From: Bradyrhizobium lablabi
Lineage (GTDB): Bacteria > Pseudomonadota > Alphaproteobacteria > Rhizobiales > Xanthobacteraceae
Reading direction: 5' to 3'
Length of the DNA: 64,000 nt
Assembly (NCBI RefSeq): GCF_900141755.1
Contig: NZ_LT670844.1
Span: 6,172,501-6,236,500 of the forward strand
The translations under genes and the position numbers were made by a program. Under the pieces are notes generated by a model that saw only the letters and a program-made list of their open reading frames with translations, was not told where the DNA came from and did not search any database. Position 1 is the first letter of the stretch; every line of letters begins with the position of its first letter. Of the stretch, positions 1-64,000 are shown one piece after another.

Positions 1-666
1 GATCGCATGCTCGAACTCGCGGCTGAAAGCGGCTGCACGATGCTCAGCATCGGATTCGAGTCGATCTCGCGTGAAACGCTGAAGAGCGTGCATAAATATG
101 TCAATCGACCCGAAAATTTCATGGCGCTGGTGGAGAAGGTCCATTCACATGGAATCATGGTGTTTGGCTTGTTCATGTTTGGATTTGACGGAGACAACAC
201 GTCGGTGTTCGACGAAACCATCAAATTCAACATCGCGGCAAAATACGATGCCTGCGCCTATTCGGTGCTGACGCCCTATCCGGGAACGCTCACCTGGTAT
301 GAAATGAAGAAGGTCGGCCGGATCGTTTCTTTCGATTGGACGATGTATGATCAGGGCCATGTCGTGTATCGCCCGGCCGGCATGTCGGCCGATGAGCTTC
401 GGATCGGTCAAGCCAGCGCCTACGAGGGATTTTACGCGAGGTCTTCGATCGCCGGCCGTTTCCCGCTGCACGGCAAGCGACATCGCGCGCAATGGCTGAT
501 CTACAATCTTTTCATGCGCAGAGCCTCGCAAACCGAAAACATCGATTCGATTGCGGCGCCGACAGCGGAGCCAAATGTTGCGCCGATGCCTCCGATCCTG
601 CCGGTGAAACGCGATTGGCGCGCGGCTGTGCTGGAGGCAGGCGGTGCCGGACCGCACCTGATGTGA
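1..666 (+). CDS. B12-binding-type radical SAM protein, C-terminal part
   Basis: The reading frame is open from the first base, so the gene starts outside the window and only about the last 221 residues are seen. The segment carries the second half of a radical SAM barrel: a GFES motif near residue 20, a FGLFMFGFDGD segment near residue 55, and an LTPYPGTLTWYEM segment near residue 90 that is typical of the B12-dependent subgroup (hopanoid- and bacteriochlorophyll-type enzymes). The CxxxCxxC cluster motif and any cobalamin domain would lie upstream. The tail after residue 130 is variable and substrate assignment is not possible. Family call is solid; function is unknown. Confidence 0.8.
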   Translation, partial: DRMLELAAESGCTMLSIGFESISRETLKSVHKYVNRPENFMALVEKVHSHGIMVFGLFMFGFDGDNTSVFDETIKFNIAAKYDACAYSVLTPYPGTLTWYEMKKVGRIVSFDWTMYDQGHVVYRPAGMSADELRIGQASAYEGFYARSSIAGRFPLHGKRHRAQWLIYNLFMRRASQTENIDSIAAPTAEPNVAPMPPILPVKRDWRAAVLEAGGAGPHLM

Positions 667-704
667 AGATCTCGTTCCGGGCGCGCGAACTGATGGGCCA
701 GGAC

Positions 705-818
705 TTACTCCGCGGCCACCGTGGTGCCCTGCTTGGCGTCGTCGCGGCCGAATCCCATCGCGACCAGGCCGAGCGCTAGCAGCAACGGGCCGCCGGTGCA
801 GCATGCCGCTATGGGGGC
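705..818 (-). other. possible C-terminal gene remnant
   Basis: Between the radical SAM gene and the next gene a 37-codon minus-strand frame runs between two stops. It has no start codon and reads as a hydrophobic helix (PLLLALGLVAMGF) followed by a charged tail. It may be the end of a lost membrane protein. The rest of this roughly 200-base gap shows nothing recognisable. Confidence 0.15.
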
Positions 819-871
819 CTATACGATTGATCGATATCTGAGCGGCGCCGGGACCACGCCGCCTTCTCCGT

Positions 872-2680
872 TCACCATCGCGCCATTGACATGAGATGGC
901 GGATTATTCCGGGAATGCCGGCATGGTGGTGGCGTCGAACATGGGCTCGCGCGGCCGGTGGCTGGTCGGAAGCGATCGGTTGACTGGAAGAACCGGTCGG
1001 TTGAGCTGACGATGCCGAGCGAGCGGGCCCGATCGCCTCGAACTGCGCCTTCTGTTCGTCATCCAGCTTGCCATAGAAATCGTCCAACGCCGCACGTACG
1101 ATCTTGACTGCCTGCAGCATGGTCTCGAGCCGGTTGGCGATCACCTCGAGCCGTGCCGGCGGCGTGATCGGTTCCGTGGTCGGGCAGGAAGCCTTGAGCA
1201 TATCCGCTGCCTTTGCGGTCGCATCCTTCAGCGCCGCGAGGCTGGTACGCTGCGTCTCGTTCAGATGAAGCCTCGCCTCGATCTGAGCCTCGGGCCATTG
1301 CGGTACGCTTGCTTGGGCGGATTGGCAGCTTTCAACCAGCGAACGGTTATTGTTTTTTTCGGCTCGGTTCTGGCGCTGATCCTGCGCGATCGCGTTCAGC
1401 CGGGCTCTCTGTTCGTCGTTAAGGAGGTCCCAGAATTTCTGCAGCGCCGGTTGAACCGTCTCGACCGCCGCTATCATCGCCTCGATGCGCTGTTGCATGG
1501 CCGCGAGCCGGCCGGGCGCCGTCAGCGCGATCTGGGTCGGACATGCGGCCTTGATCTGCTGCGCCGCCTTGATGGAGGCGTTGGCAAGCTCGTCCAGCGC
1601 CGCACGCTGGGCGTCGTTCGGCTGAACGGCCTGCTGGATCTGATCGATCGGCAAGCCGGCAATGTCGCGGCTGTCGTCACCGCACAATTCCGCTAACTGC
1701 CCGGACACCTCGGTCGAGGCCCTCGAGGCGCCGCCAGCGCGTCCAACCGTGACCCGAGAACCTCCACCGCTCGGTGGCAGATAGGCCAGGAAGTCGCCAT
1801 AGCCGTAGGGTGCGAACAAGCCGGCGTAGATGTCGTTGTAGCCGTAATCCCAGAACAGCGGATCGTAGTCGTAGCCCCCGATCGCATAGTCATAAATGTC
1901 GTAATAGGCGAACGGCCAGAATACCGGGCCGACCCAGCCAAATCCGCCATGACGGTGTCGCCACCATCCGTGTTCGTCGCCGCGGCGGCCATGCCATCCC
2001 GCGGTGGCTGCGGCTGCAACGATTTGAGCGCGGGCGTTTGGATTGAGCAGCGCGGCCCTGTTGTGCAATGCGCCGGCGACCGACGGCGAATTCAATACGT
2101 TCCGCACGGCGTTCGATCTTGCGGTCGCGGCCTGATTTTGATTGAGGGTTGCATTTCGACCCTGGCCGAGCGCGGCGGCTCGACTGCCGTTCAAAGTTGC
2201 CGCGTGATTTATGTTCAACGTTGCCGCGCGGCTGGCGGCCTGGTTCGGACCGCCGCGAACCGCGAACGAGCGCTGGCCGTGGAAACTGGGCCGTGCCGCG
2301 AAGTGCGATATTGCCGGTCCCCCACCAATATGCGCGCCGCCGACGTGAGGTGCAGCGACAATTCGTGCACCGCCGAAATGAGGCGCACCCCCGATATGTG
2401 CACCGCCGAAATGTGGTGCCGCGCCGCCGCCGAAATGAGGCGCGCCACCGCCGCCGAAATGGGCGCCACCGCCGCCACCGAAATGAGGCGCGCCACCGCC
2501 GCCGAAATGGGCGCCTCCGCCGCCACCGAAATGAGGCGCGCCACCGCCACCGAAATGGGCGCCGCCACCGCCGCCCATGGCGTGTGGTGCTCCGCCGCCG
2601 CCCCTTCCGGGAGCAGCGTAAGCAGCGCCTGCCAGAACGGCGGTAAGAACGATACAGGTGTAAATTTTGAAGTTTGACAT
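872..2680 (-). CDS. exported Gly/His-rich protein with two LTXXQ (Spy/CpxP-like) domains
   Basis: The 602-residue product begins with a clear signal peptide (cleavage expected after AAYA, residue 23). Residues 25-120 are a low-complexity tract of APHFGGGG-type repeats, and 120-230 are rich in Ala/Asn/Arg. A Tyr/Asp/Phe-rich linker (about 255-300) follows. Then come two homologous helical domains (about 330-435 and 450-560), each with a Cys near its start and a CPT motif about 45 residues later, and each ending in an LLNDEQRARL or LDDEQKAQF segment typical of the LTXXQ/Spy family of periplasmic chaperones. The Gly-rich N-terminus is known from such proteins in Bradyrhizobium. Periplasmic location is expected; a chaperone or metal/envelope-stress role is inference. 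Confidence 0.8.
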   Translation of the reverse strand: MSNFKIYTCIVLTAVLAGAAYAAPGRGGGGAPHAMGGGGGAHFGGGGAPHFGGGGGAHFGGGGAPHFGGGGGAHFGGGGAPHFGGGAAPHFGGAHIGGAPHFGGARIVAAPHVGGAHIGGGPAISHFAARPSFHGQRSFAVRGGPNQAASRAATLNINHAATLNGSRAAALGQGRNATLNQNQAATARSNAVRNVLNSPSVAGALHNRAALLNPNARAQIVAAAATAGWHGRRGDEHGWWRHRHGGFGWVGPVFWPFAYYDIYDYAIGGYDYDPLFWDYGYNDIYAGLFAPYGYGDFLAYLPPSGGGSRVTVGRAGGASRASTEVSGQLAELCGDDSRDIAGLPIDQIQQAVQPNDAQRAALDELANASIKAAQQIKAACPTQIALTAPGRLAAMQQRIEAMIAAVETVQPALQKFWDLLNDEQRARLNAIAQDQRQNRAEKNNNRSLVESCQSAQASVPQWPEAQIEARLHLNETQRTSLAALKDATAKAADMLKASCPTTEPITPPARLEVIANRLETMLQAVKIVRAALDDFYGKLDDEQKAQFEAIGPARSASSAQPTGSSSQPIASDQPPAARAHVRRHHHAGIPGIIRHLMSMARW

Positions 2681-2738
2681 GGCACCCTCGAGTGCCCCCG
2701 CGGGTCACGAATGAGCGCGGCTCAATCGGACCCGGATT

Positions 2739-2763
2739 AACTTGCGGGCGCCGCCAAAGTTCC
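2739..2763 (-). promoter_or_regulatory. candidate EcfG-type promoter
   Basis: On the minus strand GGAAC (2763-2759) is followed after 16 bases by AGTT (2742-2739), close to the general stress sigma factor consensus GGAAC-N16/17-CGTT. It sits about 60 bases upstream of the LTXXQ gene. One of four -10 bases deviates, so this is tentative. Confidence 0.3.
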
Positions 2764-2908
2764 AGCGGCAATGCTGAGGCGGGGATTTGCGCGGGCCCGA
2801 GTTCCAGAATCCGCTGTCGAACGCGTCTCGAAAATTTTCCAAAATCGTAATGTCGCTGTCTTGAAAACGGCTGTAAGAGTATTGCGGGCACGGGGGCTGG
2901 AGACAAAA

Positions 2909-3157
2909 ATGAAAGACCTGGTTCGCTACCGCGCAATGGAATCCTTGTGCCGTCAGAGCGCGGTGTTTCATCCCCTCGATAGCTGGCGACTGCTCGCCGA
3001 AGCCGAGATGTGGCACCACAAGGCGCTGGACCAAATGGCGTCCGACGCCTTGGTGTCCAGCATTCCGGAGCGCGACCGCACCCCGCCGACGCATCCCTTC
3101 GCTCGAACCGAATCCGTTTCCGTTGCGCGCGACCGGAACCGGTTGTCGGCCAGTTAA
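2909..3157 (+). CDS. small conserved-type hypothetical protein
   Basis: An 82-residue soluble protein starting at MKDLVRYRAMESLCRQ. A longer frame exists upstream, but this ATG gives a compact protein of a kind I recall in Bradyrhizobium genomes. It contains a helical segment SWRLLAEAEMWHHKALDQMA and a disordered C-terminal tail rich in Pro, Thr and Arg. No signal peptide or membrane helix is seen. It is divergent from the LTXXQ gene and convergent with the CoA-transferase gene. Function unknown. Confidence 0.55.
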   Translation: MKDLVRYRAMESLCRQSAVFHPLDSWRLLAEAEMWHHKALDQMASDALVSSIPERDRTPPTHPFARTESVSVARDRNRLSAS

Positions 3158-3184
3158 AACTTCAGAACGGAACGCAGCGCTCGC

Positions 3185-4375
3185 TCAAACGATCTTTCGC
3201 GCGCGAAAGTCGGCAATCGCCTTGTCGTCATAGCCGTATTCTTTCAGCACTTCCTCGGTGTGCTCGCCCTTTTCGGGCGTCGGATGCGCGATTCCGCTCG
3301 GGGTGCGGCTAAGCTTCACCGCCTGATTGACGACCTCGATCCCGCCAAGGGTTTTGTGGTGCACCGGCGCGGCCATGCCGAGATGTTTTACCTGTGGGTC
3401 GGCGAACACGTCATCCATCCGATTGATCGGGCCGCAGGGCACGCCGGCTTCGTTAAGCATCGCGATCAGTTCCGCGCTCGTGCGCTGCCTGGTGACCTCC
3501 GAGATCACCTTGTTGAGCGCGATCCGGTTTTTGGAGCGTGCCGCGTCGTCGGAAAACAGCGGGTCTTGGAGCAGGTGCTCCAGATCGAGCCTCTCGCAAA
3601 AGCGTCTGAAGATGTGCTTGCCCGACGCCGCGATATTGATGTGCCCGTTGCGTGTCGGAAACACGCCGGTTGGAATGCTGGTCGGATGGTCGTTGCCGGC
3701 CTGGCCCGGAACGTCCTTGGCGATCAGCCAGCGCGCCGCCTGGAAATCCAGCAGCGAGATTTGCGCGCCGAGCAGCGACGACTGCACCCACTGACCCTCG
3801 CCCGAAACCTCGCGCTCCAATAGCGCCACCAGGATTCCCATGGCGCAGAAGATGCCGGCGCCGAGATCGGCAACGGGAATGCCGACCCGCACCGGGCCCT
3901 GACCCGGCAGACCCGTGATCGACATCAATCCGCCCATGCCTTGCGCGATCTGATCGAAACCCGGACGTTCGCGATAGGGACCGTCCTCGCCGAAGCCGGA
4001 AATCGAACCATAGACGATGCGCTTGTTGATCGCGCGAATGGTCTCGTAATCGATCCCGAGGCGGAATTTGACGTCCGGCCGGTAGTTCTCGATCACGACA
4101 TCGGCCGTCTTGACCATTTGTTTGAAGATGTCGACGCCGTCCTTCTCTTTCAGATTGAGCGTCAGGCTTCGCTTGTTGCGGTGAAGGTTCTGGAAATCGG
4201 GCCCATGCCGCGGCCCGCCCATGTCGCTCTCGTCGAGCCCCTTGGGAAGCTCGATCTTGATGACGTCGGCGCCCCAGTCCGCGAGTTGCCGTGCGGCGGT
4301 CGGGCCCGCGCGCACCCGCGTCAGATCGAGCACCTTGAAACGGGCAAGCGCCTTCGAGGCCGGGGTAAAAGACAT
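3185..4375 (-). CDS. CaiB/BaiF family (class III) CoA-transferase
   Basis: The 396-residue product has the usual family length and order: an N-terminal Rossmann-like part with VLDLTR, GPTAARQLADWGADVIKIE, the RNKRSLTLNLK segment near residue 67, IENYRP near 96, and the GFGEDGPY segment near 128. The catalytic aspartate is expected at D170 in PVADLGAG. The enzyme would move CoA from an acyl-CoA donor to a carboxylic acid in the cytoplasm. It is the last gene of a minus-strand series behind three ABC importer genes, 53 bases after the ATPase gene, so its substrate is plausibly the imported compound. Substrate not determinable here. Confidence 0.9.
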   Translation of the reverse strand: MSFTPASKALARFKVLDLTRVRAGPTAARQLADWGADVIKIELPKGLDESDMGGPRHGPDFQNLHRNKRSLTLNLKEKDGVDIFKQMVKTADVVIENYRPDVKFRLGIDYETIRAINKRIVYGSISGFGEDGPYRERPGFDQIAQGMGGLMSITGLPGQGPVRVGIPVADLGAGIFCAMGILVALLEREVSGEGQWVQSSLLGAQISLLDFQAARWLIAKDVPGQAGNDHPTSIPTGVFPTRNGHINIAASGKHIFRRFCERLDLEHLLQDPLFSDDAARSKNRIALNKVISEVTRQRTSAELIAMLNEAGVPCGPINRMDDVFADPQVKHLGMAAPVHHKTLGGIEVVNQAVKLSRTPSGIAHPTPEKGEHTEEVLKEYGYDDKAIADFRARKIV

Positions 4376-4428
4376 GCAATTGGCTCCAGTTCTTCTTATT
4401 CGGATTTGAATTCAGGTTTGAGCATGCG

Positions 4429-5499
4429 TCAACCGATCAACGCCATCTGCCGCGGCTCGAACTCGAGCCAGGCGGCCGCGCCGACCGGAAAATCTTCCGT
4501 GGGCGGGGCCGTGACGCGCAGCGTCATCGCCCCGTCACGCGGCCGTACCACGTAATCCCAGTGCTCGCCAAGAAACGCCCGCTCGAGCACGATCACGCCG
4601 ACCGGGATGTTGCCGTTGCGCGCGGCGGGGGCCGCTTCCGAAAGCCGCATGCTGTGCGGCCGCACCGAGAACACGGTCTTTCCCTGCGAAGGCACATCGC
4701 GTTCAAATCCGGCGCGCGGCAGCGCAAAGCCGTCGAACGAAATCTCATTGCCGTCGCTTAAGCCTTCGAGGAAATTGGTGCGGCCGATGAAGCCCGCCAC
4801 AAAGCGCGTCTTCGGCTGGTTATAGAGCGCGCGCGGCTGGTCGACCTGCTCGATGCGGCCCTGGTTCATGACGGCGATCCGGTCCGAGGTCACCATGGCT
4901 TCGGCCTGGTCGTGGGTGACGTAGACGGTGGTGACATGAAATTCGTCATGCAGGCGGCGGATTTCGAATCGCATCTCCTCGCGCAAGGTCGCGTCCAGGT
5001 TGGACAAGGGCTCATCCAGCAGCAGGACTTTTGGCCGGATCACGATCGCGCGCGCCAGCGCCACCCGCTGCTGCTGCCCGCCGCTGAGCTCGGCGGGATA
5101 GCGGTCGGCGAGGTGGTTCATGTGCACGACTTCCAGCATCTCGCCGACCCGTCGTTTGACCTCGGTCTTCGCGATCTTCCGCAGCTCCAATCCGAACGCG
5201 ACGTTTTGCTCCACCGTCATGTTCGGCCAGATCGCGTAGCTCTGGAAGATCATCGACATCTGCCGTCGGTCGGGCGGAACCGAGCCTGCGGGCGAGGAGA
5301 GGATCTGGTCTTCCATCTCGATGGTGCCGAGCGTCGGGTCGACAAAGCCCGCGATCATCCGCAAAGTCGTGGTCTTGCCGCAGCCGGAAGGGCCCAGCAA
5401 TGAGACGAATTCCCCGGACTGCAATTCGAGGCCGATATTGTCGACCGCGAGATAATCGCCAAAGCGCTTGCTGACGCCGGAAAGTTTGAGTCTGCTCAA
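4429..5499 (-). CDS. ABC transporter ATP-binding protein (iron(III)/polyamine type)
   Basis: The 356-residue ATPase shows Walker A GPSGCGKTT near residue 36, the signature LSGGQQQR near 139, Walker B VLLLDEPLSNLD just after it, and the switch histidine in VTHDQ. The C-terminal third is a TOBE-like regulatory domain. It begins one base after the stop of the permease gene, so the two are translationally coupled. It would energise import through the two-domain permease upstream. The subfamily (PotA/FbpC-like) is clear but does not identify the substrate. Confidence 0.93.
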   Translation of the reverse strand: MSRLKLSGVSKRFGDYLAVDNIGLELQSGEFVSLLGPSGCGKTTTLRMIAGFVDPTLGTIEMEDQILSSPAGSVPPDRRQMSMIFQSYAIWPNMTVEQNVAFGLELRKIAKTEVKRRVGEMLEVVHMNHLADRYPAELSGGQQQRVALARAIVIRPKVLLLDEPLSNLDATLREEMRFEIRRLHDEFHVTTVYVTHDQAEAMVTSDRIAVMNQGRIEQVDQPRALYNQPKTRFVAGFIGRTNFLEGLSDGNEISFDGFALPRAGFERDVPSQGKTVFSVRPHSMRLSEAAPAARNGNIPVGVIVLERAFLGEHWDYVVRPRDGAMTLRVTAPPTEDFPVGAAAWLEFEPRQMALIG

Positions 5500-7233
5500 C
5501 TAATTTCTCCGCAGCATGAAATCGCGCCCGATCATTTTCGAGCCGATGCCGGCGATGGCGACGGTCGCGATCAACAGGATGACGCCGAGCGCCGACAGCA
5601 CCTCGAAATTGCCTTCTTCCGACAGATCGAACAGCATCACCGAGATCACCCGCGTGTTCGGTCCGACCAGGAAGATCGCCGAGGAAAGCTCGCGCGTCGC
5701 CGGGATGAAGACGAGGATCCAGGCGCCGGCGAGACTTTTCTTGAGCAGGGGGATGAGCACCTTGCGGATGGCCAAAAGGCGGCTGCCGCCGAGAATCCGG
5801 ACCGCTTCTTCCATTTCCGGGTTGATGCTGCGCAGGCCCGCGGCGTTCGATGTGTAGGCAATGGGTAGAAAGCGGGTGGTGAAGCCGAGGATCAGGATGG
5901 TCGCGGTGCCGTAGAGCGCGAGCGGCGGCGGCGCGTAGGCGGCATAGAAGCCGATCGCCAGCACAATGCCGGGCACCACGAACGGCGCCACGCAGAGGAA
6001 TGCCAGCACATTGCTCCACGGAACGAGCTTGCGGCTGACCACATAGGCGATGGCGAGCGACAGGCTGATCGCGGCGAAAGCGGTCACGGCGGAATAAACA
6101 AAAGTGTTGAGGATGGTCTGCTTCGCCTGGGTCTGCTCGACCAGAAGATAATAGAAATTGTGAAACGTCAGATTGTCGAGGCTGAAACCGCGGCCCCAGG
6201 CTTTTGCAAAGGCGGCCTGAATTAGAACCAGCATCGGAAGAAACACCGAAAGCGCGCAGACCAGCAGCGCATAGCCGAGCATCACCCAGCGCCACGGCCC
6301 AAGCGCGATCATCCGCCGCTCGCCACCCTTGCCGGTGACGGAGGTGTAGCCGCGCCGGCCCAATATCCTGCGCTGCAGCCAGAACATCAGCACGGTGATC
6401 GCAAGCAGCGGCATCGAATAGGCGGCCGCCTCCTCGACCCGGACCGGATATTCGAAAAATTGCCAAAGCTGCGTCGATACCACATTGAAACGGGCAGGCA
6501 GTGCGATCAGCGCCGGCGCGCCGAACAGGGCAATGGCTTCGAGAAAGCTGATGATGATGCCGCCGATGATCGCAGGCGTCACCAACGGCAAGGTGATGCG
6601 CAAGGTCGTCCGCAGCGTGCGGGCGCCGAGGATGTTGGCGGCGTCTTCCATTTCGGACGACACCAGATCGAGCGCGGAGCTTGTGAACACAAAGGTGTAT
6701 GGAAACGACGTCACCGCGACGACCAGGATCAACCCGGTCATCGAATAGATATTGAAGATGCCGTGGCCGGCGCCGGTTGCCGCCATCCAGATCTTGTTGA
6801 GCCATCCGGAATTCGGGCCGGCCAAAAGGATCCAGCCGATGGCGCCGAGATAGGGCGGCGTCACGAAGGCCGCGAACACCATCAGGCGGACGAACGCCTT
6901 GGCCGGCATGTCGGTGCGCGAGATCGCCCACGCGATCGGCACTCCGAAGCAGGTCGCGAGCAGCGCAACGCCGACGCCGAGCGTTAGCGAGTTTGCAAGC
7001 GACTGCAGATGCCGGATGTTGCCATAAGCGGTCCGGTAATTGGCCAACGTGAAGCGTCCGGTGTCGGTTTCCTGCAGGCTGGAGATGATCAGCCGCAACA
7101 CCGGGTTGAGGATCAGGAACGCGAGCAGCGCGATCAGCGCGAGCCACAACAGCAGGCTCGCGTCGAGCCGCTTCAATCGCGAAGACAGGCCGGAAAAGCG
7201 GAGGACGCGGTCGTCGAGCGTGTTGTCGGTCAC
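5500..7233 (-). CDS. ABC transporter permease, fused two-domain type
   Basis: The product of about 577 residues has roughly twelve membrane helices arranged as two homologous permease units. Each carries an EAA loop (EDAANILGARTLRTTLRI in the first half; EEAVRILGGSRLLAIRKV in the second). This is the FbpB-like single-chain architecture of iron(III)-family importers. I chose the GTG at 7233 (reading VTDNTLDDRVL) because it lies 23 bases after the binding-protein stop. An ATG at 7281 in the same frame would overlap that gene and add an Arg/Gly-rich leader. It is in the operon with the binding protein, the ATPase and a CoA-transferase. Confidence 0.9.
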   Translation of the reverse strand: MTDNTLDDRVLRFSGLSSRLKRLDASLLLWLALIALLAFLILNPVLRLIISSLQETDTGRFTLANYRTAYGNIRHLQSLANSLTLGVGVALLATCFGVPIAWAISRTDMPAKAFVRLMVFAAFVTPPYLGAIGWILLAGPNSGWLNKIWMAATGAGHGIFNIYSMTGLILVVAVTSFPYTFVFTSSALDLVSSEMEDAANILGARTLRTTLRITLPLVTPAIIGGIIISFLEAIALFGAPALIALPARFNVVSTQLWQFFEYPVRVEEAAAYSMPLLAITVLMFWLQRRILGRRGYTSVTGKGGERRMIALGPWRWVMLGYALLVCALSVFLPMLVLIQAAFAKAWGRGFSLDNLTFHNFYYLLVEQTQAKQTILNTFVYSAVTAFAAISLSLAIAYVVSRKLVPWSNVLAFLCVAPFVVPGIVLAIGFYAAYAPPPLALYGTATILILGFTTRFLPIAYTSNAAGLRSINPEMEEAVRILGGSRLLAIRKVLIPLLKKSLAGAWILVFIPATRELSSAIFLVGPNTRVISVMLFDLSEEGNFEVLSALGVILLIATVAIAGIGSKMIGRDFMLRRN

Positions 7234-7256
7234 TTTGTGTTTGCCCCGTCCGCGAC

Positions 7257-8321
7257 CTATACGCCGAACGTCTCGCGCCACTGTTTGATGACTTCCGGCA
7301 CGCCCTTGGTGATTTCGTCAACCGTCGGCCGGATGATCTTCAAATCCTTGGCCGACTTGGCCCCCGCGGAGGCCGCCACTTCCGGTCGGATCGATTCGTT
7401 GAAATGTTCCACCCAGATCCGGGAGGCCTCCTCGCTCATCAGGAATTCCATGAACAGGCGCGCGGCGTTCGGATGCTTGCTGCCTTTCATGATGCTGGAA
7501 GGTGCGATGATCAGGACGGTGCCATCAGTCGGATAGACCATCGCAAGCGGGTTGCCCTTCTTCAAGCTGTCGAGCAGTGCGCCGACCGGCCCGGATCCAG
7601 CGATCGCGCTTTCGCCCGCGTTCAGCATCGTGACGGTGTCGACGATCGAACGTCCTATGCGCGGATTGTTCTTTGCCAGCTTTTCGAAGAAATCCCAGCC
7701 ATATTGATTGCGCATCGTCAGCGCCCAGGTGCCGACATAGCCGCTGAAGCCGGGGTGGCCGAGTGCGATGTTGTCCTTCCATTTGGGATCGAGCAGGTCA
7801 GGCCAGTTCTTCGGTGCGTCGGCTTCTTTCACCTTCGCAGTATTATAGCCGATGCCGATCATGCCCGCCGAGGTGACGTGGTAAGTGCCGTCCGGGTCGT
7901 AGCCTTTGTAGATATCGAGCACCTTGGAGGCATTGTCGGGAACGTACTTCTCGAAAACGCCCTTGGCTTTCAGTTCGACGGAGTGGCCGATATCGGTCGA
8001 ACTGAAGACGTCGCATTGAACGGCGCTGGCCTTGAGTTCCTGGGTGATGCGCTGATAGGCGACCTGGGCGGTGGTGCGCAGCACATTGACCTTGAGGCCG
8101 GGATAGAGCGTCTCAAAGCTGCGGCCGAGCGCCTGGGCGGTGATATCGTCGGAGTGGGCGGTGTACCAGGTCAGTTCACCCTCTTGCTTGGCCGCCTCGT
8201 AGAGTTCCTTCTCGTGCGGCGTCATCGCCTCCGCGGCTTGTCCTAAGACTCTGGAGCCTGAGCCGAGCACAAGAAACGCCGAACTGCCGAGAATGAAATT
8301 GCGCCTCCGAATAGGGGACAT
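7257..8321 (-). CDS. ABC transporter substrate-binding protein (iron(III)-type family)
   Basis: The 354-residue product starts at MSPIRRRNFILGSS, preceded by GAGG nine bases upstream; an upstream ATG at 8390 lacks this. The leader has an Arg-Arg-Arg motif before a hydrophobic core ending in VLGQA, consistent with Tat or Sec export. The mature part is a type 2 periplasmic binding fold of the AfuA/FbpA-like group (ELTWYTAHSDD near the N-terminus, GYNTAKVKEADAPKNWPDLLDPKW in the middle). It is first in the importer operon. Many members of this group bind organic anions or phosphonates, not iron, and the CoA-transferase neighbour favours a carboxylate. Confidence 0.88.
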   Translation of the reverse strand: MSPIRRRNFILGSSAFLVLGSGSRVLGQAAEAMTPHEKELYEAAKQEGELTWYTAHSDDITAQALGRSFETLYPGLKVNVLRTTAQVAYQRITQELKASAVQCDVFSSTDIGHSVELKAKGVFEKYVPDNASKVLDIYKGYDPDGTYHVTSAGMIGIGYNTAKVKEADAPKNWPDLLDPKWKDNIALGHPGFSGYVGTWALTMRNQYGWDFFEKLAKNNPRIGRSIVDTVTMLNAGESAIAGSGPVGALLDSLKKGNPLAMVYPTDGTVLIIAPSSIMKGSKHPNAARLFMEFLMSEEASRIWVEHFNESIRPEVAASAGAKSAKDLKIIRPTVDEITKGVPEVIKQWRETFGV

Positions 8322-8461
8322 TGCCGTTTCCTCACCCAAAATCTTGTTGGTTGTTGCGGTGAGTATGCTGACATTTCGCCCGCGCTTCAATTCATTCCGC
8401 CGCCAAAGGTCTTACACTTTGGCAGGGCTCAGTTGCGTTGCACCAAATGAGGTGCCCCGCA

Positions 8462-9508
8462 TCAGCCGCGTGCAGGCGCGCTATCCCTCAAAAGCCCGAG
8501 CCGCAGCAGGCTTTCGGCGGTCGCCGTGATGGCGTCTTCATTCGAACGCGGCGCCCAGCCCAGTAGGCGCCTCGCCTTTTCGCTGGAGCCGTTCTTGATC
8601 TTCCCGAGCTCGGGCAGGATTTGTCTTATCGCGGGATCACGAAGCGCGGCGATGCGAACCAGCCAATTGGGCAATTGCCGGGTCGGTACCTTCGCGGCCG
8701 CCTTTCCCATGCGGCGCTTCAGCACCATGGCGATGTCACGCAGCGACATGAAATCGCCGGCGGCGGCGATGAGGCGCTCGCCCTTGGCGTTTGGATCCGT
8801 CATGGCGCGGATATGCAGGTCGGCGACATCGCGGACATCGACAATGCCGAAATAGAGCTGCGGCAGGCCGGGGATCGTGCCGTCCATCATGTGCTTCACC
8901 AAGAGGATCGAGGCCGAATAATCCAGCCCCAGCACCGGACCGAACACGCCGACCGGATTGATCACGGAAAGCTCGAGCTGGCCACCTTCCCGCGCGATGA
9001 AATCCCAGGCGGCGCGCTCGGCAATCGTCTTCGATTTCACATAAGCGGTGGTGCCGCGTCCATTGGGGTCGGTCCAGTTGGTTTCGTCAAACGGCGTTTG
9101 CTGCGGCTTGTAGCCATAGCCGATCGCAGCGAAAGAAGAAGTCAGCACCACGCGCCTGACGCCGGCATCGCGCGCGGCGCGCAAGACGCGGAGCGTGCCG
9201 TCGCGCGCGGGGATGATCAGTTCGTCCTCGTTCTTGGGCACGCCCGGCGGGACTGGTGACGCCACATGCAGCACGTATTCGCAGCCGGCGACGGCATCCC
9301 TCCAGCCGGCGTCATGTTCGAGATCGGCGACAGCGAAGGACAGGCGGTCTGAAAACTCCGCGCCGCCGGTCTTTAGCAGCGCGCGTACGTCCGCCTCGCG
9401 CTTGGCGCTGCGAACCGTGGTGCGCACCTGGTAGCCCGCGGCCAGCAGCTGCAGGATCGCATGGCTGCCGATAAAGCCCGACCCGCCGGTAACCAGGATT
9501 GTGCCCAT
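8462..9508 (-). CDS. NAD(P)-dependent epimerase/reductase, extended SDR
   Basis: A 348-residue protein starting at MGTILVTGGSGFIGSH, with GAGG placed nine bases before the ATG. It has the extended-SDR dinucleotide motif TGGSGFIGSH at the N-terminus, VLHVASPVPPG near residue 85, and the catalytic pair in TTAYVKSKTIAE (Tyr-x3-Lys) near 165. The sequence resembles dihydroflavonol-4-reductase-like proteins of proteobacteria, which act on aldehydes or ketones of unknown identity. It stands alone on the minus strand. Its leader carries a short tandem duplication. Confidence 0.88.
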   Translation of the reverse strand: MGTILVTGGSGFIGSHAILQLLAAGYQVRTTVRSAKREADVRALLKTGGAEFSDRLSFAVADLEHDAGWRDAVAGCEYVLHVASPVPPGVPKNEDELIIPARDGTLRVLRAARDAGVRRVVLTSSFAAIGYGYKPQQTPFDETNWTDPNGRGTTAYVKSKTIAERAAWDFIAREGGQLELSVINPVGVFGPVLGLDYSASILLVKHMMDGTIPGLPQLYFGIVDVRDVADLHIRAMTDPNAKGERLIAAAGDFMSLRDIAMVLKRRMGKAAAKVPTRQLPNWLVRIAALRDPAIRQILPELGKIKNGSSEKARRLLGWAPRSNEDAITATAESLLRLGLLRDSAPARG

Positions 9509-9518
9509 CGTCAGTTCC

Positions 9519-9550
9519 TCAATGCCAAGCGCTTTCAATGCCAAGCGCTG
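9519..9550. repeat. 16-bp tandem duplication in the epimerase leader
   Basis: TCAATGCCAAGCGCT is present twice in tandem with a 16-base period (9519-9534 and 9535-9550), immediately upstream of the ribosome-binding region of the minus-strand epimerase gene. It looks like a small slippage duplication. Confidence 0.7.
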
Positions 9551-9886
9551 CGTCGGGCCCATACTTCGAAAGACCTTCGCGAGCCGGCCAGCGTCGTCCT
9601 CAACGAATCTTGCGCAAGGGCCCAAGGAAAATCACTCATCGTTGATCGGCTGCATGGCTGAGCTCAAGATCTCTGTAGCACCGATTTGAAGCTGGTTTTG
9701 CGAGTCTAAATTGGATTTTAATTGAGAACACCAGGGAGGGCCGCCAATGTTCGGCACGCTGCAGGCGCTTTCCTCTGCGTTGTCGGGAGTCTCTTGGGGC
9801 GAATTTCCAAGAAGATACCGCGAAAGGGATGAATTGGGCCGTGGAATAATCCACGCGCGGGACGGTTTATTCGGCTCGGAGGTAAC
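9551..9886. other. intergenic region between divergent genes
   Basis: This stretch of about 335 bases separates the epimerase and DUF305 genes. It should hold both promoters. I see no strong -35/-10 pair or inverted repeat. The DUF305 ribosome-binding site GGAGGTAAC lies at its right end. Confidence 0.4.
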
Positions 9887-10411
9887 ATGGCTTTGCTCTC
9901 ACGCTCCTTCATCCGCAAGCGAACGATTTCGCTTGCGATTACGGCGTCGGTCGCAGCGGTGTCGCTGGTGATGGCGCACGGGCCGACGTCGGCGCATCGA
10001 ATTCGCCACGCCGTGCCGATCCAATACGTCGCCGCTTGGCAGGACAGTTCCGACGAGACGCCGTTCCTGTCGGAAAACGAAACCGCCATGAACAAGATGA
10101 TGGCGGACATGACGATCAAGCCGAGCGGCGACATCGATCGCGATTTTGTCGCGATGATGGTGCCGCATCATCAGGGCGCGATCGACATGGCGCAGGCGGA
10201 GCTGCGTTACGGCCACAACGAGCAGCTTCACCGCCTGGCCCAGGAAATCATCGTGACCCAGCAGCAGGAAATAGCCGCGATGCGGCTTGCGGTCGGTGAC
10301 AGGCTGCCGCCCTCGGTGGCGTCCCCGACGCAGCCCGTGCCTGCTTCCGATTCCCCGCCGATGTCGCATCAAGGGATGGGGATGCCGCACGATGCCATGC
10401 ATCGCAATTGA
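9887..10411 (+). CDS. exported DUF305 protein
   Basis: The 174-residue protein has an N-terminal signal-type segment (MALLSRSFIRKRTISLAITA, ending before SAHRI) and is preceded by a strong GGAGGTAAC. The core holds the DUF305 hallmark FVAMMVPHHQGAIDMAQAEL near residue 88 and LAQEIIVTQQQEIAAM near 118. The C-terminal tail is rich in Pro, His and Met (MSHQGMGMPHDAMHRN), which suggests copper or other soft-metal binding. DUF305 proteins often sit in metal-resistance loci. The next gene, a secreted beta-propeller, follows after 72 bases on the same strand. Confidence 0.85.
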   Translation: MALLSRSFIRKRTISLAITASVAAVSLVMAHGPTSAHRIRHAVPIQYVAAWQDSSDETPFLSENETAMNKMMADMTIKPSGDIDRDFVAMMVPHHQGAIDMAQAELRYGHNEQLHRLAQEIIVTQQQEIAAMRLAVGDRLPPSVASPTQPVPASDSPPMSHQGMGMPHDAMHRN

Positions 10412-10483
10412 ACGGCCCTGTCGTCCGCACGCGTTTGCGCCGCGTCGTTCCCTAACTCATCGCTAGAAAGCAGGAGAGCCTCA

Positions 10484-11965
10484 ATGAAGCGCAGCCTTTT
10501 GACGTTGGGCCTGCTCGCAAGTGTCTGCCTGGTTGGTCCGCACGGAGCCTTCGCCGGGCAGGCGCCTGGTGCTGCGTCCGATCCGGATATTCCGGTGAGC
10601 CATCGCGACCGGGTCTATTCCGCGGAACAATTTTCCAACACCGTCTCGGTGACCGATCCCGTCGACAACAAGCTCGTCGGGGTGATCAGGCTCGGCGACC
10701 CGCAGCCGGCCAATTTCATGCCGCTCTACACCGGCCAGGTCCTGGTCCACGGCATGGGCTTCTCGCCCGATCACAAGACCCTTGCGGTGGTTTCGATCGG
10801 CAGCAATTCCGTGACCTTCATCGATACCGCGACCAATGCGGTCAAGCACACCACCTATGTCGGCCGCGCGCCGCACGAAGCCTTCTTCACGCCTGACGGC
10901 AAGGAGGTCTGGGTCACCGTCCGCGGCGAGGACTATGTCGCCGTGCTCGATGGCCAAAGCTTTGAAGAGAAGTCACGCATCAAGGTGCCGGCCGGACCCG
11001 GCATGCAGATCTTCTCGCCCGACGGAAAATACGGCTATGTCTGCTCCTCGTTCAATCCGGAGACGGTCGTCATTACCGTCGCCGATCATCAGATCGTCGG
11101 CCACGTCAAGCAGGACAGCCCGTTCTGTCCGAACATCGCCGCGACGCCCGACGGCAAGCAGGTCTGGTTCACGCTCAAGGACACCGGCCGAACCGAGGTG
11201 TTCGACGCCAAGCCGCCGTTCGCCGTGCTGAAATCGATGGACACCGGCCCGATCTCCAACCACGTCAATATCGTCCGCAATGCCAAAGGCAGCTTCGCCT
11301 ATGTCACGATCGGCGGCTTGAACGAGGTCAAGGTATTCCGCACCGACGATTTCTCGCTAGCTGCGACCATCCCGGTCGGCAAGCTGCCGCACGGCGTCTG
11401 GCCGTCCGGCGACGGCAGCCGGGTCTATGTCGGGTTGGAAAATGCCGACGGCATGACGGCGATCGACACATTGACCAACAAAGTGATCGCGACCAGTCCG
11501 ATCGGGCAGGCGCCGCAAGCCATCGTCTATGTTCCGAACGCCGTTCCGGAAGGCGACGGCACGCAGCATCTGCAGCAGCTTGGCGTTGCCGGCCAGGTCG
11601 CCCACCTTTCGCTGGGCCCGATGAAGACCGTTGGCAGCACCGGCGCGGCCACCGGCGAAGACAAAGCCCCCACCAGCGTCTCGCTGTTCGATCAGGGCCT
11701 GATCCAGGTATTGCAGGTCGCGGTGACCGGCCTCGAGCCGAAGCAGCCTTACCTTCTCGCGCTGGCGCAGCAGCCGAACGGCGAGGGGGCTTTGGAGCCG
11801 ATCTCCGCCTTCATGACCAATCCGGCGGGTTCGGCGATCGTCAATGCAAGCGGCGCGATCCGCCAGGTGGTGCACGGCGAAGACCAGATCCGGCGCCGCT
11901 ATCTGGTGATCGCGGCGGGTCACGCCGACAAACCGGGCCCGATCGTGCAGGTGCAATTGAAATAG
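10484..11965 (+). CDS. exported YncE-like beta-propeller protein
   Basis: A 493-residue protein with a signal peptide (cleavage near AFAGQA, residue 25) and an AGGAG ribosome-binding site. The sequence is a series of 40-45-residue beta-propeller repeats of the YVTN/cytochrome-d1-like type: VYSAEQFSNTVSVTDPVDN, FSPDHKTLAVVSIGSNSVTFIDT, FTPDGKEVWVTVRGEDYVAVLDG, ATPDGKQVWFTLKDTG and others to about residue 340. A separate C-terminal domain (about 360-493) lacks these repeats. No heme motif is present. It likely forms a periplasmic operon with DUF305; the binding partner is unknown. Confidence 0.8.
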   Translation: MKRSLLTLGLLASVCLVGPHGAFAGQAPGAASDPDIPVSHRDRVYSAEQFSNTVSVTDPVDNKLVGVIRLGDPQPANFMPLYTGQVLVHGMGFSPDHKTLAVVSIGSNSVTFIDTATNAVKHTTYVGRAPHEAFFTPDGKEVWVTVRGEDYVAVLDGQSFEEKSRIKVPAGPGMQIFSPDGKYGYVCSSFNPETVVITVADHQIVGHVKQDSPFCPNIAATPDGKQVWFTLKDTGRTEVFDAKPPFAVLKSMDTGPISNHVNIVRNAKGSFAYVTIGGLNEVKVFRTDDFSLAATIPVGKLPHGVWPSGDGSRVYVGLENADGMTAIDTLTNKVIATSPIGQAPQAIVYVPNAVPEGDGTQHLQQLGVAGQVAHLSLGPMKTVGSTGAATGEDKAPTSVSLFDQGLIQVLQVAVTGLEPKQPYLLALAQQPNGEGALEPISAFMTNPAGSAIVNASGAIRQVVHGEDQIRRRYLVIAAGHADKPGPIVQVQLK

Positions 11966-11983
11966 CAGGCGCGGCCCGAAAGC

Positions 11984-12110
11984 TCGTCATGCCCGGGCTT
12001 GTCCCGGGCATCCACGTCTTACCGGCGGAGAAGCAAGAAAGACGTGGATGGCTGGGCATAGGCGAGCGGAAACGACGCCGTCCTTCGGACGGCTATGCCC
12101 GGCAATGACG
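11984..12110. repeat. palindromic intergenic repeat element
   Basis: The element begins CGTCATGCCCGGGCTTG and ends GGCAATGACG. It contains hairpins CCCGGG-CTTGT-CCCGGG, an ATCCACGTCTT/AAGACGTGGAT pair and GCCGTCC-TTC-GGACGGC (12077-12094). From memory this matches a high-copy element of Bradyrhizobium and related genomes. Here it sits after the beta-propeller gene and could also act in transcript ending or stability. Confidence 0.75.
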
Positions 12111-12126
12111 CAAAAATTAGCATCCA

Positions 12127-12402
12127 TCACACCTCCTCATGCTTGCGAAGATCACGGGCGTGATCGAAACGACCGGCCTGCAGATCGGCGCCGCTGACGG
12201 GAATCTCGGGAAGCGCCGCCTCCGCCAGAATTTCCGCGGTGATATCGCCGACCGAATTGTCCGCGATTTCATGAATGAAGCTGATGTTCCTGTATTCGCC
12301 GGAGGCGATCCGCGAGACCACTTCGCGCCGGGTCACTTCGGGATCGACGATCGCCTCGCGACCGCGCCGCCCATAATCGATCATCACGACGAAATATTGC
12401 AT
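12127..12402 (-). CDS. hypothetical protein under S24-repressor operators
   Basis: A 91-residue protein starting at MQYFVVMIDYGRRG; a GTG 30 bases upstream is an alternative start. It is acidic and mixed alpha/beta, with GREAIVDPEVTRREVVSRIASGEYRNISFIHEI in the first half. No signal peptide or membrane helix is seen. I recognise it only as a type of short hypothetical common in Bradyrhizobium. Its promoter overlaps two copies of the 15-bp operator that is also found three times in front of the S24 repressor gene, so it is very likely a target of that repressor. Confidence 0.65.
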   Translation of the reverse strand: MQYFVVMIDYGRRGREAIVDPEVTRREVVSRIASGEYRNISFIHEIADNSVGDITAEILAEAALPEIPVSGADLQAGRFDHARDLRKHEEV

Positions 12403-12450
12403 CGCAGGCACGCTCTCTTTGCCCAGGTCCACGCACCCGGGGCGCCGGCG

Positions 12451-12501
12451 ACTATTTCCGAAAATCAGAAGCTAGTCAAGCTAAAATTCTGAAAAACAGA
12501 A
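12451..12501 (-). promoter_or_regulatory. promoter with two S24-repressor operator copies
   Basis: On the minus strand TTGACT (12479-12474) and AATAGT (12456-12451) are separated by exactly 17 bases. An operator-like sequence TTCCGAAAATCAGAA (12456-12470) lies in the spacer, and TTCTGAAAAACAGAA (12487-12501) lies just upstream of the -35. Each agrees with the perfect operator TTCTGAATTTCAGAA at 12-13 of 15 positions. Repression by promoter occlusion is inferred. Confidence 0.65.
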
Positions 12502-12556
12502 AAACTACATGGCCTGACCTGAGTTGGCCCTGGCCCGGCGAGAATCAGGCCCCGCC

Positions 12557-13201
12557 TCACTTCGAGGCCCCCTTGGCGCCCCCGCCATGCGTCTTGGCCG
12601 CCTTCCGCGCCCGGCCGGCGGCCTTGGCCCGCAGCCGCTCGATCTGGCCCCGCGGCAGCGTGACGCAGATTTCCCCGATCCATTCGAGTTTTACCCCGTT
12701 GATCGGCTTGGCGTTGAAGCTCGTGAGGTTGACGACGCTCGCGGACTTTCCGCGCTCGATGGTTTTCAGGTAGCGCTCGCCGGTCTTCAGCCGGACCGCG
12801 GCCTCTTCGCCGTAGAAGCTCGAAACCGGGTGGCGCTGCTCCTTGAAAACCACGATGATATCGCCGTTTTCATACTTCGGCAGCATGGAATCGCCGGCCA
12901 CCTCGAAGGCGATGGTTTCCTCGGAAATCGGGAACGGCAGCTCGATCTCGCCGAGACCCTCGGGGGGCACCTGCTCGTGTTCCGGCTCGATCACCGCGCC
13001 GGCGCCGACCCGGCCCATGATCGGCACCGAATTCAGTTCGAGATAGTCGATAATGGGCTGGATTTCGCTCGCCTTGATCAGGCGGATCTCGGCCAAAATC
13101 TCCGAAACCGCGCCGGGGCGGACGCCCATCGCCATGGCCAGACCGCCCTTGGTCTTGCCCGGCTTCTCCAGCCCCCGTTCGATCATCCTGACATCCAGCA
13201 T
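12557..13201 (-). CDS. S24/LexA-type repressor with N-terminal HTH
   Basis: Starting at the ATG at 13201, the protein has 214 residues. Residues 15-60 form a helix-turn-helix (GLAMAMGVRPGAVSEIL). Residues 95-185 are an S24 peptidase-like domain with the catalytic Ser in GDSMLPKY (S105) and the Lys in RYLKTI (K146), as in LexA and lambda CI. An Ala-Gly pair in GRVGAGAV (A67-G68) is a possible self-cleavage site. The tail is Lys/Ala-rich. The predicted transcript start coincides with this ATG, so the mRNA may be leaderless; starts at 13210 and 13237 fall in or upstream of the -10. It is divergent from a GcrA-family gene and probably represses both sides. Confidence 0.88.
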   Translation of the reverse strand: MLDVRMIERGLEKPGKTKGGLAMAMGVRPGAVSEILAEIRLIKASEIQPIIDYLELNSVPIMGRVGAGAVIEPEHEQVPPEGLGEIELPFPISEETIAFEVAGDSMLPKYENGDIIVVFKEQRHPVSSFYGEEAAVRLKTGERYLKTIERGKSASVVNLTSFNAKPINGVKLEWIGEICVTLPRGQIERLRAKAAGRARKAAKTHGGGAKGASK

Positions 13202-13208
13202 GGGGTGC

Positions 13209-13237
13209 ATACTTCTGAATTTCAGAAGCGAATGCAA
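13209..13237 (-). promoter_or_regulatory. promoter of the S24 repressor gene
   Basis: On the minus strand TTGCAT (13237-13232) and AAGTAT (13214-13209) are 17 bases apart. The perfect operator fills the spacer. The expected start point, seven to eight bases after the -10, falls on the A of the ATG at 13201. Confidence 0.55.
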
Positions 13238-13285
13238 TTCCGATTTTCAGAAATCGGACTTGACATTTATTTCGGAATATCAGAA
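13213..13285. promoter_or_regulatory. three-operator control region
   Basis: Three 15-bp sites share one consensus: TTCTGAATTTCAGAA (13213-13227, a perfect inverted repeat), TTCCGATTTTCAGAA (13238-13252) and TTCGGAATATCAGAA (13271-13285). The last two each match the first at 13 of 15 positions. Centres are 25 and 33 bases apart. The array lies between the divergent S24 repressor and GcrA-family genes, much like the three-operator regions of lambdoid phages. Confidence 0.75.
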
Positions 13286-13290
13286 ATTAT
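13260..13290 (+). promoter_or_regulatory. candidate promoter of the GcrA-family gene
   Basis: A perfect TTGACA lies at 13260-13265. The -10 is weak: AATTAT at 13285-13290 after 19 bases, or AGAAAT after 16. The third operator copy occupies the spacer. Confidence 0.4.
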
Positions 13291-13321
13291 CCGGCGTCAA
13301 CAGGCTCCGGAGCGCAAGCGC

Positions 13322-13855
13322 ATGCAATCGACAGACTGGGCGCCCGAGCATTCGGAAGCGCTGGGCGAGCATCTCGCCAGGGGCATGTCGTTTTCGCAGG
13401 CTGCAAAGGCGCTCAACGCGAAATTCGGCACCGCCTATTCCCGCAGCGCCGCGATCGGCCGGGCCAAGCGGATGGGATTTGCCGCTGCTCCCGAGCGGCC
13501 GGACGACCCTTTCAGTCCTCCGCCGATCGCGAAGACGCCGCGGCTCGAAAAACCGCGCCAACGCCACGTCCCCGAGTTCATGCGGCCGATGCCGGCCTGG
13601 AAGCGCAAAAAAATGCCAAAACTCCGCTGTGTCGAAATCGTGCCGCGCCATCTCTCGCTGTTCGATCTTGAGCGCGGCGATTGCCGTTATCCCTATGGCG
13701 GCGACGAAGAGGGCGAGGCGGTCACGTTTTGCGGCCACCCGAAGCGTCCGGGCTCGAGCTATTGCACGGCGCATTTTCATCTGACGCGCGGCCCCGGCAC
13801 CGCCGCGGAACGCGCCGCCGGCACCGTCCTGCTTCGGCTGGTTGCGGCGGCATGA
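13322..13855 (+). CDS. GcrA-family regulator
   Basis: I start the gene at MQSTDWAPEHSEAL (177 residues), because the frame upstream runs antisense through the repressor gene. The N-terminus is a GcrA-like DNA-binding helix set (EALGEHLARGMSFSQAAKALN, then SAAIGRAKRMGF, residues 8-55). The C-terminus has the family signature DCRYPYGG, then FCGHPKRPGSSYCTAHF (about 120-160). Canonical GcrA controls CcrM-methylated promoters through sigma-70. This divergent copy next to an S24 repressor and a DUF6456-like gene is more likely a phage-derived paralogue than the cell-cycle gene. Confidence 0.8.
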   Translation: MQSTDWAPEHSEALGEHLARGMSFSQAAKALNAKFGTAYSRSAAIGRAKRMGFAAAPERPDDPFSPPPIAKTPRLEKPRQRHVPEFMRPMPAWKRKKMPKLRCVEIVPRHLSLFDLERGDCRYPYGGDEEGEAVTFCGHPKRPGSSYCTAHFHLTRGPGTAAERAAGTVLLRLVAAA

Positions 13856-13901
13856 GGCGCAAGCGGCATCTTTCAATCGTCAACTTCCAGGGAGTACTGC
13901 A

Positions 13902-14453
13902 ATGGCACGGGCAAAACGCAACAGATCGCAAAAGGCCGCACGAGCCCATGACCGGCGATCCCGAGATTTGCCGCGCAACGCCGAGGTGGCGGCGGTCGAA
14001 GTGGATGATCCGCTAGCGCTGGAGCCCGGCGAAAAGATCGTCACGCTGCGCTCGATCCGCAACGATCCCTTGGGCCGGCTGCACTCGCATCGCCAGATCG
14101 ACGAGGCGCAATATCAGGGCGGCCGGGCGTTTCAGGACGATTGGGAGAAGGCCGAGCGCGGCCCGCGCGCGGTCGATCCGACGCGGGAATATGTCGACGG
14201 CGGGCAGACACGGGAGCCGATCACCGAACGTCAGCGCAAGGCCGTGCTGCGGCTCAACCGCGCCGAACGCGAACTCGGCGCCGACGGCTCGGCGCTGGTG
14301 CGTGAGGTTTTGGTGCTCGGCCTGTCGATGGAACAGATCGGCCAGCGGCGCGGCCTGCGCGCCCAGCGCTGGATCGACTATTTCGCGCGGCGATTTCGCG
14401 AGTGCCTGGACCGGCTGGCGCTGATCTATGGGTTTGCGACGGAGAAAAGGTAG
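13902..14453 (+). CDS. DUF6456-like HTH protein
   Basis: A 183-residue basic protein with a GGGAG ribosome-binding site, 46 bases downstream of the GcrA-family gene on the same strand. The first 40 residues are Arg/Lys-rich and probably disordered. The middle has LGRLHSHRQIDEAQYQGGRAFQDDWEKA (about 58-90). The C-terminus has SMEQIGQRRGLRAQRWIDYFARRFRECLDRLALIYG, which resembles the sigma-like HTH domain DUF6456 seen in phages and prophage remnants. It probably acts with the GcrA-family protein in one transcription unit. Exact role unknown. Confidence 0.65.
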   Translation: MARAKRNRSQKAARAHDRRSRDLPRNAEVAAVEVDDPLALEPGEKIVTLRSIRNDPLGRLHSHRQIDEAQYQGGRAFQDDWEKAERGPRAVDPTREYVDGGQTREPITERQRKAVLRLNRAERELGADGSALVREVLVLGLSMEQIGQRRGLRAQRWIDYFARRFRECLDRLALIYGFATEKR

Positions 14454-14471
14454 CCGGATCCGCTCGACTCG

Positions 14472-14774
14472 TCATATGTTCTTCAGCAAAGCGCGCTTCA
14501 TCTCCCGGATGCGCGCCTCATCACGTTTGTAGAACGTCCATTGCTTGATGCGCTTTGGCCTGAGTAATCCCGCCTGCGACAATATATTGAGATGCTCGCT
14601 GATGGTTGGTTGGCTTACGCCAAGCTTTTTGGCGATCAGCACCCCGCACACGCCGTCCTTCACCAGATCGCCGTCGGTCTGCGCCGGAAAATGCGCGGCG
14701 GGGTCCTTCAGCCATTCCAGGACCTGAAGCCGACGCTCGTTAGCAAGCGCCCGCATCGCTTGAGAAATTGGCAT
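14472..14774 (-). CDS. ArsR-family winged-helix regulator
   Basis: A 100-residue protein with the ArsR fold: ALANERRLQVLEWLKDP (helices 1-2), GVCGVLIAKKLGVSQPTISEHLNILSQAGLL (the recognition HTH, residues 42-72), and a beta-wing reading RIKQWTFYKRD. The GVCGV cysteine (about residue 43) lies before the recognition helix, not in the classical ELCVCDL box, so metal sensing is uncertain. It is divergent from a PLP-dependent dehydratase gene 68 bases away, with a small palindrome between them, and probably controls both. Confidence 0.88.
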   Translation of the reverse strand: MPISQAMRALANERRLQVLEWLKDPAAHFPAQTDGDLVKDGVCGVLIAKKLGVSQPTISEHLNILSQAGLLRPKRIKQWTFYKRDEARIREMKRALLKNI

Positions 14775-14777
14775 ATT

Positions 14778-14787
14778 GCTAATTAGC
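14778..14787. promoter_or_regulatory. palindrome between ArsR and dehydratase genes
   Basis: GCTAATTAGC is a perfect 10-bp palindrome within TTGCTAATTAGCTA, four bases upstream of the ArsR start codon. It is the most likely ArsR operator in the divergent promoter region. Confidence 0.45.
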
Positions 14788-14842
14788 TATTTACCGATGT
14801 CAATGCGTCAGTCTGGCTAACGGCAATCAGCGAGGCACCGAA

Positions 14843-15796
14843 GTGGTCGTGCATGACGACAAGCCTGTAGACCGGCAAGAGATAGCGGCGACGGAGCGGC
14901 TTATCAGACCGCATATCCGCCAAACGCCGGTTGTCGAAGTTGACGGCGGTGATTTCGGACTGGGCGCGCTTCGCGTGAGCCTCAAGCTCGAGCTGTTGCA
15001 GCATGGAGGCTCGTTCAAGGCGCGCGGTGCATTCGCCAATCTCTTGATGCGGGACATTCCGAAGGTCGGCGTCGCCGCCGCCTCCGGCGGCAATCACGGG
15101 GCAGCGGTCGCTTATGCCTCGATGAAGCTAGGTATTCCCGCAAAAATCTTCGTTCCAAGTATTTCGTCGCCTGCGAAGATTCAAAGGATCCGCGACACCG
15201 GCGCCGAGCTCGTGGTCGGTGGCGACGGTTACGCCGACGCGCTCGCGGCTAGCGAAGAATGGGTTGCCCGGTCGGGGGCGCTCGCCATTCACGCCTTCGA
15301 TCAGCGGGAAACCATACTCGGTCAGGGAACAAGCGGCCTGGAGTTCGAGCGTCAGGCTCCAGAGCTCGACACGGTACTGGTCCCGGTTGGCGGCGGGGGG
15401 CTGATCGCCGGCATCGCCGCCTGGTACGAGCGTCGCGTCAGGGTCATCGGCGTTGAGCCGGAGGCGTCTCCAACGCTGACAAAGGCAATCGAGGCGGGAG
15501 GGCCGGTTGATGCCGAAGCCGGCGGGATTGCGGCCGATTCACTTGCGCCGCGCCGGGTCGGCGTGCAGGTCTTTCCAATCGTCAGCCGTCACGTCGAACG
15601 CGTCGTTGTTGTTTCCGACGATGCCATCCGGCATGCCCAAAAGAGCCTTTGGGCAACGCTAAGAATAGTTGCTGAGCCGGGCGGTGCTGCGGCCGTCGCG
15701 GCGCTGCTGTCGGGGCGCTATGAATTCTCGCCAGGCGAACGCATCGGCGTGCTCTTGAGCGGCGGCAACACCGTCGCTGTGAACTTTGATCGTTAA
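14843..15796 (+). CDS. PLP-dependent threonine/serine dehydratase family enzyme
   Basis: The 317-residue protein starts with GTG, with GAGG eight bases before it. It is a fold-type II PLP enzyme: the Schiff-base Lys lies in GGSFKARGA (about residue 59), the substrate loop in ASGGNHGAAVAYA (about 79-91), and the phosphate-binding Gly loop in PVGGGGLIAG (about 178-187). Length and motifs match IlvA/TdcB-like dehydratases without a regulatory domain. Ammonia elimination from Thr, Ser or a hydroxy-aspartate is expected in the cytoplasm. The adjacent ArsR regulator suggests inducible expression. Confidence 0.88.
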   Translation: MVVHDDKPVDRQEIAATERLIRPHIRQTPVVEVDGGDFGLGALRVSLKLELLQHGGSFKARGAFANLLMRDIPKVGVAAASGGNHGAAVAYASMKLGIPAKIFVPSISSPAKIQRIRDTGAELVVGGDGYADALAASEEWVARSGALAIHAFDQRETILGQGTSGLEFERQAPELDTVLVPVGGGGLIAGIAAWYERRVRVIGVEPEASPTLTKAIEAGGPVDAEAGGIAADSLAPRRVGVQVFPIVSRHVERVVVVSDDAIRHAQKSLWATLRIVAEPGGAAAVAALLSGRYEFSPGERIGVLLSGGNTVAVNFDR

Positions 15797-15814
15797 TCAT
15801 TGATGCTTGCGAGA

Positions 15815-16210
15815 TCAAGAAAGCGCGCCGCTTGTGGGCGATCCCGGTGACCGGAAGGAAAGGTCAGGCGTCAGGTGCGTTGCGCAATTCGTCGACGCGT
15901 CCAGCCCATCGCGCGTCCGCAACATCGCCACCGCATCGACGATGCGACCCTCCTTCACCGGCATGCGGGCCGGATCGGGCGCGGCCGGCTTTTGGCCATC
16001 CCCAAACACCGCCTCAAGCACCACATCGCGGATGGCGCTGTAGCGCGCGTGATCGGGCTCATAACCGATCGTCAGCGGCAAGATGGCCGACGCCGTCACC
16101 AGGCTGAGGCGGCAGGAGGGGGCCGCGGGGTTGTCCGGCATCGGCGCGATCTCGACCCTGGCGTCGATGATGTCGGCGGACGCCAGGCGCAACCGCGTAA
16201 CACGCAGCAC
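15815..16210 (-). CDS. hypothetical protein, possibly a gene fragment
   Basis: A 131-codon frame with protein-like composition (RLRLASADIIDARVEIAP, then LTIGYEPDHARYSAIRDVVLEAVFGDG). The only start is a GTG without a clear ribosome-binding site. The frame continues eight codons further upstream to a stop with similar composition (TLRRLD), as if the 5' part had been lost. I do not recognise the family. It is convergent with the dehydratase gene. Confidence 0.35.
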   Translation of the reverse strand: MLRVTRLRLASADIIDARVEIAPMPDNPAAPSCRLSLVTASAILPLTIGYEPDHARYSAIRDVVLEAVFGDGQKPAAPDPARMPVKEGRIVDAVAMLRTRDGLDASTNCATHLTPDLSFRSPGSPTSGALS

Positions 16211-16611
16211 GTCAAGCCGGCGCAGGGTTGCGGCTTACGCGATGTCCGCTATGCGTCGGTAGCGATCAAATTCCGCAGCGCAGCGAAACGACGTGATGTG
16301 CCATCACCGGAAACACTCAGCATGAGCAGATGAAATGAAAACCAGTAAAGCGCGTACCCCCGCAGCGACGATGGCAGGCAAGATCATTTCCCTATCCTTG
16401 AACAGAATGAAGCATCCGCCGAAAAGAAAAGGCACAAACGATAAATAAAAATTTAAGTGTGGCGCCCTTGCGTCGGTGAATTGCAATTCTCAGTCTCTGA
16501 CGAGGCCAGCAGGACGTCGAATGATGACGCGTCGACGTGTGCTGAGCACAGCCGGTCTGGGCAGACTGGCATCGCGGGGCCAGTAGGACACGGACGGTCA
16601 GCGAGGTCGCG
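16211..16611. other. gene-free stretch upstream of the peroxidase gene
   Basis: About 400 bases. Its left end (around 16235-16260) contains GATGTCCGCTATGCGTCGG, which resembles the core of dispersed repeats in this group. The right half should hold the catalase-like gene promoter, but I see no convincing -35/-10 pair or operator. Confidence 0.35.
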
Positions 16612-17727
16612 TTGAATATGAAGCCATTCTGGTTTGGAGCGGGTCCAGTAAGTAATGCCGGAGTGCTCGTCCGACTGGGCGCGATCGGTGCGGTGATGCT
16701 GAGCGTGGCCGGGGCGTTCGCTTACGTGGGCGGCTGGCTCTCGCCAGTACGACTGACCCAGGACCGAATGATGGCTGCTTTCCAGGATGCCAACGGCACT
16801 CACGCCGGCTTCCGCCGCAACCATGCGAAGGGAGTTTGCGTCACCGGCTGGTTCGAAAGCAGCGGGCAGGCAGCGGCACTGTCGAAAGCCGCTGTCTTCA
16901 GGCCCGGACGCGTCCCGGTGGTAGGCCGCTTCGCGCTCGCTGGCGGCATGCCCTTTCAGACAGATGCGCCTGCGACGGTGCGCAGCATGGCGCTGCGCTT
17001 CCCGCTACCCGGCGGCGAGGAATGGCGCACGGGCATGAACAACATCCCGGTTTTCGCGGTGAACTCGGCGCGTGGCTTTTACGAGCAATTGCTCGCCTCC
17101 AGCCCCGATCCCGCGACCGGAAAGCCTGATCCGGTTAGAATGAAGGAATTCCTGGCCGCCCATCCGGAAACGGTCCGGGCGCTGCCGTTAATCAAGAAGC
17201 GCCAAGTCACTTCCGGTTTTGCAAACTCCACCTTCAATAGCCTCAATGCCTTCCGCTTCGTCGACGCCGCAGGCGCCTCGGTCCCCGTTCGTTGGTCCAC
17301 GGTGCCGGTGCAACCCTTCGCGGCTGACAGCGCAGAGCCATCAGCGGCAGGAGACAAGAACTACCTCTTCGATGACCTGATCGCCCAAATCGCGCAGCAT
17401 CCACAGCAATGGCGGCTGATCGTAACGATCGGCCAAGCCGATGACCCGACGAACGACGCCACGCTGCCCTGGCCCGCCGGCCGCCGGCAGGTCGACGCCG
17501 GGACGGTGACAATCGATCACGCATCGAGTGAGGACGATGGGCGCTGCACCGACGTCAACTACGATCCTCTGGTGCTGCCATCCGGCATCGAGCCATCCGA
17601 CGACCCGTTGCTGAGCGCCCGCTCCGCGGCCTATGCGCGCTCCTTCACGCTGCGTGCCGAAGAGGAGCATGAGAAGCCGCCCAGCGCGGTAACGGCGCCG
17701 GAAGTGCAAGCTGGAGGCAAGTCATGA
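16612..17727 (+). CDS. catalase-family peroxidase with N-terminal membrane anchor
   Basis: A 371-residue protein starting at TTG (six bases after GAGG) or at the ATG six bases later. An N-terminal hydrophobic segment (about 22-44) should anchor or export it. It has a short catalase-like core: the distal His in RRNHAKGVC (H71), ALRFPLPGGEEWRTGMNN near 125-140, the Asn segment FANSTFNSLNAF near 205, and a proximal Tyr candidate in RSAAYARSF near 340. This is the SrpA/catalase-like peroxidase group, shorter than true catalase. The cytochrome b561 gene overlaps its stop by four bases, suggesting electron delivery to or from the enzyme in the periplasm. Confidence 0.85.
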   Translation: MNMKPFWFGAGPVSNAGVLVRLGAIGAVMLSVAGAFAYVGGWLSPVRLTQDRMMAAFQDANGTHAGFRRNHAKGVCVTGWFESSGQAAALSKAAVFRPGRVPVVGRFALAGGMPFQTDAPATVRSMALRFPLPGGEEWRTGMNNIPVFAVNSARGFYEQLLASSPDPATGKPDPVRMKEFLAAHPETVRALPLIKKRQVTSGFANSTFNSLNAFRFVDAAGASVPVRWSTVPVQPFAADSAEPSAAGDKNYLFDDLIAQIAQHPQQWRLIVTIGQADDPTNDATLPWPAGRRQVDAGTVTIDHASSEDDGRCTDVNYDPLVLPSGIEPSDDPLLSARSAAYARSFTLRAEEEHEKPPSAVTAPEVQAGGKS

Positions 17728-18257
17728 CCACCAAAGCACGCTTCCCCGCTGCGTCCCGGCTTCTGCATTGGATGATGGCTGCCATGATAGTGGCAATGCT
17801 GTTCATCGGCGTGGGCATGGCCGCTTCGGTGTCCGCACGCTACGAGCTTCTGGTCTCGATCCACCGGCCGCTTGGAATAGCCATCCTTGTGTTGTGCGTG
17901 ATCCGTTTCGTGAACCGGTTCATCAATCCGCCGCCGGAGTTGCCCGATACGCTTCCATCCTTGCAGCGGTTCGCCGCCAAGGCATCGCACATCGTACTGT
18001 ATGCGCTCATGTTCATCATGCCGCTGGTCGGCTGGGGCATGCTCTCGGCGGCGCGCTATCCGATCGTGCTCTACGGGCCGCTGCGGTTGCCACCGATCCT
18101 GCCGCATGATTTGACGCTCTATGCGTGGCTCCGCGACCTCCACACTGACCTCGCCTACCTGTTCTTCGCGACCTTCCTCGCGCATTTCGGGGCAGCGCTT
18201 TTCCACGGCCTGATCCGGCGCGATGGCGTGCTCGAGAGCATGGCGTCGTGGCGGTAA
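17724..18257 (+). CDS. cytochrome b561
   Basis: A 177-residue four-helix membrane protein of bacterial CybB type. Heme-ligand histidines are recognisable in ASRLLHWMMAAM (helix 1), LVSIHRPLGI (helix 2), and the pair LRDLHTDLAYLFFATFLAHFGAALFHG (last helix). The ATG overlaps the TGA of the peroxidase gene. Such pairs are common, and the b561 is assumed to pass electrons between the quinone pool and the exported heme enzyme. Confidence 0.9.
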   Translation: MTTKARFPAASRLLHWMMAAMIVAMLFIGVGMAASVSARYELLVSIHRPLGIAILVLCVIRFVNRFINPPPELPDTLPSLQRFAAKASHIVLYALMFIMPLVGWGMLSAARYPIVLYGPLRLPPILPHDLTLYAWLRDLHTDLAYLFFATFLAHFGAALFHGLIRRDGVLESMASWR

Positions 18258-18489
18258 GCCATTTTTGTGGGCTCCTTACCGTTGAGTCTCCCATTTCTGT
18301 TTTGTTGAAGTTGGTTACCCACGGACCAGAGATGCAGTTTCCTGCGCGAGCCGGTCTTTTGGTCGTTCAAACTTGATCTTGATTTCTGATGGCAAAGATT
18401 GAACAAACTGGTGGCGGGAAGTAAGTCGAAAGCAAATTGGACGCCGAGCCTGAGAGGAATCACTTTGCAATGCGCATGTGACGCGTCGG

Positions 18490-20991
18490 TCAGTTCGCGT
18501 CCTGTGCGGCGCGATGTGCATCCGACAGCTTCTTCTCGTCCTCCGGCGTCAGCTTCGGCGGCTCGACCGAGATCGTCAGCTTGTTGAGCTTGCCGGTGAA
18601 CGTGAATGGGACTTGATAGTCGTGGTCATCTACCGGCGTGCCGGTTTTAGAGCCGATGTCGAAGGTCTCATCGACTGGCAGGGACAGCGGCACGGTGCGC
18701 TCCATCGTCTGCGTCGAGACGATCTTGCCGTCCACCGTCAACGTTCCGGTACCTGGACGGCCGATCCCGCTCATGTTGTTGAAGGCAAGTGTAGCAAAGC
18801 CGAGACCGTCGTATTTGAAGTCGAACACGATGGTGTGCTTACCGGACGAGAGCGCTTGCGGCCCTTCCCAGCGGACCCGTTTGAGCGCGAGCAGGTTCCA
18901 GGTGAAGACCGGCCTGCCCTTTAGCAGGTACAGACCATACCCGCCGAATCGCCCGCCTTCGGCGACAATCGACCCGTCGCCACCTCCTGGCGGGACATCG
19001 ATATCTGCAGTGATGGTGTAGGAGGTGTTGAGGAGCTGTGGCGCCACGCTGCCGGGTAGGCCAATGACGGGCGTCGAGTAGGTAAACACCTTCCGTCCCG
19101 CCGTCACCGAGGGCCGCGCCGCAACCAAGCGCGTTACGGCCGAGGCATCCAGCGGCAGAACCTGATACTTGGCGAACTCGCCAAACATAAGGTCTTTCAT
19201 CTCCTGCAGCCTGGTTGGATTGTCCGCGGCCAAATCAGTGTACTGCGTCCAATCATGCTGGACATCGTACAACTCCATCTTGTAGGCGGTCGCGGGATTT
19301 TCAATCGCCTTGCCGAGCAACGCCCACGGCGCACGGAGGGGAACCGAGCTCAGCATCCAGCCGTCATTGTAGAGGCCCTGCACGCCCGCCATCTCGAAGT
19401 ATTGGATGTGATGCGAAGAGGGTGCATCGGCATTGGCCTTGTCGAAGCTGTAGACCATGCTGACGCCTTCGATCGGCTTCTGCGCGATGCCGTCAACCTG
19501 CACCGGCGCCGGGATGCCGGTCGCCTCCAGGATCGTCGGCACGACGTCGATCACATGGTGGAACTGCCCGCGGGTGCCGCCCTTGTCCTTGATCCGCGCC
19601 GGCCAGGAGATCGCCATGCCATTGCGGGTGCCGCCGAAGAAAGACGGGATCTGTTTCGTCCACTTGTAGGGTGTATCAAACGCCCAGGCCCACGGAACCG
19701 CGAAGTGCGGGTAGGTTTCGCTGCTGCCCCAGGCGTCGTAGAACCTCATATTTTCGGCGACCGACGGATCGACGCCGTTATAGGGGAGAAGCTCGAAGAA
19801 CGCGCCGTTCATCGAGCCTTCCGCGCTCGCGCCGTTGTCGCCGCTGATGTAGATGATGAGCGTGTTGTCGAGCTTGCCCATGTCCTCGACCGCCTGGACG
19901 ACGCGGCCGATCTCGTGGTCGGTGTAGGCGAGAAAGGCAGCGTAGACGTTTGCCTGGCGGATAAAGAGTTTCTTTTCCTCGTCATTTAGAGAATCCCAGG
20001 TCTTCAGCAGCCTGTCCGGCCAGGCGGTCAGCTTGGCGTCCTGCGGGATGACCCCCAACCGTCTCTGGTTTGCGAAGATCTGGTCGCGCAGCGCGTTCCA
20101 GCCCTTGTCGAACAAATGCATGTCGCTGATCTTCTGGATCCATTCCGGCGTCGGGTGATGCGGCGCGTGCGTTCCGCCCGGGACATAATAGAGGAGGAAC
20201 GGCAGCGACGGATCGATGGAGTTCAACTTGTTCATCCAGCCGATGGCGTCATCGGCCATGGCGGTGATCAGGTTGTACTCGGGATGACCGATGTACGGGT
20301 AAATCTGCGTGGTGTTGCGGAACAGCATCGGGGTCCACTGGCTGGTGTCTCCGCCGACGAAGCCGTAAAAATATTCAAATCCCATGCCGGTCGGCCATTG
20401 GTCGAATGGGCCGGCCTGGCTGGTTTGGTAAGTCGGAGTATTGTGATCTTTCCCGAACCAGGATGTACGGTATCCGTTCTCCAGCAAGATTTGACCGATA
20501 GTGGTAGCATCCTTGGGGATGACGCTGTTGTAGCCGGGGAATCCGGTCGCCATTTCCGAAATCACGCCGAAGCCGACCGAGTGGTGGTTGCGGCCGGTGA
20601 TGAGGGCGGCGCGGGTCGGCGAACAGAGCGACGTCGTATGGAAATTCGTGTAGCGCAGTCCGTTAGCTGCAATCCGATCCAGGGTTGGGGTCGGGATGAC
20701 ACCGCCGAAGGTAGACGGCGCCCCGAAGCCAACGTCATCAGTCATGATCAGCAGGATGTTCGGCGCGCCCTTCGGCGGCACGACCCGCGTCGGCCACGCC
20801 GGTTTCGACTGCGCGGCGTTGAGATTGATGTCGCCCTTGAACGGCTGGGGTGGTGGCGGCAGGTAACGGCCGTCGATCGTCGTCGTGGCGTCGGGCGAAC
20901 CGGGCACGCCGGTCGTCTGCTGGGCCGTCGCCGGAACGAAGGCGAACACGGACCAAGTCAGAATAGTGAACGCCAGTGCGGGTGTTTTCAT
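18490..20991 (-). CDS. arylsulfatase (type I, formylglycine-dependent)
   Basis: A large 833-residue exported sulfatase with a signal peptide ending near ATAQQ (residue 24) and a strong GGGAGG site. The sulfatase core has NILLIMTDDVGFG (metal Asp pair, D85-D86) and CSPTRAALITGR, in which C123 is the residue converted to formylglycine. GKDHNTP follows near 180 and GDNGASAEGS (metal Asp-Asn) near 383. A C-terminal beta-rich domain of about 200 residues ends in DVPPGGGDGSIVAEGGRFGGYGLYLLKG and FTGKLNKLTISVEPPKLTPED. It would hydrolyse sulfate esters in the periplasm. No FGly-generating enzyme gene is nearby. Confidence 0.93.
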   Translation of the reverse strand: MKTPALAFTILTWSVFAFVPATAQQTTGVPGSPDATTTIDGRYLPPPPQPFKGDINLNAAQSKPAWPTRVVPPKGAPNILLIMTDDVGFGAPSTFGGVIPTPTLDRIAANGLRYTNFHTTSLCSPTRAALITGRNHHSVGFGVISEMATGFPGYNSVIPKDATTIGQILLENGYRTSWFGKDHNTPTYQTSQAGPFDQWPTGMGFEYFYGFVGGDTSQWTPMLFRNTTQIYPYIGHPEYNLITAMADDAIGWMNKLNSIDPSLPFLLYYVPGGTHAPHHPTPEWIQKISDMHLFDKGWNALRDQIFANQRRLGVIPQDAKLTAWPDRLLKTWDSLNDEEKKLFIRQANVYAAFLAYTDHEIGRVVQAVEDMGKLDNTLIIYISGDNGASAEGSMNGAFFELLPYNGVDPSVAENMRFYDAWGSSETYPHFAVPWAWAFDTPYKWTKQIPSFFGGTRNGMAISWPARIKDKGGTRGQFHHVIDVVPTILEATGIPAPVQVDGIAQKPIEGVSMVYSFDKANADAPSSHHIQYFEMAGVQGLYNDGWMLSSVPLRAPWALLGKAIENPATAYKMELYDVQHDWTQYTDLAADNPTRLQEMKDLMFGEFAKYQVLPLDASAVTRLVAARPSVTAGRKVFTYSTPVIGLPGSVAPQLLNTSYTITADIDVPPGGGDGSIVAEGGRFGGYGLYLLKGRPVFTWNLLALKRVRWEGPQALSSGKHTIVFDFKYDGLGFATLAFNNMSGIGRPGTGTLTVDGKIVSTQTMERTVPLSLPVDETFDIGSKTGTPVDDHDYQVPFTFTGKLNKLTISVEPPKLTPEDEKKLSDAHRAAQDAN

Positions 20992-21118
20992 GGACTGAGC
21001 CTCCCTCAGCGGAAGGCTACTCCGATCCGCTCTACGCGCTATGCAATTTCGGCAGAAGTGCAGGATTGGGCCTTGGTGGTCGCTCTGGTTAGATTCAACA
21101 TCGCGGCGGGCCTGATGT

Positions 21119-21195
21119 CGGTTCTAGGTCATTCGCGACGAGGTCGAGCCGACGGCAAGCCCGGCCGCGTCCGCTATGCCCCGAAAGCGGGAGTG
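21119..21195. repeat. dispersed intergenic repeat
   Basis: Between the arylsulfatase and hydrolase genes the segment running GGTCATTCGCGACGAGGTC to GTCCGCTATGCCCCGAAAG resembles a widespread Bradyrhizobium intergenic repeat that I remember. No reading frame is supported. Confidence 0.5.
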
Positions 21196-21359
21196 AATTC
21201 AAACGCGGCGTCGCGCGACCCGTCGGCGCCATCCGGATCTACGAATCGGAGTTTTTCAAAAACCTAATTTGTTGAAGCGGATCAACGTGATTTGGGCCGT
21301 CCAGTCCCTTTTGCAAAAATATTCTGGTTTTCGATTCACCCAAATCACTTCTAGAACTG

Positions 21360-21760
21360 TCGCCGTCTCGTCCCACTCGAGGGGCGTATCGCGATCGTCA
21401 CGGACGCGGGATGGGATGCGGTGGACGCGGCAGCGCTATTGACGAACAGCGCTTAAGCGGACGGCGAAGGCGTGTGGTCCTGACACCCCGACGCTGGTGT
21501 CAAGTTCGCGGAACGCAAGTTTCGCGGATGACGGTGGCAAAAGAGCCCGGTCACCGGGGAGAGCACGAAATAAGCCGTTAAAACCATTGCGTGCGGGAAT
21601 GCCGGGATGTTCCGGTGGACTCGTGGTGACTAACGCGCGTGTTTACTACACTACACGCGCGGCTGCGGGTGCATCGGCGCCCGGCATTCCCCACGCCCTC
21701 ACGGGGCGGAGAATTCAGCACAACTCGGGCGCATCGCGCCGCGAGGGCGCGGAGCCATAT
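21360..21760. repeat. long dispersed intergenic repeat, degenerate copy
   Basis: The block starting near TCGAGGGGCGTATCGCGATC, through GGGATGGGATGCGGTGGACG and AAATAAGCCGTTAAAACC, to GCCCTCACGGGGCGG matches from memory a long high-copy repeat in Bradyrhizobium and relatives. This copy appears degenerate, with parts missing after GGCAGCG. It fills most of the gap between 20992 and 21883, where no gene is supported. Confidence 0.55.
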
Positions 21761-21883
21761 CCTGACGTCATTGACGCAATTACCCCGGACGTAGTCGACG
21801 CGGATCATCCAACACGCGATGATCGCGACGATAGAGCAAGGCCTTCGGCCATCGCCAACGCAGAGATATCAGGGATCACAGCC

Positions 21884-22801
21884 ATGGATCGCCGCCACAT
21901 GTTGAAATCAACCGCCTCAACAGCGCTTGGAGCTGGTTTGCTGGTTTCCGCTGCCAGCGCAGCAAAAAGCGCGCAGCCGACGTCTTCGCACGAAAAGACG
22001 CGTGGCGCAGATTACGTCGAATGCGCTGACGGAACGAAGCTGGCGTATACCGATTGGGGCGCGGGCAAACCGGTCGTCTTCATTCACGCCTGGGCGCTGC
22101 CATCCGCGATGTGGGACTATCAGCGCGGTCCGCTCAGCGAAAAGGGCTTGCGTTGCATCGCCTATGACCGCCGGGGACACGGGCGCTCGGGGGTGCCGAA
22201 TGGCGGCTATGACTGCGATAATCTCGCCGACGATTTATCCACGCTTCTCGACGAGCTCGATCTGCACGGAGTGACGCTGGTCAGCCATTCGTTCGGAGCC
22301 GCCGAGGTCGTTCGCTATCTGAGCCGGCATGGTTCGAGCCGGATCGAAAAAATCGCGCTGATCGCGCCCGCGGGGACGCCGTTCGCGACGAAAACGGCGG
22401 ATAATCCAAACGGCGTCCCGCCCGAGCAGCTGGAGTTCTTTCGAACCAGGGTCCTGCAGCAGGAGGACGGCAAGAAGGCGTTCTTCACCGCCGACACTTC
22501 ACTGAGCCTGCAGAACTGGGGCATGGCGCTGATGCTGACGACGCCGCTTCGGGTCGCGGTCGAATGCAACAGGCAAATCACGTCAACCGATTTCCGCGCC
22601 GAATTGCCGAAGATCACCGTTCCAACCCTGATCATTCATGGCGACAACGACGTCTCCGCTCGGATCGAGACGACCGGGCGGCCGACCGCCGCGCTGATCC
22701 CGAATGCCGAGTTGAAGGTTTATGAGGGCGCGCCGCACGGCTTGTTTCTGACGCACAAGGAGCGCCTCAATGCGGACCTGCTCCGTTTCATAAAGGGATA
22801 G
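21884..22801 (+). CDS. Tat-exported alpha/beta hydrolase
   Basis: A 305-residue protein starting at MDRRHMLKSTASTALG. The longer upstream frame runs through a repeat and is rejected. The leader has the pattern DRRHMLKS plus a hydrophobic stretch ending SAASAA, consistent with Tat export. The core is a classical alpha/beta hydrolase: HAWALPSAMWDY (oxyanion), the nucleophile Ser in LVSHSFGA (about 133), Asp in HGDNDVSAR (about 252) and His in APHGLF (about 285). It most resembles non-heme chloroperoxidase/esterase-type enzymes. Substrate unknown. Confidence 0.88.
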   Translation: MDRRHMLKSTASTALGAGLLVSAASAAKSAQPTSSHEKTRGADYVECADGTKLAYTDWGAGKPVVFIHAWALPSAMWDYQRGPLSEKGLRCIAYDRRGHGRSGVPNGGYDCDNLADDLSTLLDELDLHGVTLVSHSFGAAEVVRYLSRHGSSRIEKIALIAPAGTPFATKTADNPNGVPPEQLEFFRTRVLQQEDGKKAFFTADTSLSLQNWGMALMLTTPLRVAVECNRQITSTDFRAELPKITVPTLIIHGDNDVSARIETTGRPTAALIPNAELKVYEGAPHGLFLTHKERLNADLLRFIKG

Positions 22802-22888
22802 GCCATCAAGAGATCGCGAAAATCCGTCAGCTCTCTACCTGGTCCATCGCACCTGCGGCGTCACCTCGCGCCGCAGCCTGATGTCGAT

Positions 22889-23074
22889 CTACATCGCCTG
22901 CAAAAAACTCTCTTCCGAGACGCAGGGGACGCACCGGTAGGTCAGCAAATCGAAATTCTGACCGTGCGGCTCGATCGAGGCCAACCTCATCTGTGTGCCG
23001 CATTTGATGCAGGGCATCTCGATCTCGGTCCGAAAGCGGGTGCAGGTCGGCGTCGGCCGGGGTATCTGCAGCAT
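22889..23074 (-). CDS. small zinc-ribbon-like hypothetical protein
   Basis: A 61-residue protein starting at MLQIPRPTPTCTRF; GAGGATACG precedes this ATG, whereas the ATG at 23113 has no ribosome-binding site. Two Cys-x2-Cys knuckles, in CIKCGTQM and CVPC separated by about 24 residues, suggest one zinc site. This kind of short protein is frequent in Bradyrhizobium. Function unknown. Confidence 0.65.
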   Translation of the reverse strand: MLQIPRPTPTCTRFRTEIEMPCIKCGTQMRLASIEPHGQNFDLLTYRCVPCVSEESFLQAM

Positions 23075-23311
23075 CGTATCCTCTATTCCCGGAGAAAGAA
23101 GACGCAACGCCAACCACTCGGGCCATCAGCCAGCCGTCACTATGTCCGATTCCCGACACAATTGGCAATGGGTCGCGGCGGCCAATCCGGGTTCCACGCC
23201 GAGGCTTTTTTCCTAGCGCCTGTCATCCAGGATCGGCCGGCGCCGCCGCAAGGGGCGGCGGCTTCCGGCTTGGTTTCGCGGCGGCGGGAGTCCCGCCGCA
23301 GCGGCGAAAAC

Positions 23312-23671
23312 TTATTGATGCGGCAGAATCGTGTACGGCGTGGTGTAGGGTTCGACACGCAGCGAGGAATTTGCAAGCAGCCCAATTTTCGCGGTCGGCG
23401 CCTGCTGCAATTCGCCGTTTTGGCCGCGGTGTACATTGTATTGCCACACCGTCATGTCGCCTTTCTGCGCCAGCGCGTGCGCGACCGCGCTGGCGTCGGC
23501 TCCCCCAAGAGCCTTGAGCTCGTCAGCCGAGAGCCCGATGATAATCTCGTCTTTGACGGTAACGACCTTGAACAAAACCATCTTGCTCTCCTGCGCCCAC
23601 GCGGCCTGCGCGCCAGCGACCATCAGAACCGCAGCAGTGCCGCACTTCACCCTATTGCGTTGAGAAAACAT
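23312..23671 (-). CDS. small exported hypothetical protein
   Basis: A 119-residue protein starting at MFSQRNRVKCGTAAVL, with AAGGA eleven bases upstream. A signal peptide is expected to end at AWAQES (about residue 26). The mature part is mixed alpha/beta: KMVLFKVVTVKDEIIIGLSADELKALGG, then DMTVWQYNVHRGQNGELQQAP. It lies downstream of the BamA paralogue on the same strand. I do not recognise a named family. GC-rich hairpins around 23240-23300 follow its stop and may terminate transcription. Confidence 0.6.
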   Translation of the reverse strand: MFSQRNRVKCGTAAVLMVAGAQAAWAQESKMVLFKVVTVKDEIIIGLSADELKALGGADASAVAHALAQKGDMTVWQYNVHRGQNGELQQAPTAKIGLLANSSLRVEPYTTPYTILPHQ

Positions 23672-23874
23672 GCATAGTCCTTCTGCTTGATGACGCACGT
23701 CAAATCCCTGACGTTCGGCCACCGGCGCCCATGAATCAATGTGGCCAAGATCGCAACTCCGCATTGGTCGCGCCGAGCAGCTCCGGGGTTCATGGCAAGG
23801 AAGCTTGGAGGCTATGTCGAATATCGAAACTGGTAGCCATTGCACCCAGCGGTGCAGATCGAGGCGCTCATCCC

Positions 23875-26196
23875 TCAAAATCCTCCGGCGCTGAAGCGCA
23901 GCGGCTGCACCACGTCGTAGGCTGCTTTGGAGAGCGGCACCGCGTAGTCGACGGTCAGGTTTCCGAACGGCGAGGCCCAGGTCAGGCCGGCGCCGACCGA
24001 GGAACGCACGACGTTGTTGTTGGCGAGCTGCAGCGATTGCGTCGAGCCCGGAAACGCCGTCGGCCCGCTATAGCCGAACACGCTGCCGGCATCGACAAAA
24101 GCGGTCGCCTTGAGACCGTATTCCTGGGGCACGCCGGGGATGTTGCTCTGGAATTCCAGCGTGCTCGCCCAGTACATGTTGCCGCCGATATTATCCATGG
24201 TCGAGCCTGGCGTGAGGTCGCGTGGCCCAAAGCCGTTGGGCGCAAAGCCCCGCACCATGTTCGGGCCGCCGAAGAAGCTGTTCAGCAATGGCACCTGCTG
24301 GCCGCCCCAGCCGGTGATATAGCCGCCCTGCGCGCGCACCAGGCTGACCACGTCGTCGTTGATCGGGTGATAGTAGCGCACGTCCTCGGAGGTGCGCAGG
24401 AATTTTACGTCGCCGCCGAGACCTGCAAGGTCCTGCCTGAGCTGCGCATTAAATCCGCTGGTCGGACTTTTGTTGTTGTCGAGCGTGTTGTACGTGACGG
24501 TGTCGCCGACGGAGGAGACCCATTGCGAACCGGCGGCCGCGGCCTGCTGGATCGGCAGCGACGTCGTCGCCGTCGACGACGACGACCCCAGCGTCACATC
24601 CTGATTATAAAGCGAGTAGCGGTACTGCACGCCAATCTGCTCGGTCAGCGGTGTGCCGAATTGCAGCGTCGCGCCATAGATGTCGCTGCCATAGGACTGG
24701 TAGGGGCTGGCGTCGTTTTGCCTACCGTAAAGTTCGATCCCTGCCGAAACACGGGTGCCCAGAAAATACGGCTCCGATGCCGACAGGTCGATCCCGCGCC
24801 CATACTGACCATAGGTCACCGCGGCGTTGACGGCCTTGCCGGACCCCAGGAAATTGCGATCGCCGACCTTGACCTCCGCGAGCAAGCCGTCGGTCGTCGA
24901 GTATCCTCCGGAAATCGTGAACTCGCCGGTCGATTGCTCCGCCACTTCGACGTCGAGCACGACACGGTCCGCCACCGAACCCGGTTTGGTCGAAATCTTG
25001 ACGGTCTTGAAATAGTTCAAATTCTTCAGCCGCCGCTCGGCGCGATCGATCAAGGTCTTGTTGTAGGCATCGCCTTCGGCGATGTCGAACTCGCGCCGGA
25101 TCACATAGTCCCGGGTGCGCGTGTTGCCGTGGATTTCGATGCGCTCGACATAGGTTCGCGGCCCCTGATCGATGGTGAAGGCGACATCGATGCGCTTGGC
25201 TTCGGCGTCGCGGGTGATGCGGGGCTGCGCCTGGGCAAAGGGGTAGCCGAGTTTTGCCAGTTCGATCGCGAGAATCTCGTCGGATTTGTCCAGCGCGCCG
25301 CCGTCGAATGGCGCGCCCGAGCGCGCCACCGGCAGGGCACGGAGTTTTTCGCAAGAGAGTCCCGGCACGTTGCAGACGACGCTGATATCGCCAAAATGAT
25401 AGAGCGGGCCCTCGTCGATCGAGAACGTGAGCGTAAACCCGTGCAGCGCGGGATCGTATTCGGCGACCGCCGCGGTCACGCCGGCATCGGCATAGCCCTT
25501 GCTGCGATAGTACAGCCGCAACTGCTCGCGATCGGCCGCGATCCGGTCGGGGTCGTAGTCATCGCCGCCGGTCAGAAAGCTCAACATGTTGGTGGCGGAA
25601 GTCTTGGTCACCGCGGCGAGCTGCCGCTTGCCGAAAACGTGATTGCCGACAAAATTGATCTGCCGCACCGTGGTCTTCTTGCCCTCAGTCACCTCATAGA
25701 CGAGATCGACCCGGTCGTTGCCGCGGTTGATGATCTGCGGCGCCACGCCGACATCGTCGCGCCCGGCATGGCGGTAGGCTTCCATGATGCGGCCGACGTC
25801 GGCCTGAACCACCGCGCGCTGCAGCGCGCCGCGCGGCTTGGATTCGACGACGGCTGCAAGATCCTTGTCCTTGATCTTCTTGTTGCCCTCGAAGGCGACA
25901 TGATCGAGCACCGGGGCCTCTTTGAGATGCACGACCAGCCGATCACCGGCGCGCTCGATGGTCACGTTCTCGAACAGGCCGGTCGCGACAAGCGCCTTCA
26001 GCGCCGCATCGCGTGTTGCCTCGTCGTATCGTCCGTCTTGCGCGGCATGAAAATAGGAACGCACCGTCTCGGCGTCGACGCGGCGATTGCCCTCTACCTC
26101 GATGGTCTCGGCCGCGGCGGCCTGCGCAACGAAAAGCGCGAGCGAGGTGACAAGCAACACGCCGGCTGCTTTCGACCGGCATTGCTGGCGTGGCAT
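23875..26196 (-). CDS. BamA/Omp85-family outer membrane protein (orphan paralogue)
   Basis: A protein of about 773 residues. I chose the ATG at 26196 (MPRQQCRSKAAGVLL) because it gives a proper signal peptide ending AAAAETIEV; an ATG at 26232 is possible. Five POTRA domains span about residues 28-400, each beginning with a segment like IEVEGNRRVDAETV, VAFEGNKKIKDKDL, INFVGNHVFGKRQL or IEIHGNTRTRDYVI. A 16-strand barrel follows, with the conserved MVRGFAPNGFGPRD motif near 660 and a terminal Phe. Membrane insertion of outer-membrane proteins is the family role. The canonical neighbours (rseP, lpxD, fabZ) are absent, so this looks like a second copy. Confidence 0.9.
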   Translation of the reverse strand: MPRQQCRSKAAGVLLVTSLALFVAQAAAAETIEVEGNRRVDAETVRSYFHAAQDGRYDEATRDAALKALVATGLFENVTIERAGDRLVVHLKEAPVLDHVAFEGNKKIKDKDLAAVVESKPRGALQRAVVQADVGRIMEAYRHAGRDDVGVAPQIINRGNDRVDLVYEVTEGKKTTVRQINFVGNHVFGKRQLAAVTKTSATNMLSFLTGGDDYDPDRIAADREQLRLYYRSKGYADAGVTAAVAEYDPALHGFTLTFSIDEGPLYHFGDISVVCNVPGLSCEKLRALPVARSGAPFDGGALDKSDEILAIELAKLGYPFAQAQPRITRDAEAKRIDVAFTIDQGPRTYVERIEIHGNTRTRDYVIRREFDIAEGDAYNKTLIDRAERRLKNLNYFKTVKISTKPGSVADRVVLDVEVAEQSTGEFTISGGYSTTDGLLAEVKVGDRNFLGSGKAVNAAVTYGQYGRGIDLSASEPYFLGTRVSAGIELYGRQNDASPYQSYGSDIYGATLQFGTPLTEQIGVQYRYSLYNQDVTLGSSSSTATTSLPIQQAAAAGSQWVSSVGDTVTYNTLDNNKSPTSGFNAQLRQDLAGLGGDVKFLRTSEDVRYYHPINDDVVSLVRAQGGYITGWGGQQVPLLNSFFGGPNMVRGFAPNGFGPRDLTPGSTMDNIGGNMYWASTLEFQSNIPGVPQEYGLKATAFVDAGSVFGYSGPTAFPGSTQSLQLANNNVVRSSVGAGLTWASPFGNLTVDYAVPLSKAAYDVVQPLRFSAGGF

Positions 26197-26454
26197 TCTG
26201 GATTGCCTGATCACGTCCCGCCTGTCTCCCATTCGACAGGGTGCGATCGAATTGCCCGCGCAGGGCGAAAGAATGTCTGGGATAAGGTCAGTTGCGGGCC
26301 GAAGCGTTCACGGCTTGCCATAATTTCGACGCGGCTGCGAACCGTGCGTTCCCGAAAATGTCGTAGAGCCGCTTCAAATGTTTCCTACTCAAAGAGCCGG
26401 AAACGTTGGCGCCGCGACCGCCGCGGGTGCGAACGTGCTTCCTCGGAGCATCAC

Positions 26455-27507
26455 ATGCGCTACGCAGCTTTCCTCACAGCTACCTTGTTACTGATCACGC
26501 CGGCACAGGCCGCGGTCTCACCGGAGGTCGACCCGCACGCCTCGCTCGGCGTCGTGCAGCAATGGATCTACAATTACCGCGCCAAGCCGGATTACGCCCA
26601 CGTCCCCGCCGCCGTGCGCGTGCTATTCCACGCGCAAACTTTCAAGGAGCCGGAGAACGCCGGCATCTATCTCGGCTTCATCGCCGGTGCGATCGGATCG
26701 AACCCGGCCAAGGCCGAGCAGCTTGTGAACAGTTTCTTTCCCGTGCCTCCGGAAGACGAATGGGTGATCGTCCGCGCCATCGCCTTTTCGGGGCTGCCCG
26801 ACTGGCGGAATCTGCTGCGCCGGGTCGCGCCGAGGATGCCGGGGCGAAAGGTGATGATCGACAGCTACCTCGCTGGCACGCTGCCGACGCTCGCCAACAT
26901 CCCGCTGGAAGACGCAAAGCCCGGCATGTTCGACCGGCTGCGCGGTGCCTTCACCAAAAATCCCTTCGCCAAGGACGACAAGAAGCTGAAGATGGCGCAG
27001 ACCTTCGCCGGCAATCAGGACCTGTTGGACACGTTGTGGGGATATTATTTCGCGACCGGCTCCCACCTTCCGATCCTGCGCATCATGGAGATGCTGCCCT
27101 GGAGCAAAAGCCGCGACACCATCGACAAGCTGACGGTCGGCAGCATGGCGCGCTATACGCTCGCAAGTTACGCGGTGCGCGATGCCGGATTGCGCGAGTT
27201 TCTCCGCAGCGAACTGCCGAACCAGCCTGAGGCGATCAAGCTGCCGCTCGGCGAGGTGATCGAGGCCGCCGACACCGTTCAGCTCGGCTCGGTGCGCAAG
27301 GATGCGCTCGCTGCGGTGGATGAGCTCAAGACCAAGGGTTCGGATTCAAGGCGCAATCTCGACTTCTGGGGCCAGGTCGGCGTCGGCGCGGTCGCCTTAG
27401 GCTGCGTCTCTGCGGCGGCGCTCGGCCAGGTCGCGGTCGGCATCCCCTGCGTGATCGGCGGCTCGGCATCGCAGGGCCTGCTGTCATTCTGGGAAAAGCA
27501 GCAATGA
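26455..27507 (+). CDS. exported hypothetical protein of about 350 residues
   Basis: The gene starts at MRYAAFLTATLLLITPAQAA, preceded by GGAG. The in-frame extension to 23731 is antisense to the BamA paralogue and is not credited. After the signal peptide (cleavage at AQAA) the protein is helical, with HASLGVVQQWIYNYRAKPDYAHVPAAVRVL, then DEWVIVRAIAFSGLPDWRNLLRRVAPRMPGR, and a C-terminal hydrophobic hairpin (VGVGAVALGCVSAAALGQVAVGIPCV, split by a short turn). The pattern suggests a periplasmic protein with a membrane-associated end. Function not recognised. Confidence 0.72.
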   Translation: MRYAAFLTATLLLITPAQAAVSPEVDPHASLGVVQQWIYNYRAKPDYAHVPAAVRVLFHAQTFKEPENAGIYLGFIAGAIGSNPAKAEQLVNSFFPVPPEDEWVIVRAIAFSGLPDWRNLLRRVAPRMPGRKVMIDSYLAGTLPTLANIPLEDAKPGMFDRLRGAFTKNPFAKDDKKLKMAQTFAGNQDLLDTLWGYYFATGSHLPILRIMEMLPWSKSRDTIDKLTVGSMARYTLASYAVRDAGLREFLRSELPNQPEAIKLPLGEVIEAADTVQLGSVRKDALAAVDELKTKGSDSRRNLDFWGQVGVGAVALGCVSAAALGQVAVGIPCVIGGSASQGLLSFWEKQQ

Positions 27508-27514
27508 CCTGAGA

Positions 27515-28102
27515 TCAGCGAACCAGGAAAACGTCGAACATGCCCGTCACCATATCGCTGATCTCTGCGCGAACCTTCGGATCGTGCTTCGAGCGGACCA
27601 GCTCAGCGGAAGTCTCGTGCAACAGCGCCAGCAGCGTCCGCGCGATCAGGTCGACAGGGTAGGGCTTGATGATCTTGGCGTCGCGCAGTGTGCCGAGCAC
27701 GGTGCGCAGCGTTCCGAACGCGTAGCGAAGTTCGACCTTGCGCCAGGCCTCGGGCCCGACCACTTGCGGCGCTTCCACGAAGATGATGCGCTGCACCGCA
27801 GGGGATGCACAGAGATCGATCAGCTTCTCAAAGCCCAGCCTTAGACGTTGCCAGGGATCATCCGATTTAGCTGAAGCGGCGGTTGCCAATATTTCGGCTT
27901 CCAGATCTTCCGCGACCGCGATGAACAGCCCCTTTTTGCTGGCAAAGTGATGATAGACGGCGCCCGTCGTGACCCGCGCGTCGGCGGCGATCTTGCCGAT
28001 CTCCGCATCGGAATAGCCGTCACGGGCGAAATGCTTCCGTGCCACGGCCATCAGCGCGGCGCGGGTTGCTTCGAGATTCTGTTCCTTGCGCGATTTCACC
28101 AC
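27515..28102 (-). CDS. TetR-family transcriptional repressor
   Basis: A 195-residue protein beginning with GTG. The N-terminal HTH reads AALMAVARKHFARDGYSDAEIGKIAADARVTTGAVYHHFASKKGLF (residues about 14-60), a textbook TetR DNA-binding domain. The C-terminal ligand domain contains LRLGFEKLIDLC and RIIFVEAPQVVGPEAWR, the latter common in the TetR C-terminal group. It is divergent from a DUF4345 gene with a perfect 19-bp inverted repeat between them, so it should repress itself and the two genes to the right. Confidence 0.92.
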   Translation of the reverse strand: MVKSRKEQNLEATRAALMAVARKHFARDGYSDAEIGKIAADARVTTGAVYHHFASKKGLFIAVAEDLEAEILATAASAKSDDPWQRLRLGFEKLIDLCASPAVQRIIFVEAPQVVGPEAWRKVELRYAFGTLRTVLGTLRDAKIIKPYPVDLIARTLLALLHETSAELVRSKHDPKVRAEISDMVTGMFDVFLVR

Positions 28103-28121
28103 GGCCCGATCGTCCTGCCAC

Positions 28122-28160
28122 TTGACATAATTAGAAAATGTAACATAATTGGATTATGTT
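28122..28160 (+). promoter_or_regulatory. promoter with TetR operator
   Basis: TTGACA (28122-28127) and CATAAT (28144-28149), 16 bases apart, form a good promoter for the DUF4345 gene. The perfect inverted repeat AACATAATTGGATTATGTT (28142-28160) covers the -10. A weaker related site, ACATAATTAGAAAATGT, lies at 28125-28141. TetR binding here would block both directions. Confidence 0.65.
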
Positions 28161-28222
28161 GATCGCTCCTTAGCCGCCGACGCATCCTATTGCATGGGCG
28201 GCGCAACTGAAAGGTTTCGGTC

Positions 28223-28627
28223 ATGGCGTCAATCTTTGGGACCGCTGTTCTGGTGATCAATACCTTGTTCTTTCTGTTGACGACGTGGAGCAGCGCCACC
28301 GCGCCGGAACGGTTTGCCGCAAGCCTCGGCCTTGGGATCGTCAACAGCGGCGGGATCAACGAAATCAGAGCGCAATATTCCGGCTTCTTCCTGGCGGCAG
28401 CCTTCGTCTGCACGGCCTCGCTGTTCGGCCAGCTATCGCGACAAACATCGTTTGTTGTCTTGGGCGCCATCTACGGCGGCCTGCTCGCGGGCCGATTGGT
28501 CAGCTTTGCGCTCAATGCGGGTGTCGCCGGCTACGGTCCGACCATACTCGTGCTCTATGCCGTCGATGCAGTCGGTCTTTCATTGGCGGTGGCGTCGTTC
28601 GTTTTGGAAAACCAGTTGAAGGCGTGA
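28223..28627 (+). CDS. DUF4345-like membrane protein
   Basis: A 134-residue protein with four hydrophobic helices (FGTAVLVINTLFFLL; YSGFFLAAAFVCTASLFG; FVVLGAIYGGLLAGRLVSFAL; ILVLYAVDAVGLSLAVASFVL). The pattern of a conserved REQYSGFFLA-like segment in helix 2 and AGRLVS in helix 3 matches the DUF4345 family. It is the first gene downstream of the TetR-controlled promoter and is followed by an alpha/beta hydrolase gene 76 bases later. Role unknown. Confidence 0.75.
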   Translation: MASIFGTAVLVINTLFFLLTTWSSATAPERFAASLGLGIVNSGGINEIRAQYSGFFLAAAFVCTASLFGQLSRQTSFVVLGAIYGGLLAGRLVSFALNAGVAGYGPTILVLYAVDAVGLSLAVASFVLENQLKA

Positions 28628-28703
28628 AAGCACGGCGCGCCATTCGATTTGGCCCGGCTTCCACGATCCCGCATCCGACGTACCATAACAAGGACAGACC
28701 GAC

Positions 28704-29561
28704 ATGCCGACGAAAGCGCCGCCTTCAGATCACGAATACAAATACGTCGTGACCGAATTTGGAAACATCGCCTACCGGGAGGCCGGATCGGGACCGGTCG
28801 CGATTTTTGTCCATGGCGTTCTCCTGAACGGCCATCTTTGGGACAGGCTGATCGAGCAGTTGGCCGGCACCAGGCGGTGCATCGCAATCGATATTCTCGC
28901 CCATGGCGCAACGCGGGCCGGCGCTGACCAGGACCTCTCCTTCGACGCGCAAGCGAACATGCTCGCCGCGTTCTGCCAGGCCATGAAATTCGATCGCGTG
29001 GACGTCGTCGCCAATGACAGCGGCGGCGGGATCGCCCAGATTTTCGCAGCACGCCACCCGGAGCGCATCAGGAGCCTTGTGCTCACTGATTGCGATGCTC
29101 ACGACAACTGGCCGCCGAAGCAGGCAGAGCCGCTGCACAGGCTTGCGAAGGCGGGCGGGCTTGGCGCGATCGGCCAGCGCATGCTCGAAGACGTGGCATT
29201 CGCCAGAACAAGTTTTGGCACCGGCTTCGAACATCCGGAACAATTATCACCTGAGGACTTCAAAACCTGGCTCGAGCCTCTGTTCGATTCTCCCGCATCG
29301 GTACGCAACCTCGAACGCTTCATTACAGCGTTCGACAACAGGCAAACTGTTGCCGTCGAGCCCCTACTTCGCAAACTGGAGGCTCCGACGTTGATCGTCT
29401 GGGGCACGGCCGACGTGTTCTTTCCCGTGAAATGGGCCTATTGGCTGCGCGGCGCGATCCCGGGAGCGCGCGAAGTCGTCGAACTGGAAGGCGCGAAACT
29501 GTTCTTTTCCTGGGAGCGGCCGGTCGAGTTGGCGACCGCGCTCCGAAACTTCTGGCGATAG
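28704..29561 (+). CDS. alpha/beta hydrolase with Asp-type nucleophile
   Basis: A 285-residue cytoplasmic enzyme with AAGGA upstream. The oxyanion region reads FVHGVLLNGHLWDRL. The nucleophile elbow VVANDSGGGIAQ places Asp (D105) where haloalkane dehalogenases and epoxide hydrolases have their nucleophile, instead of the usual Ser. WGTADVFFPVKWAYWL later carries the acid, and the expected catalytic His segment at the C-terminus (ELEGAKLFFSWERP) lacks an obvious His. The enzyme may therefore be inactive or use an unusual triad. It lies in the TetR-regulated unit. Confidence 0.82.
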   Translation: MPTKAPPSDHEYKYVVTEFGNIAYREAGSGPVAIFVHGVLLNGHLWDRLIEQLAGTRRCIAIDILAHGATRAGADQDLSFDAQANMLAAFCQAMKFDRVDVVANDSGGGIAQIFAARHPERIRSLVLTDCDAHDNWPPKQAEPLHRLAKAGGLGAIGQRMLEDVAFARTSFGTGFEHPEQLSPEDFKTWLEPLFDSPASVRNLERFITAFDNRQTVAVEPLLRKLEAPTLIVWGTADVFFPVKWAYWLRGAIPGAREVVELEGAKLFFSWERPVELATALRNFWR

Positions 29562-29659
29562 AGGGCGACTTCAGCGACTTTTATCTACGTTGGCTATCTA
29601 GGTTGGCAGAAGCGAAGTCGCTTGCGGACTGGAGCGGCGACCTCCCGGTCAATAGCATC

Positions 29660-29690
29660 GCGGCCCTTGAAACATCGTTTCAAAGGCCGC
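29660..29690 (+). terminator. hairpin terminator after the hydrolase gene
   Basis: GCGGCC and TTGAAAC pair with GTTTCAA and GGCCGC around an ATC loop, giving a stem of about 13 bp. TTGTTTTT follows some 15 bases downstream. It fits the end of the TetR-controlled unit. Confidence 0.55.
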
Positions 29691-29716
29691 GCGCAAGAGG
29701 AAATTGTTTTTAAGGC

Positions 29717-29736
29717 AAGCTCGCGGATGCGAGCTT
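29717..29736. terminator. hairpin at the end of the DUF3551 gene
   Basis: AAGCTCGC-GGAT-GCGAGCTT is a perfect 8-bp stem just beyond the stop codon of the minus-strand DUF3551 gene. It may act as a terminator for that gene. Confidence 0.45.
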
Positions 29737-30061
29737 ACTGGTTGTCGACCGCCGTCTTGCCGTGACGCGCGACGTTCTTTGCGCCCGCATGCTTCGGCTG
29801 ATAGGCCAGCGCGTTGTTCGTGGAAGTACCCTTGCTTGCGGAAGTGCCGGCGGCGGGCAGGAACGGATCCCGGTAGCAATTGCCGAACACGCCGGCAACC
29901 GCGGCCTGACACTGCTCCATCGTGGCATAGCCGCAGCCACGCATGCCGGAAGTGTTGGTGACGCAGTAATCGCCGGCGCTTGCAGGCGTCGCCATCGTCA
30001 TGAATGCCATCGCGAACATGGCCGTGGCGGGTGCGGCGGCGAATTTCAGAACCTGTTTCAT
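29735..30061 (-). CDS. DUF3551 small exported protein
   Basis: A 108-residue protein starting at MKQVLKFAAAPATAMF (GAGAG upstream). The signal peptide is expected to end at PASAGDY (about residue 30). The mature part has CVTNTSGMRGCGYATMEQCQAAVAGVFGNCYRDPF, with four cysteines in the spacing typical of DUF3551, a family abundant in Bradyrhizobium. The tail is Lys/His/Asn-rich. Its periplasmic function is unknown. Confidence 0.8.
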   Translation of the reverse strand: MKQVLKFAAAPATAMFAMAFMTMATPASAGDYCVTNTSGMRGCGYATMEQCQAAVAGVFGNCYRDPFLPAAGTSASKGTSTNNALAYQPKHAGAKNVARHGKTAVDNQ

Positions 30062-30503
30062 CTTCTCTCTCTGTTTTTTGTGACGTTTTCGATGCTGGGC
30101 TTCAGCCCTGCAACGGAGATGGGATGCGATAAGTTGCCGCGCCATCGGCGCCGGAAAAAAACAAAAGAATTCTCTTCGAGGCTCGTCGAAGCATCGAAAT
30201 GCGCGTGCCGAAGCCATATTGTAGGATGATCATCATACAATGATCGAAAACCACCGTCACGCGACTATCATATAGTGATCCATTTTCCAAAAATTCCTGT
30301 CGAGGTCTGAATTTGAAGCAGGGAGGATATGCACGGCCGACGATAAACTCGACGTGATCCGCCGTTGCATCCGCCTTGTCGGCGGTCGCGATCTGATTCG
30401 CCTTCGCAGAAGCGCTCTTCCGACTTCCGCTTCTGCCGATCACGCTTTGGCGAGCCGACCGTGAAGTGCTAGGCTTCGCGGCAAGACAAGCGATGAGGAC
30501 GCC
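30062..30503. other. gene-free region with two inverted repeats
   Basis: About 440 bases between divergent genes. A 22-bp near-perfect palindrome lies at 30219-30240 (arms TTGTA and TACAA around GATGATCATC), and a second repeat ACTAT-CAT-ATAGT lies at 30264-30276. Both could be operators for the DUF3551 gene. The remainder shows no supported gene; the frame at 30102-30443 looks like non-coding shadow. Confidence 0.45.
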
Positions 30504-31268
30504 ATGGGCTTTATTTTCGTTATTGTCACAATACTCGTCTTGTATGTCATCGTTTCACTTCGCGTGCTCCGGCAATATGAGCGCGGGGTGGTGTTTTTTC
30601 TCGGCAGGTTTGCGGGTGTTCGCGGCCCCGGGTTGACGCTGATCTTCGTTCCGATCCAGCAGATGGTGCGGGTGTCGCTGCGCACCGTCACCATGCAGAT
30701 TCCCTCGCAAAAGATCATCACCAGGGACAATGTCTCGATCGATATCGCAGCCGTCGCCTACTATCATATCACCGATCCGGAAAAATCCGTGATCGCGATC
30801 GAGAACGTCTACAATGCGATCAACCAGATCAGCCAGACCACCGTGCGCAACGTGGTCGGACGCTTCAACCTCGATGAATTACTGGCGGATACCGCGAGCA
30901 TAAATGACCAGATAAAGAACGTCATCGACATTCACACCGAACCATGGGGCACCCAGGTGACGGCGGTTGAGATCAAGGACATCACGCTGCCGGACAACAT
31001 GCAGCGGGCGATGGCCAAGGAGGCCGAGGCCGAACGCGAGCGCCGCGCCAAGATCGTCGCCGCCGAAGGCGAATATCAGGCAGCGGTGAAGCTCGGCGAG
31101 GCGGCCGACATCATCACGCAACATCCCGTGGCATTGCAGCTGCGTACCCTGCAAACCATGGCGGAGATATCGATCGAGAAGAATTCCACCATCATTTTCC
31201 CGGCGCAGTTCATGAGCACGGTGCAGGAGGCGATCGCGCTGCTTTCAAAAGATTCGACGGCGAAATAG
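30504..31268 (+). CDS. slipin (stomatin/prohibitin, SPFH family)
   Basis: A 254-residue protein with GAGGACGCC before the ATG. One N-terminal membrane segment ([17 protein letters not shown]) is followed by the SPFH/Band 7 domain: [23 protein letters not shown], then [30 protein letters not shown], and [22 protein letters not shown] in the coiled-coil part. This is the bacterial slipin type, a membrane scaffold protein. An NfeD partner, usual for this group, is not adjacent. Confidence 0.92.
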
Positions 31269-31299
31269 CCCGGTGTCGAAGCTGCGCTGGTATTGCCGT

Positions 31300-32634
31300 C
31301 TACTCCGCCGCACGCAATGGGGTGGGGGAAGGATGCACCGCCTCGGCCAGTTGCCTGGCATAGATCTCCTGCCACGAACTCTTGTCGTCGCTGACGAAAT
31401 ACCCGCTGCGCGCGCCACGGAAAACCTCGGCATCCTCGGCGCCGGGCGGCATGACGCCCTTGTCGCGTAATGCGCGCGCCGCCATCAGTAGCCGTCGGCG
31501 CGTGCGCGTGATCATCTGATCCGATGGCGCCAGATGCTCCCACGCGTGATCCGTGACCGGCCCCATGCTCTCGGTGATCGCCTGATCCTGCAAATGGATG
31601 CCGTCTATACCGCTATAGATCGCATTGCTCTGCTGGGCGGCGCGGTCTATGCCCCAATCGTTGCTTGCGTTCGCGACGAGCCGCCAACGTCCGAGCCAAT
31701 CGGTCGTGTTCGGCAGGAATTTGTTGCTGCGCCCGGTGCCGCCGATCGGCCTGCCGTCCTTGAAGGCGGGCTGCGGCTGCGTCAGCGCCGATATGCCGGG
31801 CTTCCAGCGCAGGAAGCAGAACATGGTGTGGCCATCGTCGAGCGGCACCCAGGCGCGTGCATGCACGTGACTGCCGAACTCGCCATTAGGCGCCTGACTC
31901 CAGAACGGAAACAGGAAGTTGGCGAAGCGCCAGTAGGTGCTGTCCGGGCCGGCCGCGCGGTAGGCTGCGTATTGCGTGCCCCAAGCGGCATCGGTGATGT
32001 GGTACTCGGGCGCACGGTTGGTGATGGTATGGTGGACCGGATCATCCTCCGGCACATCGTCCGGGTCGACGTGGCCGGCGTGCAGGAAGCCGAAATGCGA
32101 AGTATCGATCTCGCCCTCGATCGCCTGCAGGTAGTTGCATTCGCGCTGGATGAAGGTGACGCTGACCTCGTCATCGGGAACATCGAGGATTTCAAACGCC
32201 GGCAGCGGCGGCGCCTTGGCGCTCGATCCCATATAGACCCAGACCACCCCGGCGCGCTCGACGGCTGGATAGGCCTTGGCCTTCACTTTGTGCTTGAAAT
32301 CCTGGTGCGGCGGCACGCTCGCCATGTCGACGCAGTTGCCCGCGACGTCGAACTTCCAGCCGTGATAGATGCAGCGGATGCCGCCTTCCTCATTGCGTCC
32401 CAAAAACAGCGAGGCGCAGCGGTGCGGGCAGCGATGGTCCATGACGCCGACCCGGCCGGCGCTGTCGCGAAACGCGATCAGCTTCTCGCCGAGCAGCATC
32501 AGCCGAACCGGCGCCCCGTCGCGCGCCAGTTCAGAGGACTGCGCTGCGGGAATCCAGTATTGCCGCATCAGCTCACCCATGACTGTTCCGGGGCCGACTT
32601 CTGTGAGCTCTCTGCCTTCGGTCGCGGTTGTCAT
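31300..32634 (-). CDS. Rieske non-heme iron oxygenase, alpha subunit (phthalate-type)
   Basis: The 444-residue protein starts at MTTATEGRELTEVGPG, with GGGAGG upstream; the frame extends 17 codons further without need. The Rieske [2Fe-2S] site is CPHRCASLFLG and CIYHGWKFD (about residues 70-95). The catalytic domain has EIDTSHFGFLHAGH, supplying the two mononuclear-iron histidines (about 190-205). The form resembles phthalate 4,5-dioxygenase and other single-component-alpha oxygenases of aromatic acids. It needs an electron-donating reductase, which is not in this neighbourhood. A Bug-type binding protein lies upstream on the same strand. Confidence 0.9.
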   Translation of the reverse strand: MTTATEGRELTEVGPGTVMGELMRQYWIPAAQSSELARDGAPVRLMLLGEKLIAFRDSAGRVGVMDHRCPHRCASLFLGRNEEGGIRCIYHGWKFDVAGNCVDMASVPPHQDFKHKVKAKAYPAVERAGVVWVYMGSSAKAPPLPAFEILDVPDDEVSVTFIQRECNYLQAIEGEIDTSHFGFLHAGHVDPDDVPEDDPVHHTITNRAPEYHITDAAWGTQYAAYRAAGPDSTYWRFANFLFPFWSQAPNGEFGSHVHARAWVPLDDGHTMFCFLRWKPGISALTQPQPAFKDGRPIGGTGRSNKFLPNTTDWLGRWRLVANASNDWGIDRAAQQSNAIYSGIDGIHLQDQAITESMGPVTDHAWEHLAPSDQMITRTRRRLLMAARALRDKGVMPPGAEDAEVFRGARSGYFVSDDKSSWQEIYARQLAEAVHPSPTPLRAAE

Positions 32635-32733
32635 CCTGCCCTCCCGATGCGGCCTTGCGCCGCTTAATTGACGATATGCTATCACAGATCGCGGGTGCCT
32701 GGTGCGCCCCCATCCCTTGGAACCGGACGGCCC

Positions 32734-33711
32734 CTAGTCGGCCCTGATGTTGGCCGTCCGGACCACCTTGCCCCACTTATCGGTTTCGGCGGCAATATGC
32801 TTTGCGAAGTCGGACGGCGAACCGACAAACACGGTAGCACCAAGGTCGGCAAGCCGCGCCTTCAGCTTTGGATCGGCGAGGCCGGCGTTGATCTCCCGGT
32901 TGAGCCTGTCAACGATCTCGACGGGCGTTTTCGTGGGCGCGCCGACGCCGAACCAGCCGCTGGCCTGGTATCCGGGCACGAACTCTCCCACGGTCGGGAC
33001 ATCGGGCAGCACTTCCGAGCGCACCGCCGTGGTCACGGCCAGCGCACGAAGCTTGCCGCCTCTGACATACTCGATGGATGAGGACAGCGGGCTGAACATC
33101 ATCTGCACTTGCCCGGCGAGCAGATCGGTCAGGGCGGGCGGTGAACCGCGATAGGGCACATGCACCATGTCGACGCCGGCCATGATCTTGAATAGCTCGC
33201 CGGCCATATGCGGCCCGGTGCCGCTGCCGGGTGACGCCATATTGAGCTTGCCCGGATTGGCCTTGGCGTAGCTGATGAATTCGGGGACCGTCTTAGCTGG
33301 AAATGAGGGATGCACCTCCATGCCGTAATTCTCGTGGCTGATGCTCGCAACCGGCGCGATGTCGCGGATGAAATCGTATTTGAGCTTTTGGTAGAGCGTC
33401 GCGTTGACGGCGTTCGACAAGTTGATCAGCAGGAGCGTGTAGCCATCGGCGGGCGCCTCCACCACGACCTCGGTGGCGATATTGCCGCCGGCACCCGGCC
33501 GGTTCTCGATGATGAACTGCTGGCCGAGCCGTTCCGACAACCATTGCGCCACCAGGCGCGCCGCGATGTCGGGTGCACCGCCGGCGGCGAAACCGACGAC
33601 AAGGCGTACCGGCCGTGTCGGGTAGGCCTCGGCGCTGGCGATGCGCGAGACAGCTGGAATACCGACTGCCATCGTAGCTAGCTGCAGGAACTGGCGGCGC
33701 GCAAATTTCAT
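32734..33711 (-). CDS. tripartite tricarboxylate transporter (Bug/TctC) substrate-binding protein
   Basis: A 325-residue exported protein with a leader MKFARRQFLQLATMAVG (Tat-like Arg pair) ending near ASAEAYP. The mature protein opens with the family signature YPTRPVRLVVGFAAGGAPDIAARLVAQWLSE-type segment, then ENRPGAGGNIATE and LLINLSNAVNATLY, all typical of Bug receptors that bind carboxylates. It precedes the Rieske oxygenase gene by 99 bases on the same strand, suggesting capture of an aromatic or dicarboxylic acid. TctA/TctB membrane genes are absent, as is common for this family. Confidence 0.9.
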   Translation of the reverse strand: MKFARRQFLQLATMAVGIPAVSRIASAEAYPTRPVRLVVGFAAGGAPDIAARLVAQWLSERLGQQFIIENRPGAGGNIATEVVVEAPADGYTLLLINLSNAVNATLYQKLKYDFIRDIAPVASISHENYGMEVHPSFPAKTVPEFISYAKANPGKLNMASPGSGTGPHMAGELFKIMAGVDMVHVPYRGSPPALTDLLAGQVQMMFSPLSSSIEYVRGGKLRALAVTTAVRSEVLPDVPTVGEFVPGYQASGWFGVGAPTKTPVEIVDRLNREINAGLADPKLKARLADLGATVFVGSPSDFAKHIAAETDKWGKVVRTANIRAD

Positions 33712-33783
33712 CGCAGTCGCTCCCTAAGATACCGGGTCAGCGTTGGGAGAGCGTAGCGCCTTTGGGAATTGGCCGATAGAGCG

Positions 33784-35343
33784 CTAGCGACCTTCGTCTG
33801 CGCTAGGACGTTGCGGTTGCGGCCCCGCGAATGGCACGAGCAACAGCCCGATGAGTGCCGCAAAGGCGAGCAGCGCCCAGGCTTCGTTGGCACTGAGCGC
33901 AAACGCCGCTTTCTCGACCATCGGACGAACATAGGCTTCGATTGCCGCGTCCGATATGCCGGGAGGCCGGTGCGTGAACAATTTCAGATCAAGTCCGATC
34001 GCCTGTGCCGCCGTGACATCGCCCGCTATCAGACGTTCGCGCAGGGCCTCGGCGTGTCCGCCCGTGCGTCCATAGAGAATAGTGTCGATCGAAGCGATGC
34101 CGATTGCGCCGCCGAGGTTTCGCATCAAATTGAACAGGCCGCTGGCGTCGGGTACCTCGGCTTCATTGAGCGCGCCAAGCGCCAGCCGTGTCGGCGGCAG
34201 CAGGCAAAACATGATGGCGACGCCGCGCAGCACTTGCGGCCAGAACATCTCGCCGAAATCGGCGACGCGGCTTTGCAGCGCACTGCAGCCAAGGCCAAGC
34301 GCGAACAGCGCGAACCCGAGAGCCGATAACCAGCGCGGATCGAACCTGCTTTCCAGATGGCCTGCGATCGGCGCGGTCACCAGTTGCGCAACGCCGGTGA
34401 CGAGCATGATGGTGCCGATCTCGAATGCATCGTGACGCCGGACATAGGCGAGGTACACCGGCATCAGATAGACCGAGCCGAACAATCCGACCCCGAGACA
34501 AAAGCTCAGGGCGCAGCCGATCGCAAACCAACGGTTCTTCAATGTCCCCAGCTCGACCAGGGGATGCCTGGCCTTGAGGGTTCTTCGCGCAAAGACTGTT
34601 GCCGTGGCGCCGCTTAGCAGGAATAGGAAAACGCAGCGCGGAGAAAGCCAACCGTCATGCGGGGCCTCTTTCAGTCCAATCTCCAGGCTCGCGAGTGAAA
34701 TTGCGATCAGCGCCAGAGAGACCCCATCGAGCGTGGCGAGATCCGCCAATCGAGGTTTTGCGCGCGGCAGCAAGAAAGGTGTCGCCGCTGCGGCGATCAC
34801 GCCGGGAACGACGTTGATCAGAAACAGCCAATGCCAGGACCAGGTCTCGGTGATCCAGCCGCCGACCACCGGCCCGACGGTTGGCGCGAGTACGGCCATG
34901 ACGCCGGCCAAGGTGGTAGCGACGGGGTGCAGACGGATCGGAAACAGCAAGAAGACCGCGGAGAACACCGCCGGAATCAGCGTGCCGCCCGCAAAACCCT
35001 GCAGCACGCGGAAGCCGACAAGGGTCACAAGATTGCCGCTGAAGGCGCAGCCGACGGAGGCGAGGGTAAACAGGCTGATCGCCGCAACGAACAGCCAGCG
35101 CAGCGTCAGCACGCGCGTCAACCATCCGGTCAGCGGAATGGCTGTTATCTCGGCGATCAGATAGGCGGTCTGAATCCAGCTCATCGCATTCTGCGAAATC
35201 GAAAGCGCCTGCTGGATCGTCGGCAACGACGTCGCGACCACCTGAATGTCGAGGATCGCCATGAACATGCCGAGGCACATCAGAGCGAAGCCTGCCCATG
35301 TGGCCAGGCGAATTTCACCCGGCGCCTCAGCCCGTCCGCTCAC
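33784..35343 (-). CDS. MFS multidrug-type exporter, DHA2 (EmrB/QacA) family
   Basis: A 519-residue protein with about 14 membrane helices. Typical DHA2 landmarks are FALMCLGMFMAILDIQVVATSLPTIQ in helix 1 (with the Asp), AWIQTAYLIAE-like in helix 2, GFRVLQGFAGGTLIP (motif C region), and GPVVGGWITETWSWHWLFLIN. The GTG start overlaps the methyltransferase stop by four bases (GTGA). Co-translation with a type III polyketide synthase and an ICMT-type methyltransferase implies export of the product made by those enzymes. Confidence 0.9.
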   Translation of the reverse strand: MSGRAEAPGEIRLATWAGFALMCLGMFMAILDIQVVATSLPTIQQALSISQNAMSWIQTAYLIAEITAIPLTGWLTRVLTLRWLFVAAISLFTLASVGCAFSGNLVTLVGFRVLQGFAGGTLIPAVFSAVFLLFPIRLHPVATTLAGVMAVLAPTVGPVVGGWITETWSWHWLFLINVVPGVIAAAATPFLLPRAKPRLADLATLDGVSLALIAISLASLEIGLKEAPHDGWLSPRCVFLFLLSGATATVFARRTLKARHPLVELGTLKNRWFAIGCALSFCLGVGLFGSVYLMPVYLAYVRRHDAFEIGTIMLVTGVAQLVTAPIAGHLESRFDPRWLSALGFALFALGLGCSALQSRVADFGEMFWPQVLRGVAIMFCLLPPTRLALGALNEAEVPDASGLFNLMRNLGGAIGIASIDTILYGRTGGHAEALRERLIAGDVTAAQAIGLDLKLFTHRPPGISDAAIEAYVRPMVEKAAFALSANEAWALLAFAALIGLLLVPFAGPQPQRPSADEGR

Positions 35344-35852
35344 TGGACGCCACGCGCGGCCTGACCGGAGGCCGCCAGCGCGCGGTCTTCAGCCCGGATG
35401 CGGATCGCGAGAACCGCAGCGTTGAGGATACTGAAGATGGCAGCCAGCAACGGCAGGCCGAGCGCCAGGGGAAGTACCGCGATCTCAAAGGAAACCACGG
35501 CGTAGTTGGGATGCGACAAAAATCGATACGGTCCCGCCGACACCAAAGCTTGCTCCGGTAAAACAATGATCCGTGTCGTCCAGCGTGGGCCAAGCGTCCG
35601 CATCACCCAGAATCGAAAACCCTGCAGGACCAGATAGAACAGGAACGCAACAACGTTTACCGGCCGACCGTGGCCGAACGCCCATAGCGCTATCAGCCAT
35701 GCCGCGTGTACCGCGACGATCAGCGGATAGTGCCGGGCGGCCACCTCGATTGCGCCGCGGGCCATAAGCTTGCGGGTATTGTCGTTGGAAATGACGAGTT
35801 CGGCCACGCGCTGCAACGTGACGATCCCAAGAATGAGCTCAGCAGATGTCAC
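35340..35852 (-). CDS. isoprenylcysteine carboxyl methyltransferase (ICMT)-family membrane protein
   Basis: A 170-residue protein with five or so membrane helices. The C-terminal SAM-binding part has ALVSAGPYRFLSHPNYAVVSFEI, the ICMT/PEMT family signature with the His-Pro-Asn. Its GTG start overlaps the polyketide synthase stop by four bases. In Bacillus and actinobacteria, homologues beside type III synthases (BpsB-like) O-methylate alkylpyrone products. The same role is inferred here. Confidence 0.85.
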   Translation of the reverse strand: MTSAELILGIVTLQRVAELVISNDNTRKLMARGAIEVAARHYPLIVAVHAAWLIALWAFGHGRPVNVVAFLFYLVLQGFRFWVMRTLGPRWTTRIIVLPEQALVSAGPYRFLSHPNYAVVSFEIAVLPLALGLPLLAAIFSILNAAVLAIRIRAEDRALAASGQAARGVQ

Positions 35853-36898
35853 GCGGCATGCCGCAGCGCGACGCAGCTCGCGGTGAAGCCGGGCCCGAGC
35901 GCCGTCAACAGCGACCGCGCCGGCAATCCCCTGGCGCGGGCTTTTTCCAGTACGAACAGGATGGTGGGGGAGGACATGTTGCCGTAGTTGGCGATCACCT
36001 CCCGTTCGCAGTCGAGCGTACCCTGGTCGAGCGCAAGGGCTGCTTCCAGCGCCACGATGACCTTGGCGCCGCCGGGATGGCAGATGAACCGGTCGATGTC
36101 GGTCATCGAAAGTTTCATGCCGGCGAGAATCTGCGCGACGGCGGGACTAAGATGCGCGGTGACGAAATCGGGGATGGTGCGGCGGAAGATCACGCCAAAG
36201 CCTTGCGGATCGACGCTCCAGCCCATGACGCCGAGCGTATCGGGCCATAGGTGTTCGCCGGCGTTCTCGATGCGGGTCGCCCCGCCATCGCCGGCGCGCA
36301 ATATCACCGCCGCGGCGCCGTCGCCGAACAGGCTGATGGCAACGATGTTGGCCTTGGTGAGTTCGTCATGACGGACGGCAAGCGAGCAAAGCTCGATCGT
36401 CACCAAGAGCACATTGGTACCCGGCCGCGCCTGCGCCAATCGCGACGCGATCGACAGGCCCGAGGCTCCGCCGGCGCAGCCGAGACCGAACACCGGCACC
36501 CGCACCACGTCGGACCGGAAACCCAAGCGCCCGGCAACGCGCGCCTCCAGGCTCGGCGTTGCAATCCCGGTGGAGCAGACGGTGACGACGGTGTCGATGT
36601 CGGCGCCTTTGAGCTCAGCCTTCGCCAGTGCTTTCTCCGCGACCTCGACAAACAGCGCCTCGGCGCCTTCGAGAAAAGCCTCGGTGCGTTCCGGCCAGCT
36701 GCGCGGTTCGAGATACCAGTCGAACGGCTTTACCGCATGACGCTTGATAATGCCGGTGTTCGAGAAAATGCTGGAAAATCTTTCGAATTCGGGAAACCGG
36801 CTGCCGAATCCATCCCACGCCGCGGCAAGCACGTCCTTCTGCAACAACACGTGTGGAGGCACCGATGTCGCCAGAGAGACCAGGGCAGCCGTGGGCAT
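35849..36898 (-). CDS. type III polyketide synthase (chalcone synthase-like)
   Basis: A 349-residue protein of normal family length. The catalytic triad is visible as C141 in FGLGCAGGASGL, H274 in FICHPGGAK and N307 in ANYGNMSSPT. The N-terminal part has TSVPPHVLLQKDV and TVVTVCSTGIATPSLE. It is first in a three-gene unit with ICMT and an MFS exporter, all linked by GTGA overlaps. The likely product class is an alkylpyrone or alkylresorcinol built from fatty acyl-CoA and malonyl-CoA. Chain length and ring type cannot be read from sequence. Confidence 0.93.
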   Translation of the reverse strand: MPTAALVSLATSVPPHVLLQKDVLAAAWDGFGSRFPEFERFSSIFSNTGIIKRHAVKPFDWYLEPRSWPERTEAFLEGAEALFVEVAEKALAKAELKGADIDTVVTVCSTGIATPSLEARVAGRLGFRSDVVRVPVFGLGCAGGASGLSIASRLAQARPGTNVLLVTIELCSLAVRHDELTKANIVAISLFGDGAAAVILRAGDGGATRIENAGEHLWPDTLGVMGWSVDPQGFGVIFRRTIPDFVTAHLSPAVAQILAGMKLSMTDIDRFICHPGGAKVIVALEAALALDQGTLDCEREVIANYGNMSSPTILFVLEKARARGLPARSLLTALGPGFTASCVALRHAA

Positions 36899-37020
36899 TG
36901 CGAGGACTCTCCTGCCGCTTCAGTTACTAAGCAAACATCGGCGGAGATGGTTTATTTCGCGGACCGTCGAAAAATCATCTGGCCGAACGGGTCACTAAAA
37001 TGTGAAACTGTCGCGCGGTA

Positions 37021-37521
37021 ATGTATCGAAGTGATTTTTCCGACATGGCGATGCATGCGATCCCAAAACAGTCCTTCAGACGAGCAACATCCGGTGATGT
37101 CGGCACCGTCAGGGAAATCACCCGCGCCGCTTACTCAAAATGGGTCCCGGTGATCGGCCGGGAGCCGAAGCCGATGATTGCGGATTACGAACAGGCCGTG
37201 GTCGACCATGTCATCGACATCTACGAACAGGGGGGACTGCCGATTGCGCTGATCGAGCTGATTCCAAAACCTTCATATCTGCTGATCGAGAATGTCGCGG
37301 TACTGCCGGATCGGCACGGCAACGGCATCGGCGGATTGCTTCTCGAGCGGGCCGAAACCATCGCGCGGTCGCTCGGATTAAGCGAACTGCGATTATACAC
37401 GAACGCGATGTTTGCCACCAACATCACATTCTATGCGCGCCGCGGATTTGAGGAATTCATGCGCGAACCGCATGCAAGCGGTAGCGAGGTCGTTCATATG
37501 AAAAAATCGGTCGGGCCTTAG
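37021..37521 (+). CDS. GNAT-family N-acetyltransferase
   Basis: A 166-residue protein (an internal ATG at 37045 is an alternative start). The fold is recognised from FRRATSGDVGTVREITRAAYSKWV at the N-terminus, LIENVAVLPDRHGNGIGGLLLERAETIA (acetyl-CoA pyrophosphate loop, about residues 92-120) and ELRLYTNAMFATNITFYARRGFEEF (beta 5 to beta 7). Target molecule unknown. It stands alone, divergent from the polyketide operon. Confidence 0.88.
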   Translation: MYRSDFSDMAMHAIPKQSFRRATSGDVGTVREITRAAYSKWVPVIGREPKPMIADYEQAVVDHVIDIYEQGGLPIALIELIPKPSYLLIENVAVLPDRHGNGIGGLLLERAETIARSLGLSELRLYTNAMFATNITFYARRGFEEFMREPHASGSEVVHMKKSVGP

Positions 37522-37638
37522 GCAGGGGAAACGCAAGTGTCCACATCTCGCCGTCTCAATCAAATTCGAGAGCGCGTTGTTGCGAATTCGCGCGAAGCGT
37601 CGAAGGGGTACATCCGCCCTTCAAACGAGTGAACCAGG

Positions 37639-37881
37639 CTATTTTCCGCGGCCCGTACCGGCGTCTCTGCTGTCCTGGAAGGACGGGTTAGGCAGAACGC
37701 CCTTGTTGGTGTGGGGCTTCATCGCCGAGCCGGTCGTCGTGCCGGGCGTCTTGGTGGCGTCCGCGGCAGTCTTGGCTTCGTTCGACGCACCGGGAACCGG
37801 CTGCATTTGTGCCGATGCGGCCGCCGTCGCTCCGAACCAAGCGGCGACCACGAGGGCTGAGATAGCAAGCTTGGAACGCAT
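37639..37881 (-). CDS. small exported low-complexity protein, copy A
   Basis: An 80-residue protein with signal peptide MRSKLAISALVVAAWFGATAAASA, followed by a Thr/Ala/Lys-rich polar tail (PGASNEAKTAADATKTPGTT). It is a paralogue of the gene at 38126-38389: the signal peptides are nearly identical and the PGAS[NS]E and GTTTG elements recur. A shared GGAACCCAAAT promoter block lies upstream of both. The product is probably periplasmic and stress-related; no domain is recognised. Confidence 0.65.
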   Translation of the reverse strand: MRSKLAISALVVAAWFGATAAASAQMQPVPGASNEAKTAADATKTPGTTTGSAMKPHTNKGVLPNPSFQDSRDAGTGRGK

Positions 37882-37920
37882 GGCAATCTCCTCCTTGCAT
37901 CATGGTGATGCGGGAGTGAG

Positions 37921-37945
37921 AACCTGCCACGCGGATTTGGGTTCC
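37921..37945 (-). promoter_or_regulatory. candidate EcfG promoter of copy A
   Basis: GGAAC (37945-37941) and GGTT (37924-37921) are separated by 16 bases on the minus strand, matching GGAAC-N16-CGTT at all but one position. The first half, GGAACCCAAAT, is conserved with the copy B promoter. Confidence 0.5.
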
Positions 37946-38125
37946 GGGCGAGCACCGGCTATTGCACACGAAAGCCGCCGGCTGATGCCGGCAGCTCGCG
38001 ACCATTGCGGCGCAGCGTTCTGATCGCACAATCCTACGCGTCCTCGGGCAAGTCCGAGGACGTGCTCTCGCCAAATTGCGCGCTGGATCTTGAAGACCCA
38101 TGCCGGCCTTCAACGCAAATAGGTA

Positions 38126-38389
38126 CTACTTGCTGTCGTTATTTTTGTCGCTGTTCTTGGTCGCATCACCTTTGCTGGAATGGTGGCTCATTCCGGTGGT
38201 TGTGCCAGACTTCATTTTGCTGGTCTTCATCTTGTGAGATTTCGTTGTGGGAGTGGTGGCACCTGGTCCGACGTTGCCTTCACTCGACGCACCGGGAGCC
38301 GGCTGTTGCTGCGTCTGGGCCGAGGCAATCGCCGTCGCTCCGAAAAGCGAGGCAATCACGAGGGCTGAGATAGCAAGCTTGGATCGCAT
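38126..38389 (-). CDS. small exported low-complexity protein, copy B
   Basis: An 87-residue protein with signal peptide MRSKLAISALVIASLFGATAIASA, followed by a polar tail rich in Lys, Ser, Thr and Met (KSHKMKTSKMKSGTTTGMSHH). It is the tandem paralogue of the 80-residue gene about 250 bases away. Similarity extends into the upstream region. The tails have diverged more than the signal peptides. Periplasmic and intrinsically disordered by appearance; function unknown. Confidence 0.68.
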   Translation of the reverse strand: MRSKLAISALVIASLFGATAIASAQTQQQPAPGASSEGNVGPGATTPTTKSHKMKTSKMKSGTTTGMSHHSSKGDATKNSDKNNDSK

Positions 38390-38428
38390 GAGAAATCTCC
38401 TGATCTGGATGGACGAGACGGGAGACAG

Positions 38429-38453
38429 AACTAGCGAGCCGAATTTGGGTTCC
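38429..38453 (-). promoter_or_regulatory. candidate EcfG promoter of copy B
   Basis: GGAAC (38453-38449) and AGTT (38432-38429) are 16 bases apart on the minus strand. The start point would lie some 30 bases before the ATG at 38389. Conservation of this block between the two paralogues supports a real promoter. Confidence 0.5.
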
Positions 38454-38596
38454 GGACCCGGTGCCGGTTTTTCGCGAGCACCAGATGCTGGTCCGAGCTT
38501 TCCTGTCCCATGCCGGAATCGCTGAGGGGCAACACCGCAAAGACGCCGCCTCGGAAATGTGCTAACCGTCAGCTTGAGTGGCAGTAGGGGGCGACC

Positions 38597-38950
38597 ATGA
38601 TTGAACCGAAACTCGAAGTGCCGGCCGAATTGCGCGATTTGGCCGAAAAAACCATCGATCAGGCGGAAAAAGCGTTCGGGATGTTTTTTGATGCCGCAAG
38701 CAAATCGATGACGTCCGTCCCTGCTCCGGGGGCCGAGATTTCCAAGCAGGCGCTATCGTTCACCGAACAGAACATGAAGGCCGCATTCGAGCATGCGCGG
38801 AAACTGGTTCACGCAACCGACCTTCAGCAGGCGATGCAAATTCAATCGGAGTTCCTGAAGAGTCAGTTTACGAACGCCGGAGAGCACATGAAACAAATCA
38901 CCGGCGGGGTCATGTCGGCGGCGAAGGACGCCTCGAAAGGCAAATTTTAG
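38597..38950 (+). CDS. phasin-family protein
   Basis: A 117-residue, mostly helical protein (GGGGGCGACC before the ATG). It shows the phasin pattern: VPAELRDLAEKTIDQAEKAFGMFFDAA near the start, then KQALSFTEQNMKAAFEHARKLVHATDLQQAMQIQSEFLKSQF. Phasins coat polyhydroxybutyrate granules; several short copies are usual in bradyrhizobia. It is single here, without PHB synthesis genes. Confidence 0.85.
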   Translation: MIEPKLEVPAELRDLAEKTIDQAEKAFGMFFDAASKSMTSVPAPGAEISKQALSFTEQNMKAAFEHARKLVHATDLQQAMQIQSEFLKSQFTNAGEHMKQITGGVMSAAKDASKGKF

Positions 38951-39114
38951 GACGCGGCGTCGGCGCGCACAAATGGACGTGCCGTTGCATGCGTGTAAAA
39001 TCCTTTGCCCACAAATTAGTCTTGCATGGGTTTACGCCGTGGACTTCAATCGCGGCGCAGGTCCTTGACGGGCCACCGGGTGATGTCGCCCGCCGTCTGT
39101 CAACCTTTCTGCTG

Positions 39115-39142
39115 ATCCCTGTCGGGTCTCACCGGCAGGGAT
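39115..39142 (+). terminator. hairpin downstream of the phasin gene
   Basis: ATCCCTGTCGG and CCGGCAGGGAT pair (one G-U) around GTCTCA, followed by TTGCATTTT. This suits a rho-independent terminator, although it is about 165 bases beyond the phasin stop. Confidence 0.5.
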
Positions 39143-39207
39143 TTGCATTTTGAGTTGTATTCCGAGGAAAAAGTATCCCGCGGCTTCGCCCTTTGATCGC
39201 GGGCGGC

Positions 39208-40044
39208 TTAAGGAAGTGGCGCGCCGGCGTTGGAAATCATCGGATTATCAGTGTTCACCGGCGCCAGCTCGCTGGCATTGCCATCGCTCAAGAACTTGTC
39301 GAGCGTGGCCTGAATCCTCTCTTTCGCGGTATCGGGGCCGCGGTCGCTCATCCAGGTGTGCTGAAATTCAGTGTGGACGATATCGATGCCGTCCGCCTTG
39401 GCCTGCTGCGGGGTCGGCAGAACGCCGGGATCGGTTTTGAAATTCGGGTCCTTTGAGCGGAACGACAGGATCTTCAGTCTGTCATTGAGCACGAAAGGAA
39501 CGCGCAAATTATCCAGCGTGACCACTTTCGCGCATAGCTCCGGATGGTGCTTGGCGAAGTACATGGCGATATCGCCGCCATTGGAATGTCCGACCAATGT
39601 CAGGTGATCGTAGTCCGCATTCGGCCGCAGTTCCTTGAGTTGCCCAAGCACAAACAGGATGTTGGCTTCGCCTTTCTCATAGACGGCGCGCCGGCCGACA
39701 TAGGGCAGGCCGACCTTGGTCATCAATGGCGGGTCACTCGGGATATCCTGCTGGATGCTGGCAACGAGATAGCCCCTGGCCGCAAAGACATTGGCGAGGA
39801 ACGAATACTCGGTGTTCTTGACGGTGTTGCCGTTGCTGATGACGGCAACCGGAAGCTTCCAGTAACCGGCATTGGCCTTCATCTCATAGTCCCGGCGCAT
39901 CGCAAGGTCGACCGCAACCGGCCGCTGCCGCGCGGCGTCGAAGAAATTCAACGTCTCGTGTCGAATGCCCCATTTGCTGATGGCGAGATACACGCCCGTC
40001 GTGAGAGCGCAGACGCACGCCAGGACTGCAATTCCTCTCCTCAT
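39208..40044 (-). CDS. exported or anchored alpha/beta hydrolase
   Basis: About 278 residues starting at MRRGIAVLACVCALTT, with GGAGACG upstream; a GTG at 40062 is the longer choice. The N-terminal hydrophobic segment (about 3-21) should export or anchor it. The core has LPVAVISNGNTVKNTEYSFLANVFAARGYLVAS, the nucleophile Ser in LVGHSNGGDIA (about 150) and a possible His in FQHTWMSDRG near 235. It is of the dienelactone-hydrolase/acetylhydrolase-like type. Substrate unknown. Confidence 0.82.
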   Translation of the reverse strand: MRRGIAVLACVCALTTGVYLAISKWGIRHETLNFFDAARQRPVAVDLAMRRDYEMKANAGYWKLPVAVISNGNTVKNTEYSFLANVFAARGYLVASIQQDIPSDPPLMTKVGLPYVGRRAVYEKGEANILFVLGQLKELRPNADYDHLTLVGHSNGGDIAMYFAKHHPELCAKVVTLDNLRVPFVLNDRLKILSFRSKDPNFKTDPGVLPTPQQAKADGIDIVHTEFQHTWMSDRGPDTAKERIQATLDKFLSDGNASELAPVNTDNPMISNAGAPLP

Positions 40045-40231
40045 CGTCTCCATCCCGATCACTTTGGCTCAACAAATGATGGGGATACGCGGTGGGAGTG
40101 AGGCCGGCGCCACCCGGCTCGGATTAAATTTAGGAAATTTTATTGCTCCGCAACAGAGCCTGCGGGCGTCGCCGGCCATGTCGCGTTTGTAGCGCAAGGC
40201 CAAGTAGCTGCGCCAAGTAGCTGCGGACGCG

Positions 40232-40492
40232 CTAACGCTTTCTTTGCGTCATCGCCCGGGCAAGCGCACGGGCGAAATAATCCCTCGCGACAGCGTCCAG
40301 TGCAGCCGAGATCAATTCGTCGGATTCGACCTCGCGGCCCCTTTTCTCGGCCTCAAGCCGCTCGGCCTCCTGAATATAATCGATCGCAAGCTCGCGCAGA
40401 CGGCCGAATTCGGCATCGTCACGAATAGGATAAACCGTCGCCAGCAAATCCCTGGCGCGCGCGAGGGCGCGGTCGCTTCTCACGCCAGCCAT
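40232..40492 (-). CDS. small helical hypothetical protein
   Basis: An 86-residue protein with a strong AAGGAGGCGCTG ribosome-binding site. It is charged and helical throughout (EFGRLRELAIDYIQEAERLEAEKRGREVESDELISAALD), without membrane segments. It lies downstream of the minus-strand TPR/ATP-grasp gene, but the gap and strong own site argue for independent expression. No family recognised. Confidence 0.55.
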   Translation of the reverse strand: MAGVRSDRALARARDLLATVYPIRDDAEFGRLRELAIDYIQEAERLEAEKRGREVESDELISAALDAVARDYFARALARAMTQRKR

Positions 40493-40648
40493 CAGCGCCT
40501 CCTTAAAACCGGTAGTTTCCCGCAGAAAGCGTGCTACGCACCGGCGTCGGCCGAATAATCAACAACGAGATGGCCGAACCTGGCACTAATCCAGACCAAG
40601 TGTTTGGGCTATGTCCGGTTCCTGACAAAGGGCATTATTTTTTGAGTT

Positions 40649-42139
40649 TCATCGGAGTTCGGCTGGCCGGGCCGACTTTCGCAGGATCATGGCGGTCACC
40701 GCGTCAAGAATTCTGGTGATCGCGGTGCGCCGGTACGCCCAGCGCCTATCGGGGTCTGGCGGATTGACCACCATCGTCGCGTTGGCCTCGAACAACAAGA
40801 CATCGCCGCCCGGACCAAGCCCGAAATCGACGCCGGCATAATCGAGGCCGAGCAGATCACGTATCCGTTCGAGCGCCGCGACCGCTTTGTCCCCAAGCGT
40901 TGCCCGCATGTCTTCGAGAAAGCTCGCTTCCTCCAGGCGATGGTCCGGCTTGTCGGCCATGTCGGAGGTGAAATAATGCACCTTCCAGTCCCCCGATATC
41001 GCCAGATGCAAGGGATAGATCTCGCCTGCGATGATCATCACGCGGTATTTTCGCGCCTTGCCGTCTTTACCCCGGGCATCGAGGTATTCGATCACCAGAA
41101 GATCGTCTCCGGGAAGACTCGCCGCCGCTGCGGCTAATTCGGCCGCCGACGGAACCAGGATGAAGTTGCGACCCGTATGATAGCCGGGAGAACGCAGCAG
41201 CAGGGGAAACGTAAATCCGTCGCTGGCGACCGAACTGGCACCGTCCGGACCGGCTAGAATGTCGCGTGCGAGGGTAATGGTTCGCGGGGTCACGACGCCA
41301 TGTACGGCGCCGAGCCGTTGGGCATTGCCGATGCGGCCGGTTTTCATGACCGCGCCGGGATCGTTGATAACCGGCGCGCTTGTCCGCGCTGTCAGCCGCG
41401 CGGCCGCTTGCAGCGCAGGTTCGCAGAGGTCCGCATCCCCGATGGCATTGAAGATCAGTTGATGTGGCGGCAGCGCGAGCTGCGGGTCGAGATAGTCGGC
41501 GATAACCACAGACGTCAGGTAGACACGGTCGTCCAGGAACGACGCGGTCGGGATGTTGCCGCCGCCCGAGGAGACAAGTTGCAGCAGCGCGATCGGCGGC
41601 CTGGTCCCGCGATACGGCAACGTCGAAATGGCGTGACCGCCAAACCCCTTCTGGAAATGATGCCGCGCCCGGGCGCGCTCGCCGAGGTCCGAGAGCACGG
41701 CACCTAATCCTTGATGCGCCTGGGCGTGCTCCGGGTCGATCCGCAGGGCCGCTTCGTAGCGCTCGCGCGCTTCCGTGTGCCGGTTGGCGCGAAACAGCAG
41801 GTTTGCCAGGTTCACGTGTCCGATCGGATTTTGGGGATGGTGGGCGATCGCCTCCGAATAGACGCGGCAGGCGGCGTCGATAGCGCCCATCTGCGTCAAT
41901 AGCGCGCCGAATTCGTTGAGCGCGCTGAAATTTGCCGGCGCTCTGCGGAGGATATCGACAAAGGCGTGCTGGGCGTCCTGTCGCCGGTTGAGCGCGCCGA
42001 GCAGCACCGCGCGCTCAATTTCGGCGTCGATGGCATTCCCGGCGCTTCTGCGCGCGAGCAACTCCTCAAGCTGCCGCAGCCTTGATTCCTGCGCCAACCG
42101 GGGCGCCCAATCGCGATCGCTGCTGACAATGTCGGGCAC
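40649..42139 (-). CDS. TPR protein with C-terminal ATP-grasp-like domain (copy 1)
   Basis: A 496-residue cytoplasmic protein starting with GTG. Residues about 35-165 are TPR units (ALNEFGALLTQMGAIDAACRVYSEAIAHHP; GHVNLANLLFRANRHTEARERYEAALRIDPEHAQAHQGLGAVLSDLG). From about 180 on it has an ATP-grasp-like fold: SAPVINDPGAVMKTGR, FPLLLRSPGYHTGRNF (ATP-binding Arg), VIEYLDARGKDGKARKYRVMII, and the metal site GVDFGLGPGGDVLLFEANATMVV with Asp, Glu and Asn. It is homologous to the divergent gene at 42410 over both parts. A ligase acting on a carboxylate and an amine is the family chemistry; substrate unknown. Confidence 0.85.
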   Translation of the reverse strand: MPDIVSSDRDWAPRLAQESRLRQLEELLARRSAGNAIDAEIERAVLLGALNRRQDAQHAFVDILRRAPANFSALNEFGALLTQMGAIDAACRVYSEAIAHHPQNPIGHVNLANLLFRANRHTEARERYEAALRIDPEHAQAHQGLGAVLSDLGERARARHHFQKGFGGHAISTLPYRGTRPPIALLQLVSSGGGNIPTASFLDDRVYLTSVVIADYLDPQLALPPHQLIFNAIGDADLCEPALQAAARLTARTSAPVINDPGAVMKTGRIGNAQRLGAVHGVVTPRTITLARDILAGPDGASSVASDGFTFPLLLRSPGYHTGRNFILVPSAAELAAAAASLPGDDLLVIEYLDARGKDGKARKYRVMIIAGEIYPLHLAISGDWKVHYFTSDMADKPDHRLEEASFLEDMRATLGDKAVAALERIRDLLGLDYAGVDFGLGPGGDVLLFEANATMVVNPPDPDRRWAYRRTAITRILDAVTAMILRKSARPAELR

Positions 42140-42261
42140 GAGAGCTGCGTTCTGCTTCAGTCCGGTCGCGATGCGCGCAGGTTCGACGTAAGGGCATTCC
42201 TAGATGGCATTATCTGCTGATTCGTTCTACGCACCCGGAACTTTCGGTCGCGGATCCCGCC

Positions 42262-42277
42262 AATATTTCCAAATATT
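42262..42277. promoter_or_regulatory. palindrome between divergent TPR/ATP-grasp genes
   Basis: AATATTTCCAAATATT is a perfect inverted repeat (7-2-7) in the 270-base region between the two divergent paralogues. It is AT-rich against a GC-rich background and is a candidate operator for both. Confidence 0.45.
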
Positions 42278-42409
42278 TCCCGTCCCTGCGTTTGAAATAG
42301 TCGGAAGCAAATTTGCCGCTCGGGTGGTTTCCGGATAGCGACTGCTGAAAGATTTTGTTTAGCGGAAACCGACATGGTCGATTGGTGACACCCCCAACGA
42401 CGCGCAACA

Positions 42410-44116
42410 ATGACCGCACCCGCATCAGCCCGCTCTCACTTACGTGCCGCCGATAATGATGACTCCTTCGCCGCGCGGCAGCTGCGCATTGGGCTGCAGC
42501 ATTACGCCGCCGGTGGCATCAAAGAAGCGATTGCCGTCTATCAAATTGGTCTCGCCGCAGCCCAGAACGAACCGTCCGGGAATAGATCGATCGAGATTAT
42601 TTGGGAGCTGCATTCAAAGCTCGGCAATGCCTGCATGGTCCGCGGCGATCTCGAATTTGCCGCCGTAAACTATCGGGCCGCGCTGCGGTTGGCGCCTCAT
42701 TTGACGGATTGCTGGTGCAACCTCGGTAATGTGCACCTCCAGACCGGAACACCTTTGGATGCCATTGCGCTTTACGGTCAGGCATTGAAGCTAAATCCCG
42801 CTCATCGGCCGTCGCTCACCAACCTGGTTCAGGCCCTGATGGCGACGAACCAGTACCTTTTGACCAAGGGCCTGCTATCGGAGCTGGTCGGCGAGCGGCC
42901 GCAGGATGGCGAAATCCGAAAACAGCTCGGCAGGGTCCATTTCGAGCTGAACGACTTGGAATCGGCGCTGCAATGTTTTCGGCAGGCGGTCGTGCTCGAC
43001 CCACGCGATGCCGACAGCATGTATTGGATCGGCGGCATCAAACAGGCGCAGGGCGATTTCGCGGCCGCCGAAGCCGCCTATGCCGAAGCCGCGCGCATCC
43101 AACCTTTGATCCGGCGGCCGGCCGCAAAACTTCCCGCGGAATTTCGTGTGCTGGCGCTGTATGCCCCGTTCGCCGGCAATCTGCCGACCGGATATCTCTT
43201 CCAGGATGCTGCCTACGACGCCAATACACTCGCCCTGTTTGCCTCCAGCCAGTACGACGTCGAGCTTCTCGATCAGGACGTGGAGGTCGTCGTCAATTTG
43301 ATCTCCGATGCCGATCAGGCCGATGATGCGCTGTGGTCGTTGGCTGCTGATCTGGTCGGCCGGATTGGTAAGCCAGCCGTCAACCATCCGCTGGTGGTCC
43401 GCAAGACAACCCGAGACGCGGTTGCGGATCTCTTGAGGGGAATACCGGGTTGCCGTATCCCGAGGATTTGGCGTCAAAAGGCTGGCGCGGACCCTTCGAT
43501 CGAGACACTGCATGAGGCGCTTGCAGCTGCCTCCACCATTTTGGTTCGGCCCGTCGGAACGCATGGCGGCGATGAGTTTGAAAAGATCGACGGCCTCGCC
43601 GAACTCACCGCACTTCTCGCGCATCGCCCGGAGACCGACCGCTATTTCATCGAATACATCGACTACCGCTCAAGCGACGGTTATTTCCGGAAATATCGCT
43701 TCATCTTGGTGGATGGGCAGATCCTGCCTTACCATCTCGCGATAGCGGGCGAATGGAAGGTGCATCACGACAGCACCGACATGGCCGATCACGTCTGGAT
43801 GCAGCGCGAGGAGGAAGCGTTTCTGAGCAATCCCGCCACGGTTTTCAACGCTTCGCACTACCGGGCCCTGCGAGAAATCCACGCGCGCATCGGGCTTGAA
43901 TATTTTGGCGTCGATTGCGGGCTGGATGGTTCGGGGAATCTAGTTGTATTCGAGGCCAACGCCTCGATGCTGGTGCATGACCGCAACGAACAATTCCCTT
44001 ACAAGGCCCCGTTCGTGCTTCGTATCAAGACGGCGTTCGACGAGATGTTGCGGAAGCTCGCGATCGCAGGCGCTGCCAAGAGGGTTCGCGCAGCCAGTGG
44101 TCTCTCGAACATGTGA
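42410..44116 (+). CDS. TPR protein with C-terminal ATP-grasp-like domain (copy 2)
   Basis: A 568-residue cytoplasmic protein. TPR units fill residues about 20-230 (KLGNACMVRGDLEFAAVNYRAALRLAPHLTDCWCNLGNVHLQTG; YWIGGIKQAQGDFAAAEAAYAEAARIQP). The ATP-grasp-like part spans about 240-550: KPAVNHPLVVRKTTR, ILVRPVGTHGGDEFEKI, FIEYIDYRSSDGYFRKYRFILVDG, LPYHLAIAGEWKVHH, and the metal site GVDCGLDGSGNLVVFEANASMLV. It pairs with the divergent 496-residue gene, with which it shares RKYR, HLAI[SA]G[DE]WKVH, DMAD and FEANA motifs. Substrate unknown. Confidence 0.85.
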   Translation: MTAPASARSHLRAADNDDSFAARQLRIGLQHYAAGGIKEAIAVYQIGLAAAQNEPSGNRSIEIIWELHSKLGNACMVRGDLEFAAVNYRAALRLAPHLTDCWCNLGNVHLQTGTPLDAIALYGQALKLNPAHRPSLTNLVQALMATNQYLLTKGLLSELVGERPQDGEIRKQLGRVHFELNDLESALQCFRQAVVLDPRDADSMYWIGGIKQAQGDFAAAEAAYAEAARIQPLIRRPAAKLPAEFRVLALYAPFAGNLPTGYLFQDAAYDANTLALFASSQYDVELLDQDVEVVVNLISDADQADDALWSLAADLVGRIGKPAVNHPLVVRKTTRDAVADLLRGIPGCRIPRIWRQKAGADPSIETLHEALAAASTILVRPVGTHGGDEFEKIDGLAELTALLAHRPETDRYFIEYIDYRSSDGYFRKYRFILVDGQILPYHLAIAGEWKVHHDSTDMADHVWMQREEEAFLSNPATVFNASHYRALREIHARIGLEYFGVDCGLDGSGNLVVFEANASMLVHDRNEQFPYKAPFVLRIKTAFDEMLRKLAIAGAAKRVRAASGLSNM

Positions 44117-44119
44117 TGG

Positions 44120-44383
44120 CTATCTGCTGCTCCGGCGCGCGACAGCGACACCCAGCAGGAATGCGACAAAAAGGCTCGCCAGCGGCGCTTCTCTCGTAAC
44201 GGCGCTGATGGTCGCGAGCGGCTCGCCACGGCGCGCGGTCGCGATCGTCCGCGAAAGCCGGTCAACCGCGTCCTGCAATGCGGCGGTAAGTTCCGCGAGC
44301 GTGCGCGACACATCGGTCGCGGTGTCGATCGCGCGTTCCGCCATACCGGGCTGAGGTGTCGGTTGGGGTGTTTCGATATTCAC
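44120..44383 (-). CDS. small membrane protein, ElaB/DUF883-like
   Basis: An 87-residue protein with an N-terminal helical polar part (TATDVSRTLAELTAALQDAVDRLSRTIATARRGEP) and one C-terminal membrane helix (APLASLFVAFLLGVAVA) followed by RRSSR. This layout matches ElaB/YqjD-type inner-membrane proteins that can bind ribosomes in stationary phase; similarity in sequence is weak. It is convergent with the TPR/ATP-grasp gene. Confidence 0.6.
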   Translation of the reverse strand: MNIETPQPTPQPGMAERAIDTATDVSRTLAELTAALQDAVDRLSRTIATARRGEPLATISAVTREAPLASLFVAFLLGVAVARRSSR

Positions 44384-44425
44384 GATTGCCCTCGAAACTT
44401 GGATCGAAGCGCGATGAGGCCGCCG

Positions 44426-44491
44426 CCTTTGGCTATCCGCGCGTGCGCTTGTTTTTGAACAGCGGGTCGCAAGGACCTTTGGCTATCCGCG
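44426..44491. repeat. direct repeat pair CCTTTGGCTATCCGCG
   Basis: A 16-bp sequence occurs at 44426-44441 and again at 44476-44491, fifty bases apart, in the gap upstream of the small DUF883-like gene. It could be a duplicated binding site or a chance local duplication. Confidence 0.6.
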
Positions 44492-44700
44492 ACAGGCGCC
44501 GTGTTCAACGGCGGGAGGCGGCCTCCCGAAGCCAATGCGGTGGCCGGAATTTTGTTCCGTAGGAGAATTGCGCATTGACCCCGCGAAATTGCCGCGAAAC
44601 CCCGGGATAATCACCTGAAGGGCGAGCAGAGGGCTTGGCTCTGTCTTTTCCCAGACAGTCATCGCAGATATTTTATCTTGGTCACCTGAGAGGATTCGCC

Positions 44701-45666
44701 GTGGCTGATGCTTCCTTGAAGAAAATTGCCATACTCGGCGCTCCGATCGATATCGGCGCGTCGCAGCGCGGAACCCTGATGGGGCCCGCGGCGCTCCGGA
44801 CGGCGGGTCTCTTGACCCTGCTCGACGGGCTGGGCTTTGAGGTGAACGATTACGGCGACATCGCGATTGGCGACGTGGCTGATCTCGCCGATCCTCCGCC
44901 TGACACTGCCAGGCACTATCGGGAGATCCAGCGCTGGAGCCGGGCCTTGAGTGCGCGCAGCTATGAATTGGCGCGGTCCGGCGCCATTCCGATCTATCTC
45001 GGCGGCGACCACACGCTGTCGATGGGCTCGGTAAACGGGATCGCGCGTCATTGGCACGAGAGTGGTCGCGAGCTTTTTGTGCTGTGGCTCGACGCGCATG
45101 CCGATTACAACACGCCTGCGACCACCATTTCCGGCAACATGCACGGCATGTCGGCGGCATTTTTATGCGGCGAGCCCGGGCTGGATGGCCTGTTAGGCGG
45201 GGAGCCGCGCGCACCGATCGAGCCGGACCAGCTCGAACTGTTCGGCACACGCTCGATCGACAAGTTGGAAAAGGATCTGCTGCGTGAGCGCCGCATCAGC
45301 GTCGCCGACATGCGCCAGATTGATGAGTTCGGCGTCGGGGTCTTGATCCGCCGCGTCATCGATAAGGTGAAGGCGAGGGGTGGCGTGTTGCATGTCAGTT
45401 TCGACGTCGACTTTCTCGACCCGAGCTTGGCGCCTGGCGTCGGCACCACGGTGCCCGGTGGCGCCACCTATCGGGAGGCGCATCTTGTCATGGAGATGCT
45501 GCATGATTCAGGGCTAGTGCGGTCGGTCGACATCGTCGAGCTCAATCCCTTCCTCGACGAGCGGGGCCGTACCGCGCGCACCGCGGTGGAACTGATCGGC
45601 AGCCTGTTCGGTCAGCAGATCACCGACCGGCCAACCCCAAGCAATGCGATCGAACCGGACGGCTGA
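44701..45666 (+). CDS. rocF: arginase
   Basis: The 321-residue protein begins at GTG (MADASLKKIAILGAPIDIGA), with AGAGG upstream; the frame extends 22 codons more without a better start. Manganese ligands are all visible: H104 in GGDHTLSMG, D131, H133 and D135 in LDAHADYNTP, and D235 and D237 in SFDVDFLDP. The substrate-side HGMSAAFL and the C-terminal VELNPFLD match arginases rather than agmatinases. The reaction is arginine to ornithine plus urea in the cytoplasm. It is a single gene here. Confidence 0.93.
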   Translation: MADASLKKIAILGAPIDIGASQRGTLMGPAALRTAGLLTLLDGLGFEVNDYGDIAIGDVADLADPPPDTARHYREIQRWSRALSARSYELARSGAIPIYLGGDHTLSMGSVNGIARHWHESGRELFVLWLDAHADYNTPATTISGNMHGMSAAFLCGEPGLDGLLGGEPRAPIEPDQLELFGTRSIDKLEKDLLRERRISVADMRQIDEFGVGVLIRRVIDKVKARGGVLHVSFDVDFLDPSLAPGVGTTVPGGATYREAHLVMEMLHDSGLVRSVDIVELNPFLDERGRTARTAVELIGSLFGQQITDRPTPSNAIEPDG

Positions 45667-45748
45667 TTATCGGTTTATCAATTGACGGTGCAGATCGGCT
45701 GGGCCCAAAGTTTGTCAATGCTGCGGCGTAAATGGGTTCTCTCATTCT

Positions 45749-45844
45749 GTTGAAGAAACGGATTTACTGCCTCGCTCATCGTTGAAGGGACGAAGACACT
45801 GCCTTTCGTTCTGTTGAGGGGACGAAACCACTGCCGTTGTGCTA
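45749..45844. repeat. three 32-bp iterons upstream of the polysaccharide operon
   Basis: A 23-base motif starts at 45749, 45781 and 45813, exactly 32 bases apart. Its two ends, GTTGA and ACTGCC, are constant, with (A/G)GRGACGAA inside copies 2 and 3. Copies 2 and 3 agree at 20 of 23 bases; copy 1 agrees with copy 2 at 17. The nine-base spacers are pyrimidine-rich. A period of about three helical turns suggests cooperative binding of a regulator to one DNA face. Confidence 0.75.
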
Positions 45845-45936
45845 ATGCCGGAGCCAAGGGACGATCAACGAATTGTCCATGAGAATAACATTTGGAGGCT
45901 GCGCTCTCGGTGACGTCACTCATCCAGGAGCCAGTA

Positions 45937-47418
45937 ATGCCGGAAAACGTCGATCGCAGTTCTGCAAGAGAAACCGGGGCCGTTTCGCAAACTAATCGCC
46001 ATCCCATGATCCTCCGGGTTTCCTCGGTTGTGGTGGCAAGCATCCTTTCGCTTTTGATGCTGACGGCTGTCGTTCCGCCGATTGTTACCGATCAGTCTGA
46101 CAGGGCGGTGGTCGATGCTCCCGTTACATTATTGACGTCGCCCATCGACGGAGAAATCGACTCTGTGGCAATAACCCCCGGTCGCACGGTTGAAGCCGGT
46201 GACTCACTTGCGCAGATATCGAACGTTCGGTTGGATCGTGGAACTCTGATTTCGCTTGAGGAAAAGGCTGCAGAGGCGCGTGAAAAACTGGCTGCTGCGC
46301 AAGGAAACAGAGACTCGGATCGCGCATATCTGAAATCGCTCGATTCCGAGATCGCGAACCAGATCGAACAGCTTAAAGCACTATTTCAGTCGCAGATCGT
46401 GGAACTGCGTGCGCGGGTGTCGCAATCGGAGTCTCTAAGCGCGGAAAAGAAAGCCCTGGTTGATCGGCAGTCCGATATGGTTTCGCGCGACGCCGCGAGC
46501 ATTTATATGCTCAAGCCCACCACCCAGCAGTATTCAGCCGCGCTTCATAACGCGGATGCCGAAAACGCGAAACTCAATCAGAAGATTGCACAGCTCGATG
46601 CCCTCGAAAAAGGCATTTATGTGGGAGACGATCTCGTAGCAATCGGTACCCTCGTCCAGAAGCGGCGGGACATCGATTTGGATGAAAAAAGAATGGAAAT
46701 CGAGGCAAAGGAACTTTCCGCGGTTTTGCAAGATCACGAGCGTCTCATAGCTGCCGAGCGAAACAGGTTGGAGACTTTGGCCGAAGCCAATATCCGGGTC
46801 ACCACAGCGGGAAAAATACTGAACGTTGGTGCCGCGCCCGGCCGGCATGTGAATGCAGGGGACACGGTTGCGTCGCTTGTCGATTGCGACAAACGCTTTG
46901 TTGTAGCGATTTTTTCGTATCGGCAGGGCCAGAGCATGAAGGTTGGCACGCGTGTCCGCGTCGACGGCGTCTCTTTCGGGTCGGGCATCGTGACGGCTGT
47001 GTTGCCTAAGACCAGCGACAAGATCGACGACCGCTTCGCCGTCCCTTTCCCGCAGACGGAGCGGCGCGAACTATATGCGATCATCGCGCCTGACATTCGG
47101 ACCGATGGCACGATCCACCCGGAAGCCGCAGTTCAGCACGAACAGCCGACATCCTGTAACGTTGGTCAGTGGGTAACGGTAACCAAGGATGACGGTATCG
47201 TTCCTTCCATGTCGGTTACCTGGCGCCGTTTAGAAACGCTTATGACTTCGTGGAGCGACAAGAAAGATCCTCTCCAGCCGAACGACCGCAACGAAACGCG
47301 ACGTGAAACAGGGCGCTCCATGCTTGCATCGGCATTCCGCTCGGCCTCGCAAGCGGCACGTCAGTCTGCCGATCTGGGAGGTTGGGCGCCGCGGACGGAC
47401 GCTGTCGTCTCTCGATGA
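45937..47418 (+). CDS. HlyD/Alg44-like periplasmic adaptor protein
   Basis: A 493-residue protein starting at MPENVDRSSARETG, with CAGGAG upstream. One membrane helix (about 26-48: VSSVVVASILSLLMLTAVV) anchors it to the inner membrane. Two half lipoyl motifs flank a long coiled coil: TSPIDGEIDSVAITPGRTVEAGDSLAQI (about 72-100) and TTAGKILNVGAAPGRHVNAGDTVASLV (about 290-315). The beta-barrel follows. It overlaps the next gene by four bases (ATGA). Together with a GT2 synthase two genes on, it resembles adaptor proteins of beta-glucan or alginate export systems (BgsB- or Alg44-like). Confidence 0.85.
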   Translation: MPENVDRSSARETGAVSQTNRHPMILRVSSVVVASILSLLMLTAVVPPIVTDQSDRAVVDAPVTLLTSPIDGEIDSVAITPGRTVEAGDSLAQISNVRLDRGTLISLEEKAAEAREKLAAAQGNRDSDRAYLKSLDSEIANQIEQLKALFQSQIVELRARVSQSESLSAEKKALVDRQSDMVSRDAASIYMLKPTTQQYSAALHNADAENAKLNQKIAQLDALEKGIYVGDDLVAIGTLVQKRRDIDLDEKRMEIEAKELSAVLQDHERLIAAERNRLETLAEANIRVTTAGKILNVGAAPGRHVNAGDTVASLVDCDKRFVVAIFSYRQGQSMKVGTRVRVDGVSFGSGIVTAVLPKTSDKIDDRFAVPFPQTERRELYAIIAPDIRTDGTIHPEAAVQHEQPTSCNVGQWVTVTKDDGIVPSMSVTWRRLETLMTSWSDKKDPLQPNDRNETRRETGRSMLASAFRSASQAARQSADLGGWAPRTDAVVSR

Positions 47419-48647
47419 AACGATCACTTGTCACCATCCTTTGCATCGCGACGATGAGCAGTTCCGCGGCTGCAGGCGGCGGCCCGGAATTGCGGCAGAC
47501 ACGCTATTGCGCGCCGTTGGCTGACGCAGTCACCTCGCAGGCGGCCGGTGCTAACGCGGTTTTTGTCCGCAGCTACGAGCACGGAGAAAACGAAAGCAGC
47601 TTGCCCGCGGGTCTGGCCTCGACGGCTTTTGTCTACGATAACGCGCTCGCCGTGATCGCCCTGGTTGCATGCGGAAACGTGCCCAGCGCAACCATCATCG
47701 GCAATGCCTTGAGCCTCGCGGCCCGCAACGACCGCAGCTTTCCGGATGGCCGCATTCGCAACGCCTATCGCGCAGGGCCCGCGGGCGAAGGAGCTCCGGC
47801 ATTGCCGGGTTGGTGGGATGACAAACAAAAGATTTGGGCTGAAGACCCGGCGCAGGATGGCACCTCAACAGGCAACGTTGCCTGGGCGGCGCTGGCGCTG
47901 CTAACGCTGCATCAAGCAACCAAACAGGAATCCTTCCTGGCGGACGCCGAGCACCTGATCGATTGGGTGATTGCGAATGTATCCTCCGGCAGCGGATTCC
48001 GCGGAGGATTCCACGGTTACGATCCGCAGCAGGTGCCGCTCACCTGGATATCGACCGAACATAATGTCGATGTGTATGCGGCAGCCACCTGGCTGTTCCG
48101 TCTGACCGGCGAGCAAAAATATGCGGATGCCGCGTCTCAGGCCCGGCGATTTCTCGACCGAGCCTTCGATGCGGATCATTTCCTGCTGGGAACCAAACCC
48201 GACGGCAGCCTTGCGGACAGCGGGATGCTCGCATTGGACGTGCAGCTATGGCCTTGGATGGCAGTCCTGGATGCGCCCGCGCGATGGCGATCGGCCCTCA
48301 ATTTTGCCGCGACACACCTGGCCGTGAAGGATGGCTTCGACTTTAACGGTGACCGGGACGGTCTTTGGGTCGAAGGGACCGCGCAGGCGTCGTTGGCCTA
48401 CCGGATCGCCGGCGATCCTCACCGCAGCGCGCAATTGCTGACGACACTGGAGGCCGAGCGAACACCATCCGGCTTACTCAACGCAACCCGAGAGGCGCGT
48501 GTGTCAACGGGTCTTTCGATCGACCCAACGGGGACAGGGAAAGAAGCGGACTTCTTTTACTTCAGGCGCCCGCATCTGGGGGCGACCGCATGGGTAACGC
48601 TGGCGGCACTGGGGTGGAATCCATTTACCGGCCGAAAGGTGAACTGA
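47415..48647 (+). CDS. exported six-hairpin (alpha/alpha toroid) glycosidase-like protein
   Basis: A 410-residue protein with signal peptide MKRSLVTILCIATMSSSAAAG. The mature chain shows repeated helix pairs of a toroid fold: TGNVAWAALALLTLHQAT, DVYAAATWLFRLTGEQKYADAA, MLALDVQLWPWMAVLDAP, and VEGTAQASLAYRIAGDP. Possible catalytic acids are in RNAYRAGP and WIEG-like WVEGTAQ. No GH family could be assigned confidently. It lies between the adaptor and the synthase gene with overlaps at both ends, so it probably trims or processes the polymer in the periplasm. Confidence 0.78.
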   Translation: MKRSLVTILCIATMSSSAAAGGGPELRQTRYCAPLADAVTSQAAGANAVFVRSYEHGENESSLPAGLASTAFVYDNALAVIALVACGNVPSATIIGNALSLAARNDRSFPDGRIRNAYRAGPAGEGAPALPGWWDDKQKIWAEDPAQDGTSTGNVAWAALALLTLHQATKQESFLADAEHLIDWVIANVSSGSGFRGGFHGYDPQQVPLTWISTEHNVDVYAAATWLFRLTGEQKYADAASQARRFLDRAFDADHFLLGTKPDGSLADSGMLALDVQLWPWMAVLDAPARWRSALNFAATHLAVKDGFDFNGDRDGLWVEGTAQASLAYRIAGDPHRSAQLLTTLEAERTPSGLLNATREARVSTGLSIDPTGTGKEADFFYFRRPHLGATAWVTLAALGWNPFTGRKVN

Positions 48648-50617
48648 TGTTCGAAACCGCTGCGGACAATTCATCGATCTTGTCGATTGACCTTGGGCTA
48701 TTGATCGGACTGCTTGTGTTGAAGCGGCTGCTGGATCCTTCGTCGACCCGCGACCGCATTCTGTTCGGCGCGACCATTGCCTCATTGCTGGCCGTATACG
48801 CCCTATGGCGTTGGCATGACACGCTTCCGGCATTCGCGTTTTCCGCGCAGAATGTGTGGCAGTATTTCTTCTTTGCATTCGAATCACTCGCCATCGTCTA
48901 CACGATGATGTCGATCGTGATTCTTTTTCGCAATATCGATCGGTCCGGTCTCGCTGATGCGGCACAAAGCAGAATGGAACGCGAAGGTGATTTCCCTTCC
49001 GTCGATGTCTTTATTTGCACTTATGACGAGCCGCTCGAGATTCTGGAAAAATCGGTTCTGACCGCGTTGGCACTGGATTATCCGGATTTCACCGTCTGGG
49101 TGCTGGACGATACAAGACGCGGGTGGCTCCGCGAATACTGTACAGCAGCGGGCGCGCGCTATGTCACCCGGGACAACAACAGGGACGCCAAGGCGGGAAA
49201 CCTGAACAACGGTCTTGCGGTCACCGCAAAGGAAACCAACGCCCCAGTCATTCTGGTGCTGGATGCGGATTTCGCCCCCCGCCAGGATTTCTTGAAGCGC
49301 ACAGTCGGGTTGCTTTCAAATCCGCAAGTTGCCGTCGTTCAGACACCGCAGTTCTATTACAATCCTGATCCGATCCAGCACAATCTGCTGGCCGCGCAGA
49401 GTTGGGTCGACGACCAACGGTTTTTCTTCGATATATTCCAGCCGGCCAAGGATGCATGGGGATGCGCGTTCTGCGTAGGGACTTCCTTTGTCGTTCGCCG
49501 CGACCGGTTGGCCGAGATCGGCGGATTTCCGAGCCAGGCGATCTCCGAAGATATCAACCTCACCTATACGATGCTGGCGAAGGGTTACGAGACCTGGTGG
49601 CTCAACGAGAAACTCAGCATCGGGTTGTCGGCCGAGGGAATACCTGAATACATCACGCAAAGGGCGCGCTGGTGCCTTGGAACGATTCAAGTGGCCTTGC
49701 TTCGTGAAGGGCCGTTGCTTGGATCAGGATTTACGTTCACTCAAAGATGGCACTATTTGCATGGTGTGTTGAATTGGCTCTGTAAGCCATTCATGGTGTT
49801 GCTGCTGCTTGCCCCTCCTGTCTATTGGTTTGCAGGTATCCCGGCGTTCGAGGCGGATTATCTTGCGTTCTTGCGATATGGCGTGCCGGCCCTGTTGGGC
49901 CAGACGATCTACATGGCCTGGATTTCGAGGTCGCGTACGCTTCCCTTTTTTATGGAGGCAACCCATGCCGTGACGGCGTTTGCTATTTGCGCCACGCTTC
50001 TCAGCGCTGTCGTCAAGCCTTTCGGACGGCCGTTCAAGATTACGGACAAGGGCGGCGACCGTTCCGCTCCGCGGGTACATTGGAAGCTCGCCTCCGTCTT
50101 CGGCTTGATCTCGCTAAGCTCTGCTGCCAGCATCATGTGGGCGTTCGTGTCGCCATATGCCGCGAGCGAGATTTCTTCTCTCGATTTCTTCAACCTGCTC
50201 TGGGCCGGCATCGCCATGCTCATCGCGTTCATCGCATTCCTAGTCTGCTTCGAATTGCCGCGCAGAGAGACACTGTTCGACGTCGATGAAGCGGCCAAAC
50301 TCGCGTTAGGCGGTGACGTGATCCCCGGTCATGTCACGAGGCTCTCGACATCCAGTGCGCAGATGTCCTGCGCCCGAACATTGCCGGCGCGCCTGTCCAG
50401 TACCGTGCAGCTTTATCTGGATGCGCTTGGCTGGATCGAAGCGGAAGTTTTAAGCTGTTCGGAGGCCATCATTGGACTGCGCCTTCGACCGACACCTGCG
50501 CAGCGTAGGCAACTCGTGGTAACGCTGTTCGGCTCGGCGTCCAACAATGTTGCGGAATCCGCTAGCATGAGAGGAGTGATTTTCGGAACGATATCGAGAG
50601 GGTTTCGAGGAAGGTAA
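48647..50617 (+). CDS. GT2 processive polysaccharide synthase (cellulose/beta-glucan synthase-like)
   Basis: A 656-residue membrane protein overlapping the previous stop (TGATG). The catalytic set of processive GT2 enzymes is complete: Asp pair in VLDDTRRG (D154-D155), DAD at 206-208, SED at 300-302 and QRARW at 338-342. About two helices precede and five follow the catalytic domain. The C-terminal region begins at the place of a PilZ domain (ELPRRETLFDVDEAAKL) but lacks an intact RxxxR and D/NxSxxG pair. The gene order, with a HlyD-like adaptor and without BcsB, resembles mixed-linkage glucan (bgsBA) or curdlan loci more than cellulose. The polymer is not determined. Confidence 0.88.
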   Translation: MFETAADNSSILSIDLGLLIGLLVLKRLLDPSSTRDRILFGATIASLLAVYALWRWHDTLPAFAFSAQNVWQYFFFAFESLAIVYTMMSIVILFRNIDRSGLADAAQSRMEREGDFPSVDVFICTYDEPLEILEKSVLTALALDYPDFTVWVLDDTRRGWLREYCTAAGARYVTRDNNRDAKAGNLNNGLAVTAKETNAPVILVLDADFAPRQDFLKRTVGLLSNPQVAVVQTPQFYYNPDPIQHNLLAAQSWVDDQRFFFDIFQPAKDAWGCAFCVGTSFVVRRDRLAEIGGFPSQAISEDINLTYTMLAKGYETWWLNEKLSIGLSAEGIPEYITQRARWCLGTIQVALLREGPLLGSGFTFTQRWHYLHGVLNWLCKPFMVLLLLAPPVYWFAGIPAFEADYLAFLRYGVPALLGQTIYMAWISRSRTLPFFMEATHAVTAFAICATLLSAVVKPFGRPFKITDKGGDRSAPRVHWKLASVFGLISLSSAASIMWAFVSPYAASEISSLDFFNLLWAGIAMLIAFIAFLVCFELPRRETLFDVDEAAKLALGGDVIPGHVTRLSTSSAQMSCARTLPARLSSTVQLYLDALGWIEAEVLSCSEAIIGLRLRPTPAQRRQLVVTLFGSASNNVAESASMRGVIFGTISRGFRGR

Positions 50618-50684
50618 AATAAACATTCCAATCGGGAGTGCCACGTCGCCTAGAGCCGGAAGCAGAACATATGATCTGAGCATT

Positions 50685-52226
50685 TCAGCTTCTGGGTGAT
50701 CCCGCCGAAAGCTTTATACCGTGATCTGCGAAATAGCGGGCGAGCGCTTCAGGCGTGCCCAAGCTGTCGGCGAGCGCTACATACGTGTCGGGCCTCAGCA
50801 GATATAACGCATCGCGGGCGAGCCCCGCTCTCTCGTATTCCAATCGCCAACCGAAGCTATGGATCGGTATGTTTTGAGCCGCGCACCATGCCGTGAGCTC
50901 GCCGCTGGCGGAGCCGTAAACATGGACTTGCCAGTCCATGCCAGCGAGTGGGGTAAAATTATCCACGCCATCAACCCGCACCCATGGCAGGCGATCGCCG
51001 CCGTGCACATGCCCGGCGATGCCGCGGCTTAGCGGTCCCTGGCGATAATTCAGCGTGATCTGCGAGACGGTCCGGAACATGAATTCACGAACCGGTCGGA
51101 ATGAGGCGACGATCGGGATCACGACCGGCGCGACACGCGTGCGCATGAATTCGGCAATCGGCCCGTCGGCGGTCGCGAAGCTGAAGATGCGATCGGTGGT
51201 CGCGACCAGCCGCCGCGCAAAGCCGATCCGCTCGGCCTCATAGGAATCGAGCAGATCATCGCCGGCGCGACCGGCCAAGACCGCCGCAAGCTTCCAGGCG
51301 AGATTGATGGCGTCGCCGATCCCGGTATTCATGCCCTGTCCACCGGCCGGGCTATGGATGTGCGCCGCGTCGCCAAGCAGGAACGCGCGTCCTTTGCGGA
51401 AATGCTGCGCCACCCGATGATGCACATGATAGGTCGAAAACCAATTGACGTTTCTGACCTGCACTTTGAGATGGTTGATCGCGCGATCGCTGACGTCTTT
51501 GAACTCCAGGGTTTCGGCGCGGTCGGCGCGCTCATCGCGTACCGTCCCGATCAGCCGGGCGCGTCCTTGTCCGGCCAGCGGGAAAACACCGAGGAAATCG
51601 GCATCGTCGAGATCGATGTGCAGTTCGCCATTCAACGCGGGCCCGGCGGCCTCGACATCGGCGACGTAGAAGAGTTGCCGGTAGGTGCCGCCGGGAAACC
51701 CAGCGCCGATCGTCTGGCGCACGACCGAGTGGGCGCCGTCGCAACCTGTGATGTAGTTCGCGGCGCAGTCGACCTCCTGGCCCGCTGGCCCGCGCAGGCG
51801 CGCGATCACGCCGTTTTCCTTCTCGGTGAAACCGATCAACTCGGTTTGCCGCTCGACCGCGACGCCGAGCGTCTCGAGCCGCTCGATCAGCAGCCGCTCG
51901 TGCTGGTCCTGGGGAAAGATTTTCAGGAAGGGATAGGGCGTCAGGCCGGAGCCGATGGTTTCAAACGCCAGGCGCGCCGCGGCTTCGCCTCTAACCCAAA
52001 GATTGACCGCAGGGACGCGGTGGCCGGCCGTCAGAACGGCGTCGGCGAGATCAAGCTGCCGGTAGAGTTCGAGTGTGCGGGCCTGAACCGCCAGCGCGCG
52101 CGACGTCGTTCCCGGCGCGGCCGTCTTGTCGATAATGCGCACCTGGACGCCGAGCTTGGTCAGCCAAAGCGCCAATACCAGACCGGTCGGGCCTGCGCCG
52201 ACGACCAGGACGTCGCTCTGCGTCAT
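50685..52226 (-). CDS. FAD-dependent aromatic monooxygenase (PheA/TfdB family)
   Basis: The 513-residue enzyme starts at MTQSDVLVVGAGPTGLVL, with GGAGAACC upstream; the 20 extra codons in frame are not needed. Motifs of class A flavoprotein hydroxylases are complete: GAGPTG (ADP binding), GCDGAHSVVRQTIG (DG motif near 155) and LLGDAAHIHSPAGGQGMNTGIGDAINLAWKL (GD motif near 280). A C-terminal thioredoxin-like domain (about 400-513) is present. It would hydroxylate a phenolic or related substrate using NAD(P)H. No catabolic partner genes are adjacent. Confidence 0.9.
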   Translation of the reverse strand: MTQSDVLVVGAGPTGLVLALWLTKLGVQVRIIDKTAAPGTTSRALAVQARTLELYRQLDLADAVLTAGHRVPAVNLWVRGEAAARLAFETIGSGLTPYPFLKIFPQDQHERLLIERLETLGVAVERQTELIGFTEKENGVIARLRGPAGQEVDCAANYITGCDGAHSVVRQTIGAGFPGGTYRQLFYVADVEAAGPALNGELHIDLDDADFLGVFPLAGQGRARLIGTVRDERADRAETLEFKDVSDRAINHLKVQVRNVNWFSTYHVHHRVAQHFRKGRAFLLGDAAHIHSPAGGQGMNTGIGDAINLAWKLAAVLAGRAGDDLLDSYEAERIGFARRLVATTDRIFSFATADGPIAEFMRTRVAPVVIPIVASFRPVREFMFRTVSQITLNYRQGPLSRGIAGHVHGGDRLPWVRVDGVDNFTPLAGMDWQVHVYGSASGELTAWCAAQNIPIHSFGWRLEYERAGLARDALYLLRPDTYVALADSLGTPEALARYFADHGIKLSAGSPRS

Positions 52227-52402
52227 CAGGTTCTCCAGTCTTCGCGTTCGAGGTGAAGCGACCCGGAAAGGCCCCGGATCTGACATTGGCCTGAAACGGA
52301 ACCGGCCAGCCGAAGTGTAATTTACCCAGGCACAGTCTAAAATGTCTCCCTTTCGAAATATTCGGGAGTAACTTAGCTAACAGGTGAAACGGAGAATGCC
52401 CG

Positions 52403-53689
52403 ATGACCGAACCTACCGACATCGATCACGATCTTGCCGTCACATCGCGCCGCCGTCTTCTCCGTGAGGGCGGCGCATTGATCGGTGGGGCCGTTGTGGC
52501 GGCAGGTCTCGCCGGCGGCGAAGCCTTGGCGGCTGCGGAGACCGACAACCTGCCGCCCAATGTCCCGGAATGGATGAAGGCGCCGGGCGATCCCATGGGT
52601 AGCCAGCTCTACGGAACGCCTTCGCCGTTCGAAAAGGGTGTCATTAAAAATATTCCGAAAAACCTGCCGCAATATTTGTCCGCATCTGGACGGACCCCGC
52701 TGCAGGATCTCGACGGCATCATCACGCCGAACGGGCTGTTCTACGAGCGTCATCACGGCGGCGTGCCCACCATCGATCCGGCGCAACACCGCCTGATGCT
52801 CCATGGCCTCGTCGACAAGCCGCTGATCTTCACCATGGACGACTTGAGACGCTTTCCCTCGGAGTCGCACATCTATTTCCTCGAATGCTCCGGCAACCCC
52901 GTCTACAAAAAACCGTATGGCAAGACGGCATCCGATCTCGTCGGCCTTTTGAGTTGCGCCGAATGGACCGGGGTCAGCTTGAAGCTCGTCCTCCAGGAGG
53001 CGGGATTGCAGCCGGGCGCGAAATGGGTGATCGCCGAGGGCGCCGACGCGGCGGCGCTGACGCGGAGCATTCCAATCGAAAAATGTCTCGACGATGCGAT
53101 GCTGGTGTACAGCCAGAACGGCGAGCGGCTGCGCCCGCAGCAAGGCTATCCGCTTCGGCTATTGCTGCCGGGCTTCGAAGGCAACATGAACATCAAATGG
53201 CTGCGCCGGCTGCGCGTCGCCGCCGAGCCGACCTATTCGCGCGAGGAAACGTCGAAATACACCGACCTGATGCCGGACGGCACGGCGCGCGAGTTCACCT
53301 TCTACATGGAAGCCAAATCCATCATCACGCGGCCGTCGGGCGGCCAAAAGCTGAGCGCGCCGGGCTTTCACGAGATCAGCGGCATCGCCTGGAGCGGCCA
53401 CGGCACGATCAAACGTGTCGATGTCTCCGTTGATGACGGCAAGAGCTGGCAGGAGGCGCAGCTGCAGGATCCGGTGCTGACGCGCGCGCTGACCCGCTTT
53501 CGGCTGCCCTGGCATTGGAACGGCGAGAGCGCCGTGATCCAAAGCCGCGCCACCGACGAAACCGGTTACGTCCAGCCGACGCTACCCGAACTTCTAGCGG
53601 TGCGCGGCGACAATTATTTCTACCACAACAACGCGATCTGGCCCTGGCGTATCGCTGCCACTGGCGAGGTGACCAATGCGTACGCATGA
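52403..53689 (+). CDS. soxC: sulfite dehydrogenase, molybdopterin subunit (SoxC-like)
   Basis: The 428-residue protein has a Tat leader (TSRRRLLREGGALIGGAVVAAG). The sulfite-oxidase-type Mo-binding core includes HHGGVPTIDPAQHRLMLHGLV and FLECSGNPVYKK with the Mo-ligand C162, then a dimerisation domain ending in NAYA. The ECSGN motif fits SoxC rather than SorA. It oxidises a sulfane or sulfite intermediate in the periplasm and hands electrons to the cytochrome c encoded next, whose start overlaps its stop by 14 bases. Other sox genes are not in the window. Confidence 0.9.
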   Translation: MTEPTDIDHDLAVTSRRRLLREGGALIGGAVVAAGLAGGEALAAAETDNLPPNVPEWMKAPGDPMGSQLYGTPSPFEKGVIKNIPKNLPQYLSASGRTPLQDLDGIITPNGLFYERHHGGVPTIDPAQHRLMLHGLVDKPLIFTMDDLRRFPSESHIYFLECSGNPVYKKPYGKTASDLVGLLSCAEWTGVSLKLVLQEAGLQPGAKWVIAEGADAAALTRSIPIEKCLDDAMLVYSQNGERLRPQQGYPLRLLLPGFEGNMNIKWLRRLRVAAEPTYSREETSKYTDLMPDGTAREFTFYMEAKSIITRPSGGQKLSAPGFHEISGIAWSGHGTIKRVDVSVDDGKSWQEAQLQDPVLTRALTRFRLPWHWNGESAVIQSRATDETGYVQPTLPELLAVRGDNYFYHNNAIWPWRIAATGEVTNAYA

Positions 53690-54251
53690 GTTTTGCGTCG
53701 CGATGTTTGCCGCCGTTGCGCTGACCTGCGCAACATCGGCGGAGGCGCAAAACCCTTACGGCATCGGCCGGCCCGCGACGTCTTCGGAGATCGCTGGATG
53801 GAATATCGATATCGACCGCGAGGGTCACAATTTGCCGCCGGGCAGCGGCAGCGTCAGTCACGGGCATGAGGTTTTCGATCAGCAATGCGCCGCCTGTCAC
53901 GGCGCAAAAGGTGAGGGCGGCGTCGGCGAGCGGCTGGTCGGCGGCCAGGGCACGCTGGCGACGGCAAACCCGGTGCGGACGGTCGGCAGCTATTGGCCCT
54001 ACGCGCCGACCCTGTTCGATTATATCCGCCGCGCCATGCCGCAGAACGCGCCGCAATCGCTCAGCAACGAGGACGTCTATGCGGTGTCCGCCTACATCCT
54101 CAATCTGAACGGACTGCTTCCGGCGGATGCTGTGCTCGACGCCAAGACACTAAGCGCGATCAAGATGCCGAACCGGAACATGTTCGTCGGCGATCCGCGT
54201 CCGGACGTCAAAAATCCGGAATGCATGAAGGATTGTGCAGGAAGCAAATAG
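53676..54251 (+). CDS. soxD: cytochrome c subunit paired with SoxC (SoxD-like)
   Basis: A 191-residue exported monoheme cytochrome with signal peptide ending TSAEAQ (residue 25) and GAGGTGACC before its ATG. The heme motif is CAACH at 71-75; KMPNRNMF near 165 supplies possible Met ligands, and the Cys pair NPECMKDC near the end may stabilise the fold. It is shorter than the diheme SoxD of Paracoccus, as in other alphaproteobacterial SoxCD pairs. It accepts electrons from SoxC. Confidence 0.87.
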   Translation: MRTHEFCVAMFAAVALTCATSAEAQNPYGIGRPATSSEIAGWNIDIDREGHNLPPGSGSVSHGHEVFDQQCAACHGAKGEGGVGERLVGGQGTLATANPVRTVGSYWPYAPTLFDYIRRAMPQNAPQSLSNEDVYAVSAYILNLNGLLPADAVLDAKTLSAIKMPNRNMFVGDPRPDVKNPECMKDCAGSK

Positions 54252-54274
54252 CTTCCGCGTTCGCCGAAAGGAAA

Positions 54275-54298
54275 AAGGCCCGCATCAAAGCGGGCCTT
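54275..54298. terminator. terminator between soxD and the PRC-barrel gene
   Basis: AAGGCCCGC-ATCAAA-GCGGGCCTT forms a perfect 9-bp stem between the convergent soxD and PRC-barrel genes. It probably ends transcription in both directions. Confidence 0.75.
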
Positions 54299-54323
54299 CC
54301 GACTGCGTTGCCTTAGTCCTCGT

Positions 54324-54572
54324 TCACACTATGCCAACGCCGTAGCAATCGTTCACGGCACGCGCTCTCGCAGAATCGCTCCAGTTCCAGCTATTGTCGT
54401 TGCTGTATTTAGGCGCGCCCTTCAACACTGCGTATGAAACTCTGCCGCTCATCTTGTCGATCATCACCCGCTCGATCTTTCCGATCTTGGTATCGTCGGC
54501 GCCGTACACCGCCGTTCCCTCCGCCTTATCGCTGCCGATAAGGGAACCCGTTTCTCTTGCTTCAGTAACCAT
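54324..54572 (-). CDS. PRC-barrel protein with internal deletion
   Basis: An 82-residue protein. The N-terminal half is a typical bradyrhizobial PRC-barrel stress protein (LIGSDKAEGTAVYGADDTKIGKIERVMIDKMSGRVSYAVL), and the C-terminal end is also typical (KGAPKYSNDNSWNWSDSARARAVNDCYGVG). The normal middle of about 40 residues (SFGGFLG to the last barrel strands, including DDHYPLPW) is absent, and the two ends are joined in frame. From family memory full-length members have about 120-130 residues. The barrel is probably incomplete, so the protein may be non-functional despite an intact frame and promoter. Confidence 0.75.
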   Translation of the reverse strand: MVTEARETGSLIGSDKAEGTAVYGADDTKIGKIERVMIDKMSGRVSYAVLKGAPKYSNDNSWNWSDSARARAVNDCYGVGIV

Positions 54573-54601
54573 TTGTTGGTCCTCCCTCTCTGAGAAAGCG
54601 C

Positions 54602-54626
54602 AACAAGCGGCGCAAGAGATTGTTCC
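54602..54626 (-). promoter_or_regulatory. candidate EcfG promoter of the PRC-barrel gene
   Basis: GGAAC (54626-54622) and TGTT (54605-54602) are 16 bases apart on the minus strand, one base off GGAAC-N16-CGTT, about 30 bases before the start codon. PRC-barrel genes belong to the general stress regulon in bradyrhizobia. Confidence 0.5.
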
Positions 54627-54766
54627 TGCAAGCGATCAGGCGCTCCGGACGAGGAGGACCATTCGCATCATGCCTGCAACGCCGCTGCACGAGTTGCCCG
54701 CACGACAGCGATACGACCGCACCCGCGCGTTGCGGCCGAGGCTCAGCCGGCGAACCGTGCCAAAGA

Positions 54767-54952
54767 CTAACGCACGCTGACGAACGTTCCCCACAGCGCC
54801 GCGAGAACGGCGCCGACGAAGACATAGACCGGATTGTCGCAAAAGATGCTGCCATATCGGCACACATCGGCGCTGAGGCTGCCGATTTCATGGTGGCCGG
54901 CAGCATAGAACAGGCCGGACAGGATCGTCAGTACTATGGCCACGAAATACAT
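54767..54952 (-). CDS. small two-helix membrane protein
   Basis: A 61-residue protein starting at MYFVAIVLTILSGLFYAAG, with GGAGGGCG upstream; the longer frame to 55042 adds 30 residues without a site. Two membrane helices flank the loop EIGSLSADVCRYGSIFCDNP, which contains two Cys. This form is familiar as a bradyrhizobial hypothetical. Function unknown. Confidence 0.65.
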   Translation of the reverse strand: MYFVAIVLTILSGLFYAAGHHEIGSLSADVCRYGSIFCDNPVYVFVGAVLAALWGTFVSVR

Positions 54953-55119
54953 CAAACGCCCTCCATGCCCACATCGATCCGCAGGCAATGCAATTCGTTC
55001 CGACATAAAAGCCGCAGCTAACCCTGGGCTTCGATGGACCATGATAATGGTCGGCCGCTCACCGATGTTTGAGCGGAGCCATTCGATTGTCCGAAAAATC
55101 TGTTAAAAAAGTGCAGCCC

Positions 55120-55887
55120 CTACCTGCGCACCGCTTCGGCCTGACCCGGATGCGAGCCGGCCCGCTGCGGCAGCACCAAGAGACATCCCAGGATGAAAAT
55201 CGCGAGCACCGCCGAGGCAAGAGGGCGGCTCAGCGCGAGGCCGCCATGGTCAACGGGCTTGTCGAGGAAGTCGCCGACGGTGGCGCCCAACGGCCGGGTC
55301 AAAATGAACGCCGTCCAGAACAGCGTCACCCGCGAAACATTGGTCCAGTAATAGAGGGCTGCGACCACTGCCAACGCCGCGCCAAATACCAGCGCGCCGC
55401 CTTCATAGCCGAGGCCGGTGGAATCGGCCATCCAGTCACCAAGCGCGGTTCCCAAGGTCTGCGAGAAGGTGATGGCGGTCCAATAAAACATCTCCACCTT
55501 CGGCGTAGAAACGGTATCGACCGAGATCGAGCCGAGCGACCAATACCAAAGGCCGAGGGTGGCGAGCAGACAAACCAACAGGAGCGACGAGCCGCCTGCA
55601 TAGCCGATCCCTAACGACCGGTCGGCGAAATCCGCCATGGTCGTGCCGAATGTCGTCGAAGCGATGATCGTCGCCCAGTAGAGAAAGGGGTGAAATTTCT
55701 TCGCCAGGATCTGCCAGATGACGAGCAGCACCAATGCGGCGAGGAATAAAGCGGTCCCGGCCAGATAACCCCAATTGAGCGTCATGGTGACGGTGTCGCC
55801 GGCGGTTTCGCCTAGCGTCGTCGCTGCGATTTTAATGATCCAGAAAGCAAGCGTGACTTCGGGAACCTTATTCGATGATTCTTGCAT
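55120..55887 (-). CDS. COG4705-like membrane protein with four internal repeats
   Basis: A 255-residue protein starting at MQESSNKVPEVTL. It has about eight membrane helices in four repeat units, each with a Thr-x-Gly-x-Thr/Ala-x2-Asp core: KIAATTLGETAGDTV, ASTTFGTTMADFADRSLGIGY, SQTLGTALGDWMADSTGLGY, and TRPLGATVGDFLDKP. This matches the uncharacterised COG4705 membrane family. The repeated acidic helix ends suggest a cation or metal-related transport path, but that is inference. Confidence 0.78.
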   Translation of the reverse strand: MQESSNKVPEVTLAFWIIKIAATTLGETAGDTVTMTLNWGYLAGTALFLAALVLLVIWQILAKKFHPFLYWATIIASTTFGTTMADFADRSLGIGYAGGSSLLLVCLLATLGLWYWSLGSISVDTVSTPKVEMFYWTAITFSQTLGTALGDWMADSTGLGYEGGALVFGAALAVVAALYYWTNVSRVTLFWTAFILTRPLGATVGDFLDKPVDHGGLALSRPLASAVLAIFILGCLLVLPQRAGSHPGQAEAVRR

Positions 55888-56168
55888 ACTTATTTCGCGT
55901 CCCGCGTTCACAGCCAAAACTATCATTGTCGGTTCGAAGGTTCTGCTGGCCTTCAATGTTCAATTTGCGGCACGCACGCCACACGATCTCGTTGGTAACG
56001 CAGAATTGCAACACAACGGCCGACGCCGGATGCTGTCCACGCATGCACAAAATTTAATCTACGTTCGTTTTTTTGATTGCCACTGTGAAAGAGATCACAT
56101 TCGCAAGCGGCATCGAAAGTTAGTTTGGGTGCGGGCGCGAGACACCAGGGACTATGTTGGAGAGAACC

Positions 56169-56348
56169 ATGGAAATCGCAGAACAGTCCCGCTTTGAGAC
56201 CACGCAACGCGAAGTGCGAAGTTACGATGCGACGATCATGTTCGCCTATGTGTTTCTTACCATCGTGCTTCTGATCGCGATCTATCTGGACTCCATGTCC
56301 TCCGGAACCGCGCCCGGCGATTTTGCCTCGATGGTTGTTTTTCCGTGA
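56169..56348 (+). CDS. small single-helix membrane protein
   Basis: A 59-residue protein starting at MEIAEQSRFETTQREVRSYD, with GGAGAG just upstream; an ATG five codons earlier is less likely. One helix (TIMFAYVFLTIVLLIAIYL) follows a polar N-terminus; the tail is SMSSGTAPGDFASMVVFP. It is divergent from the COG4705-like gene. Function unknown. Confidence 0.6.
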   Translation: MEIAEQSRFETTQREVRSYDATIMFAYVFLTIVLLIAIYLDSMSSGTAPGDFASMVVFP

Positions 56349-56517
56349 TGTGCAAGCGGTTCGTCGTCGACATCTCTCGGGCGCGGCAATGGCCTGCCAT
56401 CTGAATCTTCCGGGCCGTGCAGGGAAGCGGCTTGAAGCAATTCAATCGCCGAATACCGGTCCCGCAGATCGCGGCAATCTGCTGCTGTTTCCAACTGGAC
56501 AACGTCGGGAGGCCTTC

Positions 56518-56760
56518 ATGCCTGCGCAACGCGACCATGCTGGTCACCGTTCCAATGGGTTATCGGCAAGGAATTGTCGAGAGGCTACGCCCGAGGAGCG
56601 CGTGACCTATCGAAAGTGGATACTCGGCATGGCCGTGTTTTACTGCGCGCTGCTGTTGATATCCGGCGTTGTAGCGTTCGTCGTTGATTCAGGCGCGGGC
56701 TCGACCAGGCTCACGAGCCTTTCGGTTCACCCAACGGATGGCTCGGCCAGATCGAATTAA
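56518..56760 (+). CDS. small single-helix membrane protein
   Basis: An 80-residue protein starting at MPAQRDHAGHRSNG, with a GGGAGG site; the upstream part of the frame has no such support. A cytoplasmic charged stretch (REATPEERVTYRKWILG) leads into one helix (MAVFYCALLLISGVVAFVV), then a Ser/Thr-rich end. Its stop overlaps the 3' end of the convergent serine hydrolase gene. Function unknown. Confidence 0.55.
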   Translation: MPAQRDHAGHRSNGLSARNCREATPEERVTYRKWILGMAVFYCALLLISGVVAFVVDSGAGSTRLTSLSVHPTDGSARSN

Positions 56761-58064
56761 CTGAACTGCTCGACCAATGCCGACCACAGATGCCAGACCT
56801 CGTTCTGCGGGGTTTCGAGCGCCGTCTGCACCATGACGAGCTTCGAGCCTGGATCGACGAAGATACGCTGTCCATAGTCGCTAATGAACGCGAAGTCGCG
56901 CCGCGTTCCCGGAAGCAGCCAGACCAGGTAGCCATACCCAAACGAGCCGGGGCCAGCCCTTCCCGGTGCCAGATAGGTATCCGAGGCGCGCGTAGTCGTG
57001 GCGTCGATCATCCATTGCGCCGGAATGAGCTGCTTACCTTCCCAGGCACCGTCATGGGCGAACAGGCGCCCAAGCCTTGCGTAGTCGCGTAGCACGGCGT
57101 TGAAGTGGGTGTGCATCACCTCAAAACCTTCCGCATCCACCATCCACGCCGCGTCGGCCTCGGCGCCGATCGGCTCCCACACCTTTTCATGCAGATAGTC
57201 GGACGCCGATTTGTCGACGGCGTAGCGGAGGACCACGCCAACTACGTCGGGTTCGATGCTGGCGTAGTGGAAACGCGTCCCGGGCGCGGCGACCCGATGG
57301 TTGAATTGCACGATGCTCTTGATTGTGCCTTTTTGCCAAATCCGGGATCCGCGGACCATGTCCACCCACAGGCGATCGAGATCGCGTCCGTTGTCTTCGG
57401 CTTCGCCGAATTCGACGCCGGAGGACATGTGGAGCAGGTCGCGGATCGGCGTCTTGCCGTATTCGGTGCCCTTGAACCCCGGGACATAGGTCTCCGGCGT
57501 GTCGTCAACCGACTTGATGGCGCCCTCGGAGATGGCAATGCCGATCAACATTCCGGTGATTGTCTTGGCCATCGAGCCGGAAAAGAACCGATCGCGATCG
57601 GTGCGTCCGTATTGATAGCTCTCGAACAAAATCTCGTCGTCCTTGGCGACGAGCAGGCCAGTCACGGGATTGCGTGACATATACTCGGCCAGCGAGGATG
57701 GACTTCCCCGAAATCGGTAGCGAATGTCTACCGGCGAGCGCTTGAACATCCATGGCGACGCAGCGCGCGCGATCCGTCGCGTCGGAAAGATTTCATCGCC
57801 GTGGCTGAAGGCGCCAACGCGGTATTTTGGTTCGAGTGGCGCGCCAGGTGGGTAACGAAGTGCAGGATCGGCGATCGGATAGCCTTCAGCGGCCCCATAA
57901 CGCGCAGCGTCCGGGCCTGAGGGCGAAAACAGCGGGCCGCTACTGTCTTCGGCTGCCGCATTGCCCGGAATCGATCCGGCCATGACAGAGCCGCAAGCGG
58001 CGGCGAGGCCTGCCAGCGTGGCGCGACGTGTAAACACTCCGCAATCACTATGTCTTGCGGCCAT
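56757..58064 (-). CDS. exported serine hydrolase (beta-lactamase/class C family)
   Basis: A 435-residue protein with a leader TRRATLAGLAAACGSVMAG, compatible with Tat export, in which LAAAC could also be a lipobox. The class C beta-lactamase/esterase core has Ser and Lys in SGSMAKTITGMLIG (about 185) and Tyr in RFHYASIEPD (about 290). VWEPIGAEADAAWMVDAEG follows. These enzymes are usually esterases or peptidases rather than beta-lactamases. The start overlaps the end of the upstream enolase-superfamily gene by 17 bases, suggesting coupled translation and a shared pathway. Confidence 0.88.
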   Translation of the reverse strand: MAARHSDCGVFTRRATLAGLAAACGSVMAGSIPGNAAAEDSSGPLFSPSGPDAARYGAAEGYPIADPALRYPPGAPLEPKYRVGAFSHGDEIFPTRRIARAASPWMFKRSPVDIRYRFRGSPSSLAEYMSRNPVTGLLVAKDDEILFESYQYGRTDRDRFFSGSMAKTITGMLIGIAISEGAIKSVDDTPETYVPGFKGTEYGKTPIRDLLHMSSGVEFGEAEDNGRDLDRLWVDMVRGSRIWQKGTIKSIVQFNHRVAAPGTRFHYASIEPDVVGVVLRYAVDKSASDYLHEKVWEPIGAEADAAWMVDAEGFEVMHTHFNAVLRDYARLGRLFAHDGAWEGKQLIPAQWMIDATTTRASDTYLAPGRAGPGSFGYGYLVWLLPGTRRDFAFISDYGQRIFVDPGSKLVMVQTALETPQNEVWHLWSALVEQFS

Positions 58065-59262
58065 AATTCAAAAGTCCGCCTTGGCTCTTCGGAGGATGTG
58101 CCCGAAGTCCCTCTTCATTGGGCTCGGTGCCCCAGCCGGGCCGGTCCGGTATGACCAGATAGCCGTCCACGATCTCGGGCACGTAAGTGAATAGCTCGTG
58201 ATCCCAGGCGAGGCGGTCGATATCGGTCTCCATGATCCGTAAATTCGGCACCGCGGCGCTGAAATGGGCGTTCATCATGGTTGAGAGGTGGCCGTAGAAA
58301 TTATGCGGCGCGACGTTGACCTCGTGCGCCTCGGCGCTTGCCGCAATCTTCATCGACTGCCACACGCCGTTCCAAGGCGTGTCGATGATCGCGACGTCCA
58401 TCGCCTGTTCGCGGAAATAGGGCAGGAATTCGCGCAGGCCGAGCAGCGTCTCGCATGAGGAGATCGGGTGCGGGCTTTGACGCCTGATATAGCCGAGCGC
58501 TTCTGGACTAAAACTGTCGATCTCGATCCAGAACATGTCGAGATCGGCAATCGCGCGCAGGATTTTCAGATAGCCCTCGGTCTTGGCATTGAAGTTGAGG
58601 TCGAGCAGGATGTCGACATCGGGACCTGCGCCGTCGCGGATGGCTTCCAGATGCATCCGCAGGTCGCGCAATACTTTGCGGTCGACATTGATCTCGGGCA
58701 GGAAGGGTGCGCCGAAGCCGGGCCGCCAGCCGGTGGGCTTGCCGTCATCGTAGGTGAAGATGTTGGTCTTCAGCGCGGTGAATTTCTTCTCGCGCACTTC
58801 GCGGCCGATCGCCTTGACGCCGTCGAGATCGGTGATCTCGGGCTTGTACCAGGTGGGATGGTTGATGCGCCAGGTGGCGCAATGCGACCAGTAGACCCGG
58901 ATGCGGTCGCGGATCTTGCCGCCAAGCAATTCGTAGCAGGGCACCCCGAGCAATTTTGCCTTGGCGTCGAGTAGCGCATTTTCGATCGCGCCGAGCGCTT
59001 GCGCGACGACGCCGCCGGTCGCGGGGCGGGTTGCGGCGAACAGTTCTGCAAAGATGCGCTCGTGCGCAAGGGCGTTTTGTCCCACCACCCGCGTCGCGAG
59101 ACGCTGGATGGCGGCGCCGAGACCGGGAGACCCAAAACCTTCATCGAATTCGCTCCAGCCGACGACGCCGTCTTCGGTGGTGAGCTTGACGAAGTGGTAG
59201 TTTCTCCAGCCGGCGTCGCAGGCCAGTATTTCGACGCTTCGTACCTTCGCGTTCTTCGTCAT
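58048..59262 (-). CDS. mandelate racemase/muconate lactonizing enzyme family protein
   Basis: A 404-residue member of the enolase superfamily, with AAGGAAACGCC before the ATG. The N-terminal capping domain carries WSEFDEGFGSPGLG. The barrel has the Lys region KKFTALKTN (about 143), metal ligands in DILLDLNFNAK (Asp, about 214), FWIEIDSFS (Glu, about 240) and SSCETLLG (Glu, about 265), and VAPHNFYGHL with the general-base His region (about 315). It would act on a sugar acid or aromatic hydroxy acid. The overlapping serine hydrolase may release its substrate, for example from a lactone or ester. Confidence 0.88.
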   Translation of the reverse strand: MTKNAKVRSVEILACDAGWRNYHFVKLTTEDGVVGWSEFDEGFGSPGLGAAIQRLATRVVGQNALAHERIFAELFAATRPATGGVVAQALGAIENALLDAKAKLLGVPCYELLGGKIRDRIRVYWSHCATWRINHPTWYKPEITDLDGVKAIGREVREKKFTALKTNIFTYDDGKPTGWRPGFGAPFLPEINVDRKVLRDLRMHLEAIRDGAGPDVDILLDLNFNAKTEGYLKILRAIADLDMFWIEIDSFSPEALGYIRRQSPHPISSCETLLGLREFLPYFREQAMDVAIIDTPWNGVWQSMKIAASAEAHEVNVAPHNFYGHLSTMMNAHFSAAVPNLRIMETDIDRLAWDHELFTYVPEIVDGYLVIPDRPGWGTEPNEEGLRAHPPKSQGGLLNYGRKT

Positions 59263-59471
59263 GGCGTTTCCTTGATTTCTTGTGGCGGCCGGGGAGGGCC
59301 GGGTCGGATCGTTTTATCGATCATTGTGGCGGGGATTTACGGGGTTGGCCACAGGCCTGAATGAGGATCGCCCTCTCAATTTCGGATAGCAATTTCGGAG
59401 ACGAGCTAAGCCGCCGCGCGACTAACTCCATGTACACCGCGCCGCCGACTGGTTAACAATCCAACGATGAT

Positions 59472-59666
59472 ATGACCTCGTCCAGCCCGGGGATAATGCC
59501 GAATATGCATATAGGGCGACGCAAGTGCATCGCGGCACTTGGTGGAGTCTCGATCGGGTGGCCGATCGGCGCAAGCGCCCGGCAACCTGACCGGGTGCGC
59601 CCGAAAGGACTTGGCCTTGATGTGGCTCCCTCGCTGCTGGCCCGCGCCGACGAGGTGATCGAATGA
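59472..59666 (+). pseudogene. remnant of an ABC substrate-binding protein (internal deletion)
   Basis: A 64-codon frame reads as the two ends of an ABC_sub_bind-family protein fused together. The start, IGRRKCIAALGGVSIGWPIGASA, is a signal peptide of that family. The end, GLGLDVAPSLLARADEVIE, matches the family's typical C-terminus and resembles the end of the intact gene that follows (KALGLAVPATLSASADKVIE). Roughly 270-280 residues are missing in between. The stop overlaps the ATG of the intact copy, showing an old tandem arrangement. Confidence 0.75.
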
Positions 59667-60661
59667 GACGGCGTGAATTCATCGCCGGCGCCATTTCGGC
59701 GGCTACGGTGTCGCGGCTCGCCGCGCAACCGGCAGGCACCAGCCAGCGGCTTGCCATCTTTAGCCCGTCCGAGCCGTCAGCGCTGATGCATGAGCGCAGT
59801 GAGAACCGCTATTACCGGGCCTTGTTCGATGAACTCCGCCGGCTCGGACACCTCGAGGGGCAAAACCTCACGGTCGAGACTTATGGCAGCGAGCAAAATA
59901 CCTCCGGTTTCGCCGCGATGGCGGCTGAGGTCATCCGCAGCAAACCGGATGTCGTCTACGTCGTCGGTCCGGGCGCCGCCCTTTTCAAGAGCGCCGGCAC
60001 GAATATCTCGATCGTGACCATGACCGCCGACCCGGTTGCGCAAGGCATTGCCCGGAGTCTGGCGCGACCGGGCGGCAATATCACGGGCGTCAGCGTCGAC
60101 GCCGGCCCATCCATACACGGCAAACGAATCGCGCTGTTGCATGAAATGTTTCCCGCGATGTCGAAGCTTGCCTTTGTGACCTTGCGCGTTGCCTGGGAGG
60201 GCATCCAGGGCCCAGCGGTGCGCGCGGCGGCCGACACGGCAGGCATCGCCCTTGTCGGCATCCCGCTCGGATTTCCGGCGAGCGAAGCTGACTATCGATC
60301 GGCGATTGCGAGCGCCTCGCGCGATGGCGCGGATGCGATCATGGTTGGGGACAGCCCTGACGTCATGAGAAACCGGGCGTTGATCCCGGATCTGATCGGC
60401 GCGGCGAAGCTTCCCGCCATCTATCCGTTTTTCGAACTCGTCGAGGCCGGCGGTCTGATGGCCTATGCCTTTGACCTGGTGGAGTTGAACAAGCGGGTGG
60501 CCAACAACATCGACGCCATCCTTCGCGGCGCAAATCCCGGCGATATCCCGTTTTATCAGGCGTCAAAGTTCGAATTGTCGATCAACCTCGGGACTGCCAA
60601 GGCGCTCGGGCTCGCCGTGCCGGCAACGCTCTCGGCCAGCGCCGACAAGGTGATCGAATGA
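59663..60661 (+). CDS. ABC transporter substrate-binding protein (ABC_sub_bind family)
   Basis: The 332-residue protein has a Tat-like leader MRRREFIAGAISAATVSRLAA. The mature protein has the family order QRLAIFSPSEPSALMHE, then RYYRALFDELRRLGHLEGQNLTVETYG, VVYVVGPGAALFKSA, SLARPGGNITGVSVDAGPSIHGKRIALLHEMFP and the C-terminal KFELSINLGTAKALGLAVP. Such proteins resemble TrpX-like receptors and exist in many copies in bradyrhizobia; most lack neighbouring permease genes, as here. It is the only intact copy in a tandem series of remnants. Ligand unknown. Confidence 0.88.
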   Translation: MRRREFIAGAISAATVSRLAAQPAGTSQRLAIFSPSEPSALMHERSENRYYRALFDELRRLGHLEGQNLTVETYGSEQNTSGFAAMAAEVIRSKPDVVYVVGPGAALFKSAGTNISIVTMTADPVAQGIARSLARPGGNITGVSVDAGPSIHGKRIALLHEMFPAMSKLAFVTLRVAWEGIQGPAVRAAADTAGIALVGIPLGFPASEADYRSAIASASRDGADAIMVGDSPDVMRNRALIPDLIGAAKLPAIYPFFELVEAGGLMAYAFDLVELNKRVANNIDAILRGANPGDIPFYQASKFELSINLGTAKALGLAVPATLSASADKVIE

Positions 60662-60696
60662 GGCGGCGGGATCTTATCGTGCTGCGCTGGCGCAGC
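60658..60696 (+). pseudogene. N-terminal remnant of a third tandem binding-protein gene
   Basis: The stop of the intact gene overlaps ATG in the same ATGAGGCGGCGG manner as the previous junction. The new frame begins MRRRDLIVL, like the family leader, but loses all similarity after about ten codons, where the 3' end of the opposite TAXI gene begins. It looks like the 5' stub of a deleted third copy. Confidence 0.6.
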
Positions 60697-62100
60697 CTAT
60701 CCAGCGCGCATCCGAGGCAAATTGCTGGCGGCTTCGCTGATCGCAGCTCGTCGATCGACAACGGCGTGGTGAAACTGCTCGAGAACAAGGCAATAGGCGG
60801 ACAGATCGCCTTCCTCGATCGCGCCGTCATTAAAGCAGTCGAGTGTTTCACGCAGGAAGTCGTCCGCCTCCAATTGCAACGCGTCCAACTCCTCGATCGA
60901 ATCTATCTTTCGCACCAGCGAAATCGCGGACAATAGCTTTTCACGGTGCAGCGTACTCATCCTTCGTTCGTCCCGCTTGATATAATGGCGAACCGCGGCG
61001 CTGCCTGACCCCAGCACGGAAAGCAGCAAGATCCCGCCCCAGATGTAGTCGCTATATGTCTCCATGAATGTTCGTTCGTTGCCGTCGATGTAGGCCGCGG
61101 CCCCCGGGTGCGCGGGCAGAGCGGCGTCCTTGTCGGTGTTCGGCTTCTCGATTTTTGCCGCGATCGGCAGTTCGCGCGCCAGCGAGGGCCGGACCGCGAA
61201 CAGCTGTCGGGTGAACGCTCCCACGACGCCATCGGACAACGACTTCGGCGCGACGATCAAATGGTTGACGCCGATCGTCTCAATCGCGTCATCGGGTCTC
61301 GCCGGCGATGAGCCAAATGAGCCGCCGGGAATTTCTTCGGATTCATAAAGCGGGTGCCTGCGCGCGATGGCTTCCGACACGTCTATCGGGAGAAACGTTG
61401 GCTCGCCCCTGAGGCGCGCGGTCGAAATGATCGCCTCCGAGGTGATCTTGCTATCGAGCGGGCCGACGGTCATGAACGCATCAACGCTCGGATCGCGCAC
61501 CATCTCGGCGATTTGGTCAGCGCTGAATTGCGTGATCGCCACCTTGTCGGGATTGACGCCGGACTCCGTAAGGATGACGCGCAGCAGCGTGGTGTTCACC
61601 TGGGTTCGGCCGACAACGCCGACGCGATGACCCGCGAAATCATCGATAGCCTTGATCTTCGATCTAGGTTCCTTCTTCGATCCCCTGCGCGGAAGGCCGG
61701 AGGGCGACCACAGCACCACAACGTTCTTGCGCAGGATTGCAATCGACTCGGTGCCTTCGGGCATTTCCTCATCGGCACGCGCGACCGCGAGATCCGCCTT
61801 GGCGGCTGCGAGAAGCGCGATGCTGTCGACCGGACCGGCAGTCGTGATCAACGAGAGCCGAACCGGACTTCCCTCACGGGCAGAGGATTGCGCCAAGGCC
61901 TGAATCAGTTGCTGGTCGTCGCTTCCCGACGGCCCGACGGCTATTCGCAGGGTCGTCGGCCGCAACATGAGAAAGGAAGCGCCGGCAACGGCTGTGAAAA
62001 TCAGCAATCCGGCGGCCAAGATCAGAAACGGAGAGCTCCGCTTTTTCCGGCGCCGGAGGGACAGCTCGGTTGCGATCTTCAATCCGCCTGATGGGGACAT
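60697..62100 (-). CDS. membrane-anchored TAXI-family solute-binding protein
   Basis: A 467-residue protein. A membrane helix near residues 25-46 (FLILAAGLLIFTAVAGASFLML) anchors it. The TAXI domain follows: LRIAVGPSGSDDQQLIQALAQ, then GPVDSIALLAAAKADLAVARADE, VVGRTQVNTTLLRVILTESGV and NHLIVAPKSL. A second membrane helix lies near 360-380 (YIWGGILLLSVLGSGSAAV), with a cytoplasmic tail of about 85 residues rich in charged helices. TAXI proteins normally serve TRAP transporters; no such permease is adjacent. The anchored form with a cytoplasmic tail hints at a sensing role. Confidence 0.85.
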   Translation of the reverse strand: MSPSGGLKIATELSLRRRKKRSSPFLILAAGLLIFTAVAGASFLMLRPTTLRIAVGPSGSDDQQLIQALAQSSAREGSPVRLSLITTAGPVDSIALLAAAKADLAVARADEEMPEGTESIAILRKNVVVLWSPSGLPRRGSKKEPRSKIKAIDDFAGHRVGVVGRTQVNTTLLRVILTESGVNPDKVAITQFSADQIAEMVRDPSVDAFMTVGPLDSKITSEAIISTARLRGEPTFLPIDVSEAIARRHPLYESEEIPGGSFGSSPARPDDAIETIGVNHLIVAPKSLSDGVVGAFTRQLFAVRPSLARELPIAAKIEKPNTDKDAALPAHPGAAAYIDGNERTFMETYSDYIWGGILLLSVLGSGSAAVRHYIKRDERRMSTLHREKLLSAISLVRKIDSIEELDALQLEADDFLRETLDCFNDGAIEEGDLSAYCLVLEQFHHAVVDRRAAISEAASNLPRMRAG

Positions 62101-62267
62101 GGTGCTGCCAGGCTACCAACGATCCAACGTTCTGGATCCGAGGATAGCACGCTTCCCGGCTTTGTCGTCCCCGCCCTGGAGGGACCCGCTGACCAGGAAC
62201 GGCGTTAATGCCCGGCGGACCGTTCGGATTGGATCCTCAAGGGGGTCATCGCCGGGGCGGCTGAGCG

Positions 62268-62281
62268 TTGACGAACGTCAA
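62268..62281. promoter_or_regulatory. candidate FixK/FNR box
   Basis: TTGACGAACGTCAA is a perfectly symmetrical site that fits the rhizobial FixK2 consensus TTG(A/C)-N6-(T/G)CAA. It lies about 170 bases upstream of the TAXI gene start on the minus strand and 530 bases upstream of prkA. No promoter could be placed next to it. Confidence 0.4.
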
Positions 62282-62658
62282 TCCAATCGACGGGCTGAAA
62301 GGCCGGAGAGGGACCCGGTGGCGTCCTTGAGAGACAGCGCAGCCTGTTTCGGTCCGGGACACCGTGGTCCCACCGGAAGACTACGGCATCCGGCAGCCGG
62401 CGCCGGAACTCAGTCTCTCCCGTAACCAGAGCAAATGTGACAAATCGCCCCAATACGGTCCAATAAGCGGACGGATTAAGCAAGTAATGGCCAAGAAAGC
62501 TGGTTTTTCAGCATCGTTCCGGCCAGTTTTTGGGAAAGCGTAGCTCCGGCGGCGGGCAATTCTAAGCTTCACAGACGCGGCATCAGTACTTCCCCGGATG
62601 TTGCGGCACGGTTACATCCAGGAGAATTCATATGATATTTTTGGGATGGAGGCTCCGT

Positions 62659-62674
62659 TAGCACAACTATTGCA
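62659..62674 (+). promoter_or_regulatory. sigma-54-like sequence upstream of prkA
   Basis: TAGCACAACTATTGCA follows the -24/-12 pattern TGGCAC(G/A)-N4-TTGC(A) except for AG in place of the usually essential GG. It lies about 140 bases before the prkA start. In E. coli the homologous yeaG operon is sigma-54 controlled, which makes it worth recording, but the mismatch weakens it. Confidence 0.25.
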
Positions 62675-62812
62675 TTGCCTGATCGAGTCGGTCGCGTGTC
62701 GAATGGATACATGTGCTGATGCTGATTCGCATTTCGGTGCGGCAGGGCTTCGGCGTCGTGGAACCTAAGCAGCGCGTCCAGCATTGCAGCTGACCTAATG
62801 AGGAGAGGGATC

Positions 62813-64000
62813 ATGTACAACGATGCTCTATTCAACGCTTTCGCTCGGTCCTTCGAGGCCCGAAGCGAAACCGATATGTCGATGGCGGAGTATCTGGAAT
62901 CGTGTCGAGGTGACCCAATGCGATATGCCAATGCCGCCGAGCGGCTGTTGGCCGCGATCGGAGAACCTCAGATGATTGACACGGCCAAGGACCCCCGCCT
63001 TGGTCGCATTTTTTTAAACAGAACGATGCGTGCCTATCCGGCCTTCACTGGATTCTACGGCATGGAAGAAACCATCGAGCGCATCGTCGGGTTCTTCCGC
63101 CATGCGGCGCAGGGCCTCGAAGAGCGCAAGCAGATTCTCTATCTGCTCGGGCCGGTGGGCGGCGGCAAGTCCTCGCTCGCCGAGCGGCTGAAATCGTTGA
63201 TGGAAGTTAATCCCATCTACGTGCTGAAGGCCGGCGACGAACTCAGCCCCGTCTTCGAGAGTCCCCTTAGCCTGTTCGATCCGGAATCGCTCGGCCCGAT
63301 GATCGAGGAGAAGTACGGCATTCCGCGTCGGCGCTTGAATGGGTTGATGAGTCCGTGGTGCTACAAGCGGCTCGAAGCCTTCGGTGGCGACATTTCGCGA
63401 TTCCGCGTCGCCAAGATTCAGCCATCGCGGTTGCGACAGATCGCGGTTTCCAAAACCGAGCCTGGCGACGAGAACAACCAGGACATCTCGTCGCTAGTCG
63501 GCAAGGTCGACATTCGCAAGCTGGAAACTTTTGCCCAGAACGACCCGGATGCCTACAGCTATTCCGGCGGACTGAACCGAGCCAACCAGGGCATCCTCGA
63601 ATTCGTCGAAATGTTCAAGGCGCCGATCAAGATGCTGCACCCGCTGCTAACGGCGACCCAGGAAGGCAACTACATCGGCACCGAGAATATCGGCGCGATT
63701 CCCTTTACCGGCATCGTTCTGGCGCACTCGAACGAATCCGAATGGCAGAGCTTCAAGGCCAACAAGAACAACGAGGCATTCATCGATCGTATTTGCGTCA
63801 TCAAGGTGCCCTACTGCCTGCGGGTGACCGAGGAGCAGAAGATCTACGAGAAGCTCATTCAGGGATCCGAGCTCGCATCCGCGCCGTGCGCGCCCGCGAC
63901 CCTGGAGACGCTTGCCCGCTTCTCGGTGATGTCACGCTTGCGCAAGCACGAGAACTCGACGGTGTTTGCGAAAATGCGGGTCTATGACGGTGAAAGCCTC
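62813..64000 (+). CDS. prkA: PrkA-type serine protein kinase, N-terminal part
   Basis: The gene starts at MYNDALFNAFARSFEARSETDMSMAEYLESCRGDP with GGAGAGG upstream and runs off the window end after 396 codons; the family has about 640 residues. It shows the AAA-like domain of PrkA/YeaG: Walker A LGPVGGGKSSLAERLK (about 110-125), YVLKAGDELSPVFESPL, MSPWCYKRLEAFGGD, and GGLNRANQGILEFVEMFKAPIKMLHPLL followed by QEGNYIGTE. The kinase-like C-terminal domain lies outside. PrkA acts in stress and nitrogen or stationary-phase responses, usually with yeaH and spoVR-like genes downstream. Confidence 0.95.
   Translation, partial: MYNDALFNAFARSFEARSETDMSMAEYLESCRGDPMRYANAAERLLAAIGEPQMIDTAKDPRLGRIFLNRTMRAYPAFTGFYGMEETIERIVGFFRHAAQGLEERKQILYLLGPVGGGKSSLAERLKSLMEVNPIYVLKAGDELSPVFESPLSLFDPESLGPMIEEKYGIPRRRLNGLMSPWCYKRLEAFGGDISRFRVAKIQPSRLRQIAVSKTEPGDENNQDISSLVGKVDIRKLETFAQNDPDAYSYSGGLNRANQGILEFVEMFKAPIKMLHPLLTATQEGNYIGTENIGAIPFTGIVLAHSNESEWQSFKANKNNEAFIDRICVIKVPYCLRVTEEQKIYEKLIQGSELASAPCAPATLETLARFSVMSRLRKHENSTVFAKMRVYDGESL

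Follow-up and report, generated by a model that had tools for sequence, protein, structure and literature searches.

Operators of a probably domesticated phage repressor switch recur at the promoters of a dispersed element in Bradyrhizobium

A locus in Bradyrhizobium that encodes an S24-type repressor carries five related palindromic operators, and the same operator recurs at the promoters of a dispersed element. We consider it probable, at roughly 0.7, that in this locus a phage immunity region has been domesticated, with a single repressor that would hold off its own operon, a small gene and copies of a putative RNA and be released by self-cleavage. The window (G000:C1:6172501-6236500) is the whole stretch of 64,000 nucleotides that was analysed; its host genome, G000, is 7.91 Mb in a single contig.

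Pfam bore out the gene set of the original prediction, which had named an S24 repressor, a GcrA-family gene and a DUF6456-like gene (E-values in Table 1). In the repressor, PF00717 scores above its cut-off and HTH_3 and HTH_31 below theirs; a search of solved structures gave no sequence match to it. Neither Pfam nor PHROGs nor NCBIfam assigns the small gene to a family. Since the alignments of many relatives begin there, ATG 13201 is more likely than TTG 13237 to be the repressor start, and, on an alignment, ATG 12402 is the likelier small-gene start. The DUF6456-like gene is probably co-transcribed with the GcrA-like gene. The original statement that phage structural and integrase genes are lacking was checked with Pfam for the nearest genes; the three closest neighbours are a YNCE-like propeller, an ArsR-type regulator and a PALP enzyme, none of them phage.

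Table 1. Features of the locus, the element copy in the window, operator sites across G000 and element promoter types.
Feature	Position	Strand	Basis or remark
Small conserved gene, 91 aa	12127..12402	-	Own promoter; downstream of repressor; in 80/80 repressor-found loci; no family match
Operator in spacer of small-gene promoter	12456..12470		TTCTGAATTTCAGAA scan
-35 TTGACT of small-gene promoter	12474..12479	-	Consensus scan, 9/12 with AATAGT at 12456-12451
Operator upstream of small-gene -35	12487..12501		TTCTGAATTTCAGAA scan
S24 (CI/LexA-like) repressor, 214 aa	12557..13201	-	PF00717 E 3e-12; phrog_4 repressor
Operator, perfect TTCTGAATTTCAGAA, ending 11 bp before repressor start codon	13213..13227		Slot -25
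Operator 7 bp upstream of GcrA-side -35	13238..13252		Slot -50
Probable -35 TTGACA of GcrA-like/DUF6456 promoter	13260..13265	+	Read off the sequence; missed by consensus scan
Operator in spacer of GcrA-side promoter	13271..13285		Slot -83
GcrA-family gene, 177 aa	13322..13855	+	PF07750 E 6.3e-31; divergent from repressor; in 76/80 loci
DUF6456-like gene, 183 aa	13902..14453	+	PF20057 E 4.1e-6; phrog_21451 E 8.6e-19; in 75/80 loci
Element copy in window	21362..21700	+	Operator position 21322-21336 degenerate (TTCTGGTTTTCGATT)
G000 sites at element	L099-L103, L105-L111, L114, L120, L122, L124-L129		L107 is a shortened copy
G000 sites away from element	L098, L104, L121, L123		
Type A element promoter			Operator, 7-8 bp, TTGAC or TTGCC, TATAT
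Type B element promoter			Operator over presumed -35
Type C element promoter (G122, G105)			Operator further upstream, beside TGTCAAG

Scanning the window for TTCTGAATTTCAGAA with up to three mismatches yielded 11 strand-wise matches, made up of palindromic places at 12456, 12487, 13213, 13238 and 13271, each counted once per strand, plus a single off-target (39359). Shuffled windows gave a mean of 1.01 matches and a maximum of 5, with 0/100 shuffles reaching 11, which upholds the five related operators first proposed. Four of them fit TTCNGANNNTCNGAA, and the site at 12487 deviates centrally (TTCTGTTTTTCAGAA). Their placement is also as predicted, with three operators between the divergent repressor and GcrA-like genes and two at the small-gene promoter. 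Read directly off the sequence, the two non-repressor promoters have a geometry in common: an operator, 7 bp, TTGACA or TTGACT, 5 or 3 bp, and a second operator in the spacer. At the small gene, operators lie 7 bp from the -35 (TTGACT) on one side and 3 bp on the other. Of these two promoters, the consensus scan calls that of the small gene only; the GcrA-side promoter has a weak -10.

The arrangement was then compared across repressor-found loci, taken as the best 80 of 84 relatives in GTDB contigs, 72 of the 80 being titled Bradyrhizobium. All 80 have the small gene, 76 the GcrA-like gene and 75 the DUF6456 gene, so the comparison of gene order that had been suggested returns the same set in most of these loci. 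Operator slots were scored in 79 of them, one having been left out because its 5' flank is too short. With at most one mismatch, slot -83 is occupied in 67/79 relatives, slot -50 in 74/79 and slot -25 in only 34/79, and the reversed-pattern control gave 0/79 at each; slot -83 has at least five mismatches in 7/79 relatives, which keep at most one at most other slots. At the small-gene promoter, again with at most one mismatch, 49/80 relatives have two sites, 26/80 have one and 5/80 none (reversed control 0/80). The locus operators are kept at fixed offsets in relatives, and the objection that the sites might not be conserved, anticipated with the original prediction, thus falls away.

The Ala-Gly bond and the Ser/Lys residues of self-cleaving S24 repressors are present in the repressor, as A67-G68, which we take to be the cleavage bond, and S105 and K139, presumably the Ser and Lys; all four residues occur in 80/80 relatives. 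The GcrA-like protein is fast-evolving (34-65% identity). In a family sample of 149 genomes, the repressor has a match of at least 80% identity in 7/7 Bradyrhizobium genomes, and the best match outside Bradyrhizobium stands at 54% (G075). In G086, one of the seven, the matching gene reads with an internal TGA.

A phage relative with the same layout was found among viral contigs, four of which encode a repressor 76% identical to that of the window. The longest, IMGVR_UViG_3300045931_000114 (49 kb, of which 20.7 kb was read), has operators at -83, -50 and -25, the same offsets as the window locus, together with a second operator pair on the far side of the repressor, spaced 32 bp apart and preceding a small gene; genes near its repressor match phage integrase, exonuclease VIII, DNA methyltransferases and a DnaD-like helicase loader. 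A divergent 89-aa gene occupies its cro position, and we use the name cro by position, since this gene has no family match. It has no match in the window or in any of the 80 relatives' loci, and in 76/76 loci with a GcrA-like gene, the start of that gene lies 120-205 bp away from the repressor; the absence of the cro-position gene, with a GcrA-like gene there instead, fits domestication. Genes 65-70% identical to the 89-aa gene adjoin repressor relatives in L379, G120 (L200) and G075 (L202). L379, a 4.5-kb contig with the repressor (89%), the small gene and the GcrA-like gene, still has the phage gene between repressor and GcrA-like gene, and on this gene order is an apparent intermediate in domestication. 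The relative in G120 lies in a prophage-like region, with 43% identity over repressor residues 2-85 and the same palindromes beside its gene, and as an independent relative it appears to tie such an HTH to such an operator; G075 has a looser palindrome beside its repressor relative. Among INPHARED phages, 7 records match the repressor, the best at 50.8% identity. A prophage in G000 also has a GcrA-like gene.

With five real operators, conserved loci and the layout of the viral contig, the proposal of a domesticated lambda-like switch therefore holds up in its layout, in its phage origin (the viral contig having the same offsets and the second pair) and in its fit with domestication. The proposed damage response has the conserved A67-G68, S105 and K139 in its favour, and the putative control of the GcrA-like gene has the position of the operators; the GcrA-like protein is not a GcrA equivalog.

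Across G000, TTCNGANNNTCNGAA occurs at 21 places versus 3 for the reversed control, and TTCNGWWWWWCNGAA at 30 versus 0, five of the 30 being the locus itself; the frequency is thus not the random genome-wide one that had been named as counting against the operators. The shuffle and reversed controls in the window, G000 and the relatives together exclude chance palindromes. A looser pattern, TTCNGNNNNNCNGAA, at 217 places versus 99 reversed, was too unspecific and so was dropped from the genome count. Of the 25 non-locus TTCNGWWWWWCNGAA sites, 21 adjoin the promoter end of a single dispersed element, for which a first look gave 95 to 107 candidates in G000 (40 + 4 scored), 121 in G200 and 125 in G172 (40 scored in each). 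That most non-locus sites belong to this element, very probably one of structured RNA, had been missed in the original prediction.

An alignment of 41 element copies from seven genomes (2 of 43, L099 and L324, were dropped, their start or end not being found) gives a consensus fold of 84 pairs. In this fold 97.0% of cells pair, versus 92.0% when shuffled and 35-49% when slid; 26 pairs are changed on both sides versus 16.4 in shuffles, as are 194 cells versus 58.6, and 0/500 shuffles reach any of five fold measures, a control that related copies can inflate, relatedness being preserved in the slid control. Since the covariation exceeds that of the shuffles, we read the element as very probably encoding a structured RNA of about 350 nt. 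With Rfam 15 at the gathering score, 19 loci gave two tRNAs only and the window gave no match; one copy, searched at E up to 5, gave 4 matches, all far below gathering scores.

For the promoters of the element, copies were chosen by similarity of the RNA part alone, with the operator not used. In G200 and G172, where 30 copies were read of 80 scored, 30/30 lie within one mismatch of TTCNGANNNTCNGAA (reversed control 0/30), and TTC.G.....C.GAA stands at one of two fixed positions in 29/30. In G000, 13/40 scored copies carry TTCNGANNNTCNGAA within one mismatch (reversed control 0/40); it is missing from 27/40, the window copy among them. Because repeat copies are not independent, high operator counts of this kind partly reflect descent. 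The best copy in each further Bradyrhizobium genome has 0 mismatches in G138 and G122, 1 in G024, 2 in G086 and 4 in G105. The operator occupies different places in three types of element promoter (Table 1), and type A has in common with the locus the spacing of operator, 7 bp and TTGAC.

In other genera, 0/24 loci have the operator within one mismatch and 3 have it with two mismatches (control none); this set holds one locus from each of 24 genomes, out of 42 with a match, many matches being partial, and two Bradyrhizobium loci, L256 and L262 (1 and 2 mismatches), were removed from it. At most other-genera promoters the -10 is, by eye, covered by a different inverted repeat (about AGGATTATATTCCTA). 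Among 19 listed places of this repeat in three genomes, blastn matches 3 to the RNA and inspection by eye adds several more; no cognate repressor of the repeat was established, and one place precedes a gene pair judged by eye to be RES/Xre.

To gauge the reach of the link to the RNA, we used the pattern of operator, 6 to 8 bp and TTGAC, which in 146 Bradyrhizobium genomes has 334 matches versus 78 reversed, and is present in 126 genomes versus 57. G200, G172 and G216 were chosen for having many such sites; among the listed sites outside the presumed locus, 12/12, 5/6 and 5/6 respectively were fetched, and the RNA lies downstream in 22/22. In 3 of these 22, a stretch holding another repeat lies in between. 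When the match listed first was taken from each of 30 genomes, 3 were at the RNA, 7 at the locus and 20 at neither, several of these 20 belonging to a different promoter cassette whose palindrome is a variant. Distant TTCNGWWWWWCNGAA sites have the element within about 0.6 kb at 15/19 in G122, 1/2 in G138 and 2/6 in G105, and at none clearly of 4 in G024. Because the first match was the RNA in just 3/30, we claim the link for eight genomes only, namely G000, G105, G122, G138, G172, G200, G216 and G281.

We propose that the S24 repressor of the window would bind TTCNGANNNTCNGAA, with one site in its own leader. The operator pair flanking the -35 of the rightward GcrA-like/DUF6456 promoter would be OR-like, the GcrA-like gene having replaced the phage gene, and the pair flanking the small-gene -35 would be OL-like. 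Repressor dimers on paired operators would close both locus promoters as well as those of the RNA. Since the same operator stands in the element promoter, one repressor would silence the RNA copies along with its own operon and the small gene. Repressor loss, probably by self-cleavage after DNA damage, would then switch on all targets jointly, including transcription of the RNA; damage is suggested as the trigger because the self-cleavage residues are conserved. Operator position argues for repression at type B and spacer sites, and type A promoters, with the operator upstream of the -35, could be either repressed or activated. The RNA itself might, as a guess, serve as an alarm or in defence, with an origin linked to phages. 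A bolder version is possible, and we put it forward tentatively: a phage-derived, self-cleavable repressor would be master of dozens of copies of a genome-wide alarm or defence RNA, set free once the repressor is lost. In several Bradyrhizobium the RNA promoter includes this operator, while other genera have another inverted repeat, about AGGANTATANTCCT, over the -10; on this version the RNA family would time and again adopt operators of whichever phage-type or similar repressor is resident.

The same observations might be read as retained immunity and nothing more, the repressor silencing incoming phages that share its operators as well as its own operon, and the element palindromes being decoys, phage sensors or unrelated. 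A phage relative with an identical operator layout is known, and many G000 elements are without an operator, yet such a reading leaves unexplained both the operator in 30/30 G200 and G172 copies at two fixed positions and the conserved GcrA-like and small genes, and we find it rather doubtful. It is unlikely that the palindrome is a terminal or binding motif for the spread of the element, serving another protein and resembling the repressor site by coincidence or shared ancestry. Type A homology does start at the palindrome, but the palindrome stands at three different places across subfamilies (types A, B and C), is missing from the same element in the 24 other-genera loci, most of whose promoters have another repeat by eye, and equals the locus sites in form, degenerate positions included.

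CI activates at its own promoter, and the repressor might likewise activate type A element promoters instead of repressing them, given an operator 7-8 bp upstream of the -35 and a spacer without a second intact site; we regard this as quite improbable, since type B operators overlap the presumed -35, which suits repression, and the locus promoters have a second operator within the spacer. Clear phage relatives could also suggest an ordinary prophage remnant with no present function, a reading made very improbable by gene set and operator slots kept in most of 80 loci and by invariant catalytic residues. If the domesticated switch that we favour is real, it would unite repressors domesticated from phages, regulators of the GcrA family and dispersed non-coding repeats in one circuit and show how a phage operator, carried by a repeat, can grow into a genome-wide regulon. 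An RNA element with dozens of copies in soil bacteria, nitrogen fixers among them, would gain a testable role.

In its working, the switch would resemble those of lambda or LexA type. Like the lambda-type CI/Cro immunity region with its OR and OL, the locus has an S24-type repressor, divergent promoters separated by three operators, and another operator group past the repressor, as does the viral contig; unlike it, it has no divergent cro gene, the cro-position gene being absent from the window and the 80 relatives with the GcrA-like gene in its place, and its operators recur at a dispersed element. With the LexA/SOS regulon it has in common an S24 repressor, self-cleavage residues and many genome sites, whereas the repressor's sites lie mostly at RNA elements and not at repair genes. 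The lexA model scores 13.9 bits against a cut-off of 110.95, and the window contains 0 matches to GTTCN7GTTC, the LexA box of alphaproteobacteria; on both counts a LexA/SOS regulon was rejected. Because the lexA score failed and the cro-position gene is lost, we file the system as a variant of a domesticated phage switch. The GcrA-like protein has the PF07750 domain in common with the cell-cycle regulator GcrA, and at 43.6 bits against a cut-off of 280 it is rejected as a GcrA equivalog (NF050816). Br-REP1 and Br-REP2, described in passages of PMC5082802 as short dispersed intergenic palindromic repeats of Bradyrhizobium, are like the element in being dispersed, intergenic, palindromic and from the same bacteria; those passages hold no description of the present element which, in contrast to the short palindromes that they describe, has its own promoter, an operator and a fold of ~350 nt. 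No recognised description of the RNA element or the repressor was found in the literature searched, which left out most subscription papers, and what seems to be novel relative to these known systems is that copies of a dispersed structured RNA carry the operator.

Across the relatives' loci found by the repressor (L008-L087), the GcrA-like protein retains 34-65% identity to the window's protein, compared with 79-92% for the repressor at the same loci; the GcrA-like protein is thus diverging much faster than the repressor.

The operator-TTGAC promoter is also found upstream of a small open reading frame (MSDQ.SEL.EISKLNGDF..) containing a hydrophobic stretch, an arrangement present in two copies in G122, a further Bradyrhizobium genome. 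A variant palindrome, TTCGGCGATACCGAA or close to it, recurs as a promoter cassette in which 7 bp separate it from TTTGAC(C/T)CGTCGGGCAAA.., and similar cassettes at L247 and L292 carry canonical operators. In G200, three operator promoters (L310, L313, L315) are broken by a stretch bearing a Br-REP1-like palindrome, GGAATCTCGAGATTCCGG, which is followed by a second operator and then the structured RNA.

Many copies of this RNA (e.g. L126, L130, L164) have a near-TGATTTGCCCGACGGGCAAATCA palindrome upstream, whose half-site GGCAAATCA recurs between -35 and -10; a second regulator may have a site here. In other genera (L254-L279, L360-L378), the -10 of most promoters of the RNA is overlain by an inverted repeat, approximately AGGATTATATTCCTA; at L378 this repeat lies upstream of a gene pair that, by eye, resembles RES/Xre.

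Features and the loci at which they lie
Feature	Location	Genome
GcrA-like gene	13322-13855	window
Operator-TTGAC promoter with small frame	L222, L232	G122
Same	L246	G105
Same	L284	G197
TTCGGCGATACCGAA promoter cassette	L283, L288, L293, L307, L308, L309	
Prophage-like region L201	C1:1314000-1333000	G000 (as window)

The prophage-like region elsewhere in the window's own genome encodes an S24 paralogue and its own GcrA-like gene (PF07750, E 3.7e-18). It carries two related palindromes, TTCCGGATTTCGGAA and TTCCGATTTCCGGAA, 31 bp apart, and the same pair is found in a viral contig (L388).
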